Origin: an uncultured Bacilli bacterium
GTDB lineage: Bacteria; Bacillota_I; Bacilli_A; RF39; UBA660
DNA: 39,477 nucleotides
NCBI GenBank assembly: GCA_944350415.1
Contig: CALVOY010000043.1
Coordinates: forward strand, 1 to 39,477
Direction: 5' to 3'
The position numbers and the translations under genes were made by a program. Positions 1 to 39,477 of the stretch are shown here, one piece after another; position 1 is the first letter of the stretch, and each line of letters starts with the position of its first letter. The notes beneath the pieces are model-generated. The model did not search any database, was not told the DNA's origin, and saw nothing but the letters and a program-made list of their open reading frames with translations.

Positions 1-113
1 TAACCTCCTAATAAGCACCATCATAAAATATTATATATTTTTACCATCTAAATGCAACTATTTGATTTGTACAGGTAAATGCAACATTTACACATTTTCA
101 AGGTTGCATTTAC
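1..113 (-). promoter_or_regulatory. promoter, RBS and repeated operator-like motif of an off-window minus-strand gene
   Basis: Read on the minus strand, AGGAGG (4-9) is a ribosome binding site whose start codon would lie just left of the window. A TATAAT (30-35) and a TTGCAT (52-57) are spaced 16 nt and form a plausible SigA promoter. The motif TAAATGCAAC occurs at 49-58, overlapping the -35, again at 76-85, and inverted at 103-112 (GTTGCATTTA). Three copies around a promoter look like a repressor or activator site. The regulator and the gene are not visible. Confidence 0.55.
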
Positions 114-163
114 TTTTACAAGTGAGCCTGTTAACGAAAGTTAATGGTTTTTTTTGGAAAAAT

Positions 164-192
164 TTGATTTTTTAAACTTTTTATGCTATAAT
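164..192 (+). promoter_or_regulatory. SigA-type promoter of the lysozyme-like gene
   Basis: TTGATT (164-169) and TATAAT (187-192) are separated by 17 nt. A TGC precedes the -10 box, making it an extended -10. Transcription would start near 199, giving a leader of about 23 nt. Confidence 0.7.
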
Positions 193-221
193 ATGCGAGA
201 TAAAAAAGAGGGGGAATGATT

Positions 222-941
222 ATGAAAAAAGTTGTGAAGAAAAAGAATGTGATACGATTTTATTGTAATATGTTTTATTTTTATATGATATTTTCTATTT
301 TTAGTACTCCTTATCATGCTTCTTTTAATGAGTCTCCAAAAGTTTCTTTATCTTCTATTGAGGATCAACATTCTGTTAAGTCGATTATAAAATTACCTGA
401 TATTGATTTCAAAATAGATGATTATATACCTGTTACAGATAATATTACAACTTCATCTGTTTCAGATTTGGAATATGCAAATAGTTATTCTGGAATGAAT
501 TTGGACTATGAATTAGAAGATGGAATTAAAGAGTTAGCTGAGCAATACGAAGTACCATACCAAATTGTGCTTACGATTGGAGAACAAGAATCTCGCGGAA
601 GCTGGAATAATAACGGAGTAATTTCACCTACTAATGATTATGGAGAGTTTCAAATTAATGAATGTAATTTATCTTATATTGAAGAAAATCTTGGTTATAC
701 AAAAGAAGAAATTAGATATGATTCATTAAAAAATGCTGAAGCATGTGTGTTTTTACTAAAAGATATTTTGAGTAGAGATGATGTTAATTCGCTAGAAGAT
801 GTTTTTGGTATGTACAATGGTTGGATCAATTGGCAAAATAAACCCATTTCAGTAAGCTATGTCGATGGTTGTCTTGATATTATGGATCAATATTTTTCTG
901 ATTATCATTACCCAGAAGAATATACTCTTACTAAACGATAA
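222..941 (+). CDS. secreted or anchored lysozyme/lytic-transglycosylase-like protein
   Basis: A basic N-terminus and one hydrophobic segment (about residues 11-32) suggest a signal peptide or membrane anchor. The C-terminal half resembles the SLT/lysozyme fold: a candidate catalytic Glu lies in the EQES stretch, followed by a YGEFQIN motif like the G-[LF]-[MF]-Q-[IL]-N signature, and a YNGW stretch near the end. It probably cuts or binds peptidoglycan outside the membrane. I chose the ATG at 222 because the RBS (AGAGGGGG, 207-214) is only 1 nt from the ATG at 216 but 7 nt from 222. It has its own promoter and stands alone before proS. Exact substrate and activity are not proven; it could be a lysozyme-fold binding protein. 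Confidence 0.6.
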   Translation: MKKVVKKKNVIRFYCNMFYFYMIFSIFSTPYHASFNESPKVSLSSIEDQHSVKSIIKLPDIDFKIDDYIPVTDNITTSSVSDLEYANSYSGMNLDYELEDGIKELAEQYEVPYQIVLTIGEQESRGSWNNNGVISPTNDYGEFQINECNLSYIEENLGYTKEEIRYDSLKNAEACVFLLKDILSRDDVNSLEDVFGMYNGWINWQNKPISVSYVDGCLDIMDQYFSDYHYPEEYTLTKR

Positions 942-1034
942 AAGGAATGGTCATAAAAAAATTTGCATATATAATCTTATGATGTAGATTCCTTAGAAGT
1001 TTATTAAGCTTCATTTTTCATTATGTAATTATTT

Positions 1035-1064
1035 AGAGAAGTTAGAATATAATTTTCTCTTTTT
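1035..1064 (+). terminator. weak hairpin with T-run after the lysozyme-like gene
   Basis: AGAGAA (1035-1040) can pair with TTCTCT (1055-1060), followed by TTTT. The loop is long and the stem short, so this is only a possible terminator. Confidence 0.25.
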
Positions 1065-1113
1065 GTTTTATTTTTTTAGGTTTTACTGTATAATCTTACT
1101 AGGAAGTGAAATT

Positions 1114-2547
1114 ATGGACGGAAAAGAATTAAAAGAAATTACAAGTCGTGATATTGATTTTGCACAGTGGTATACCGATATCTGTAAAAAGGCAGAGTTA
1201 ATTGATTATTCTAGTGTAAAAGGTTGCATGATTATTAGACCTTATGGGTATGCCATTTGGGAAAATATTCAGAAAGAATTGGATAAAAGATTTAAAGAAA
1301 CGGGACATCAAAATGTTTATATGCCAATATTTATTCCGGAATCATTATTGCAAAAGGAAAAAGATCATGTAGAAGGTTTTGCTCCAGAAGTGGCTTGGGT
1401 TACTCATGGCGGTAGTGAAGAGTTAACTGAGCGACTTTGTGTAAGACCTACCAGTGAAACCTTATTCTGTGAACACTATGCTAATATTGTAAAAAGTTAT
1501 CGTGATTTACCAAAGCTTTATAATCAATGGTGTAGTGTTGTTCGTTGGGAAAAAACAACACGTCCTTTTTTAAGAAGCCGAGAATATTTGTGGCAAGAAG
1601 GACATACTATTCATGCTACTAGCGAAGAAGCAAAAGAAGAGACATTAAAAATGCTTAATATTTACGCGGATTTTTGTGAGGAAGTTTTAGCAATTCCTGT
1701 TATTAAGGGAGAAAAAACAGAAAAAGAGCGTTTCGCTGGGGCTGAAGCTACTTATACAATAGAAGCCTTGATGTACAATGGTATTGCTTTACAGTCTGGA
1801 ACTAGTCATTATTTTGGAGATGGGTTTGCTCGTGCTTTTAATATGAAATTTATGGATCGTGATAATCAAGAAAAATATGTATATCAAACTTCTTGGGGAG
1901 TTAGTACTAGAATTATTGGAGCATTGATTATGACACATAGTGATGATCATGGGTTGGTACTTCCACCTAATATTGCACCAACGAAAGTTACCATTATTCC
2001 AATTGGTAAAAATAATACGGAAGTATTAGATAGAAGTTATGATATTGCTAAAACATTAAAATTAGAAGGAATTACATGTAATATTGATGATAGTGAAAAG
2101 TCTCCTGGTTTTCGATTTGCAGAAGCCGAAATGCGTGGCATTCCTGTTCGTATTGAAATTGGGCCTAGAGATTTAGAGGATAATAAATGTATTTTAGTAA
2201 GACGCGACACTTTGGAAAAGATAGAAGTTTCTTTAGATAATGTTGTAGAAGAAGTAATTAAATTATTATTGGAAATTCAAAATAGTATGTATTTAAGAGC
2301 TAAAATAAGAAGAGATGATATGACAAAGTCTGTTTTGACTTTAGCGGAAATGAAAGCATTATCCGAAAAAGAAAATGGCTTTATCAAAGCTTACTGGTGT
2401 GGTGATAGGGCTTGCGAGGATCAAATTAAGGAAGAAACCGGAATTACATCACGTTGTATCCCATTTAATGGTGATGATCAAGATGGAAAATGCTTAGTTT
2501 GTGGTAAAGACGCAAAACATCTAGTATATTGGGGAAAACAATATTAA
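1114..2547 (+). CDS. proS: prolyl-tRNA synthetase, archaeal/eukaryal (short) type
   Basis: Charges tRNA-Pro with proline using ATP. The 477-aa length, without the bacterial editing insertion, the class II motifs ([28 protein letters not shown]) and the C-terminal domain with paired cysteines (WCGDRAC and CLVCG) ending in Tyr mark the archaeal/eukaryotic-type ProRS found in some Bacillota and Mollicutes. I place the start at ATG 1114, with AGGAAG at 1101-1106. A longer frame from 1063 would add a hydrophobic stretch that is not expected. TATAAT at 1089-1094 suggests a very short leader. No T-box is seen upstream. A strong terminator follows. Confidence 0.95.
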
Positions 2548-2554
2548 GAAAACT

Positions 2555-2587
2555 GATAAGTACTTTATAGTATTTATCGTTTTTTTT
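2555..2587 (+). terminator. rho-independent terminator of proS
   Basis: GATAAGTACT (2555-2564) pairs with AGTATTTATC (2569-2578), 10 bp with one G-U pair and a 4-nt loop, followed by a run of eight T. Confidence 0.8.
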
Positions 2588-2666
2588 ATTTTGAATTTTT
2601 TACATATCTTTATATTTTTCGACAAAATTTTTCTTCTAAAGCGCTTATGATTATATTGGTGATCAT

Positions 2667-3119
2667 ATGAAAATAAATGTAATCGTTCCAGTTCTTTGTG
2701 CTATTCTTTTAGGTTATTTATGTGCTTCTTTTATCTTTAATCAATATGGGGTTAGTAGTTTTGCTTTTCATGAGACAGCTAATGTTTATTTTTTGCAGTG
2801 TGGGGCTTATACCACTCAGGAAGCTAGTCAAACGGAGATCAAGGGGATTTCTGATAAGATAACGGTTAAAGAGGGAGAAAAATACTATTCTTATATTGGG
2901 ATGACAGCTGATAAAAATATTGCTGAATCTATTCAAAAATTGTATCAAGAAAATGGTGTTGATATTTATATTAAAGATTACTATATTGAAAATGAAGATT
3001 TTGTGAATCAGGTCAAACAGTATGATGTTTTATTAGAAAGCAGTGATACTTTAGAAGAAGTAAACTCTGTTTTAGAGACGGTATTGGCCACTTATGATGA
3101 AACAGTATTGAATTCCTAA
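2667..3119 (+). CDS. membrane-anchored SPOR-like protein (SpoIIB position)
   Basis: A 150-aa protein with one N-terminal membrane helix (about residues 4-24) and a small extracytoplasmic domain beginning VYFLQCGAY. That start resembles the first strand of SPOR/sporulation-repeat domains, which bind denuded glycan at septa. The following region (YYSYIGMTADKNIAESIQKLYQENG) fits a beta-alpha-beta SPOR fold. It sits directly before radC and mreCD, where Bacillus subtilis has spoIIB, itself a SPOR-type engulfment protein, which supports a role in sporulation septum remodelling. RBS TTGGTGAT precedes the ATG. The domain call rests on a short motif plus synteny; function is inferred. Confidence 0.6.
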   Translation: MKINVIVPVLCAILLGYLCASFIFNQYGVSSFAFHETANVYFLQCGAYTTQEASQTEIKGISDKITVKEGEKYYSYIGMTADKNIAESIQKLYQENGVDIYIKDYYIENEDFVNQVKQYDVLLESSDTLEEVNSVLETVLATYDETVLNS

Positions 3120-3162
3120 GTACTTTTCTCATTTTTTTAAATAATATAACTGGGTGATAACA

Positions 3163-3849
3163 ATGCGAGTAAAAGACTTGCCTTTATCAGAAAGGCCTCG
3201 TGAGAGATTGCAAAAAGTAGGTGTAGAAAATCTTTCTAATGAAGAATTGATTGCGATTATTTTAAAAAGTGGGAATAGAAAGAAGTCAGTAAAAGAGCTT
3301 AGTGCGGAAATTCTCAAAGAAGCTGGGGAAATCAAAAATTTAAAAAATATTACGAAAGAAACCTTACAAAAAATAGATGGTATTGGGATAGCGCAAGCTC
3401 TTACTATTTTAAGTGTAATAGAACTAGGAAAAAGAATCTTTATAGATTTTAGTTTTGAATCTAAAATAATTCTTAATTCTTCTCAAAGTATATATCAATA
3501 TATGAAATATCAGTTATGGGATAAAAAACAAGAATATTTTTATTGTCTATATGTTAATCAGAAGAAAGAATTAATAGAAAGGAAATTATTGTTTATGGGA
3601 ACTGTAAATCGTAGTATTGTTCATCCGCGAGAGGTTTTTAAAAATGCTTATTTATGTAGTGCTTCTGGTATTATTTGTATTCATAATCATCCTAGTGGAG
3701 ATATTCATCCTAGTAAGGAAGATATTCGTCTTACCAATTCGTTGGTAGAACTGGGAAGAATGAATGGAATTCCAATTATTGACCATATTATTATAGGAAA
3801 TGATTATTACTATAGTTTTTATGAAGAAGGAGAGATCGTTAATTTATAA
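3163..3849 (+). CDS. radC: RadC/JAB (JAMM) domain protein
   Basis: A 228-aa protein with an N-terminal UPF0758 helical region (RPRERLQKVG, helix-hairpin-helix near IDGIGIAQA) and a C-terminal JAMM metalloprotease-like domain with the metal motif HNHPSGD plus a downstream Asp in IDHIIIG. The biochemical role of RadC is unsettled in the literature. I chose ATG 3163 because the upstream GTG at 3154 lies inside the ribosome site GGGTGAT. The position before mreC matches the Bacillus maf-radC-mreB-mreC-mreD order. No mreB lies between radC and mreC here. Confidence 0.9.
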   Translation: MRVKDLPLSERPRERLQKVGVENLSNEELIAIILKSGNRKKSVKELSAEILKEAGEIKNLKNITKETLQKIDGIGIAQALTILSVIELGKRIFIDFSFESKIILNSSQSIYQYMKYQLWDKKQEYFYCLYVNQKKELIERKLLFMGTVNRSIVHPREVFKNAYLCSASGIICIHNHPSGDIHPSKEDIRLTNSLVELGRMNGIPIIDHIIIGNDYYYSFYEEGEIVNL

Positions 3850-3860
3850 GTGGAGGATTT

Positions 3861-4622
3861 ATGTATCGTAAAAAAAATCATAAGAAAACAAAAATTTTGA
3901 TACTATCTATTCTATGCTTTTCTATTTTGATAGGACTTTCTATATTTTTTAGTCAAGAACGCAATTATTCTAAAGTGGAAAAAGTAATTCGAGATATGGG
4001 AGTACACTTAAAAAGCTTTTTTTTACCTAAACCAGAACCCTATAGTCCGTATTTGTTAGAGGGTATTCAACAACAACTAGAGGAAGAAAATATGGAATTA
4101 AAGAAAATGCTAGAATTAAATAGTGAAAAGTATCAGTTCATTCATGCTACTGTAATTTCTCGAGATTTAGATTGGTATCAAGAAATTACGATTGATAAAG
4201 GTGAAAAAGATGGGATTCAGTTAGATATGGCTGTTATTTCTAATCAAGGATTAATTGGAAGGGTTAGTAAAACTGCTTATTCTTCTAGTGTTGTGAAGCT
4301 ATTAACAGCTAGTTCTGATGATATGAAAATTGCTGTTGATATTCAAAGTGGTGAAGAAAAAATTCATGGGATTATAGATGATTATTTAGAAGAGGAGGAT
4401 GTTATTCAAGTAAATAATATTTCTAAAAATAAAGAAATCAAACTAGATGATAAAGTATATACAAATGGATTAGGGGGAATTTATCCATCAGGTATTTATA
4501 TTGGAAAGGTAGTAGATATTGCTTACGACTCTTTAGGGTTAAATAAAATCGTAAAAGTAAAGCCAGACTCTTCTTATGATATTTTACGATATGTTACTGT
4601 GATAGGGAGGGAAGAAGAATGA
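3861..4622 (+). CDS. mreC: rod shape-determining protein MreC
   Basis: Bitopic cell-shape protein linking cytoplasmic MreB/elongasome to cell wall synthases. It has a basic start, one membrane helix (about residues 12-30), a coiled-coil stretch rich in E/K/L (about 66-92) and the periplasmic-type beta domain (VISRDLDWYQEITIDKGEKDG, then NQGLIGRV). 253 aa is near the usual length. RBS GGAGG precedes the ATG. The stop overlaps the mreD start by 4 nt (ATGA), so the two are translationally coupled. Confidence 0.93.
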   Translation: MYRKKNHKKTKILILSILCFSILIGLSIFFSQERNYSKVEKVIRDMGVHLKSFFLPKPEPYSPYLLEGIQQQLEEENMELKKMLELNSEKYQFIHATVISRDLDWYQEITIDKGEKDGIQLDMAVISNQGLIGRVSKTAYSSSVVKLLTASSDDMKIAVDIQSGEEKIHGIIDDYLEEEDVIQVNNISKNKEIKLDDKVYTNGLGGIYPSGIYIGKVVDIAYDSLGLNKIVKVKPDSSYDILRYVTVIGREEE

Positions 4623-5098
4623 TACTTTATCTTTTTCTGTCTTTTTTAGTTGATTTTTGGTTAGAATATTATTTACCTTTTTTACCTGATTTTTTCATAT
4701 TTTTACAGCCTATGCTTTTTGTTACTACGGTTCTTTCTTTTCTTATATTGCAATCTAAAAATAAGAAAATATTAAAAATATTATTTGTTAGTATTTTGAT
4801 TTATGATTTATTATTTAGTAGAATCTATTTTTTAAGATTTATTATCTTCTTGTTTTTATATAAGATGATATCTTATTTAAAACAGCATTGGAATTTTTCT
4901 TTTTTTTCTTATATAATGCTAATTATTTTGGGTTTGATCAGCTATCTATTTCTTCAATATATCCTACTACTTGGAATAGGAATCATTGATTATCCAATCT
5001 CGTTTTTATTTAGAGTAGTCTTTCATTCTCTTCTTTTAAATGTAATATATGGTATGATTTTGTATTCTTTTTTAGGTATAAAGAAAAGAAAAGCGTAA
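4619..5098 (+). CDS. mreD: rod shape-determining protein MreD
   Basis: A 159-aa, almost wholly hydrophobic protein with about five membrane segments, overlapping mreC by 4 nt. Primary sequence of MreD is poorly conserved, so the call rests on size, hydrophobicity and position after mreC. It would be the membrane partner of MreC in lateral wall synthesis or, in this spore-former, in asymmetric wall growth. The next gene, spoIVFA, begins 22 nt later, where Bacillus has minC and minD first; these are absent here. Confidence 0.85.
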   Translation: MILYLFLSFLVDFWLEYYLPFLPDFFIFLQPMLFVTTVLSFLILQSKNKKILKILFVSILIYDLLFSRIYFLRFIIFLFLYKMISYLKQHWNFSFFSYIMLIILGLISYLFLQYILLLGIGIIDYPISFLFRVVFHSLLLNVIYGMILYSFLGIKKRKA

Positions 5099-5119
5099 TA
5101 AGAATTATTAGGTGAAGAA

Positions 5120-5728
5120 ATGATGGATGAATATAAGTCACTTCAAAAATATTTCAATAAGACAAAGAAACAACAACCAAAGAAAAATCCCTTTTTCAGT
5201 ATGATATTAAATCACATTTTGATTTCAGGAGTCTTACTATTAGTGTGTTTATGTGTTATGAAAATAGAACCTGATTTTAAAACTTGGATTGATAAACAGG
5301 TATATCATACCAACTTTTCTTTTGCCAAAATCAATGAAACTTATGAGAAATATTTTGGTAGTATTTTCCCTTTACCTACGATCGATACAGATGGAACCAA
5401 ACCTGTTTTTGATGAAAAGCTGGTTTATCAATCAAAAGAGCCTTATAAAGAAGGGGTGAAACTAGTTGTTAGTCAAAATTATTTAGTTCCAGTATTAGAA
5501 AGTGGGATTGTAGTATTTATTGGCAATAAAGATAACTATGGGAAAACTATCATTGTTCAGCAAGTAAATGGAATTGATTTATGGTATGTAGGGGTAGAAA
5601 ATAATAATTTGAAAATTTATGATTATATAGAAAAAGGTAGTTTACTTGGTGAAGCTATCAGCAATGAAATGTATTTATTCTATCAAAAAGCAGGAGAGTT
5701 TTTAAATTATCAAGACTATTTGGAATAA
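5120..5728 (+). CDS. spoIVFA: stage IV sporulation protein FA (degenerate M23/LytM)
   Basis: A 202-aa protein with a basic cytoplasmic N-terminus, one membrane helix (about residues 28-47) and a C-terminal LytM/M23-like domain (LESGIVVFIGNKDNYGKTIIV, then a WYVGVE stretch). The zinc ligands of active M23 peptidases (H...D and HxH) are missing, as in SpoIVFA, which holds and inhibits the SpoIVFB protease in the outer forespore membrane. ATG 5120 or 5123 both fit RBS AGGTGA (5110-5115). The last 23 nt overlap the proposed spoIVFB reading frame, and an AGGAGA inside its coding sequence appears to serve spoIVFB. Identity rests on domain order plus the neighbouring protease. Confidence 0.85.
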   Translation: MMDEYKSLQKYFNKTKKQQPKKNPFFSMILNHILISGVLLLVCLCVMKIEPDFKTWIDKQVYHTNFSFAKINETYEKYFGSIFPLPTIDTDGTKPVFDEKLVYQSKEPYKEGVKLVVSQNYLVPVLESGIVVFIGNKDNYGKTIIVQQVNGIDLWYVGVENNNLKIYDYIEKGSLLGEAISNEMYLFYQKAGEFLNYQDYLE

Positions 5729-6455
5729 AGTTTATTTTCATCCGTTATTTTATGCTGTCTGTTTCCTTTGTTTTTTTACTGGACATTTTAGGAATTTATT
5801 TTATTTTACACTTCTTATTTTTGTTCACGAATGTGGACATTTCATAACAGGAAAAATATTAGGATTTCAAGTGAAACGAATTGAAATATATCCGTATGGT
5901 GGTTGTAGTAAATTAGAGTATGATATCAATGTTTATTTATGGAAAGAGTTGTTGGTTTTGATAATGGGTCCTGTTACCCAAATTGTTTTTGTTTTTTTAA
6001 TTGGTTATTTTCATTTCCAAGTGGAAAATTATTTTTATACTTATCACTTTTTTATTTTAAGTTTTAATTTGCTACCTATTTATCCTTTAGATGGAGGAAG
6101 ATTACTTCATTTAATACTAGCATATTTTTGTTCTTTTTATCAGAGTTTAAAGTATGTTTTTTATTTTAGTATTTTTGCTTATTTTTGCATTCTTTTTTAT
6201 ATTATATTATTTGAAAGAAACCTAATGTTTGTTTTGATCATATCTTTGCTTGGCTTTAAGGTATATAAAGAGGTTAAACAAGTAGATTATTATTTTCAAA
6301 AGTTTTTAATGGAACGATATTTACATAATTATTCTTTTTCAAAGATAAAAAAAGTTACAGAAGTTCAACAAATGAGAAGAGACTATTATCATTATTTTAT
6401 TGATCAGGGAAATATTGTTTCAGAAACAGAACGATTATCCTACTATTTTTCCTGA
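5706..6455 (+). CDS. spoIVFB: SpoIVFB site-2 protease (M50), apparent ATT start
   Basis: Intramembrane zinc protease that in Bacillus cleaves pro-SigmaK. The frame contains HECGH (codons 5826-5840, the HExxH motif) and the second M50 motif NLLPIYPLDGGRL. The first canonical start in frame is GTG 5871, downstream of HExxH, so starting there would delete the active site. The frame is open back to 5706, where ATT-ATC follows AGGAGA (5692-5697) by 8 nt. The resulting N-terminus (IKTIWNKVYFHPLFY, then FFTGHFRNL) aligns with the start of Bacillus SpoIVFB. I therefore propose an ATT start and 249 aa. The M50 call is secure; the start codon is inferred. Confidence 0.88.
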   Translation: MIKTIWNKVYFHPLFYAVCFLCFFTGHFRNLFYFTLLIFVHECGHFITGKILGFQVKRIEIYPYGGCSKLEYDINVYLWKELLVLIMGPVTQIVFVFLIGYFHFQVENYFYTYHFFILSFNLLPIYPLDGGRLLHLILAYFCSFYQSLKYVFYFSIFAYFCILFYIILFERNLMFVLIISLLGFKVYKEVKQVDYYFQKFLMERYLHNYSFSKIKKVTEVQQMRRDYYHYFIDQGNIVSETERLSYYFS

Positions 6456-6510
6456 AATCTCTTTTTTCATGGAAAAATGTCTTTTCTACCATTCTGATTC
6501 TATTGATTAT

Positions 6511-6538
6511 TTGGAATCTAGGTTTTATATGATATAAT
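6511..6538 (+). promoter_or_regulatory. promoter of mutY
   Basis: TTGGAA (6511-6516) and TATAAT (6533-6538), spacing 16 nt, with TGA just before the -10 box. Confidence 0.6.
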
Positions 6539-6561
6539 CGAAAAGGAATGGATGGATTTTC

Positions 6562-7620
6562 ATGGATAAAATAGTAACTTCTTTAATAGAATGGTATTAT
6601 CAAAATAAAAGAATGCTTCCTTGGAGGATGGATAGAGATCCTTATCATGTGTGGGTATCTGAAATCATGCTTCAACAAACTAGGATTGAAGCTGTTATTG
6701 GATATTATGATCGATTTATGAAAGAGCTTCCTACTATCCAAGATTTAGCTTCTTGTCCACAGGATAGGTTATTAAAATTATGGGAAGGATTAGGGTATTA
6801 CAATCGTGTTAGAAATCTCCAAAAAGCTGCTCAAATGATTGTGGAAGAATATCATAATCAGTTTCCTAGCACTTATTCACAGATTCTTTCTTTACCAGGA
6901 ATTGGTGAGTATACAGCTAGTGCTATTTCTTCTATTTGTTTTTCTTTAAAAGAAGCGACAGTGGATGGTAATGTCTTAAGAGTTTATATGAGGGTAAATA
7001 ACTGTTATGATAATATAGATGATATCAAAGTCAGAAAAAGGGTAAGAAAAGACTTGATTCCAATTATGCCAGAAGATGCGGGTGGTTTTAATGAGGCTTT
7101 GATGGAGCTTGGTGAAACCATATGTATTCCTAATGGGGTTCCAAAATGTGGAGAGTGTCCTATTCAAAAATTTTGTAAGGCTTATGCTCATAATACTATT
7201 TTAGATCTTCCTATTAGAAATCCTAAAAAAGAGAAAAAAATAGAAGATTATACTGTTTTTCTATTGGTATCTCAAAATATGGTAGCTATAGAAAAGAGAC
7301 AGAGTAAAGGATTGCTTCACAATATGTGGCAATTTCCTAATGTCGAAAAAGGGATGACTTTATCGCAAGTTCAAGCCTATTTAGAAGAAAGAAAGATCCC
7401 TTTTTCTGATGTAGAGAAAGCGAATTTTTACACACACATTTTTACTCATAAAAAATGGAATATGCAAGCTTATTTTGTGGTATTAAAAGAGAAAATGGAA
7501 TTTGAAGATGCTACCTGGGTATCTTTCCATGATTTAGAAAATACTTATGCCATACCTACTGCATTTCAACCATTTAAAAATTATTTAAAAGAAAGGATCC
7601 AACAAAATGATGAAACATAG
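6562..7620 (+). CDS. mutY: adenine DNA glycosylase MutY
   Basis: Removes adenine mispaired with 8-oxoguanine or G. The N-terminal helix-hairpin-helix glycosylase has WVSEIMLQQT (Glu34 is the conserved catalytic Glu), LPGIGEYTASAI and the catalytic Asp in VDGNVLRV. The 4Fe-4S cluster motif is C-IPNGVP-KCGECPIQKFC. The C-terminal NUDIX-like 8-oxoG recognition domain (about residues 225-350) is present, so the protein is full length (352 aa). The 3' end overlaps the next NUDIX gene by 14 nt, suggesting a two-gene operon for oxidative DNA damage or nucleotide sanitation. Confidence 0.95.
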   Translation: MDKIVTSLIEWYYQNKRMLPWRMDRDPYHVWVSEIMLQQTRIEAVIGYYDRFMKELPTIQDLASCPQDRLLKLWEGLGYYNRVRNLQKAAQMIVEEYHNQFPSTYSQILSLPGIGEYTASAISSICFSLKEATVDGNVLRVYMRVNNCYDNIDDIKVRKRVRKDLIPIMPEDAGGFNEALMELGETICIPNGVPKCGECPIQKFCKAYAHNTILDLPIRNPKKEKKIEDYTVFLLVSQNMVAIEKRQSKGLLHNMWQFPNVEKGMTLSQVQAYLEERKIPFSDVEKANFYTHIFTHKKWNMQAYFVVLKEKMEFEDATWVSFHDLENTYAIPTAFQPFKNYLKERIQQNDET

Positions 7621-8068
7621 TGCTGGAGTTTTAGTATACAAGATAGAAAACAACCAATTAAAAGTATTATTGTGTCATATGGGTGGACCTTATTGGCAAA
7701 ATGTAGATATTGGTGCTTGGTCTATTCCTAAAGGAGAATTTCAAAAAGAAAAAGCGATAACTGCTGCTACTGGTGAATTTCAAGAAGAAACAGGATTCAA
7801 CATAGATCAAAAAGATTTAAAATTCTTAGGTAGTAAAAAGCAGTCTAACAACAAACTAGTTACCATTTTTTCTACTAATCATGACTTTGATGTTAGTAAA
7901 GCCAAAAGTAATACTTTTATCAAGGAATGGCCTAAAGGAAGTGGGAATATGAGAGAATTTCCAGAAATGGATAAAGCAGAGTGGCTCGATATAGAAGAAG
8001 CTAAGAAGAAAATATTAAAAGGACAAGTTTTCTTTTTAGAGAGATTAGAGCGAGAGTTTAACCATTGA
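7607..8068 (+). CDS. NUDIX hydrolase, COG4119-like
   Basis: A 153-aa NUDIX protein. The order SAGVLVY, GGPYWQNVDIGAWSIPKGEF, NUDIX helix, then KSNTFIKEWPKGSGNMREFPEMDKAEW matches the COG4119 group of predicted NTP pyrophosphohydrolases. The NUDIX box reads G-EFQK-E-KAITAAT-G-EFQEETG: it is one residue shorter than GX5EX7REUXEEXGU and has Gly where the Arg should be. The EExxG metal ligands remain. The start is inside the end of mutY (ATG 7607 or 7610). Substrate unknown; a house-cleaning role is plausible. Confidence 0.85.
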   Translation: MMKHSAGVLVYKIENNQLKVLLCHMGGPYWQNVDIGAWSIPKGEFQKEKAITAATGEFQEETGFNIDQKDLKFLGSKKQSNNKLVTIFSTNHDFDVSKAKSNTFIKEWPKGSGNMREFPEMDKAEWLDIEEAKKKILKGQVFFLERLEREFNH

Positions 8069-8157
8069 TACTAGTCTTTCGCTCTTATTCATGCTATGAT
8101 ATTGATAAGTAAAGAATGGATATTCATTATTTTGTGCATAGCATTGGGGGAGATATT

Positions 8158-9477
8158 ATGAAAGATCATGATAAAACTTTCGAAACAGAAGTAAAAGTTA
8201 CCTATCAAGAATATAAAAAAATTCAACTTTATTTTCCATATTCTTTCTGGAAAAAATACATTATTACGATCACAATTATTTTTTGTATTTCTTTGTTTGC
8301 ACTTGTATCAACGGAACCAGTTACTATTTCTGAATTATTATTGACTAATCTTCTATTTATGGTAATTGTTTTCTTATTGTTTAAAGGAATTTCGTTATTC
8401 GTTCGAAAGTTAATTTACAAGAAAAAATTAAATAAAAATATAGACAATATTCATTATAAGCTTATCTTTTATCGTGATTATTTTAAAAAGAAGAGTGAAA
8501 GCTTAACACAGAAGATTGAATACTCAAATATTTGGAAAATCAAAGAAATCGATAATCATATTTATATATTACTAGATCGCAAAAACATTATCCCTATTTT
8601 AAAAGAAAATTGTAGTAATGAATTTATCGAATTTTTAAAAGAATCTAAAACATTATGTTCTAAGGGAAGTAGTAAGATAGAAAATTTAAATGAATATATA
8701 GAGCCTTCTAAGAAATATTCTAAAATGAGATTTTTCTTAATTATATTATTTATATTAACTATTCTTTCTATTTGGTTAGGAACTTTTATTACGATTTTTT
8801 TAACTTCTATTAATTATCCAGGATTTCTTATTGAGTATTTTCCAAGTATAAAAGTTAATATATTTAATTTTTATATTGAGGTATCTAGTGCTTTAATGAT
8901 TTCTTATTTATGGGGTTTTCTTTTAATTTTACCTATTCCTATTTTATCTATCGTTTTAGGAATTATCTACCGTAAAAAAGGGTTAAAATGTTTAAAAAAT
9001 ATAGTGGCGGGGTGTATTGTTGGAATAGTATCGCTTATTATAGGTTTTGTTCCAGCTATTACTGGAATTAGAATAGAACATAGTTATGAAGAGGCTTATT
9101 CTTATCAAGAATTTATAGGGGTAGATATCCCAATAGAAGGTAGATTTTTTGAGCTAGAAATAGCTAACTCTGATGTTTTATTTATGAATTATTTCTTGTG
9201 GGAAGATACTTTGGAAACTAGAACCTTTTATCAAAATATAAAGACTCATGAATATTGGATTTCCGATCTCGAAATTAGTGATCATTTAGCAGCTTTTATT
9301 CCTTTTGTTTGTAAATCTACTCAGGAAGAATGTTATTATTCCGTTTATATTCCAGAGATGGATGTATATAATGAAATCCCAAATGAAGTAGGAGAATATC
9401 ATATTTATAGTATGATGTATGATCCGGATCTTCTATCTCTTAAAATGATGGAATATATCTATCAAAAGACTAACTAG
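8158..9477 (+). CDS. multi-pass membrane protein with YcxB-like N-terminal domain
   Basis: A 439-aa protein. Residues about 1-165 resemble the YcxB-like domain: a short soluble start, a two-helix membrane hairpin (about 33-85), then a beta-rich cytoplasmic segment (HYKLIFYRDYFKKKSE, then IYILLDRKNIIPIL). The middle (about 180-315) has three or more further membrane segments. The C-terminal region (about 315-439) is soluble and acidic, probably extracytoplasmic. RBS GGGGGAG (8146-8152) favours ATG 8158 over the upstream ATG at 8116. Function is not known. It stands between the mutY-NUDIX pair and exoA. Confidence 0.6.
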   Translation: MKDHDKTFETEVKVTYQEYKKIQLYFPYSFWKKYIITITIIFCISLFALVSTEPVTISELLLTNLLFMVIVFLLFKGISLFVRKLIYKKKLNKNIDNIHYKLIFYRDYFKKKSESLTQKIEYSNIWKIKEIDNHIYILLDRKNIIPILKENCSNEFIEFLKESKTLCSKGSSKIENLNEYIEPSKKYSKMRFFLIILFILTILSIWLGTFITIFLTSINYPGFLIEYFPSIKVNIFNFYIEVSSALMISYLWGFLLILPIPILSIVLGIIYRKKGLKCLKNIVAGCIVGIVSLIIGFVPAITGIRIEHSYEEAYSYQEFIGVDIPIEGRFFELEIANSDVLFMNYFLWEDTLETRTFYQNIKTHEYWISDLEISDHLAAFIPFVCKSTQEECYYSVYIPEMDVYNEIPNEVGEYHIYSMMYDPDLLSLKMMEYIYQKTN

Positions 9478-9496
9478 TTTAAGTGGGGCTTTATAT

Positions 9497-10249
9497 ATGA
9501 AGATAATATCATGGAATGTAGCTGGTTTTAGAGCTTGTTTAAAGAAAGGTTTTCGTGAGTTTTTTGAAGAAGTGGATGCCGATGTTGTTTGCCTTCAAGA
9601 AGTTAAAGCTACTTTAGATCAATATGATTTTCATCCTCCTACCTATTTTGAATATTTATATTCTGCCGAAAGAAAAGGGTATTCTGGAACTTTGGTTTAT
9701 AGTAAAATAGAACCGATATCTGTAACTTATGGTATAGGAGTACATAAATTTGATGTGGAAGGAAGAAGTATTACCTTAGAATTTCCAAATTTTTATTTAG
9801 TGAATCTATATGTTCCTAATGTGAAAAGAACCCTAGAAAGAATGGATGAGCGGATGGAATGGGAAGTGGAAGTTAGAAAATATTTGAAAAAGTTAGATAG
9901 CTTAAAACCAGTAGTTATTTGTGGGGATTTTAATGTTGCTCATACCGAACTAGATATTAAAAATGCGAAGCGAAATATTGGAAATGCTGGTTTTACAGAC
10001 GAAGAAAGAGATAAATTTACAGAACTACTAGCAAGTGGTTTTATAGATACTTATCGTTATTATCATCCTGATGAAAAAGATCACTATACTTGGTGGAGTT
10101 ATATGAAAGATGTTCGAGCTAGAAATATTGGATGGAGAATTGATTATTTTCTAGTTTCTAAGAGATGGATTCATCAGGTAACCAATACTATGATTTATTC
10201 CGATATTTATGGTAGTGATCATTGTCCGATTGGAATCGAAATAGAATGA
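9497..10249 (+). CDS. exoA: exodeoxyribonuclease III (AP endonuclease)
   Basis: A 250-aa EEP-fold nuclease that nicks DNA at abasic sites and has 3' exonuclease activity. The family signatures are all present: SWNVAGFRA (Asn), CLQEVKA (Glu metal ligand), NLYVPNV, CGDFNVAH (GDxN), WRIDYFLV and SDHCPIG (Asp-His). Its partner mutY lies 1.9 kb upstream, so base-excision repair genes are close together. RBS GTGGGG precedes the ATG. Confidence 0.95.
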   Translation: MKIISWNVAGFRACLKKGFREFFEEVDADVVCLQEVKATLDQYDFHPPTYFEYLYSAERKGYSGTLVYSKIEPISVTYGIGVHKFDVEGRSITLEFPNFYLVNLYVPNVKRTLERMDERMEWEVEVRKYLKKLDSLKPVVICGDFNVAHTELDIKNAKRNIGNAGFTDEERDKFTELLASGFIDTYRYYHPDEKDHYTWWSYMKDVRARNIGWRIDYFLVSKRWIHQVTNTMIYSDIYGSDHCPIGIEIE

Positions 10250-10268
10250 TAAGGAAAGGTGATTTTGT

Positions 10269-11283
10269 ATGCAATATCCTAAGTTTCTAAATAAAGGGGA
10301 TACTATTGGAGTAACGGCTCCCTCAGATGGAGTATCCGATGCTATCAAACAGTGGAGCTTAGATCATGCTATCTTAAACTTACAAAATTTAGGTTATAAA
10401 GTAATAGAAACGGAGCATGTTAGATATAGTAGGGAAGGAAAAAAGTTGTGATAGCCAAACACAAGCCAAAGAATTAGAAACATTATTTTTAAATCCAAAT
10501 GTTCGTGTTGTTTTTTGTGTTAGCGGTGGTGATTTTTTATTAGAAATGCTATCTTGTTTAGACTATTCTATTATTCAAGAAAATCCAAAATGGCTACAAG
10601 GATATTCAGATCCTACTGGTTTACTATTTACGATTACTACAGGATTCGATATTGCTACTATTTATGGTAATAATTTTAAAACTTTTGGAATGAATCCATG
10701 GCATGAGTCTTTAGATACTAATATGGAAATCTTAACAGGAAATCTGAAAATACAGAATAGTTTTTCTTTTTATGAGAGTGAAAGACAAAACTTGATAACA
10801 GGTTTAGAACCTTATCATTTGGACACTCCTGTCAAGTGGAAGAATTTATGGAATCAAGATACCATAACCATTCGAGGAAGAATCATTGGCGGTTGTATAG
10901 ATGTATTAGTTTCCTTAGTTGGAACTAGATTTGACTGTGTGAAGGATTTTGTTCAAAAGTATCAAGAAGATGGGATTGTCTGGTATTTTGATAATGCTGA
11001 ACTTACTAGTGAACAACTCATTCGTGCTTTATGGCAAATAAAAGAAGTTGGGTGGTTTCATTACACTAAAGGGATTCTATTTGGAAGAAGTATGGTAGAA
11101 TCTAGTTATTATGATATTTCATTTGAGAATGCTTTGAAGAAAGCTTTGAAAGATTTGAAAGTGCCCGTGTTATGGGATTTAGATTTTGGTCATGTTTCCC
11201 CAAGAATGACTATTATCAATGGTGCTATTACGGAGATTCATTATCAAAATGGAAAAGGAAGTATTTCTTTTTCTTTAGAATAA
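10269..11283 (+). pseudogene. S66 (LD-carboxypeptidase/MccF-like) gene with a one-base frameshift
   Basis: The 5' part (10269-10451: PKFLNKGDTIGVTAPSDGV...) and the 3' part, read in the next frame from about 10445, join into one S66 serine peptidase of about 337 aa if the A6 run at 10439-10444 had five A; the join then reads REGKSCDSQTQAKELETLF. The 3' part keeps the nucleophile context GYSDPTG, a catalytic Glu in YFDNAE and a His in DFGHVSPRMT. S66 enzymes trim the terminal D-Ala of murein tetrapeptides or, in MccF, hydrolyse microcin C. Either the gene is inactivated, it is rescued by slippage, or the base is a homopolymer error. Confidence 0.8.
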
Positions 11284-11304
11284 AGAGGATAGGAGAGATG
11301 GAAT

Positions 11305-12009
11305 ATGAAAAGAAAACCTATAATTGGAATTGTTGGTAGAAGTTTTGAAGAAGAACAGGATTCTATTATTAAATTAAATGAGGATTATCGTTTAGCGGTT
11401 GTACAAAGTGGGGGAGTTCCTGTTGTGATTGTACCCGATAATGATTTGAAATATGGAGAAACTTTGCCACGAGAGGCTGGACATTTAACAGAAGAACAAA
11501 AAGAAGATTTATACCAAGTTTTATCTTTATGTGATGGCTTTTTAATGCCAGGTGGTTTTCGTTGGTATGAGTTTGATGAGGTAATTTGTAAGTACGCATT
11601 AGATCATAATATCCCTATTTTAGGAATATGTCTTGGTATGCAGATATTAGGAAATGTGGATAATTTTTGTGGTACTCAAAATAGCGATAAAACGGTGAGA
11701 AATGAAACAGAGATCAATCATTGTCAGGAAGGTATCCAATATGTACATCAATGTTCTATTCATGAGGGACTTCTTCGTGATATTTTGGTAGTTGATCAAC
11801 TACAGGTAAATAGTAGACATAATTATCATATTACCCAAAAAGATTATTTTCATGTGGATGCTCATTCGGAAGATGGTTTGATTGAAGCGATTCATATTCC
11901 TAATCATAAATTTGCACTAGGTGTTCAGTGGCATCCAGAAAGTATGATTTGGTATGACTCTAATATGAAAAAAATATTTGATGCTTTTATAGAGGCTACT
12001 AGAAAGTAA
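11305..12009 (+). CDS. peptidase C26, gamma-glutamyl-GABA hydrolase-like (class I amidotransferase fold)
   Basis: A 234-aa class I glutamine-amidotransferase-fold hydrolase. The nucleophile Cys is in GICLGMQ, the oxyanion-type MPGGF loop is upstream, and the His-Glu pair is in VQWHPES. These are the triad of the PuuD/C26 family, which cleaves gamma-glutamyl bonds. It follows the S66 gene by 21 nt with RBS AGGAGA, so the two probably form an operon concerned with gamma-glutamyl or murein-type peptides; that pairing is my inference. Confidence 0.88.
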   Translation: MKRKPIIGIVGRSFEEEQDSIIKLNEDYRLAVVQSGGVPVVIVPDNDLKYGETLPREAGHLTEEQKEDLYQVLSLCDGFLMPGGFRWYEFDEVICKYALDHNIPILGICLGMQILGNVDNFCGTQNSDKTVRNETEINHCQEGIQYVHQCSIHEGLLRDILVVDQLQVNSRHNYHITQKDYFHVDAHSEDGLIEAIHIPNHKFALGVQWHPESMIWYDSNMKKIFDAFIEATRK

Positions 12010-12077
12010 TCTGTCAATTTTTGTCTAAGAGGAAAGTTTTTCTTCTTTTTTTCTTTTATCCAAGCAAGTTTCGATTA

Positions 12078-12116
12078 TTCACAACAATCATAGTAATTTA
12101 TATTGTTTGTTGTGGA
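12078..12116. repeat. inverted repeat (operator or RNA hairpin)
   Basis: TTCACAACAA (12078-12087) pairs with TTGTTGTGGA (12107-12116): 10 bp with one G-U if RNA, and a 19-nt loop. No T-run follows on either strand, so it is not an ordinary terminator. It lies about 60 nt upstream of a promoter -35. The rest of 12010-12227 shows only T-rich sequence and the promoter. Confidence 0.45.
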
Positions 12117-12174
12117 AGAAGTTCTTTTAATTGATTTACTTTTGACATCTTAAAAAAAATAAAAGGTCTTCTAA

Positions 12175-12203
12175 TTTACATCTAAAAAATTTCATGTTAT
12201 AAT
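12175..12203 (+). promoter_or_regulatory. promoter of the 103-aa membrane protein gene
   Basis: TTTACA (12175-12180) and TATAAT (12198-12203), spacing 17 nt, with TGT before the -10 box. Confidence 0.65.
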
Positions 12204-12227
12204 TTTTATAGAATAAGAGGGATTAAA

Positions 12228-12539
12228 ATGATAGAATTTTTTAGGGATGTATTGGATGGACCTTTGTATATAGGTACTACCATATTGTCCATTATTTTTA
12301 TTATGGCAATTATAGGGTTCTTGATGGAACGAAAAAAATTAGAAAAAGAGGCAAAACAAAAAATCGCAGTGGTTGCGACTTCACCAGAAGTAACACCAAT
12401 TTCTCCTGTTTCTGTAACAAAAGAGGGTGCTGCTTTAGAGTCAGAACCAATTTCTAATCATGTAATGGAAGAAGCTAATTCTTCTGTAGAAGTAAAACCT
12501 CCTGTAATTGATTTTGGTAATTCAAATCAAAAAGAATAG
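12228..12539 (+). CDS. small single-pass membrane protein, unknown
   Basis: A 103-aa protein with one membrane helix (about residues 14-33), then a basic stretch (MERKKLEKEAKQK) and a low-complexity P/V/E/S tail of about 50 residues. By the positive-inside rule the tail is probably cytoplasmic. It has its own promoter and its own terminator and is not in the cdaA operon. I do not recognise a family. Confidence 0.7.
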   Translation: MIEFFRDVLDGPLYIGTTILSIIFIMAIIGFLMERKKLEKEAKQKIAVVATSPEVTPISPVSVTKEGAALESEPISNHVMEEANSSVEVKPPVIDFGNSNQKE

Positions 12540-12569
12540 ACATGGTATTTGCTTACTATGTCTTTATTT
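12538..12569 (+). terminator. terminator overlapping the stop codon and the cdaA promoter
   Basis: AGACATGGTA (12538-12547) pairs with TACTATGTCT (12554-12563), 10 bp with one G-U and a 6-nt loop, followed by TTTATTT. The T-rich 3' side overlaps the cdaA promoter. Confidence 0.8.
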
Positions 12570-12577
12570 GCTATAAT
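12549..12577 (+). promoter_or_regulatory. promoter of cdaA-cdaR
   Basis: TTGCTT (12549-12554) and TATAAT (12572-12577), spacing 17 nt, extended by TGC. The -35 lies in the loop of the preceding terminator. Confidence 0.6.
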
Positions 12578-12607
12578 AAAATATGTTTATGAAAGGAAAA
12601 ATAAATT

Positions 12608-13432
12608 ATGACATTAGATAGTATTATTACTGTTATTAAAAAAATTATAGATATTTCATTGGTTTGGTTGGCTTTTTATTATATATTGAAAAATATTAGA
12701 AATAATGTAAAGTTGACTTTATTATTTAAAGGAGTAGCTATTATATTAATTTTAAAAATTGTTAGCGATTTCTTTGGATTGACTACGATAGGTCTTTTAT
12801 TAGAATATGTAATTATGTGGGGTCCACTTGCTCTAATTATTATTTTCCAACCAGAAATTCGTAATGTATTAGAACAGATTGGAAAAACGCAATTATTGGG
12901 ACGTCACAAAGTACTAACAGTAGATGAAAGAGAGCATTTGGTTTATGAAATTATCACTGCTGTTGAGTATTTGAGAAAGGCTAGAATTGGGGCTTTAATT
13001 GTCTTAGAAAGAGATATTAGTTTAACTAACTATATTGAAAAGGCAAAAAAAGTATATGCTGATTTATCTAGCGATTTATTAATTTCTATTTTCTTCCCTA
13101 ATAACCCGCTTCATGACGGTGGGGTGATCATTCAGGGAGACCGTATTAGTTGTGCTGGTGCTGTATTTCCAACTAGTAATAGCTCTAAGGTAAGCAAAAA
13201 ATTTGGAACTCGTCATCGTGCAGCCTTAGGAATTACAGAAGAAAGTGATGCTATTAGTGTAGTAGTATCAGAAGAAACTGGTAGAATCAGCATTGCTGTA
13301 AAAGGAGAACTATTCTATAATTTGTCTATTGATGATGTTAGAATGATGCTAATTGATGAGCTAAGACCAAAACAAGAAGAAGATTATTTAGATGAATTAG
13401 ATGAGGAAGATATTTATGAAGAAGATAAGTAA
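12608..13432 (+). CDS. cdaA: diadenylate cyclase CdaA
   Basis: Makes cyclic di-AMP from two ATP at the membrane. Three N-terminal membrane helices (about residues 15-80) precede the DAC domain with NPLHDGGVII (DGA/DGG motif) and FGTRHRAALG (RHR motif). The C-terminal tail is very acidic. 274 aa is typical of CdaA (YbbP/DacA). Its last 17 nt overlap cdaR, the usual partner gene. The third member of the usual trio, glmM, is not here; a convergent DUF378 gene follows instead. Confidence 0.96.
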   Translation: MTLDSIITVIKKIIDISLVWLAFYYILKNIRNNVKLTLLFKGVAIILILKIVSDFFGLTTIGLLLEYVIMWGPLALIIIFQPEIRNVLEQIGKTQLLGRHKVLTVDEREHLVYEIITAVEYLRKARIGALIVLERDISLTNYIEKAKKVYADLSSDLLISIFFPNNPLHDGGVIIQGDRISCAGAVFPTSNSSKVSKKFGTRHRAALGITEESDAISVVVSEETGRISIAVKGELFYNLSIDDVRMMLIDELRPKQEEDYLDELDEEDIYEEDK

Positions 13433-14765
13433 GAAGATTATTCTATTTTTTGACAAATGGTTAATTACTCCAATTACTAAATTAATCTTATTTATAACGG
13501 ATTTTGTTAAAAACAATGGGAGAGAAATTGAAAAATTTATCAATAAAAAACAGACTTTGATTGTATTGTCATTAATATTTGCATTTATTGTGTTTTTTAT
13601 AGTAGATCAAAACTCAGATACGATTTTAAATAAAAATGCTGAAGTTTTGTATAATCAACCAGTAATAGCAGAATATAATGAAGAAGCTTATGTAATTGAA
13701 GGACTTCCTACTACTGTAGATGTTACTTTGATTGGTCGAACATCGGATTTGTATTTGGCTAAACAATATACTTCTAATTTAAGTGTTTCAGTAGATTTAA
13801 GAGGCTTAACACCAGGAAGTCATAAAGTAACCTTGAACTATACACAAGGCTTAAAAGCTCTGAAAACAATTGATTATAAAATAGATCCATCTACTGCTAA
13901 TATTGTGGTGTATGAAAAAGTATCAGAAACAAGAGAATTAGATTATGATATTTTACATAAAGATCATTTAGATAGTAAGTTAATTTTAGATAGTGTAGAT
14001 TTGAGTAGAAATGATGTAATTATCAAAGGAGCTGCTTATAAATTAGAGCAAGTAGCTTCCGTAAAAGCTTTAGTAGATATTGACGATATTAGCAATCCAA
14101 AAGAAGGGACTTTTACATTGAAAGATATTCCATTAATTGCTTATGATGCAGAGGGACAGCCAGTAGATGTAGAAATTGTTCCAAGTAGTGTGGATGCTCA
14201 AGTTAAGATTACTTCTCCAAGTAAGGAAGTTGCTTTGCAAATTATTCCAAAAGGAGAGCTTGCATTTGGTAAATCTATTAAGGAATTTACTTCCTCTGTA
14301 TCTAGTGTAACTATCTATGGTGAAGAAAGTGTCATCAATGAAATCGATTCTATTCCTGTAGAAATAGATGTAACCGATCTATCCAGTGATAAAACATTTA
14401 ATGTGAATATTACCAAACCATCTGGAGTTCGTGATATTAGTAGTAAGACTGTTTCTATCAAAGTAACCTTAGATGATGTTATTACAAAAGAATTTACTAA
14501 TATGCAGATTACTACAGTGAATTTAGACCATGACTTTAATGCTAATGCGGTATCACGAGAAGATAGTGAGGTGACAGTAATAGTCAAAGGTAGTAGTGAA
14601 GTAGTAAATAATTTAGATCCTGCTACGATTCGAGTTACTGTTGATTTAAGTGGATATACTACACCAGGAGAATATGAAGTAGATGTTTTAGTTAGTGGAG
14701 ATGATTTGAAACTTAGTTATGAATCTAAAACCAAAAAAGTAAAAATTAGAATAGAAGCAAAATAA
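13416..14765 (+). CDS. cdaR: CdaA regulator, YbbR-domain protein CdaR
   Basis: A membrane-anchored extracytoplasmic regulator of the cyclase encoded just upstream. It has one helix near residues 45-63, then about four YbbR repeats, recognisable from recurring patterns such as VDVTLIGRTSDL, VDLRGLTPGSHKV, VTIYGEESVIN and VDLSGYTTPGEYEV. I prefer ATG 13416, which has GAGGAAGA (13404-13410) in front, over ATG 13401. The frame overlaps cdaA, so translation is probably coupled. Confidence 0.94.
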   Translation: MKKISKKIILFFDKWLITPITKLILFITDFVKNNGREIEKFINKKQTLIVLSLIFAFIVFFIVDQNSDTILNKNAEVLYNQPVIAEYNEEAYVIEGLPTTVDVTLIGRTSDLYLAKQYTSNLSVSVDLRGLTPGSHKVTLNYTQGLKALKTIDYKIDPSTANIVVYEKVSETRELDYDILHKDHLDSKLILDSVDLSRNDVIIKGAAYKLEQVASVKALVDIDDISNPKEGTFTLKDIPLIAYDAEGQPVDVEIVPSSVDAQVKITSPSKEVALQIIPKGELAFGKSIKEFTSSVSSVTIYGEESVINEIDSIPVEIDVTDLSSDKTFNVNITKPSGVRDISSKTVSIKVTLDDVITKEFTNMQITTVNLDHDFNANAVSREDSEVTVIVKGSSEVVNNLDPATIRVTVDLSGYTTPGEYEVDVLVSGDDLKLSYESKTKKVKIRIEAK

Positions 14766-14769
14766 TAAG

Positions 14770-14796
14770 AAAAAGTACTGAGCTCAGTACTTTTTT
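14770..14796. terminator. bidirectional terminator between cdaR and DUF378
   Basis: A perfect palindrome, AAAAAGTACTGA-GC-TCAGTACTTTTT, with T-runs on both strands. It can end cdaR (plus) and the DUF378 gene (minus), whose stop codon lies at its edge. Confidence 0.9.
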
Positions 14797-14989
14797 ATTC
14801 ATAGTCATTAAATAATAGGCTAATATCAATAATTCCGGAAATTCCTACCAGAACATATACGATTTTAGTAATAACATTATCTGCGCCAAATAAAGTTTCT
14901 ACTAAATTGAAATCAAATAATCCAATAAGTCCCCAATTAATTGCTCCTATTATTATAAAAACTAGAGCTACTTTTTGAAGTGTCTGCAT
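14795..14989 (-). CDS. DUF378 (YuzA-like) small membrane protein
   Basis: A 64-aa protein with two hydrophobic helices and the DUF378 signature IGAINWGLIGLF, followed by a second helix (IVYVLVGISGIIDI). Function unknown in the family. RBS AGGAGG is present on the minus strand just before the ATG. A Fur-family-like box lies in its promoter region (15014-15032), which suggests metal or peroxide control, though no regulator is seen here. Confidence 0.9.
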   Translation of the reverse strand: MQTLQKVALVFIIIGAINWGLIGLFDFNLVETLFGADNVITKIVYVLVGISGIIDISLLFNDYE

Positions 14990-15013
14990 AAAATCCTCCT
15001 TTTCTTATTTCAG

Positions 15014-15032
15014 TATTATGATAATCATTTTA
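15014..15032. promoter_or_regulatory. Fur/PerR/Zur-like box upstream of DUF378
   Basis: The 19-nt site with core ATGATAATCATT matches about 15 of 19 positions of the classical Fur consensus GATAATGATAATCATTATC. On the minus strand it overlaps a CATAAT -10-like hexamer (15015-15020), so binding would block the DUF378 promoter. The lipoprotein gene diverges 69 nt away and could share control. Confidence 0.5.
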
Positions 15033-15100
15033 AAAAAAAATATTCGTGAATAATGTATTTTTTTATTCATAGTATTAAATGAAGGAAAAGAGGAGTGAAA

Positions 15101-15385
15101 ATGAAAAAAATATTTTTGTCTTTAATGATGATATGTTGTTGTTTTATTACTGGATGTTTTGGGAATACTAGTAATGATGTCTTAAAAGATATTACCAAGC
15201 AATATGATGGTTTAAAAGCTTATGAATTAACAGGTGATTTGGAAATAGTAAATAATGATGATGTATATAACTATGATGTTAAAGTTATTTATCAAAAAAA
15301 GGATAAATTTTATGTAAGTCTTAAAAATCGTAACAATAATCATGAACAAATTATTTTAAAAAATGAAGAAGGAGTTTATGTCTAG
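15101..15385 (+). pseudogene. 5' half of an interrupted lipoprotein gene (LolA-like)
   Basis: Signal peptide with lipobox ITGC (Cys at residue 22 of the product), then an extracytoplasmic start. The frame runs ...KNEEGVYV and meets TAG (15383-15385), which belongs to the inserted element. The missing remainder begins LTPSLNKSFKF at 22738, 7.36 kb downstream. Joined, the two parts give a lipoprotein with a LolA/sporulation-lipoprotein-like beta domain and a C-terminal DUF4367-like domain. ATG 15101 is preceded by GAGGAGTG; the GTG at 15095 is part of that RBS. As it stands, this half would make a 94-aa truncated lipoprotein. Confidence 0.88.
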
Positions 15386-15401
15386 ACACACAAGGGTGTA
15401 A
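15371..15401. other. attL of the serine-recombinase element
   Basis: The left half of attB (GGAGTTTAT, 15371-15379) meets the crossover GT (15380-15381) and the element arm CTAGACACACAAGGGTGTAA (15382-15401). The GT is shared with the right end at 22736-22737. The reconstructed attB, GGAGTTTAT-GT-ATTAACTCC, has 6-bp inverted arms and GT at its exact centre. Confidence 0.85.
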
Positions 15402-15672
15402 CTTTTTTTGAAAAAGTAGCAAAACATTTTAATACATGGGTTTCTACAAAGGATATAGTGTAAGAACTCTTTTTTTATGTCATAATTATTATGTACTGAC
15501 TGTTTGAAAATATGAAATGGTTATTGAGAAAGATTGATAAGTTTTAATGAATAGAGTGAATGTTCATAATAAAAGAATAGTAATTACTAAGAATGATATT
15601 AATACAGTTTATCTACTTTTCTTAGTCATCTATTATAAATTTCAATTTTTTAATGCAATTATGCTAATATAT

Positions 15673-15701
15673 TTGAAAAACTTTAGTGGTTGTAATATAA
15701 T
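15673..15701 (+). promoter_or_regulatory. promoter of the element's XRE regulator
   Basis: TTGAAA (15673-15678) and TATAAT (15696-15701), spacing 17 nt. Transcription would start near 15708, at the foot of the hairpin that begins at 15711. The stretch 15386-15672 between attL and this promoter holds no credible gene. Confidence 0.7.
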
Positions 15702-15710
15702 GAAATTATC

Positions 15711-15761
15711 AAGCAGTACAATTAATTAAATATTTTTATTTAATATTTGTACTGCTTTTTT
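15711..15761 (+). terminator. strong hairpin with T-run between promoter and XRE gene (attenuator or small RNA end)
   Basis: AAGCAGTACAA (15711-15721) pairs perfectly with TTGTACTGCTT (15747-15757). The inner AT-rich arms also pair, and TTTTTT follows. The RBS of the regulator starts 4 nt later. With the promoter at 15673-15701 the transcript would begin at the hairpin and normally stop after about 50 nt, so the regulator may depend on read-through, or the product may be a small RNA. A diverged copy of the whole arrangement lies at 18307-18451. Confidence 0.75.
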
Positions 15762-15776
15762 AGTAGGAGATATATT

Positions 15777-16610
15777 ATGAATCAAGAAAAAGTAGGAATT
15801 TTTATTGCCGAATTAAGAAAAGAAAAAAAGTTAACTCAGGTTCAATTAGGAGAAAAATTAGGAGTTACTGATAAGACAGTATCAAAATGGGAAAAAGGAA
15901 TATCCGCACCCAGTATTACAATTCTAAATGATTTAAGTAGCATATTGGGAATAACAACGACAGAACTACTTAGTGGTGAAAGATTAAATAAAATCAATCC
16001 GCAAAAAGTGGATAATACCATATATTCAAATATAAAGTTTTATACCAAGATTAATAAGAAAAAATATTTGAGAAAAATTTCAATCTGTTTTATTGGAGTA
16101 GTATTATTGTTTTTGATAATAATAGTATTATTGTTTTTGAATAATAATTATGATAATTGTTATATTTATGAGCTAAGTAGCGGGGATGAAAATTTTAAAA
16201 TAAATGGTATTATATCTTTAACGACTGAAAAAGACATTATTAGTATAAATTCAATAGAAAACATTTCTAATTACGAATTAGATAATGAAATGGTATATTC
16301 TTATGAATTTTCATTGAATATAGATAAAGAAATAATTTATAAAGAAGGCAATATTTCTTTATATGAATATAATAATAGTGACCAAGCAATATATTTAAAT
16401 GAAGTTTTTAATAAAATAAAGATCTATGTTACTGAAAATAGTAATTACGATTCTGTTATACAAGACGATATTTTTGAAAATGAAAATATTGTTCTTAAAA
16501 TAAGATATATAAATAAGGAATTAATCGAAAAAGAGGTTAATTTAGATATAAAGCTTAATAAAATCTTTTCGAATAATAAAATATTTTATGATGGTGGAAA
16601 TAAATTTTAA
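15777..16610 (+). CDS. XRE-family regulator with membrane anchor and extracytoplasmic domain
   Basis: A 277-aa protein with an N-terminal HTH_3 domain (residues about 5-60; LTQVQLGEKLGVTDKTVSKWE is the helix-turn-helix), a linker, one membrane helix (about 102-126) and an external domain of about 150 residues. This is a one-component regulator layout in which an external signal could reach DNA directly. RBS AGGAGA precedes ATG 15777; a longer frame from TTG 15747 begins inside the terminator stem and is unlikely. The next gene is a secreted protein 299 nt downstream, which this regulator probably controls. Confidence 0.85.
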   Translation: MNQEKVGIFIAELRKEKKLTQVQLGEKLGVTDKTVSKWEKGISAPSITILNDLSSILGITTTELLSGERLNKINPQKVDNTIYSNIKFYTKINKKKYLRKISICFIGVVLLFLIIIVLLFLNNNYDNCYIYELSSGDENFKINGIISLTTEKDIISINSIENISNYELDNEMVYSYEFSLNIDKEIIYKEGNISLYEYNNSDQAIYLNEVFNKIKIYVTENSNYDSVIQDDIFENENIVLKIRYINKELIEKEVNLDIKLNKIFSNNKIFYDGGNKF

Positions 16611-16650
16611 AGAGCGCAAATTTTTGAACTCTTTTTTCTTTTTTATTAAA

Positions 16651-16681
16651 ACTCTCCAAAAAAGATACCTAACTCTCCAAA
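16651..16681 (+). repeat. direct repeat ACTCTCCAAA, 21-bp period
   Basis: ACTCTCCAAA at 16651-16660 and again at 16672-16681. Two half-sites on the same face of the helix upstream of a secreted-protein gene are typical of activator sites; LytTR-type sites have the same 21-bp period. A TATGAT (16707-16712) 25 nt downstream could be the -10. The remaining sequence to 16908 is A+T-rich without a gene; it includes an AGGAGG (16836-16841) with no good start. Confidence 0.5.
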
Positions 16682-16908
16682 TAAGAGGTGTTAATTTTTA
16701 ATTAATTATGATAAGTTAAAGACAAAAGAAGATAAATAATTTTATTAAAGATAATTGAAACTTAATTATTGTTAACAACATTATTAGTAAAATGCGTACG
16801 GTTTGTGAAGATGTTAGTTATAAATACTTTTAATGAGGAGGTTTGAGATATATTATAAGAAAATGTAAAATGTATAGAAAATAAAAAAATATAGGAAGGA
16901 TAGTTAAT

Positions 16909-17856
16909 ATGAAAAAGTTTTTAAGTTTCACTATGATAACATTATTAATGTCTCCATTAGCAATCTTGAATGTGTTTGCATTAGATAATAATTCTAATCA
17001 ATCTTCATTAGTTAAAATGGGAGAAGTGACAGAAGCAAAATTAATAAACAATTTTTTAGAGCAGGCACCTGAAGAATTAGTTGAATTATATAATGATGAC
17101 AGTTTTGAAATTACTTACGAGTGGTTTGATGAAGATGGTAATTTTGATACAGATTTTGAAATTATGACTCAATATATTGAAACAGTTACAAAATATGAAA
17201 ATGGAGAAGTTGTTGATGTAGAAGAGCATACTTTAACAAAAGAAGAATATGATTCATACGATAACACTGCTTCTACTTATAGTTACCAAATAGGTAACTG
17301 TACTTTAGATAGTCCAATGTATAATGATTGTTGGGAAACAAACGCAAAAAGATTAACTTTAGCAATTAAAAGAGAGTATCCTACTGATGAAGAAAACTGG
17401 CAAAAATTAAAAATAGCGGTTATTAATACTTGGAAAACCATTCCATCAGTTAAATCTTATGATACAATTGGCTTAAATCATGAAGGTACATTTAATGTTA
17501 CAAATGCTTATGGATATCAAAATTGGGATGGAAATGTAATAACATATTCATATAATGGAACTAATATGAAGAAAGATTCTTCTGGTGTTAGCATTTCACA
17601 AAATATCGTTGATAGTACTACAAGTTCATTATCAAATATACTTTGGGTACATGGACAATTTAACTCTGGTGCACAACATATAAACGCATCATATCAACAT
17701 GCAGTTAAAAATATTAGTTTAGAAACTTCGAAAGACTTTACTTTTAACGCAGATGGTATGGGAGGAGTTTTCATGTGGAATTCTTCATACAGTAATTGGG
17801 ATAATATGAGAGGAGTTTGCGCAAATATAGCAACAAATTATTTGTGGGTTTGCTAG
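16909..17856 (+). CDS. secreted protein of unknown family (paralogue A)
   Basis: A 315-aa protein with a clear Sec signal peptide (residues about 1-25, ending VFALDN). A middle acidic region is followed by a C-terminal domain carrying NTWKTIPSVKSYDTIGL, YQHAVKNIS and a GGVFMWNSSYSNWD segment. The gene at 18489 encodes a shorter protein with the same landmarks (EWKKMPSTRSYDIIGI, YSHATKNIS, GGILLDSS), so they are paralogues. There is a Cys pair (NCTLDSPMYNDC) and C-terminal cysteines. Not recognised by name. RBS AGGAAGGA precedes the ATG. As element cargo behind a sensor-regulator it could be a secreted effector, bacteriocin-like protein or surface factor; none of this is shown. Confidence 0.8.
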   Translation: MKKFLSFTMITLLMSPLAILNVFALDNNSNQSSLVKMGEVTEAKLINNFLEQAPEELVELYNDDSFEITYEWFDEDGNFDTDFEIMTQYIETVTKYENGEVVDVEEHTLTKEEYDSYDNTASTYSYQIGNCTLDSPMYNDCWETNAKRLTLAIKREYPTDEENWQKLKIAVINTWKTIPSVKSYDTIGLNHEGTFNVTNAYGYQNWDGNVITYSYNGTNMKKDSSGVSISQNIVDSTTSSLSNILWVHGQFNSGAQHINASYQHAVKNISLETSKDFTFNADGMGGVFMWNSSYSNWDNMRGVCANIATNYLWVC

Positions 17857-17918
17857 TAAATACTTATTAAATCAATTGTTACTTTCATGATATAATCTTT
17901 TTAAATAGGAGTGGTTTT

Positions 17919-18320
17919 ATGAAAAAATATATTATAGGCATCTTAATAATTATACTTTGTATTGTATCTGTATTGGTTGTTTATTTTAAAACACAGTATA
18001 AAAATCAAAATAATGATTTGTTAGGAACATGGATTGCTGATGGGACACAATATCAATTGATAAAAGAAATTGTCGATGGAAAGCCAATTTATATTAGTGA
18101 TGATAATCCCTATTACTTGGATATTAAATCTGATAATACTTATTTATTAAATTTTAACAACGATTATACTGAAGCAGAAATTGGTACTTACGAAGTAGAT
18201 CAAAATAAAATATTCTTTTTTCCTAAAGATACCATGAAAACTATGTGGAGTTGTAAGATTAATAATGAAACAAAATTGCAAGACTGTGAAATTCATGCAA
18301 GTAGCTTTGAAAAATCTTGA
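17919..18320 (+). CDS. small membrane-anchored protein, lipocalin-like domain
   Basis: A 133-aa protein with one N-terminal helix (residues about 4-23) and an extracytoplasmic domain that begins LLGTWIADGTQYQ and alternates short polar strands (YYLDIKSDNTYLLNFN, EIGTYEVDQNKIFFF). The GTW start and strand pattern recall small lipocalin-like beta barrels. It lies between the two secreted paralogues with its own TGA-TATAAT (17891-17896) and could protect the cell from them; that immunity idea is a guess from position. Confidence 0.75.
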   Translation: MKKYIIGILIIILCIVSVLVVYFKTQYKNQNNDLLGTWIADGTQYQLIKEIVDGKPIYISDDNPYYLDIKSDNTYLLNFNNDYTEAEIGTYEVDQNKIFFFPKDTMKTMWSCKINNETKLQDCEIHASSFEKS

Positions 18321-18403
18321 TAACTGTTATATAACTTAATGATCAAGTGGTACATTTATAATTAAATAAGCGGATATGTTATTTGATTATAATGTACTTT
18401 TTT
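18307..18403 (+). ncRNA. duplicate promoter-hairpin module (possible small RNA)
   Basis: TTGAAA (18307-18312) and TATAAC (18330-18335), spacing 17 nt, are followed by ATCAAGTGGTACATT and a long hairpin (18345-18399) whose inner arms ATAATTAAATAA and TTATTTGATTAT pair with one G-U, ending in TTTTTT. This matches the module at 15673-15761 in promoter, spacing, the ATCAAG-GTACA start and the following RBS-ATGAATCAAGAA. The hairpin has a GG bulge. Confidence 0.6.
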
Positions 18404-18418
18404 ATAGGAGATGTTAAT

Positions 18419-18451
18419 ATGAATCAAGAAATCAGATGTGTTGATTTTTAA
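18419..18451 (+). pseudogene. remnant of a second XRE regulator (first codons only)
   Basis: After RBS AGGAGA an ATG opens MNQEIRCVDF and stops at TAA. The intact regulator at 15777 begins MNQEKVG with the same leader. Only the first four codons match clearly, so this is either the decayed stub of a duplicate regulator or a tiny leader peptide. Confidence 0.5.
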
Positions 18452-18488
18452 CAAAATAGGTTAAATTTTAATCAGAAGGAGGAGAATT

Positions 18489-19301
18489 ATGAATAATATT
18501 ACAAAAAAAATTCTTGCATTAATAATATGTTTACTGAGTGTTACTAATATAGAAGTTTTTGCATTAGATTCTGATAATACTATTGTAAATAATAATAATA
18601 TTTTTATTACAGAAATAGAGTATCAAAACTTATTAAATTTAGGTTTTACGGATAATGAAATTATGAATATGTCATTAAAAGAATTTGAAGAAAATAAGAT
18701 TCTTCAGGGAGAAATTGTTTCACAAAATACTATATATATGGATGAACAAAATAATATATTAAATAATAATGCTTCTGTATTTGGTTTGCAAACTGGTTAT
18801 ATTGAAACTGCATCAAAAAAAATGACAACTACTATAATATCTGTAAATGGTAAATATCGTTACAAAATAACCTTAGAATGGAAGAAAATGCCTTCCACAA
18901 GAAGTTACGATATTATTGGAATTGGTATTGATACTAATGTGAAAATAAATTCTGCAATATATTTTCAGCAAAATTTTTGTTATTCAACGAATAATTGTAG
19001 TAGTAGTATTGTAAATACTGTTAATTCAACTTCAACTGGTGCGACTTCTACATTCCAATTGCCATCTAGTACAATAGTATCATTAAGTTCATATTTATAT
19101 TTTGATGTTAGTAAAAATACGACTTCTACAATAACACAATTAAATGCATATGGTGATTATTCACATGCAACAAAAAATATTAGCAAAAGTAATTCTAATA
19201 ATCATTCGATTAATAGGGGAGGAATATTATTAGATAGTTCCATATCAGATTATTATGATAGTATTGCAACAGCAAAAGCAATTTGGACAGGCAGTTGGTA
19301 A
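18489..19301 (+). CDS. secreted protein of unknown family (paralogue B)
   Basis: A 270-aa protein with signal peptide (residues about 1-25, ending EVFALDS). It shares the C-terminal landmarks of the protein at 16909: EWKKMPSTRSYDIIGI, a Ser/Thr-rich middle, YSHATKNIS and GGILLDSSISDYYD. The N-terminal region between signal and domain is different and shorter. RBS GAAGGAGGAG is strong. It directly follows the duplicate promoter-hairpin module and the regulator stub, as expected if a regulator-plus-secreted-protein unit was duplicated. Function unknown. Confidence 0.78.
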   Translation: MNNITKKILALIICLLSVTNIEVFALDSDNTIVNNNNIFITEIEYQNLLNLGFTDNEIMNMSLKEFEENKILQGEIVSQNTIYMDEQNNILNNNASVFGLQTGYIETASKKMTTTIISVNGKYRYKITLEWKKMPSTRSYDIIGIGIDTNVKINSAIYFQQNFCYSTNNCSSSIVNTVNSTSTGATSTFQLPSSTIVSLSSYLYFDVSKNTTSTITQLNAYGDYSHATKNISKSNSNNHSINRGGILLDSSISDYYDSIATAKAIWTGSW

Positions 19302-19331
19302 TATAATTATATTAAATTTTTAAAAGCAAAA

Positions 19332-19352
19332 GGTTATCAACTAGGGATAACC
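19332..19352 (+). terminator. hairpin after paralogue B
   Basis: GGTTATC (19332-19338) pairs with GATAACC (19346-19352). The downstream sequence ATCTTGTT is only moderately T-rich, so termination would be weak. Confidence 0.4.
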
Positions 19353-19359
19353 ATCTTGT

Positions 19360-19480
19360 TATAATATATAGGTATGTATGAAGAATACTGAGTATATTTA
19401 TTCAAAAAATGATAATTGAAATCTTTTATACTTAAGATTTTTATACAATTAAAAAAGGTAAATCAGTGATTGCCTTTTTT
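19360..19480 (+). ncRNA. candidate small RNA (promoter and terminator, no gene between)
   Basis: An extended -10 (TGT-TATAAT, box 19360-19365) is followed about 85 nt later by a strong terminator: AAAAAAGG (19451-19458) with CCTTTTTT (19473-19480), plus an inner AATCA/TGATT stem. In between there is a second hairpin (AAATCTT/AAGATTT) and only a 5-codon frame. No good -35 is visible. This accounts for most of the gap 19302-19630. Confidence 0.4.
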
Positions 19481-19630
19481 CTTGCCAAATTTAATGATTA
19501 TATACTTGAATAAATTTGCTTTAAAATGTTAATTCTAATAATAAAGGCATAATTAGAATATGCTTTTTAAAATATTTAGAACTTTCTTTGTTATACTCAA
19601 TAAAATAAATGATATTTGAGGTATAGAATT

Positions 19631-19807
19631 ATGAAAATTAAAGCAAATGATTATACCAAAGGTGAAATTATAAAAATTTTAAGAGAATGGACGGGGTTAA
19701 CCCAAGCAGAATTTGGAAAGTCGATTGGGAAATCTAAACCATCTATTCAAGCTTATGAATTAGATAAAGTCAACTTTGGAATTGAAACTCTTTTAAAATA
19801 TGTTTAA
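19631..19807 (+). pseudogene. XRE-family HTH protein, C-terminally truncated
   Basis: From ATG 19631 (RBS GAGGT) the frame gives 58 aa: NDYTKGEIIKILREWTGLTQ, then AEFGKSIGKSKPSIQAYE, a compact helix-turn-helix, stopping at IETLLKYV. A related sequence at 20131 continues with LMDICKKHGIKITLEKM, showing what is missing here. The small DNA-binding protein may still fold, so loss of function is not certain. Confidence 0.6.
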
Positions 19808-20105
19808 TACTTTCTATTACTTTATATAATATACCTCCTAGTAATAAACAAAATATAAAAACATTTAGTTCACTACTAATAGAAATTATATAAAATCCTA
19901 AACCACCTGTCATACTATTAGAAGCGAGTGCTTTTGCTATTTCTATATCCATTGGTGGAATATATAATATTTTGGTTAATGTTATATTAATAATCAATAC
20001 TGCAAATATTAATAGAACAGCTTGGTCTTTAATAATTAACAGTCCCTCCTTTATATAATCATATTTTGACAACGGCAATTTCCCCACAATGGGGAAAATA
20101 CACAC
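19770..20105 (-). CDS. small membrane protein fragment between two XRE pieces
   Basis: The frame predicts two membrane segments (AVLLIFAVLIINITLT and IFCLLLGGILYKVI). Its 3' end runs antisense into the truncated XRE gene, so the last residues are probably not native. The true start is unclear: GTG 20105 has no RBS, while AGGAGG (20044-20049, minus) is followed 8 nt later by ATT, another possible non-canonical start. A hairpin TTTCCCC/GGGGAAA lies at 20080-20097. It may be a remnant brought in by insertion. Confidence 0.4.
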   Translation of the reverse strand: MCIFPIVGKLPLSKYDYIKEGLLIIKDQAVLLIFAVLIINITLTKILYIPPMDIEIAKALASNSMTGGLGFYIISISSELNVFIFCLLLGGILYKVIESIKHILKEFQFQS

Positions 20106-20130
20106 TAAATTATACTCTTCTACTATATAA

Positions 20131-20298
20131 TGGACTGAGTTAAGTCAATGTGAGTTTGGAAAATCAATTGGAAAATCTCATGGTGCAATTAAAAAGTATG
20201 AATCTGGTGAAAGAAAAATTACTTTAGAGACATTAATGGATATTTGTAAAAAACACGGAATTAAAATAACTCTCGAAAAAATGCCAAATAAAAAATAG
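20131..20298 (+). pseudogene. XRE-family HTH remnant, N-terminus missing
   Basis: The frame WTELSQCEFGKSIGKSHGAI, then KKYESGERKITLETLMDICKKHG, is clearly homologous to the XRE fragment at 19631 but is preceded directly by a TAA and has no start codon. It keeps the helix-turn-helix and the normal C-terminus. With the upstream fragment it gives two partial copies flanking about 320 nt of other DNA. Confidence 0.75.
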
Positions 20299-20322
20299 TT
20301 ATTTAGAAATAGCATATGATTG

Positions 20323-20357
20323 AAGCCAAGTTTTTAAAAATTTAATTTGGCTTTTTT
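20323..20357 (+). terminator. terminator after the XRE remnant
   Basis: AAGCCAA (20323-20329) pairs with TTGGCTT (20347-20353) followed by TTTT. Confidence 0.7.
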
Positions 20358-20364
20358 AATGTGC

Positions 20365-20527
20365 TTGCATTAGTTTTGTCAAGAGTTATAATATGATAAA
20401 ACCAAAAGAGTTTTGTGATTTAAAGATATTTTTTAATGTAGTGGTTGTTCAGTCATTTTGATACTTCATAAAAATATGAATCAATTTATTTGAAATGAAA
20501 GTGGCACATCACTTATACCACTTTTTT
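20365..20527 (+). ncRNA. candidate structured small RNA in the element
   Basis: TTGCAT (20365-20370) and TATAAT (20387-20392), spacing 16 nt, predict a start near 20399. The terminator is AAAGTGG (20498-20504) with CCACTTT (20518-20524) and a T-run. Between them no frame longer than a few codons exists, but TTGA/TTCATA and TATGAA/TCAA (about 20457-20485) form a 10-bp hairpin with a 3-nt bulge. The transcript would be about 125 nt. Confidence 0.45.
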
Positions 20528-20550
20528 CTTTAGGTGAAAATGAAATCGAT

Positions 20551-20695
20551 TTGATTTATAAGAAAATGATGCTATATATTAAAAAAATAAGATTTCGTGG
20601 CAAAGTGAATTTTTCTTTGTTAACCGTAGTGTGTTTTTTTAAAGTGATATAAAAAGAAAAATTATTAGGTTCGTCCTGTTAATTTTTCTTTTTTT
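20551..20695 (+). promoter_or_regulatory. leader with terminator/antiterminator before the tiny-gene and recombinase region
   Basis: A promoter (TTGATT 20551-20556; TGC-TATATA, box 20573-20578; 16-nt spacing) leads into a leader ending in a strong terminator: AAAAAGAAAAATTA (20651-20664) with TAATTTTTCTTTTT (20680-20693), an inner AGG/CCT pair and a T-run. AATTTTTCTTT (20608-20618) can pair instead with AAAGAAAAATT (20653-20663) inside the 5' arm, a classic antiterminator option. This suggests attenuation of the downstream small genes. The A/T-rich pairing could arise by chance. Confidence 0.5.
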
Positions 20696-20719
20696 AATTA
20701 TTAAGGGGTGGAAATAAAA

Positions 20720-20845
20720 ATGGGAAACGAAGTAGAAAGTGTTGTTGAATATGGTTTACTTGATAAAATATTTCTTGCTCAATATGATTTGGTGCAAACA
20801 GAGAAGAATGTGGATGATATCATGAGAAAAACAATAGAAAGATAA
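20720..20845 (+). CDS. 41-aa element microprotein
   Basis: ATG 20720 with RBS AAGGGGTGG at 20704-20712 opens a 41-aa frame (MGNEVESVVEYGLLDKIFLA, then QYDLVQTEKNVDDIMRKTIER). It is amphipathic and helical-looking. It is the first of three tiny genes between the attenuator and the recombinase, a place where such elements often encode short accessory proteins. Not recognised. Confidence 0.6.
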   Translation: MGNEVESVVEYGLLDKIFLAQYDLVQTEKNVDDIMRKTIER

Positions 20846-20866
20846 ATAGTGGGAGTTAATATAAAT

Positions 20867-20941
20867 ATGAAATACGGTCTTAAACCTCAATCGACAAAAG
20901 CAGTATTCAAGAAAAAAAATTTTGGACATAAGCTTTATTAG
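20867..20941 (+). CDS. 24-aa basic element microprotein
   Basis: ATG 20867 with RBS GTGGGAG opens MKYGLKPQSTKAVFKKKNFG, ending HKLY. It is strongly basic. The next gene's RBS (AGGTGAT) overlaps its stop, which implies coupled translation. Short length keeps confidence low. Confidence 0.5.
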   Translation: MKYGLKPQSTKAVFKKKNFGHKLY

Positions 20942-20950
20942 GTGATCATT

Positions 20951-21049
20951 ATGAAAATTAATAATCATTTTAATGAAAATGGCAAAACATTTCAAGAAAT
21001 TATGGAACAGTTTCTAGTACTTTATTATAATGAAATATTAGAAAAATAA
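20951..21049 (+). CDS. 32-aa element microprotein (TnpW-like position)
   Basis: RBS TTAGGTGATCATT leads to ATG 20951 and a 32-aa frame (NGKTFQEIMEQFLVLYYNE in the middle). Short proteins of this style, with a T-F/L-x-E-I/L motif, are common just before large serine recombinases in Bacillota elements (for example TnpW of Tn4451-like elements); the match here is by position and style only. Confidence 0.6.
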   Translation: MKINNHFNENGKTFQEIMEQFLVLYYNEILEK

Positions 21050-21113
21050 AATATGGTATGCTATAATATAAGTGTATTGAAATGTTTTGTTACCACAAGA
21101 AATGGAGGTAATG

Positions 21114-22691
21114 ATGATAGGTAGCGAAACATACAAAGTAGGTATTTATTTAAGATTATCTCGTGAAGATGAATTAAAGGGTGAAAGTGGCAGTATTTCT
21201 AATCAAAGAGATATTATTCATAAATATATCAGAGACAATAATCTATTATTTATAGATGAGTATGTAGATGATGGGGTAAGTGGAACTGAATTCGATAGAG
21301 AAGGTTGGAATCGTTTAATTTCCGATATTGAAGCAAAGCGTATCAATATGGTAATTACAAAAGACCTTTCTAGATTTGGAAGAAATGAAGGACAGCAATT
21401 AAGATATTTAGATTATTTTTATGAAAATAGTATAAGATATGTTGCCATATTAGATAATGTAGATACTTTTGATGAATACAATACTTCTAATGAAATGATA
21501 CCAATACAATGTTTTTTTAATGAAAAACATGTAAGAGATACTTCTAAAAAAATGAAAGCTAGTGTACATAGTAAAAGGTCTCAAGGTAATTTTCTTGGAA
21601 AAACAGCGCCATATGGATATATAAAAGATCCTAACAACAAATATAAACTGTTAATAGATGAAGATTCAGCTCAAGTGGTTAGAAAAATATTTCGCTTATT
21701 TGTCCAGGGAAAAAGCATTTCTGAAATATCTAGAATATTAACAGATGAAAAAATTCCTATTCCTAGTGAATATAAACAACTAAAAGTTGGTATAAAATCA
21801 ACAGCTTATGGTATATGGGGATTAAGAACTATCAGTGATATGTTACAACTTCCTACTTATGTTGGAGATTTAACCCAGGGGAGAAGTAAAAAGCCGAGTT
21901 ATAAGTCCAAACGCAGAATAAGACCTAAAAAAGAAGATTGGATTATATGTGAAAATAAATGTCCGGCTATTATTGATAGGGAAACATTTAATCTTGCTCA
22001 AGATATATATAACAGAAATAAGAACCAAGGTAAAAATACTCAAGATATATTATTAAAAGGTTTTGTTTATTGTAAGGAATGTGGTCATACCATAGGATTC
22101 AGACTTCAGAAAGCAAATACAAAAAGTCGAGGTGAAGTTACTCGTTGTTATGGAAATTGCAACTATTGGTCCAAATATAAGAAATATGGTGTATGTACGC
22201 CACATAATATAAAATATTATGAATTAGAAGAATTAATATTAAATGAAATCAAAATGATGTGTAAGAAGTATTTAAAAGAGAATGACTTAAAAAATATTCT
22301 TGCTAACAGTGATAAAGCAAAAAAAGTGCTATATGACTTAGAAGTAAGATTGAAAAGATTAGAAAATGAGGTAGAATTTAGTAGTAAAAAGAAAGAAGAC
22401 CTTTATAATGATAAGTTAGAGGGTATTATTGATTTGGATATGTATAAAAGAATGACAAATAGAATAACGGAAGAGACACTCTCTAAACAAAACGAGATAA
22501 ATGAAATAACTACAAAAATATATAATATAAAGAATAATATAATAGAACACAATCAAAAATACGATAAGGTTATTAAAGAGTATTTATCTATGAAAAAGCC
22601 TAGTGTACAATTATTGTCTAGTATCATAGATAAAATAGTCATAGATGAAGATAAGAATGTTGATATATATTATAAGTTTAAGCCATTTTAA
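21114..22691 (+). CDS. large serine recombinase (site-specific integrase)
   Basis: A 525-aa integrase/excisase. The N-terminal resolvase domain has the catalytic Ser in YLRLSREDE, the DDGVSGTEFDREGW segment and KDLSRFGRNEG. The recombinase domain follows (GNFLGKTAPYGYIKDP; TYVGDLTQGRS), then a zinc ribbon (YCKECGH ... CYGNC), a coiled coil (about residues 400-490) and a C-terminal tail. ATG 21114 lies 5 nt after TGGAGG; 21087 is a TTG without RBS. TGC-TATAAT (box 21062-21067) gives it its own promoter. It ends 44 nt from attR and should act on the GT-centred att sites. Accessory proteins for excision may be among the tiny genes upstream. Confidence 0.96.
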   Translation: MIGSETYKVGIYLRLSREDELKGESGSISNQRDIIHKYIRDNNLLFIDEYVDDGVSGTEFDREGWNRLISDIEAKRINMVITKDLSRFGRNEGQQLRYLDYFYENSIRYVAILDNVDTFDEYNTSNEMIPIQCFFNEKHVRDTSKKMKASVHSKRSQGNFLGKTAPYGYIKDPNNKYKLLIDEDSAQVVRKIFRLFVQGKSISEISRILTDEKIPIPSEYKQLKVGIKSTAYGIWGLRTISDMLQLPTYVGDLTQGRSKKPSYKSKRRIRPKKEDWIICENKCPAIIDRETFNLAQDIYNRNKNQGKNTQDILLKGFVYCKECGHTIGFRLQKANTKSRGEVTRCYGNCNYWSKYKKYGVCTPHNIKYYELEELILNEIKMMCKKYLKENDLKNILANSDKAKKVLYDLEVRLKRLENEVEFSSKKKEDLYNDKLEGIIDLDMYKRMTNRITEETLSKQNEINEITTKIYNIKNNIIEHNQKYDKVIKEYLSMKKPSVQLLSSIIDKIVIDEDKNVDIYYKFKPF

Positions 22692-22715
22692 AATGGTTAT
22701 TAAAAATAGAAAAAA

Positions 22716-22746
22716 TTAAACCTTTGATAGTCTTTGTATTAACTCC
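22716..22746. other. attR of the serine-recombinase element
   Basis: Element arm TTAAACCTTTGATAGTCTTT (22716-22735), crossover GT (22736-22737), then the right half of attB, ATTAACTCC (22738-22746). The element arm matches the reverse complement of the attL element arm in about 14 of 20 positions. Confidence 0.85.
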
Positions 22747-23566
22747 ATCATTAAATAAAAGCTTTAAATTTCAAAGCGATTGGCCATATAATAATTCTCA
22801 GGTTTATTTGATTCAATCTATTTTAGATGATATACTAGATGATGAGGAAAGAAGCTTAGTAGAAAATGAAAATGGTTATATATTTACAACTAGTGTTAAT
22901 TATCCCAATAATCGTAAATTAGTAAAACAAATTGTAACTTTTGATAAAAAATTAAATTTAAAAAAAGTTAGTGTAGTAGATGAAAATGATATTAGTCAAA
23001 TGACTATGACTTTTGCTACTATTGATACGAATCCAACTATTAATGCTGATACTTTTAATTTAAATAAGATTATGGAAGCAACACAAAATAATACTAATAC
23101 TAACACTAATACAGGTGACAATACGAATACTGGTGATAATACTACCGATAATAATACAAATTCCAATTCTAACAGTAATAATCAAAATAATAATCAAGGA
23201 ACAGAAGGAACACAAACAACTAGTACTTTAGAAGATGTGATATATCCGCTTTATATTCCAACTGGTACTGTACTAGCTTCTGAAGAAAAAATTGCTAAGA
23301 CAGATGGAGAAAGAGTCATTATGACTTTTGAAGGAGAAAAACCATTTTTACTAGTAGAAGAGACAGCTAGTATTGAAGAAGAGTTTGCTATTATTCCTAC
23401 TTATGGAGAACCATATTTGTTGATTGATACAGTTGGAGCATTAACAGATAGTTCTATTAGTTGGAGTAGTAATGGAATTGACTATTATTTGGTTTCTGAT
23501 GTCATGAGTCAAGATGAATTATTAGATATTGCTAGAAGTGTTAGTGTAATTCCAACTATGAAGTAA
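22738..23566 (+). pseudogene. 3' half of the interrupted lipoprotein gene
   Basis: Continues the lipoprotein begun at 15101: LTPSLNKSFKFQSDWPYNN and a beta-rich LolA-like domain, then a Thr/Asn/Gly repeat linker (about 23080-23220), then a DUF4367-like domain (YGEPYLLIDTVGA ... GIDYYLVSDVMSQDELLDIARSV). There is no RBS or proper start at this end; a TTG at 22724 lies in the element arm. Without excision this half is probably silent. LolA-like lipoproteins in spore-formers include GerS of Clostridioides difficile, but a germination role here is only a suggestion. Confidence 0.88.
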
Positions 23567-23638
23567 TACCATACATAAAAAGAAATATTGTAAAAGTAAG
23601 CTGTAAAAACTAGTTTACTTTTGACAAAAAAATTCACT

Positions 23639-23665
23639 AAAAGACAATATATCTATTGTCTTTTT
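23639..23665 (+). terminator. terminator after the lipoprotein gene
   Basis: AAAGACAATA (23640-23649) pairs with TATTGTCTTT (23654-23663), 4-nt loop, T-run. A weaker hairpin, AAAAGTAA/TTACTTTT, lies just upstream at 23592-23622. Confidence 0.85.
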
Positions 23666-23667
23666 CT

Positions 23668-23695
23668 TTGAATTTTTTATAGAACATGCTATAAT
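23668..23695 (+). promoter_or_regulatory. promoter of the 175-aa membrane protein gene
   Basis: TTGAAT (23668-23673) and TATAAT (23690-23695), 16 nt apart, with TGC before the -10 box. Confidence 0.65.
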
Positions 23696-23714
23696 TTAAA
23701 TTGTGGTGATCAAT

Positions 23715-24242
23715 ATGAAAAAAAACAAAAAAAGAAACTTATATCGAACAAATACTAGTATGGATGTTGAGTACTCCAAAGTGATTAAGATAGCTCTTGG
23801 TGTAATTCTAATTTTAGCACTAACTTATTTTGTAACAGCTTTGGCAACTGGTGAAATTCAATTTGGTAAAGAAAAGGAAGAAGTACAAGAAGTAAGTATT
23901 CAGTATGAAGAAATTATTGCAGGACAAATTTTAAACCGAAGTAATGAGGAATATTATGTAATGTTATTTGATTTTACAGATACTTTTGCTAGCTATTATT
24001 TATCTTTAAAAGATGCTTATTCAGAAACGGAAAATGCTTTGCCATTTTATATAGTGGATTTAGAAAAGCATATCAATCAAGAAATTGTTGCAGAGAATGA
24101 TGAAAGCGATCAAACTAATGTTGATAACATCCATGATTTAAAAGTATTCAGTCCAACTATTATTAAGGTAAAAAATCATAAAGTAGTAGAAAGTATAATA
24201 GGAAAGGAAAATGTTTTAAAATTTTTGGAAAGTGATGAGTAA
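23715..24242 (+). CDS. membrane-anchored thioredoxin-fold-like protein lacking cysteines
   Basis: A 175-aa protein: basic N-terminus, one membrane helix (about residues 25-45), then an external domain with EEYYVMLFDFTD, ALPFYIVDLEKH, an acidic loop, and VFSPTIIKVKNHKVVESIIG. The beta-alpha-beta order and the SPTII (cis-Pro-like) before a final strand and helix resemble thioredoxin. The CxxC active site is absent, so redox activity is not expected. ATG 23715 follows GGTGAT. Unknown role, perhaps protein binding. Confidence 0.65.
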   Translation: MKKNKKRNLYRTNTSMDVEYSKVIKIALGVILILALTYFVTALATGEIQFGKEKEEVQEVSIQYEEIIAGQILNRSNEEYYVMLFDFTDTFASYYLSLKDAYSETENALPFYIVDLEKHINQEIVAENDESDQTNVDNIHDLKVFSPTIIKVKNHKVVESIIGKENVLKFLESDE

Positions 24243-24269
24243 TATTTTTCCTTTAGAATGGAGTAGACG

Positions 24270-24753
24270 ATGGAATATCAGAGTATTTTAAATAAAATAG
24301 AATTAGATATTTAACAGGAATCCTTTTGTACATACCTTGAGGAAGTATTGGATAAAATGGTAGCCAATGGAAGTCTAAGTCAGAATATGGATAATATATA
24401 TGGTTTTTATGTTAGTTATGGGGAGCGGGCTTCTGTTTTTATTCATAATTCTGGAAACTTAGAGTTTCATTGCGAACATAAATTTGAAAATAATGTTCTT
24501 AGAAGAAGTGTGCTTTTTGAGCAATAGGAAAATGGTTTTATTTCCTTACAGTATTCTAATAATGTTATCCATGATGCAAATCAAGGGCAAGAAAGCATTT
24601 TTGAAACTATGATTTTCAATGATGAACATAAGTTAGTTCATGTCCGTTATGAAAAAAAATGGGCAATCTATTACTGTTCCTACTAGTGATTTGAACGCTT
24701 ATCTTCCTGTTTTTTATCAAGAAAAATTCCAAAATAAGAATAAAAGTATTTGA
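24270..24753 (+). pseudogene. decayed gene, two in-frame stops and one frameshift
   Basis: From ATG 24270 (RBS TGGAGTAG) one frame is interrupted by TAA at 24312 and TAG at 24525, and an A8 run at 24652-24659 shifts it so that the last part (NGQSITVPTSDLNAYLPVFY) lies in the next frame, ending at TGA 24751. The joined product would be about 160 aa and soluble (DNIYGFYVSYGERASVFIHN, NVIHDANQGQESIFETMIF). Three separate lesions argue for a true pseudogene rather than sequencing error. Family not recognised. Confidence 0.75.
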
Positions 24754-24789
24754 AATGGATTAAGAATTATAAAAAAGTTTAGAAAACAC

Positions 24790-24818
24790 TTGTCAAGGAA
24801 CATAAAATATAGTAAAAT
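24790..24818 (+). promoter_or_regulatory. promoter of tRNA-Ile
   Basis: TTGTCA (24790-24795) and TAAAAT (24813-24818), spacing 17 nt. Confidence 0.65.
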
Positions 24819-24839
24819 GTAAATGTTCACTGATGAAAT

Positions 24840-24916
<77 letters not shown>

Positions 24917-24929
24917 TTTTAATGTGAGC

Positions 24930-24964
24930 AAAGATGCTAACTTAATTGTTGGTATCTTTTTTTT
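24930..24964 (+). terminator. terminator of tRNA-Ile
   Basis: AAAGATGCTAAC (24930-24941) pairs with GTTGGTATCTTT (24948-24959), 12 bp with two G-U, followed by eight T. Confidence 0.85.
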
Positions 24965-24998
24965 AAAAATTTATTAGAATATACATAAAAATTATAGG

Positions 24999-25027
24999 TT
25001 GACATATCCTAAAAATAGGAATATAAT
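24999..25027 (+). promoter_or_regulatory. promoter of the T-box-asnS operon
   Basis: Perfect consensus: TTGACA (24999-25004) and TATAAT (25022-25027), spacing 17 nt. Confidence 0.85.
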
Positions 25028-25044
25028 TTTTTCAACGACTTAGA

Positions 25045-25318
25045 AAAAGAGAAGTAATATTGAAATTTTTATCAAGCGAGTTAGATATGGTGGAAGCTAA
25101 CATGAAAATCAATATGAAAAACACTTTGGAGTCGCTTATGCGAAATAGTAGTAGTGTAGGCCGGTAGTAACCGTTATCGTATACTAGATTTTGTTAGAAA
25201 TCAAAAGGGATCATAAATCAATAAATAACATTAAATGTTTATGATAAATTGGGTGGCACCGCGGAAGACTAGTTTCGTCCCATACATATTTTTATGTGTG
25301 GATACGAACTAGTCTTTT
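25045..25318 (+). promoter_or_regulatory. T-box riboswitch (asparagine)
   Basis: Leader that senses uncharged tRNA-Asn. Stem I has the AGAAGTAA and AGCGAG motifs, distal loop GGTGGAAGC and the TTGGAG closing segment; the specifier is AAC at 25120-25122. The T-box is GGGTGGCACCGCGG (25251-25264), with TGGC complementary to a GCCA tRNA end. The terminator is GACTAGTTTCGT (from 25267) with ACGAACTAGTC (to 25313) and TTTTT. The window's tRNA-Asn (GTT, discriminator G) matches both contacts. Uncharged tRNA should favour antitermination and expression of DUF1653-asnS. Confidence 0.95.
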
Positions 25319-25347
25319 TATATTCTTAAATACAAGGAGGAGATAAT

Positions 25348-25401
25348 ATGAGTTTAGTGGCTTTACCCAATCAGAATAGAAAATTATTGGAGATTATTTA
25401 G
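25348..25401 (+). CDS. 17-codon frame with strong RBS right after the T-box
   Basis: AAGGAGGAGATAAT leads to ATG 25348 and MSLVALPNQNRKLLEII, ending at TAG. The RBS is among the best in the window. It could be a leader peptide or the stub of a deleted gene that once followed the T-box. No family recognised. Confidence 0.45.
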   Translation: MSLVALPNQNRKLLEII

Positions 25402-25463
25402 TAAAAAGAATATGCTTTAGAAAAAGTTGTATAATATGTTATACTTAAAAAGAGGTATTGTAT

Positions 25464-25715
25464 ATGGAAAGAAAAATAAAAGTTGGTCATGTTTATAAAC
25501 ATTTTAAAGGTCATACTTATAAAGTAATTGCTATAGCATATGACTCTGAAAACTATAATGAAAGCAATCCGGAATTATCCAAGATGGTTGTATATCAAAA
25601 TGTAGAGGATGAGAAGATGATTTGGGTACGCCCTTATCTAATGTTCAATTCACTAGTAGATAAAGAAAAATATCCGAGTGTTACTCAAGAATATCGCTTT
25701 GAGGAAATAGAATAA
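25464..25715 (+). CDS. DUF1653 protein
   Basis: An 83-aa protein with the DUF1653 pattern: VGHVYKHFKGHTYKVIAIAYDSEN near the start and KMVVYQNVEDEKMIWVRPYLMF. These small SH3-like proteins are of unknown function and are often near aminoacyl-tRNA synthetase or housekeeping genes. ATG 25464 is preceded by AGAGG; TATAAT at 25430-25435 may give it extra expression independent of the T-box. Confidence 0.88.
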   Translation: MERKIKVGHVYKHFKGHTYKVIAIAYDSENYNESNPELSKMVVYQNVEDEKMIWVRPYLMFNSLVDKEKYPSVTQEYRFEEIE

Positions 25716-25740
25716 AATATATAAAAAGGAAGGGATTATT

Positions 25741-27117
25741 ATGATAGATTTAAGAGAATTATATCAAGATATAGAAAAATATATCGATAAGGAAGTTACA
25801 GTAAAGGGATGGATTAGAAGACATCGCAAACAGAAAGAATTTGGATTTATAGATTTTTCAGATGGTACATGTTTTAAGCATATGCAAATAGTTTATGATA
25901 AGGAAACCAAAGACTTTGAAAAAATAGATGCGTTAAAGCATGGGAGTGCTATTTGTGTTGTTGGTGTATTAGTAAAATCAGAAGGAGCAGGGCAGGACTA
26001 TGAAATTAAGGCTTCTACTATTACATTGGAGGGAGATTGTAGTGATGATTTTCCACTACAACCAAAACAGCATTCTCGTGAATTTCTAAGAGAAATCGGT
26101 TATTTAAGGCCACGTGCAAATTTGTTTCAGGCTGTATTTCGAGTAAGAAGTATTGCTGCTATGGCTATTCATACTTATTTTCAAGAAAGAGGATATGTCT
26201 ATTTACATGCTCCATTAATTACAGCAAGTGATTGTGAAGGAGCAGGAGAAATGTTTCAAGTAACAACGCTTGATTTAGATCGTGTTGCTAGTAGTGGTAA
26301 GGTCGATTATGATAAAGATTTTTTTGGAAAACGCGCTAACTTGACAGTGTCAGGACAACTGCAAGGAGAAACATTTGCGATGGCATTTAAAAAGATTTAT
26401 ACTTTTGGTCCTACTTTTCGAGCAGAAAATTCTAACACGAAAACACATGCTAGTGAATTTTGGATGATTGAACCAGAAATGGCTTTTTGTGATTTAGAGG
26501 GATTAATGGATGTAGAAGAAGAAATGCTTAAGTTTGTCGTAAAATATGTTTTGGATCATGCAAAAGATGAAATGGAATTTTTTGATAAATATGTGGAAAA
26601 CGGATTACTTGACAAGTTAAACAAGTTAGTAAATAGTCATTTTACTAGAGTTACCCATGAAGAAGTAATTTCTATTTTAAAGAAAGCCGATATAAAGTGG
26701 GAGTTTACTCCAGAATATGGAGAAGATATTGCTAAAGAACACGAAAAATATATTACAGAATATTTTGATGGCCCAGTATTTATTACAGATTGGCCAAAAG
26801 ATATCAAGGCATTTTATATGAAACAAAATCCAGATGGAAAAACAGTTGCAGCAGTTGATTTAGAAGTTCCTGGGGCTGGGGAATTGATGGGTGGTTCTCA
26901 AAGAGAGGAAGATTATGATAAGCTAGTAGAGCGTATGCAACAGATGGGGGTTCCTACCAAAGATATGGATTGGTATTTAAATTTAAGAAGATTCGGTGGC
27001 TGTGTTCATAGCGGATTTGGTATGGGATTTGAAAGATTATTAATCTATTTAACAGGTGTTGAAAATATTCGCGATGTAATTCCTTATCCTAGAACTCCAG
27101 GAAATTGTGAATTTTAG
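25741..27117 (+). CDS. asnS: asparaginyl-tRNA synthetase
   Basis: 458-aa class IIb synthetase. The N-terminal OB fold binds the anticodon (VTVKGWIRRHRKQKEFGFIDFSDG). Class II motifs are present: FQAVFRVRSIAAMAIHTYFQ (motif 1), TFRAENSNTKTHASEFWMIE (motif 2) and GFGMGFERLLIYLTG (motif 3). The motif 2 wording with N/T rather than D-type residues, and the T-box specifier AAC, both say Asn rather than Asp. It is the last gene of the T-box operon. Confidence 0.97.
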   Translation: MIDLRELYQDIEKYIDKEVTVKGWIRRHRKQKEFGFIDFSDGTCFKHMQIVYDKETKDFEKIDALKHGSAICVVGVLVKSEGAGQDYEIKASTITLEGDCSDDFPLQPKQHSREFLREIGYLRPRANLFQAVFRVRSIAAMAIHTYFQERGYVYLHAPLITASDCEGAGEMFQVTTLDLDRVASSGKVDYDKDFFGKRANLTVSGQLQGETFAMAFKKIYTFGPTFRAENSNTKTHASEFWMIEPEMAFCDLEGLMDVEEEMLKFVVKYVLDHAKDEMEFFDKYVENGLLDKLNKLVNSHFTRVTHEEVISILKKADIKWEFTPEYGEDIAKEHEKYITEYFDGPVFITDWPKDIKAFYMKQNPDGKTVAAVDLEVPGAGELMGGSQREEDYDKLVERMQQMGVPTKDMDWYLNLRRFGGCVHSGFGMGFERLLIYLTGVENIRDVIPYPRTPGNCEF

Positions 27118-27127
27118 TATAGTTATT

Positions 27128-27161
27128 ATTGTGAAGAGTATATACCAATGCTCTTCACAAT
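27128..27161 (+). terminator. hairpin after asnS
   Basis: ATTGTGAAGAG (27128-27138) pairs perfectly with CTCTTCACAAT (27151-27161). No long T-run follows, so it may be a processing or stability hairpin rather than an efficient terminator. Confidence 0.5.
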
Positions 27162-27207
27162 CTCTATATTTAATGATGAAATTTTAATATAAAAAGTGAA
27201 AAAAGTA

Positions 27208-27236
27208 TTGTCAAAGTAAAAAATATATTATATAAT
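27208..27236 (+). promoter_or_regulatory. promoter of tRNA-Asn/tRNA-Glu
   Basis: TTGTCA (27208-27213) and TATAAT (27231-27236), spacing 17 nt. Confidence 0.75.
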
Positions 27237-27257
27237 GAAATAGCTTTATGTGATTGT

Positions 27258-27333
27258 GCCTGATTAGCTCAGTTGGTAGAGCACTCGGCTGTTAACCGAT
27301 AGGTCGTAGGTCCGAGTCCTACATCAGGCGCCA
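27258..27333 (+). tRNA. tRNA-Asn (GTT)
   Basis: 76 nt; acceptor GCCTGAT/ATCAGGC, discriminator G, encoded CCA, anticodon loop CTGTTAA giving GTT. It matches the T-box specifier AAC and acceptor motif TGGC upstream of asnS. Confidence 0.97.
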
Positions 27334-27336
27334 TCT

Positions 27337-27413
27337 GGCCAGTTGGTGAAGTGGCTTAACACACCGCCCTTTCACGGCGGCATTCACGGGTCCGAATCCC
27401 GTACTGGTCACCA
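27337..27413 (+). tRNA. tRNA-Glu (TTC)
   Basis: 77 nt; acceptor GGCCAGT/ACTGGTC (one G-U), anticodon loop CTTTCAC giving TTC, encoded CCA. Only 3 nt separate it from tRNA-Asn, so the two are co-transcribed. Confidence 0.96.
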
Positions 27414-27423
27414 TATGTTATTT

Positions 27424-27448
27424 AACCCTTATTTTGTAAGGGTTTTTC
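27424..27448 (+). terminator. terminator of the tRNA pair
   Basis: AACCCTTA (27424-27431) pairs with TAAGGGTT (27437-27444), followed by TTT. Confidence 0.85.
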
Positions 27449-27481
27449 TTTTGCTTTGAATCCTAAGAAAGAATGGTAAAT

Positions 27482-27567
27482 CAGTAGAAAAGTCCTTCTA
27501 CTGTTAGCTACTGTAGAAAAGAGATATAAGTGATTTGTTTATTTTAAGTTACCAATTTTACTTAAAA
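27482..27567. repeat. two inverted repeats upstream of the XRE gene
   Basis: CAGTAGAA/TTCTACTG (27482-27489, 27496-27503) and TTTTAAGT/ACTTAAAA (27542-27549, 27560-27567). Both are 8-bp perfect arms. They lie between the tRNA terminator and the XRE promoter (TGT-TATAAT, box 27622-27627) and may be operators. Confidence 0.4.
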
Positions 27568-27658
27568 ACGACTATTTTCTACAACTGAAAGATAATGAAG
27601 AAAATTCTATCTAGTAAATGTTATAATATGAACATTACGAATAGAAAGGGAATACAAA

Positions 27659-27880
27659 ATGGATTATTTGGGACAGAGAATCAAAGCACTTCGATTAGAA
27701 AAGGAGCTGACACAAGAGGAATTAGCAGTACAATTAAATGTAACAAAAGCAACCATTAGTCTTTACGAAAGCAATAAAAGAGTACCACCTTTGGAAAAGT
27801 TACTTATCATTATTGATATTTTTGAAGTTACAATAGATGATTTAGTTAAAGAAGAAGAAAAAGATTACTATTGTTTATAA
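27659..27880 (+). CDS. small XRE-family transcriptional regulator
   Basis: A 73-aa protein that is almost only a HTH_3 domain: IKALRLEKELTQEELAVQLN, then VTKATISLYESNKRVPPLEKL, and a short acidic tail. It belongs to the ImmR/Xre-like small repressors found in chromosomes and elements. Just after it stand three GTCGAAA-type half-sites and a promoter for two tiny genes, which are its likely target. Confidence 0.85.
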   Translation: MDYLGQRIKALRLEKELTQEELAVQLNVTKATISLYESNKRVPPLEKLLIIIDIFEVTIDDLVKEEEKDYYCL

Positions 27881-27935
27881 TGTCGAAATTTGTCGAACAA
27901 AAACTAATACTCTTATTTCGACTCTATGCTATTAT
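27881..27935 (+). promoter_or_regulatory. TGTCGAA repeats and promoter for the microprotein pair
   Basis: TGTCGAA occurs at 27881-27887 and 27891-27897 (10-bp period), with the inverse TTTCGAC at 27916-27922. A TGC-TATTAT -10 follows (box 27930-27935). The arrangement looks like an operator for the adjacent XRE protein. Confidence 0.45.
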
Positions 27936-27962
27936 ATAGATTTTGAAAGGGGAGTTTTGATA

Positions 27963-28064
27963 TTGAAAAAATACTATATGGATGAAATAACAGAAATTCA
28001 AAGCCATCATTATAATTTTATAAAATGCAATTTACTGCTCATACTAATACAGGTGATATTATGA
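27963..28064 (+). CDS. 33-aa microprotein, TTG start, coupled to the next gene
   Basis: TTG 27963 follows AGGGGAG and opens a 33-aa frame beginning KKYYMDEITEIQSHHYNF and ending in a short hydrophobic stretch (LLLILIQVIL). Its stop overlaps the next start as ATGA (28061-28064), so translation is coupled. Unknown role. Confidence 0.5.
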   Translation: MKKYYMDEITEIQSHHYNFIKCNLLLILIQVIL

Positions 28065-28249
28065 ATAAGATCATAGAATCGTATTGTGAATTCATTAAGC
28101 GGTTGGAAATGGAGAGAGATCGATTATTGCAAGAAATTCATTATAATGAAAAAGATGTAGAACTTAACAAGCAATACTTAGAAAAATATAATAGGTTATT
28201 AGAAAGAAATTATGAGATGCTGTGGAATTTTATCAATCATCCTTTTTAA
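28061..28249 (+). CDS. 62-aa coiled-coil-like small protein
   Basis: ATG 28061 with RBS AGGTGAT gives a 62-aa, charged, helical protein (IKRLEMERDRLLQEIHYN; NKQYLEKYNRLLERNYEMLW). Heptad-like leucines suggest a coiled coil. It overlaps the 33-aa gene by 4 nt, and both lie next to the XRE regulator. Not recognised. The A/T-rich gap to 28426 holds only a weak AAGA.../...TTCTTTTTTT hairpin. Confidence 0.6.
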   Translation: MNKIIESYCEFIKRLEMERDRLLQEIHYNEKDVELNKQYLEKYNRLLERNYEMLWNFINHPF

Positions 28250-28426
28250 AGAGAATTTTCGTAATCTTTAAATGAAGTTCTTTTTTTATTCAATATTTTC
28301 TTTTTTTATTCTTAGGATAATGGGGTTTTGCTTTCTCTAGAATTTTTCTTTTGATAAAACTGCAATTTTTTATATTCATTTTATAAAAATTTTGATAAAA
28401 TATTTTTAGATAATAGGAGGGATACT

Positions 28427-29476
28427 ATGTATGATGATTACCCAACAATTTATGAGACTACTTTGAATGAAAATTTAATTTATTTTATAATTTTAGCTCT
28501 TTTCCTACTTGTGATATTTATTGTTATTTTAATATCATTGGCTAAAATTTTTAAAAAAGCTAATAGATCAGGGATATCTGCATTTATTCCATTTTATAAT
28601 CTTATAATGCTGTTAGAAATTACGAATTTTTCTAAATGGTATTTTTTAATGTTTTTAATCCCTGGTGTAAATTTATTTTTTTATTTATTTACGATGTTTT
28701 CCTTAGCCAAACTTTTTAGAAAAAAGAAATCTTTTGCTTTTGGTTTAGTATTTCTTCCTTTTATTTTTTATCCGATTTTGGCATTTGGCGATAGTGAATA
28801 TATGGGAATTAACCTAGTAGCAATGGAAGGAAAGGCAACTGTAACGGATATTCCTAAAGTTGTAGAAAATGAAGAAGAAAAAAATCCAGTGATTCATGAA
28901 GAAAAAGACACATCCTTAAAGAATATTGATATTTCTATTGGTGGTGGTGTTTATCAAAAAGAATATACTAGTAGTTTGTTGCAAGTAGATGAGAAACAAG
29001 CTATTAGTAATCAAGCAGATTTGGAAGAGAATGCTTCTGCTACTAATCAAGCATTGAATCAAAAAACTACTACTACAAAACCATCTTTTATTAATCCTGT
29101 TGTGGAGGAAGAACCAGTAATCGAAGAAGAACATTCTAATCCATTTATTCAGTTTCCAGATCCAATTCAAGTGGAAAAAAATAATTCTGAAGGGAATACT
29201 CCTAAAATAGTAGAAACACAACCATTTTCTGTTTTGGAATCTCCTGCTTTATCCTCTGCCTCTGATCATGATTCTAAAAATGTAGAAAACTCTTGGACTC
29301 AGGGTACTGTTTCTAAACAAGAAACTCCCTTTGCAATGAATTCTGAAATATCATCTTCTACCAATTCATCATCTAATGAAAACTCTGAATTTATATCTTG
29401 TCCTAAGTGTGGGGCTAAGATTAAAAGAAATGCAAATGTTTGCTTTTTATGTGGTAGAAGATTAGATCAAATTTAA
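28427..29476 (+). CDS. membrane protein with DUF5684-like N-terminus and C-terminal zinc ribbon
   Basis: A 349-aa protein. About four membrane segments (residues 15-125) carry the pattern SGISAFIPFYNLIMLLEI, then WYFLMFLIPGVNLF, as in DUF5684-type proteins. A low-complexity linker of about 180 residues rich in E, S, T and P follows. The last 27 residues form a zinc ribbon with two CxxC pairs (CPKCGAKIKRNANVCFLCG). Function unknown; it may recruit partners at the membrane. RBS AGGAGGG. Confidence 0.8.
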   Translation: MYDDYPTIYETTLNENLIYFIILALFLLVIFIVILISLAKIFKKANRSGISAFIPFYNLIMLLEITNFSKWYFLMFLIPGVNLFFYLFTMFSLAKLFRKKKSFAFGLVFLPFIFYPILAFGDSEYMGINLVAMEGKATVTDIPKVVENEEEKNPVIHEEKDTSLKNIDISIGGGVYQKEYTSSLLQVDEKQAISNQADLEENASATNQALNQKTTTTKPSFINPVVEEEPVIEEEHSNPFIQFPDPIQVEKNNSEGNTPKIVETQPFSVLESPALSSASDHDSKNVENSWTQGTVSKQETPFAMNSEISSSTNSSSNENSEFISCPKCGAKIKRNANVCFLCGRRLDQI

Positions 29477-29495
29477 GTTTTTGCTACAATGGTTA

Positions 29496-29524
29496 TTGAC
29501 AATCGATAAATATTACGGTATATT
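29496..29524 (+). promoter_or_regulatory. promoter of tRNA-Ser
   Basis: TTGACA (29496-29501) and TATATT (29519-29524), spacing 17 nt. Confidence 0.75.
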
Positions 29525-29560
29525 TATAACTGCGGATGCATGAGTTATGGTACCGTATTT

Positions 29561-29651
29561 GGAGACATACTCAAGAGGCTGAAGAGGCGCCCCTGCTAAG
29601 GGTGTAGGTCGGGCAACTGGCGCGAGAGTTCAAATCTCTCTGTCTCCGCCA
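29561..29651 (+). tRNA. tRNA-Ser (GCT)
   Basis: 91-nt class II tRNA with a long variable arm. Acceptor GGAGACA/TGTCTCC, discriminator G, encoded CCA, anticodon loop CTGCTAA giving GCT. Confidence 0.97.
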
Positions 29652-29660
29652 TATATGAAC

Positions 29661-29688
29661 AAAAAACTCTATTCAATAGAGTTTTTTT
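29661..29688 (+). terminator. terminator of tRNA-Ser
   Basis: AAAAAACTCTAT (29661-29672) pairs with ATAGAGTTTTTT (29676-29687), 3-nt loop. It lies in the region where the next frame could be extended upstream, arguing against an early start for that gene. Confidence 0.9.
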
Positions 29689-29732
29689 ATGATATACTGA
29701 TTGTAATAAGTGAGAGGTATTCTAGAAGTAGT

Positions 29733-30242
29733 ATGATAAAATTTATAAAAAGACATTGGGATTATCTTATTTTTTCTTTTTTTTGTGTATCGATTGCAGC
29801 ATGGTTTTTAGAAATTTTATATTCTCTTGTGATTCGATGTAAATTTGTTTTGCCTGGTACATTGGCAGGTCCATGGTGCCCTGTTTATGGAACAACATTT
29901 TTAGCACTATTATTATTTGTTCAAAAGAAAGATAATCCCGTTTATAATTTTGTAAAGATATTGGTTATTGCTAGTATTGTTGAGTATTTAGCTTCTTTTA
30001 TTTCTGGGGAAATTTATCATCATGTTATTTGGGATTACAGTGATCGTTTTATGAATATTAATGGCAGAATCTGTTTAGGCATGTCTTTTCTCTTTACTAT
30101 TTTGGGTTATATTATGATTTATTATTTAGAACCGTGGTTGAGGAGAATTTATGTGAATTTAGGAAGAAAAGTAAGTAAAATTAATCTAGTATTTATCAGT
30201 TGCTTTTTGTTTGATATTTTTATCAATATATTTTTTATTTAG
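29733..30242 (+). CDS. multi-pass membrane protein, putative ABC-transporter type IV/DUF1113 family
   Basis: A 169-aa protein with four to five membrane segments and the family signatures FLEILYSLV, GPWCPVYGTTF and IWDYSDRFMNINGRICLGMS (COG4905-like). Annotated in many Bacillota as a putative ABC transporter permease without proof. I place the start at ATG 29733, with weak RBS AGAAG, because the longer frame from 29655 crosses the tRNA terminator. Confidence 0.82.
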   Translation: MIKFIKRHWDYLIFSFFCVSIAAWFLEILYSLVIRCKFVLPGTLAGPWCPVYGTTFLALLLFVQKKDNPVYNFVKILVIASIVEYLASFISGEIYHHVIWDYSDRFMNINGRICLGMSFLFTILGYIMIYYLEPWLRRIYVNLGRKVSKINLVFISCFLFDIFINIFFI

Positions 30243-30296
30243 AACGATTCATATAAAATTTTCAAAAGTGTCATTTTGAATACGATAGGAGTTTAC

Positions 30297-30992
30297 ATGT
30301 TAGAAGAAATTAGAACGCAGTTATTTATGCTACAAGATTTGAAATATCAACAATTTCATAGCAGTCTTTGCCCTGGTATTTCTAATATTATTGGAGTGCC
30401 AGTTCCAAAGATTAGAAAACTAGTGAAGCAAATTTTAAAAAAGGATTATGAAAAATATTTGAACTTAGTAGATAATCGATATTATGAAGAAACTATGATA
30501 GAGGGACTTATTATTGCTACTAGTAAAATGAGTTTAGAGCAAAAATTTTTTTATTTGCAACGATTTGTTCCCAAAATTGATAATTGGGCTATTTGTGATA
30601 CGGTTTGTTCTAGCTTTAAATGGAGTGAGAAAGAATTGCCTCTAGTGTGGAATTTTATTATTTCTTATCAACACAGTAAGCAGGAATTTGAACTTCGATT
30701 TATGATAGTAATGATGATGGATTATTTTATTTTAGAGCCATATCTTCCTCAAGTATTTATGATGATTGATTCTATTTCAGTGGATGATTATTATACCAAT
30801 ATGGCAATTGCATGGCTTGTTTCGGTAGCTTTTGTAAAAGATAAAAAAAAGACTCTTGACTATTTGAAAAAGAATCATTTATCTAGTTTTACTTATCAGA
30901 AAGCTTTACAAAAAATTATAGAATCTAATCGTGTTTCTAAAGAAGATGAGGATATGATTCGAAAAATGAAAAAGGATGGACTTGTTTTTTAA
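30297..30992 (+). CDS. DNA alkylation repair protein (AlkD-like)
   Basis: A 231-aa all-helical protein of the AlkD/COG4912 HEAT-like family, which removes alkylated bases. Visible features: the PVPKIRKLVKQILK start, EETMIEGLIIA, the conserved DNWAICDTVCSS stretch, and ELRFMIVMMMDYFI. ATG 30297 lies 6 nt after ATAGGAG. Single gene between the DUF1113 protein and the pilin-like gene. Confidence 0.9.
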   Translation: MLEEIRTQLFMLQDLKYQQFHSSLCPGISNIIGVPVPKIRKLVKQILKKDYEKYLNLVDNRYYEETMIEGLIIATSKMSLEQKFFYLQRFVPKIDNWAICDTVCSSFKWSEKELPLVWNFIISYQHSKQEFELRFMIVMMMDYFILEPYLPQVFMMIDSISVDDYYTNMAIAWLVSVAFVKDKKKTLDYLKKNHLSSFTYQKALQKIIESNRVSKEDEDMIRKMKKDGLVF

Positions 30993-31010
30993 TTTATTTT
31001 CTTTTATAAT
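30982..31010 (+). promoter_or_regulatory. promoter of the pilin-like microprotein
   Basis: TTGTTT (30982-30987) and TATAAT (31005-31010), spacing 17 nt; a second TATAAT is at 31014-31019. Confidence 0.5.
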
Positions 31011-31033
31011 GATTATAATAGTCAGGTGATCTT

Positions 31034-31201
31034 ATGTTAAATAATAAAGGTTTTGCGATTTCTATTATTTTATATTCTATTTCTACAATTATTGTAATTG
31101 TATTGTTACTTATTATAGCAGTAGATGCAACCAATGTTCATAATACAGGGAATATGGCAGATGAAATTAAAGAAGAGATTAGTGATTGGGGAATAGAGTA
31201 A
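31034..31201 (+). CDS. 55-aa pilin-like or single-pass membrane microprotein
   Basis: Starts MLNNKGFAISIILYSISTII and continues hydrophobic to residue about 30, then an acidic tail. The KGF junction followed by a hydrophobic helix looks like a type IV prepilin leader, but Glu5 of classical pilins is absent and no prepilin peptidase gene is seen here. RBS AGGTGAT and a strong terminator support a real gene. Placed just before sigG. Confidence 0.65.
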   Translation: MLNNKGFAISIILYSISTIIVIVLLLIIAVDATNVHNTGNMADEIKEEISDWGIE

Positions 31202-31224
31202 ACTAACTATCTTTTTTGATGAAG

Positions 31225-31258
31225 AGATTATTATTTTTTGAATAATAATCTTTTTTTT
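31225..31258 (+). terminator. terminator upstream of sigG
   Basis: AGATTATTATT (31225-31235) pairs with AATAATAATCT (31241-31251), followed by T8. Confidence 0.88.
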
Positions 31259-31288
31259 GTCTCATAACAACAGTGAAAGGAGATTTAT

Positions 31289-32065
31289 ATGGCACGTCAC
31301 AAAGTGGAAATTAGTGGCGTGAATACTGCGGATATTAAAGTATTAACTAGTGAAGAAATGGATGAGTTATTTATCAGAATGCAACAGGGAGATTCGTTGG
31401 CTCGAGAAGAGTTGATTAATGGAAATTTGAAATTGGTTCTTAGCATTATTAAGAAATTTAATCATCGAAATGAAAATTTGGATGACTTGTTTCAAGTGGG
31501 GTGTGTTGGATTAGTCAAAGCTATTGATAATTTTGATTTAAGTCATGGGGTAAAACTTTCTACTTATGCAGTTCCTATGATTTTGGGTGAGGTTAAAAGA
31601 TATTTAAGAGATAATGGTAGTTTAAGAGTTAGTAGATCTTTAAAAGATTTGGCTTATAATGTATTAAAAACAAAAGAAAATATGACTAAGAAACTAGATC
31701 GAGAGGTAGCGGTAGAAGAAATATCAGAAGAATTGGGTATTCCTGTATATGATGCCTTAATGGCCTTAGAAGCTATGAAAAGTCCTGTTAGTATTTTTGA
31801 ACCTATTTATAATGATGGTGGAGATACGATCTATTTATATGATCAAATTGAAGATAAAAGTTTAAAAGATCAAGATTTGGATGTGAATTTAGCAGTTACC
31901 AATGCTATTCATGATCTAGACTCTAGAGAAAGATATATTATTGATCAAAGATATGTAATAGGAAAAACACAAATGGAAATAGCTAGTGAATTAGGAATTA
32001 GTCAGGCTCAAATATCGAGATTAGAAAAAAATGCAATTAATACTTTAAAAAAAGTTTTGAAGTGA
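31289..32065 (+). CDS. sigG: sporulation sigma factor SigG
   Basis: A 258-aa late forespore sigma factor. The N-terminus (RHKVEISGVNTADIKVLTS) matches the SigG-specific KVEICGVDTSKLPVL segment. Region 2 has LVLSIIKKFNHRNENLDDLF, then QVGCVGLVKAIDNFDLSHG and LSTYAVPMILGEVKRYLRDN. Region 4 has KTQMEIASELGISQAQISRL. SigG rather than SigF is supported by the N-terminus and by the downstream ylmC/ylmH-type genes, as in the Bacillus sigG-ylm locus; sigE is not present here. No clear SigF-type promoter was recognised. Confidence 0.93.
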   Translation: MARHKVEISGVNTADIKVLTSEEMDELFIRMQQGDSLAREELINGNLKLVLSIIKKFNHRNENLDDLFQVGCVGLVKAIDNFDLSHGVKLSTYAVPMILGEVKRYLRDNGSLRVSRSLKDLAYNVLKTKENMTKKLDREVAVEEISEELGIPVYDALMALEAMKSPVSIFEPIYNDGGDTIYLYDQIEDKSLKDQDLDVNLAVTNAIHDLDSRERYIIDQRYVIGKTQMEIASELGISQAQISRLEKNAINTLKKVLK

Positions 32066-32088
32066 GTTATAATAAAAATGGTGATTGT

Positions 32089-32352
32089 ATGAAGTATGTA
32101 TATAAACCTATTGGGGTATGTAGTAAAGAAATTTCCTTTGATATTAATCAAGGTATTATTACCAATATTCAGTTTGTTGGTGGATGTCCAGGTAATTTGC
32201 AAATGATTTCTAAGCTATTAGATGGATGGAGAGCAGAAGCTATCATGGAAGCATGCCAAGGTAATTTGTGTGGTATAAAAAACACCTCTTGTAGCGATCA
32301 ATTAGCTCATGCTGTAGAAATGGCTTTGGAAACAGAAAAAAGCTGTTGTTAA
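32089..32352 (+). CDS. TSCPD-domain protein (TIGR03905 type)
   Basis: An 87-aa protein with the TSCPD pattern: VCSKEISFDINQGIITNIQF, then VGGCPGNLQMISKLLDG and CGIKNTSCSDQLAHAVEMAL. Four or more conserved cysteines suggest metal binding. The domain resembles the C-terminus of ribonucleotide reductases, but stand-alone copies have no known role. ATG 32089 follows GGTGAT; TATAAT lies at 32068-32073, in the end of sigG and just after it. Confidence 0.88.
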   Translation: MKYVYKPIGVCSKEISFDINQGIITNIQFVGGCPGNLQMISKLLDGWRAEAIMEACQGNLCGIKNTSCSDQLAHAVEMALETEKSCC

Positions 32353-32375
32353 AGACATTTATGATGTCTTTTTTT
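32351..32375 (+). terminator. terminator after the TSCPD gene
   Basis: AAAGACAT (32351-32358) pairs with ATGTCTTT (32364-32371), T-run follows. Confidence 0.85.
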
Positions 32376-32398
32376 CATATACTGTTCTAGGTGGTAAT

Positions 32399-32632
32399 AT
32401 GAGGTTATCGGATTTACAAAATAAAGATATTGTAAATGTAAATGATGGGAAAAATATTGGTAGTATTATCGATGTAAAAATAGATGAGAATAGTGGCAAT
32501 ATTGTTTCTTTTATCATAGAACCAAATAAAAATTTTTTCAAATTTTTTAACCGTGGGGCAGATACGGAAATTAATTGGCAGAGTATTACGAAAATAGGAG
32601 AGGATGTAATTTTAGTTAAAATTAGTATCTAA
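32399..32632 (+). CDS. ylmC: YlmC/YmxH-family PRC-barrel sporulation protein
   Basis: A 77-aa PRC-barrel-like protein: MRLSDLQNKDIVNVNDGKNI, then GSIIDVKIDENSGNIVSFII and a second motif INWQSITKIGEDVILVKI. YlmC/YmxH proteins are small, found in spore-formers, and of unknown function. Its place shortly after sigG matches Bacillus. RBS AGGTGGT. Confidence 0.9.
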   Translation: MRLSDLQNKDIVNVNDGKNIGSIIDVKIDENSGNIVSFIIEPNKNFFKFFNRGADTEINWQSITKIGEDVILVKISI

Positions 32633-32689
32633 ATTTGCTTTTTTTTCATAAAATGTGCTATTATATATCCAATCAATGGAGGGGATCAT

Positions 32690-33448
32690 ATGCAAAACTT
32701 AAGAATCGTTACATGGAATATTAAAAATAGTTATTTCAAAATGAGTAAGAATGAAGAAAAAGCCAAGGCGGTAGTGGGATTATTAGATACTTATCAACCG
32801 GATTTTTTAGCACTTCAAGAAGTAAATCCAATGTTAGCACGCGAAATTCAAAAACGCTTATCTGAATTGAATGATTATCAAATCGCAACTACTTATAAGG
32901 ATACTAAAAATCCAGTTTCGAATTTAAGAATAGAGTATAATATGATTATTAGTAAGCTAACTCCTGAAACTGCTAGTGTAACGCATTCGTTACCTTTTTT
33001 ACCTAAAGGATTTCATTTACTTAAGGATGCTGTTAGTATTAGAAAACGTAATGTAACTTCTCAGACTTTTGATGGTAATATTGTAGTGGATAATACTCAT
33101 TTAGCTCCAGCAGAAAAAGAAACAGAACTAAATAAAAGACAATTGGATCAAGTTGCATCTGTTGTAGAAAGTCAAAAAACGCTTGGTAGTGATGTCATCT
33201 TAGCAGGTAATTTAAATTCCAAACCAACAGAACAAAATATGATAGACTTTGCAGAAAAAATGTCTGATATTGGAATGCAGATAATAGAAAATCCTCATAA
33301 TACTTATAAAGGTCATACAGATCATCAACCAGTAGATTATCTTGCTGTACCAAGTGATTGGGAAGTAGAAAAAGTAGAAACTATCGATTGTGATTCTCAA
33401 TACAGTTCTCATAATCCTGTTATTGCGGATGTCACTAGAAAAAGATAA
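32690..33448 (+). CDS. EEP-fold (endonuclease/exonuclease/phosphatase) protein with altered active site
   Basis: 252 aa, no signal peptide. Conserved parts: VTWNIKN, FLALQEVNP (Glu), NTHLAP, VDYLAVP. But the GDxN motif reads AGNLNS (Asp to Asn) and the final SDH reads SSHNP (Asp to Ser). In APE1 the GDxN Asp is essential, so catalysis as a nuclease is doubtful. It may be a binding protein or use altered chemistry. Strong RBS GGAGGGGAT. It lies between ylmC and ylmH, where Bacillus has other ylm genes. Confidence 0.85.
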   Translation: MQNLRIVTWNIKNSYFKMSKNEEKAKAVVGLLDTYQPDFLALQEVNPMLAREIQKRLSELNDYQIATTYKDTKNPVSNLRIEYNMIISKLTPETASVTHSLPFLPKGFHLLKDAVSIRKRNVTSQTFDGNIVVDNTHLAPAEKETELNKRQLDQVASVVESQKTLGSDVILAGNLNSKPTEQNMIDFAEKMSDIGMQIIENPHNTYKGHTDHQPVDYLAVPSDWEVEKVETIDCDSQYSSHNPVIADVTRKR

Positions 33449-33457
33449 AAAGATGTC

Positions 33458-33490
33458 AAGAAATGTCTAATCGTGGACATTTCTTTTTTT
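33458..33490 (+). terminator. terminator after the EEP gene
   Basis: AAGAAATGTC (33458-33467) pairs with GACATTTCTT (33476-33485), T-run follows. Confidence 0.9.
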
Positions 33491-33529
33491 GTCTTGTAAA
33501 AATACTATATAATAATAAATGGAGATATT

Positions 33530-34279
33530 ATGATAGAAAGAAATAAACTGTTAGCACTTCATAAAGCACATAAAATATTGGTTTCTAATATGGTTGATAA
33601 ATATCGAAAACATCAACGAACAGGGCAGAATATCGCTAGTAATTTTTTGAATCCCTATGAATTACAAATTGTGATTTCTTATTTAAATGCTTGTCATATT
33701 CCATATTCTGTTTATGAACCATATCCTTTTTTAGAAAAGAAAATTATTTATTTTGGAAACTACGATCATTTTATTACTTTTTATCAAATTTCATCTCTTG
33801 ATTCTTCCAAAATTTCGCATTCCCAACTTTTAGGAAGTTTGTTTGCAATTGGATTTCACGAAAACACGATTGGTGATATTTTTGTCGAAGATGGAGTTTG
33901 CTTTTATGTCAATCTGAGTAAGATGAATATGTACCTAGAAGAAAATTTGACTTTTGTTGGCAGACATCCAGTTGTATTAAAAAAGATAGAAACTTTAAAT
34001 CTGCTTAATAAACATTTTGAAATATTTACTATTTTGGTAAGTAGTATGAGAGTAGATAATATCATTAGTAAAATTGTTTCACAAAGTCGTAGTCAAGTCA
34101 AACAAATGATTTTAGATAAACGCATCTTTTTAAACTATCAAGAGTTAAAAAAATCGGATCTTCTATTAAAAACAAATGATATTTTATCTATTCGTAAGAT
34201 TGGGAAATTTAAAATTGGAGATCAAAAGGGAACAACGAAAAAAGAAAATATTATTTTGGAAATATATCAATATATATAG
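33530..34279 (+). CDS. ylmH: YlmH-like S4-domain RNA-binding protein
   Basis: 249 aa. The C-terminal S4 domain (about residues 180-240) reads RVDNIISKIVSQSRSQVKQM, then LDKRIFLNYQELKKSDLLL and LSIRKIGKFKIG. The N-terminal part matches YlmH (NFLNPYELQIVISYLN; YFGNYDHFITFYQI). YlmH binds ribosomes and helps rescue stalled complexes in Bacillus. Its presence downstream of sigG and ylmC completes the local synteny. Confidence 0.9.
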   Translation: MIERNKLLALHKAHKILVSNMVDKYRKHQRTGQNIASNFLNPYELQIVISYLNACHIPYSVYEPYPFLEKKIIYFGNYDHFITFYQISSLDSSKISHSQLLGSLFAIGFHENTIGDIFVEDGVCFYVNLSKMNMYLEENLTFVGRHPVVLKKIETLNLLNKHFEIFTILVSSMRVDNIISKIVSQSRSQVKQMILDKRIFLNYQELKKSDLLLKTNDILSIRKIGKFKIGDQKGTTKKENIILEIYQYI

Positions 34280-34291
34280 TAGGTGAATTGT

Positions 34292-34951
34292 ATGAAAAAA
34301 ATTTTATGTATTTTGTCCATTATAGCTTTTATATTTCCAGTTTCCATTTCTGCAGAAACCGTAGAAGAGGAATCTCAGCAAAATTTAAATTCTAATGAAG
34401 AAATTGTAACATTAGAGGAGTGTGTAGATGCTAGTACTGCTAAATTTAGAACCAAAGATGATCAAATTATAAAGGCAAAGTTTTTAGCGATTGATACGCC
34501 AGAGTTAAATCATCCAACAAAGGGAACGGAACCATTCGGTCAAGAGGCTAGCAAGTACACTTGTACTACTTTAACTACAGCAGAGAAAATTAAATTAGAG
34601 TATGATGTGAATAGCAAAGAAGAAGATAGCTATGGACGCAAAATGGTATGGGTATTTGTAGATGGCACTTTATTACAAGATTTGTTGGTAAGTAATGGAT
34701 ATGCTAAAGTTGGTCATTTATATGATGATTATAAATATACTACCATGATACAGCAAAGTGAAATATCTGCTAAGGATAGTCAGTTGGGAATTTGGTCAGA
34801 GGAGAGTACAACTACGGATATTGCAAGCGAAGATCAAGAACAAGAGGTTACGGAGAAAAAAGGATTTTTAAATAGTTTATTGGGAGCGATTACGAACTTT
34901 ATTGATAATTTATTAGAAAGTATTTTAAAATGGATTGAAGATATGCTATAA
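34292..34951 (+). CDS. secreted or anchored staphylococcal-nuclease-like protein
   Basis: 219 aa. Signal sequence (residues about 1-21), then an SNase domain: KAKFLAIDTPELNHP, EPFGQEAS, DSYGRKMVWVFVDGTLLQDL, GYAKVGHLYDDYKY. Of the nuclease triad, Glu (DTPE) and the second Arg (DSYGR) are present; the first Arg is Lys (KAKFLAI), which should lower activity. The last 25 residues form an amphipathic helix (LLGAITNFIDNLLESILKWI) that may bind membrane. ATG 34292 follows AGGTGA. Confidence 0.85.
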   Translation: MKKILCILSIIAFIFPVSISAETVEEESQQNLNSNEEIVTLEECVDASTAKFRTKDDQIIKAKFLAIDTPELNHPTKGTEPFGQEASKYTCTTLTTAEKIKLEYDVNSKEEDSYGRKMVWVFVDGTLLQDLLVSNGYAKVGHLYDDYKYTTMIQQSEISAKDSQLGIWSEESTTTDIASEDQEQEVTEKKGFLNSLLGAITNFIDNLLESILKWIEDML

Positions 34952-34981
34952 TAAACAAAAAAAGAAGGGCTGTGAATTAGT

Positions 34982-35431
34982 ATGCAAAATAACAGGGATT
35001 CTGTTTATCAGAAGGTATTGGATTTTAAAAGAAAATACGGAATGTGTGTCGTTTGGCGTTTGAAAAAAAATGCTAGAATTATTGATACCCATTTAAATCC
35101 TGATGAAAAATTATTATATGTATTTGCTGCTCAGAAAAATAATCATCCGCTAGATATTTTTTCAACTGCTGTAATTGCTTTGACAGATAAAAGGTTATTA
35201 ATTGGTCGTAAAAGAGTAGTTTTTGGATACTTTTTAGATTCGATTACTCCTGATATGTTTAATGATTTAAAAGTGCTATCTGGGGTTATTTGGGGAAGAA
35301 TTTGCATAGATACAATTAATGAGTTAGTTACTTTATCTAATATAGATAAAAAAGCTTTACCAGAAATAGAAACCATGATCACTTCTTACATGATGAGTGC
35401 AAAACAAAAATTAAAAGAAAAAGATAAATAG
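34982..35431 (+). CDS. bacterial PH-domain protein
   Basis: 149 aa, soluble. Residues about 25-135 look like a bPH domain: LNPDEKLLYVFAAQ, then FSTAVIALTDKRLLIGRKRV and YFLDSITPDMFNDLKVLSGV. Such proteins are of unknown function, often involved in stress or membrane association. The end is basic (KQKLKEKDK). Terminator follows directly. Confidence 0.78.
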   Translation: MQNNRDSVYQKVLDFKRKYGMCVVWRLKKNARIIDTHLNPDEKLLYVFAAQKNNHPLDIFSTAVIALTDKRLLIGRKRVVFGYFLDSITPDMFNDLKVLSGVIWGRICIDTINELVTLSNIDKKALPEIETMITSYMMSAKQKLKEKDK

Positions 35432-35449
35432 TAAATTTATCTTTTTTTT
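35421..35449 (+). terminator. terminator after the PH-domain gene
   Basis: AAGATAAA (35421-35428) pairs with TTTATCTT (35436-35443), T-run follows; it overlaps the stop codon. Confidence 0.85.
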
Positions 35450-35494
35450 GGATAAAATATTAGATATAATGTATATAGTAGAGGAAGTGTTAGT

Positions 35495-36736
35495 TTGAAA
35501 AAAGTTATTTCTATTTTAATTTTAATACTTTTATTATTTTTTGTGGTTCAATGGGGTGTTGGCTTTATCAAAAAAGAACATGAGGTTTCTTATCAAATAT
35601 TAGTTGGTGACACTGTTTTTGAAGTGCATGAACTTTATCAGAAAGAATATGGAGATGCATATGATATTATGATTCAAAATGGTAGTCAGCGTTATTCTTA
35701 TTCTATACCTAATCAATATAATAAACAAAAAAATATTATTCAAAAAATAGAATATTATCAAGAAGGGGATAATTACTGCATATATCCAGTATTAAAGGGT
35801 GGAAAAGGTACTTATTTAGAATGCGTTACCAATGGAACATTATATACAGATCTTTCTTTCCCTAATCAAGATTTTATTTCTAGAGTTAAAGTAGATTTAC
35901 AAGAGAAGGGCTATCATCTTTCTAAGAATTATGATTTGAATAATACTACAACAGTTGGAGATACTATTATTTATTTAGATTCTTTATTATCTAATGATAT
36001 TATTGCTTTATGGAATTATAAAGGAATTGAAATCATAAAGCCTGATCAACCTACTGTGAGGGATATTTTGGGCTTTGATAAATATGAAAATAGTCATGGA
36101 TATTTAGTGGGTAAGTATTATGTTTTGCCAAATTATCTTAGTAGCAAAGTATTAGAATTTAGTTCTGTTACTATTGTGGATGTTGAGACCAATAAGATAG
36201 ACACTATAGAACTAAATAACACTTTATCTAGTGATACTTATATTAATGGAGTAATTGATGGCAAACTATATTATACAGATCCTTCTAATTTATTACAGAT
36301 AGAAATCAATCCTAATACAAAAAGTGCTAGATTAATTGGTAGTAAAGATCTTGGTGGCCAATTATATCGAGGAGAGTGGCAAGATGTTAATATTTATGAT
36401 TTTGCAACTCAACATCTTTTATTTCAAGAAGATATACCAGAAGAAATAGATCAGTACTATTCTTATCACCAATTGTTAGCAGGAGATATGAATTATTATT
36501 TTTATACCGATCATCAAGAAGTGTATCGAGTTTCTAAAAACCATTTGGATCTACCTATTTTATTGTTTAAAGATACAAATCTAAATAATATGTGGGCGGT
36601 TCAAAATACTATTTATTTTATAGTGGATGATACTTTATATTATTATGAAGAAGGTGGAAATCTGATTCCTGTGTTAAAAAATAATGAACTTCGTTATAAT
36701 ACTATAAATCGAATCGGTGTATATAGAAAATCGTAA
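35495..36736 (+). CDS. membrane-anchored extracytoplasmic protein, unknown
   Basis: A 413-aa protein with TTG start after GAGGAAGTG. One helix (residues about 4-24) is followed by an all-beta extracytoplasmic part with repeated aromatic strands (KLYYTDPSNLLQIEIN; MNYYFYTDHQEVYRVS; TIYFIVDDTLYYYEEGG). The last half resembles a propeller-like series of strand pairs, each with a Y-Y/F-x-D turn. No family recognised. TATAAT at 35465-35470; terminator overlaps the stop. Confidence 0.7.
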   Translation: MKKVISILILILLLFFVVQWGVGFIKKEHEVSYQILVGDTVFEVHELYQKEYGDAYDIMIQNGSQRYSYSIPNQYNKQKNIIQKIEYYQEGDNYCIYPVLKGGKGTYLECVTNGTLYTDLSFPNQDFISRVKVDLQEKGYHLSKNYDLNNTTTVGDTIIYLDSLLSNDIIALWNYKGIEIIKPDQPTVRDILGFDKYENSHGYLVGKYYVLPNYLSSKVLEFSSVTIVDVETNKIDTIELNNTLSSDTYINGVIDGKLYYTDPSNLLQIEINPNTKSARLIGSKDLGGQLYRGEWQDVNIYDFATQHLLFQEDIPEEIDQYYSYHQLLAGDMNYYFYTDHQEVYRVSKNHLDLPILLFKDTNLNNMWAVQNTIYFIVDDTLYYYEEGGNLIPVLKNNELRYNTINRIGVYRKS

Positions 36737-36752
36737 AGATTTTCTTTTTTTT
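36725..36752 (+). terminator. terminator overlapping the stop of the anchored unknown
   Basis: AGAAAATC (36725-36732) pairs with GATTTTCT (36738-36745), followed by TTTTTTT. Confidence 0.88.
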
Positions 36753-36778
36753 ACATATAATGAGAACAGGAGGGATGT

Positions 36779-37228
36779 ATGCAAACTTATATTGTAGAAC
36801 CTGGTGATAATATTGCTAGTATTGCTAAAAAATTCAATGTAAAAGTGATAGATTTGGTTAAGGAGAATCATTTAGAAAATATTTATTATTTAGCTCCGGG
36901 AATGGAATTGATAATACCAGATATTCCGATGGAAGATGTTTTTGAATACTATATAGTTCAAAAAGGGGATAATTTAGATAAAATTAGTAAAAAATATGGC
37001 ATTACTGCTCAAATGTTAGCGGAAATGAATGGGTTAGAGTTGAACGAATATATTTATCCAGAACAGAAATTATTAGTTCCTAGAGCTGGTGTAGAAGTTT
37101 ATATAACGAAGGATGGAGATACTTTAAATTCAATAGCAGATGAATTAGGTGTATCCAGAGAGAATATTTTATTATATAATCCAAACTTATATTTATTACC
37201 AGAGCAACTAATTGCTTATCGTATTTGA
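36779..37228 (+). CDS. three-LysM-domain protein
   Basis: 149 aa made of three LysM units: YIVEPGDNIASIAKKFNV, YYIVQKGDNLDKISKKYGI and VYITKDGDTLNSIADELGV, each about 45 residues. LysM binds peptidoglycan or spore cortex glycan. No signal peptide is present, as in SafA- or SpoVID-like coat proteins made in the mother cell, so a spore-coat role is plausible. RBS GGAGGGATG; TATAAT at 36756-36761. Confidence 0.88.
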   Translation: MQTYIVEPGDNIASIAKKFNVKVIDLVKENHLENIYYLAPGMELIIPDIPMEDVFEYYIVQKGDNLDKISKKYGITAQMLAEMNGLELNEYIYPEQKLLVPRAGVEVYITKDGDTLNSIADELGVSRENILLYNPNLYLLPEQLIAYRI

Positions 37229-37241
37229 AATAGTAATGTAG

Positions 37242-37264
37242 AGAACTCATAGAAGAGTTCTTTT
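37242..37264 (+). terminator. terminator after the LysM gene
   Basis: AGAACTC (37242-37248) pairs with GAGTTCT (37255-37261), followed by TTT. Confidence 0.75.
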
Positions 37265-37327
37265 ATTATTTTTAGATTCAAGTTACTGATCTAATAAAAA
37301 TTAATAGTTTGATTTAAATTTCAATAT

Positions 37328-37373
37328 AAAAAAAGCCACCAAAAGTGAACTTGTTAATAAAAAGTAGCTTTTT
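37328..37373 (-). terminator. terminator of the collagen-like gene
   Basis: On the minus strand AAAAAGCTAC and GTGGCTTTTT pair (one G-U), then T-run; plus coordinates of the arms are 37364-37373 and 37330-37339. Confidence 0.7.
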
Positions 37374-37899
37374 ATATATTTGATACTTTAAAAACAGAAA
37401 CAAAAAAATTGATTCTAGACATATCGGTACTACCAGTATAAAAGAATTGTATTGTGCTATCAATTGGAGCCTGTACTAAGATACCATCTTCTATTGTGAT
37501 ATCACTATTTGTGCTATTTGTATTATTGATAGAAGCATAACGATCTTGAACGACTCCATTGATAATAGAAATTATGGTTCCAAATTGGTTCACACCTAAT
37601 CTTCCTGTTAAACTAAATGAAATGTAATAAGTTCCAGGACTTGGTAATGTAATAGTGGTTTCGTTAACTGTAATATTTGGAGTTCCACCACTAAATAATA
37701 AAATCATAGGAATTAAGTTTCCAGTAGAAATTGTTTGATCTTGATTTTGAAAAAGTGCATAATTATTATTTATTGCTGGTCCAGTAGGTCCCGTAGGTCC
37801 TGTTGCTCCGGATATTCCAGTAGCACCTGTTGGTCCGGTGGGTCCAGTAGGCCCCAGAATATAACAACCATTCCTATAAAAATTTTTCATATTACTCAT
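37372..37899 (-). CDS. collagen-like exosporium-type protein (BclA-like)
   Basis: 175 aa. A short N-terminal region (MSNMKNFYRNGCYIL) is followed by nine G-X-Y triplets, mostly GPT/GAT, and a C-terminal all-beta domain of about 130 residues (LPSPGTYYISFSLTGRL; IDSTIQFFYTGSTDMSRINF) like the BclA C-terminal trimerising domain. Such proteins form hair-like filaments on spores. ATG 37899 follows AGGTGAT; the GTG at 37911 lies inside that RBS. The collagen run is short. A SigK-like promoter may lie upstream. Confidence 0.88.
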   Translation of the reverse strand: MSNMKNFYRNGCYILGPTGPTGPTGATGISGATGPTGPTGPAINNNYALFQNQDQTISTGNLIPMILLFSGGTPNITVNETTITLPSPGTYYISFSLTGRLGVNQFGTIISIINGVVQDRYASINNTNSTNSDITIEDGILVQAPIDSTIQFFYTGSTDMSRINFFVSVFKVSNI

Positions 37900-37917
37900 A
37901 TTTTTTATCACCTAATA

Positions 37918-37946
37918 TAAAATATGAAACATAACGGAATTATGGT
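37918..37946 (-). promoter_or_regulatory. SigK-like promoter of the collagen-like gene
   Basis: On the minus strand ACC (37944-37946) and CATATTTTA (37918-37926) are 17 nt apart, as in the SigK pattern AC-N16/17-CATANNNTA. Weak point: transcription would begin close to or inside the RBS at 37908-37914. Confidence 0.35.
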
Positions 37947-38498
37947 AGGATAAAAATAGTATTTCAAAGATTATTTTTTATCTTGTATGAAAGGTTAGTA
38001 GAAATTTTTTGAAGAATACTAAAAAATATGCAATACATTATGCTGATGTATGTAGATATAATGATAAGTGTATTTGAAGTATTCAGAGTAATATAACTTT
38101 CTTATTTCAATTTTTAGAGAGTTATTAAAGAATAGGTATAACTTATCATCCATGGTAACCTTGTGTAGCTCTCTATATAATATTTGCATGCTCTGCAGTT
38201 TATACACAACCTTCTATAATTTGTTAGGGTTTGTTACTAAAATTGTAATCGTATCATATCACTTCTTTCTTTGCGACAACGCATAAAAAAATCAATCTTT
38301 TAATTGATTGAATCATTAACATCGCTTGGTGCGATGATTTATTTTCTGGAGTAATAGCAATTCTATAGATAAATTTCTATAATATTTTTCAGTAAATTTC
38401 TTTTTTGGTATTTCAAAATATGTATTTAAAATCTTGTATTTTCATCATTTGTTAGTAACATAATATATCATCTTTCAATACAATATTTTTCTAAATTT
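37947..38498. other. gene-poor A+T-rich stretch
   Basis: I see no gene I can support. A minus-strand frame at 38019-38207 (from GTG, or from ATG 38189, MQILYRELHKVTMDDKLYLF) has only an AGAAGG 2 nt before the GTG and no known motif. Contains a minus-strand terminator (38285-38309) and a small hairpin CATCGC-TTGGT-GCGATG near 38320-38336. Confidence 0.5.
38285..38309 (-). terminator. terminator downstream of the frameshifted membrane-protein gene
   Basis: On the minus strand AATCAAT pairs with ATTGATT, followed by T6. It lies about 190 nt beyond the stop of the frameshifted gene at 38499-38860. Confidence 0.6.
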
Positions 38499-38860
38499 TT
38501 ATAAATTAGTATTTAAATAAAAATTAACAATTGGCTTTCTAAATATAAATAAAAGAATTATAAAAAATATCAATATCATAAAAGATTTAGGACTATAATT
38601 ATCTTCATGATTTTTTCCTTTAATTAAAATAAAACCTATTTCATCAAAAAAAATCCCCATGCATATTGATAATAAATATATATATTTGTATAAAAATTTG
38701 ATATACAAAAAAGTATAATTGTAAGTAGTAATCCATACATCCAATGATGGGTTCGAAAATTTCCTATAGTGGGACTTGGCTTATTAATAATGTAAACTAA
38801 TATTCTTGTTATTAAGATAGTTATTAAAGTAAATAGAAAATATTTGTCATGTAAAGCCAT
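38499..38860 (-). pseudogene. small membrane protein with HH/DE/HED residues, frameshifted
   Basis: From ATG 38860 (RBS GAGGTGAT) the frame reads MALHDKYFLFTLITILITRI, then FRTHHWMYGLLLTIIL; after the T6 run (plus A6 at 38707-38712) the sense continues in another frame: YIKFLYKYIYLL, GIFFDEIGFILIKGKNHEDN, then a final membrane helix (FMILIFFIILLFIFRKP). Adding one T restores one protein of about 120 aa with three or four helices. The HH, DE and HED residues suggest a metal site in or near the membrane. Family not named; mutation, slippage or sequencing error are all possible. Confidence 0.65.
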
Positions 38861-38908
38861 ATCAATCACCTCAATAAATTACTATTTGTGTATCACTTCT
38901 ATAATCTA

Positions 38909-38914
38909 ATTATA
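38909..38914 (-). promoter_or_regulatory. possible -10 of the HH/DE/HED gene
   Basis: TATAAT on the minus strand, about 50 nt before the start. No good -35 is seen. Confidence 0.3.
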
Positions 38915-39039
38915 CTACTTTTAGTATATTTTAATAGGGTTTAAATCGAAATTATGAAATCATTTGTAAAACTAAGATTTTTAGTCTTTTCATAGTAATA
39001 GTATCTAAGCTATCTTTTATATAAATATTATTATCATTC

Positions 39040-39240
39040 TTAAAGATAAAGTAGAATTAAACAAGATAGATTATTATTAATAATAATTTTATGTGGCTCA
39101 TGAATAGAAAGGTTAGTTTTATCAAAATGAATATTTTTACCATCTATAAATTTTAAATGTAGTTTCGATATTTTTGGTATCTTGGTAATCTTTTCTTTCA
39201 CACATAAAGGAAATTCTAATTGTTCTATAGTTATTTTCAT
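39040..39240 (-). CDS. 66-aa protein, unknown
   Basis: Strong RBS AAGGAGG on the minus strand precedes MKITIEQLEFPLCVKEKITK. It has one central beta-looking segment (LHLKFIDGKNIHFDKTNLSI) and no membrane helix. Not recognised. Its leader carries an intrinsic terminator (39266-39297), so it may be regulated by attenuation. Confidence 0.55.
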   Translation of the reverse strand: MKITIEQLEFPLCVKEKITKIPKISKLHLKFIDGKNIHFDKTNLSIHEPHKIIINNNLSCLILLYL

Positions 39241-39265
39241 TTAAGTAAACCTCCTTTCCAACATG

Positions 39266-39297
39266 AAAAAATCCCATATCAACAAGTGATATAGGAT
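39266..39297 (-). terminator. terminator in the leader of the 66-aa gene
   Basis: On the minus strand ATCCTATATC pairs with GATATGGGAT (one mismatch in 10), flanked by A and T runs. The RBS of the gene follows within 20 nt. Confidence 0.6.
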
Positions 39298-39313
39298 ATT
39301 TTTATAAAATAAA

Positions 39314-39474
39314 ACTCACACGAGGTGTGAGTAATTCTCTCAATGGAGCGATTGGTAAAGTTATTTACAACTTTTTTTGCTTTTCACAATTAATATCAAT
39401 TTCTAAATATATTTTAACACAAATTTCCCTTTATGTATCAGTAAATTTCCATTTTCATGATAAAATTATAAATG
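39314..39474 (-). promoter_or_regulatory. leader region of the 66-aa gene
   Basis: A minus-strand TATAAT (39465-39470) near the window edge could start this leader. It contains a perfect hairpin ACTCACAC/GTGTGAGT (39314-39332) followed by the terminator at 39266-39297. No reading frame of note lies between. It is a candidate cis-regulatory RNA; no known riboswitch class was recognised. Confidence 0.4.
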
Positions 39475-39477
39475 AAT

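Follow-up and report, generated by a model that had tools for sequence, protein, structure and literature searches.

The window analysed here, a stretch of 39,477 nucleotides from an uncultured, gut-type Bacilli bacterium, carries a lipoprotein gene that is broken in two by a small element with its own large serine recombinase. This raises the question of whether the element is a simple insertion or is removed in a programmed manner to restore the gene. A previous sequence-only reading had located the junctions and proposed that a serine recombinase had made them, but had missed the spore nature of the split gene. It is the sporulation-type identity of this gene that shifts the likely biology of the locus from simple insertion toward probable programmed excision.

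The split gene is related to gerS

The two parts of the gene and its promoter are arranged as follows.

15048-15075, plus strand: lipoprotein promoter, sigma-E-like, GAATA-N15-CATAGTAT
15101-15379, plus strand: N-terminal lipoprotein part with signal peptide and lipobox Cys19, residues 1-93
22738-23566, plus strand: C-terminal lipoprotein part, residues 94/95-369, an open frame up to the stop

Together with the GT at 15380-15381, the N-terminal part codes for a product ending in GVYV and then runs into a TAG stop. As had been proposed, merging this GT with the one at 22736-22737 rejoins the lipoprotein frame, giving 369 codons. In a search against solved structures, a profile of the split lipoprotein matched the GerS structure 7RAG (E 1.2e-10), whereas it scored 36.5 bits with the NCBIfam model for GerS (NF041286), for which the cut-off is 175 bits; B. 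subtilis 168 likewise gives a match to this model under the cut-off. Judged by these comparisons, the split lipoprotein is homologous to GerS and is not an equivalog. Like GerS in C. difficile (PMC6021603, PMC8496864), it is a LolA-like lipoprotein, but it is about twice as long and has a second C-terminal domain. Since GerS was reported to be unique to the Peptostreptococcaceae (PMC6021603, PMC8496864), the window points to a GerS-like spore gene outside the family to which GerS was thought to be restricted.

The distribution of the gene follows that of Spo0A. Among 247 genomes, 72 contain both, 168 contain neither, six contain Spo0A only and a single one (G205) contains the gene only, in a frameshifted copy; the genome of the window itself encodes both Spo0A and SpoIVA. 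A strict sigma-E-like motif was found at a conserved position in 17 of 32 upstream regions of relatives, as compared to 0.18 in shuffled sequences, and the upstream architecture is the same as that of spoIVA in the same genus. The sigma-K and sigma-G/F consensus sequences were also considered for this promoter and did not fit. Homology to GerS, co-occurrence with Spo0A and the conserved sigma-E-like promoter make it very likely that the split gene is a spore gene, and on the same evidence the element appears to have the placement inside a sporulation gene that marks a gene-intervening element.

The junctions are defined to the base

The element and its attachment sites were delimited as follows.

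15380-22735, strand not assigned: integrated element, about 7,356 bp with GT counted once, based on the empty site in G014 and the boundary test
15371-15401, plus strand: attL, with left attB half GGAGTTTAT, core GT at 15380-15381 and inner arm CTAGACACACAAGGG
22716-22746, plus strand: attR, with inner arm TTAAACCTTTGATAGTCTTT, core GT at 22736-22737 and right attB half ATTAACTCC

We scored 58 pairs of boundaries with the same dinucleotide near both ends, and the GT pair at 15380-15381 and 22736-22737 obtained the top score, with 8/9 matches in the attB arms and 13/20 in the attP arms (mean for all pairs 8.0, SD 3.0). It was the only high-scoring pair with an open joined frame; the alternative dinucleotides scored lower and were dropped. 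At a random position, symmetry of this degree would be expected with a probability of 0.0005 for attB and 0.0015 for attP, while attL and attR are not themselves symmetric (5/9 and 4/9). The sequence common to both junctions is GT, and the junctions agree over TGT. The reconstructed attB is GGAGTTTAT-GT-ATTAACTCC; across the junctions, attB reads GGAGTTTATGTATTAACTCC and attP reads CTTTGATAGTCTTTGTCTAGACACACAAG. The outer 6-bp attB arms, GGAGTT and AACTCC, lie around the central GT as first described. The likeness of the attP arms was also borne out, but at 13/20 positions (17/25 over a longer stretch) rather than the approximately 14/20 given before. The attB symmetry had furthermore been taken as independent support for the boundaries. 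The symmetry is real, but relatives keep only GGNGT...ACNCC, and they do so because these bases code for Gly-Val ... Thr-Pro; a part of the symmetry is thus a coding constraint.

Comparison with relatives places the junctions at the same base. An uninterrupted frame of 372 codons is present in G014, a genome of the same genus with 99% protein identity, in which the empty site reads GGAGTTTATGTATTAACACC. Together with the boundary test, this empty site confirms the junctions of the sequence-only reading, and the intact genes of relatives are continuous exactly at this point. The gene is split at the same codon in about 39 of 244 gene-bearing genomes of the host family, or about one in six, as well as in further named genomes. 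All of the approximately 30 other junctions that were read are broken at the same GT, so that the elements in other genomes show identical rather than different junctions.

The recombinase and the cargo

The following genes are located in the element upstream of, and including, the recombinase gene.

15777-16610, plus strand: XRE-type regulator with a transmembrane segment (HTH_3, E 5e-16), cargo
16909-17856, plus strand: secreted 315-aa protein of no known family, cargo
17919-18320, plus strand: membrane-anchored 133-aa protein of no known family, cargo
18489-19301, plus strand: secreted 270-aa protein, paralogous to the 315-aa one (E 3e-9, 27% identity over 222 aa), cargo
19631-19807, plus strand: short XRE-type ORF (HTH_3, E 3e-8), cargo
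21114-22691, plus strand: large serine recombinase of about 525 aa, with Resolvase, Recombinase and zinc beta ribbon domains

The recombinase frame is complete, with 88% identity to its nearest relative, and the Pfam matches to Resolvase (N-terminal), Recombinase and zinc ribbon (E 1e-19, 1e-23 and 1e-7) correspond to the domain set of the large serine recombinases. An identity as the SCCmec recombinase CcrB was rejected, the score with NCBIfam NF047343 being 93.8 bits where more than 900 are needed. The ten elements at the GT site that are fully assembled each carry one recombinase of the same group, and the 20 recombinases that share this site cluster together in the tree, which upholds the earlier view of which recombinase made the junctions. 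The attP arms also match better within one element than between elements (244 versus 211, SD 6.6, p 5e-5). With its own serine recombinase and att sites whose recombination would restore the frame, the element has the second mark of a gene-intervening element.

Phage large serine integrases (PHROG 95) have the same domain set and reaction type, but the element of the window differs from theirs in lacking phage structural genes. No structural, packaging or lysis genes were found in it, PHROG matches being confined to regulators and the integrase, and classification as a prophage was accordingly rejected. No recombinase relative was confirmed in viral contigs, and none above 60% identity was found in phage and plasmid collections. 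The search for a relaxase among the cargo of the window was negative, which argues against an integrative mobilizable element; among 76 cargo proteins of sister elements, two match Mob_Pre. No defence systems were found in the cargo of the window. Distant relatives of the 315-aa protein occur in 10 other genomes searched.

A small ORF ahead of the recombinase gene

The region directly upstream of the recombinase gene contains three short features.

20927-20942, plus strand: CATA box CATAAGCTTTATTAGG, which may serve as a sigma-E-type -10 element for the 32-aa ORF
20951-21049, plus strand: 32-aa ORF MKINNHFNENGKTFQEIMEQFLVLYYNEILEK, candidate recombination directionality factor
21054-21067, plus strand: sigma-A-like motif TGGTATGCTATAAT, seen after the small ORF and before the recombinase gene

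The 32-aa ORF is intact in the window, and a homologous short ORF is located directly upstream of a related recombinase in 41 of 57 loci, which makes it a candidate for the directionality factor. A strict sigma-E-like consensus was not found within the element of the window, and in a later test with a matrix built from spoIVA promoters the weaker CATA box was the sole match. Its score of 6.2 is moderate, the 95th percentile of the regions upstream of control ORFs being 5.9. The CATA box is kept in sister elements, and a spoIVA-like -10 box precedes the small ORF in 55% of the loci as compared to 2.3% of control ORFs (Mann-Whitney p 6e-18), although p values from these promoter tests are optimistic since they drew on related sequences. 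A motif similar to the sigma-A-like one is also present in L072, L035 and L036.

Probable programmed excision and its alternatives

We consider it probable that the element is a gene-intervening element of the skin/gin type, which is cut out in the mother cell to rebuild the gene. According to this hypothesis, recombination of attP with attB at the core GT would have placed the small element in the GerS-like spore lipoprotein gene, which would be kept split in vegetative cells. In the sporulating mother cell, a sigma-E-like factor would drive transcription of the truncated gene's 5' part and also of the 32-aa ORF, here taken as the directionality factor, ahead of the recombinase gene. Recombinase and directionality factor could then join attL with attR, freeing the element as a circle and rebuilding the 369-codon frame behind its own sigma-E-like promoter, while the forespore would retain the element and pass it on. 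By analogy with GerS, the restored protein may act in cortex modification through CwlD.

The main rival is that an ordinary mobile element has its attB in a conserved segment of a spore gene that is not essential, that the gene is off in carriers, and that any excision is rare and not linked to sporulation. We regard this as doubtful but worth serious consideration. In the nearest pair, the recombinases are 88% alike while the host lipoproteins are 47-58% alike, which points to horizontal movement, and the Mob_Pre relaxase of some sister elements fits with such mobility. A search for excised circles in 291 genomes of the family gave no match, nor did one in viral contigs, both with the attP pattern of a commoner sister clade rather than that of the window. 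In G224, a filled copy with a premature stop codon in the split half occurs beside an empty copy of almost the same sequence (98.9% over 178 bp). This is the only candidate left for a mixed filled and empty population; G160 was discarded, its two contigs being only 83% identical and probably derived from another strain or species. Against an ordinary element stand the sigma-E-like boxes that precede the small ORF, as well as the integrity of the split genes, in which the C-terminal half is open in 31 of 32 cases (32 of 33 in unsplit genes) and dN/dS is as low as in unsplit genes (medians 0.19 and 0.21). The closer likeness of the recombinases than of the host genes also means that the insertions may be too recent, in which case the open frames are no proof of excision. 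Two or more sister elements are moreover located in different spore-type genes, which likewise speaks for a link to sporulation.

It is much less probable that the copy in the window is a locked-in relic, in which the right attP arm has drifted and excision has been lost. Such drift could account for attP arms that agree at only 13/20 positions, as compared to 15-17 in many sisters, but similar right arms are found in closely related elements from the recombinase clade of the window, the recombinase and the small ORF are intact, and the core GT and the attB halves are perfect. That unrelated contigs were joined inside the gene is hardly credible, even though the draft genome is in 76 contigs, of which the window is one, since the same arrangement was assembled independently, at the same base, in at least 10 other genomes.

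Comparison with known systems

A close parallel is gin in gerE of Bacillus cereus ATCC10987, also a non-phage element with serine recombinase functions inside a sporulation gene, for the excision of which a small extra factor, GirX, is required (PMC5595907). Gin spans 28.6 kb, encodes three recombinases, has a 9-bp shared sequence and targets a regulator gene (PMC5595907), whereas the element of the window spans 7.4 kb, encodes a single recombinase, has GT as its shared sequence and lies in a GerS-like lipoprotein gene, in a different lineage. The skin element in sigK of C. difficile (PMC5025042) similarly combines a large serine recombinase with a tiny factor (CD1231 and CD1234), the recombinase being expressed from a sigma-A promoter and the directionality factor under sigma-E. 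The window may show the same division, with a moderately scoring candidate box of mother-cell type ahead of the ORF for its candidate factor and a sigma-A-like motif ahead of the recombinase gene. It differs from skin, which is usually termed prophage-like, in its target, in the absence of phage genes and in the location of the 32-aa candidate directly upstream of the recombinase gene. Excision of SP-beta from spsM in B. subtilis (PMC4191935) and of yin from yabG in C. botulinum (PMC10747680) rebuilds a spore-envelope or coat gene; these are prophages or prophage-like and their excision was shown experimentally, whereas excision of the element of the window is predicted from sequence.

Sister elements and wider implications

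Sister elements also interrupt other genes, one for a LysM-amidase in G031 and one for a BclA-like protein in G003. One half of an M14 carboxypeptidase gene was seen as another possible target; the motifs tried did not reveal the second half. It is possible, if somewhat short of probable, that these uncultured, small-genome spore formers harbor a lineage-wide set of small non-phage elements that use spore-type genes (GerS-like, LysM-amidase, BclA-like) as attB, with a separate recombinase clade for each gene and a conserved, very short directionality factor controlled by the mother cell. To our knowledge, the sporulation-linked gene rearrangements described so far are limited to a few individual examples from Bacillus and Clostridium-type species. 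If the lineage-wide reading is correct, programmed gene rearrangement would be common in the sporulation of these bacteria, and at the GerS-like gene by itself would be present in roughly one of every six carriers of that gene. The 32-aa protein would be a very small candidate directionality factor, and the single attB that has been filled repeatedly and to the base across an uncultured family offers dozens of natural replicates along with empty sites.

Element Boundaries and Attachment Sites

Insertion at one and the same base recurs across a family of uncultured bacteria, and the window's element probably represents a new sub-kind of gene-intervening element linked to sporulation. The features in question are the following.

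15101 onwards: N-terminal part of the GerS-like lipoprotein gene
15380-22735: the element, with core GT at 15380-15381 (attL) and 22736-22737 (attR)
20951-21049: small ORF (32 aa), with homologues before related recombinases; candidate recombination directionality factor
21114-22691: large serine recombinase, of standard type
22738 onwards: C-terminal part of the lipoprotein gene

The frame from 15101 ends in GVYV followed by a TAG stop within the element, and joining at both GTs gives a lipoprotein frame that is open for 369 codons. Among 58 same-dinucleotide pairs around both ends, compared by combined arm symmetry (mean 8.0, SD 3.0), GT 15380/22736 scored highest at 21, whereas the runner-up (18) broke the frame. 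Furthermore, the gene is uninterrupted in a congeneric genome, G014 (99% protein identity), where the site sequence is GGAGTTTATGTATTAACACC. The boundaries proposed in the sequence-only reading are thereby borne out, and the intact gene to which it had looked for a check was found in G014, continuous across the site.

The arms of the rebuilt empty site, attB, match at 8 of 9 positions and those of the rebuilt circle junction, attP, at 13 of 20 (17 of 25), levels of symmetry that 0.05% and 0.15% of random positions, respectively, would reach; attL and attR themselves lack symmetry. The same reading had given attB inverted 6-bp arms with a central GT, and attP about 14 of 20 matches around that GT. 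The symmetric arms hold for both sites, with one match fewer in attP, but the perfect arms of attB are conserved only in part among relatives and its symmetry is partly dictated by coding, since GGNGT...ACNCC follows from the sequence encoding Gly-Val-Tyr-Val-x-Thr-Pro.

The Split Lipoprotein Gene

Upstream of the split gene are two genes (13401-14765) that we take, from their sequence and neighbourhood, to be cdaA and a cdaR-like gene. The lipoprotein had no match in Pfam and a weak GerS match in NCBIfam (36.5 bits vs. a cut-off of 175). A profile of 15 relatives matches PDB chain 7RAG_A (E 1.2e-10), labelled only 'Lipoprotein' in the PDB file, which is a structure of GerS. In C. difficile, GerS activates CwlD, an amidase that spore cortex modification requires; GerS has been described as unique to the Peptostreptococcaceae (PMC8496864).

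Both Spo0A and SpoIVA are present in the host genome. Losses of Spo0A and of the lipoprotein gene track each other: among 247 genomes of the class, leaving out three partial N-terminal matches, both were present in 72, Spo0A alone in 6, the gene alone in 1 and neither in 168, counts for which any p value is inflated by shared ancestry. Spo0A is degenerate, with a weak match, in three of the six Spo0A-alone genomes, and the gene copy in the sole gene-alone genome, G205, is frameshifted. In 17 of 32 relatives (0.18 in shuffles), a promoter of the form GHATA-N14-18-CATANNNT lies some 50 bp upstream of the start codon; with a looser pattern the number is 24 (2.1 in shuffles). The same architecture precedes spoIVA in the same genus, which is a sigma-E gene in B. 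subtilis. The GerS match, the co-occurrence with Spo0A and the spoIVA-like promoter thus make it very probable that the split gene is a mother-cell sporulation gene.

Recurrence at the Same Base

When relatives were searched with the rebuilt protein, the match was broken at residues 91-98 in several. The gene was present in 244 of 291 genomes in an even draw of the family, and split at this site in about 39 of these 244. In all of the roughly 30 junctions read, several from named MAGs, the break falls on the GT used in the window. Another ten elements (4.7 to 18.8 kb), assembled from end to end, each encode just one recombinase, which belongs to the same group as the window's. In a tree with recombinases of other known targets, the 20 from this site form one group, but this grouping depends on a single branch of low support (38/11), and the nearest neighbours, with a BclA-like and a recombinase-gene target, belong with the 20 to a set of 22 that is well supported. 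Both results agree with the recombinase to which the sequence-only reading had attributed the insertion. Arms of attP match more within than between elements (244 matched positions in 17 distinct elements; permutation mean 211, SD 6.6, p 5e-5), as expected if the same protein binds both arms.

One bin, G224, contains an uninterrupted and an element-bearing copy (L167 and L168, on contigs C169 and C123) that share 98.9% identity in the 178 bp starting at the junction, reflecting either mixed strains or partial excision. At another locus (L080, 11527-11542), the host half of attR apparently supplies the end of the recombinase stop TAA, and integration would thus set the C-terminus of the recombinase.

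Promoters and Proposed Excision

Of 57 related recombinase loci, 41 have a short homologous ORF no more than 500 bp upstream of the recombinase gene. In many loci it is preceded by CATAARTTTAAATGA, an extended -10 shared with spoIVA promoters. Using a scoring matrix trained on spoIVA promoters, 55% of the small-ORF upstream regions scored 8 or more, compared to 2.3% for other ORFs of the same loci; the window's box, CATAAGCTTTATTAGG at 20927, scored 6.2, just above the 95th percentile of these controls. Several elements have a sigma-A-like TATAAT in the gap that separates the small ORF from the recombinase gene. The layout resembles that of the C. difficile skin element, in which the recombinase is transcribed from a sigma-A promoter, and sigma-E and SpoIIID control CD1234, the directionality factor of 53 aa (PMC5025042; size from PMC10747680).

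We infer that transcription in the mother cell would produce the candidate directionality factor, with which attL and attR would recombine and the gene would be restored. Split genes retain open halves in 31 of 32 cases, and their median dN/dS of 0.19 is near that of unsplit genes (0.21). For the split genes of G079 and G212, from one genus, dS is 0.79 and the dN/dS ratio 0.045; these values would be strong evidence if the two genomes shared the insertion by descent.

Targets of Related Recombinases

Related recombinases adjoin other interrupted genes, and both halves were seen in two cases.

G031, L187, 4127-4453 and 18982 onwards: split LysM-amidase gene
G003, L189, 15253-15426 and 18531 onwards: split BclA-like collagen gene

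For peptidase M14, LysM and collagen-like targets, one side only was seen. In Clostridium-type genomes, recombinase relatives adjoin apparent M14 carboxypeptidase gene halves (L083, L084, L086, L087, L088, L093), the other halves of which were not found with the motifs tried. The targets are not all spore genes: one sister element (L035, G012:C46) lies inside another serine recombinase gene and others adjoin genes named from their sequence as Fic or RHS.

Known Systems and a Plain Mobile Element as a Rival Reading

The window's element resembles skin, gin, SP-beta/spsM and yin at the level of sequence, in its very probable sporulation-gene target, its own serine recombinase and the flanking att sites whose recombination would restore the frame. 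Sporulation-linked excision, the defining experimental feature of those systems, is predicted here. The closest is gin, which is non-phage (PMC5595907). A prophage was ruled out by the gene content, and a mobilizable element was rejected, there being no relaxase in the window's element. We found no report of this target or of this lineage in the open-access literature; the RF39-type order of Bacilli, to which the host probably belongs, is predicted to include both spore-forming and non-spore-forming species (PMC10868615).

A plain mobile element using a conserved attB would explain much. Such an element would fit the spread of the recombinases, which is faster than that of host genes, and the premature stop in the filled G224 allele alongside a nearly identical empty one. 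A search of the 291 genomes and of viral contigs for the attP of the commoner sister type, a pattern distinct from the window's own attP, gave no match, which counts against programmed excision. However, it leaves unexplained the sporulation-type boxes and the putative spore-type targets of the sister elements, and we regard a sporulation-linked element as the probable interpretation.

Cargo

Sister cargo varies and includes a Mob_Pre relaxase (two proteins), PADLOC candidate families, transporters and regulators. Seven members of an alignment (A2) of sister cargo from L130-L139 match the PADLOC candidate family PDC-S13 (best E 3e-114), possibly a recurring gene of about 285 aa near attR. At L079 (8581-9801), a 3.1-kb element has, apart from its recombinase and small ORF, a single larger gene, whose product has a collagen-like tail rich in glutamine and glycine. 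The window's own cargo includes an XRE regulator and a pair of secreted proteins (16909-19301), which are distant paralogues with relatives scattered in the genus and family, including five matches in one genome (G023). Two similar XRE-type frames (19631-19807 and about 20120-20298) flank a minus-strand ORF (19770-20105), an arrangement that suggests a regulator gene which was duplicated or broken.
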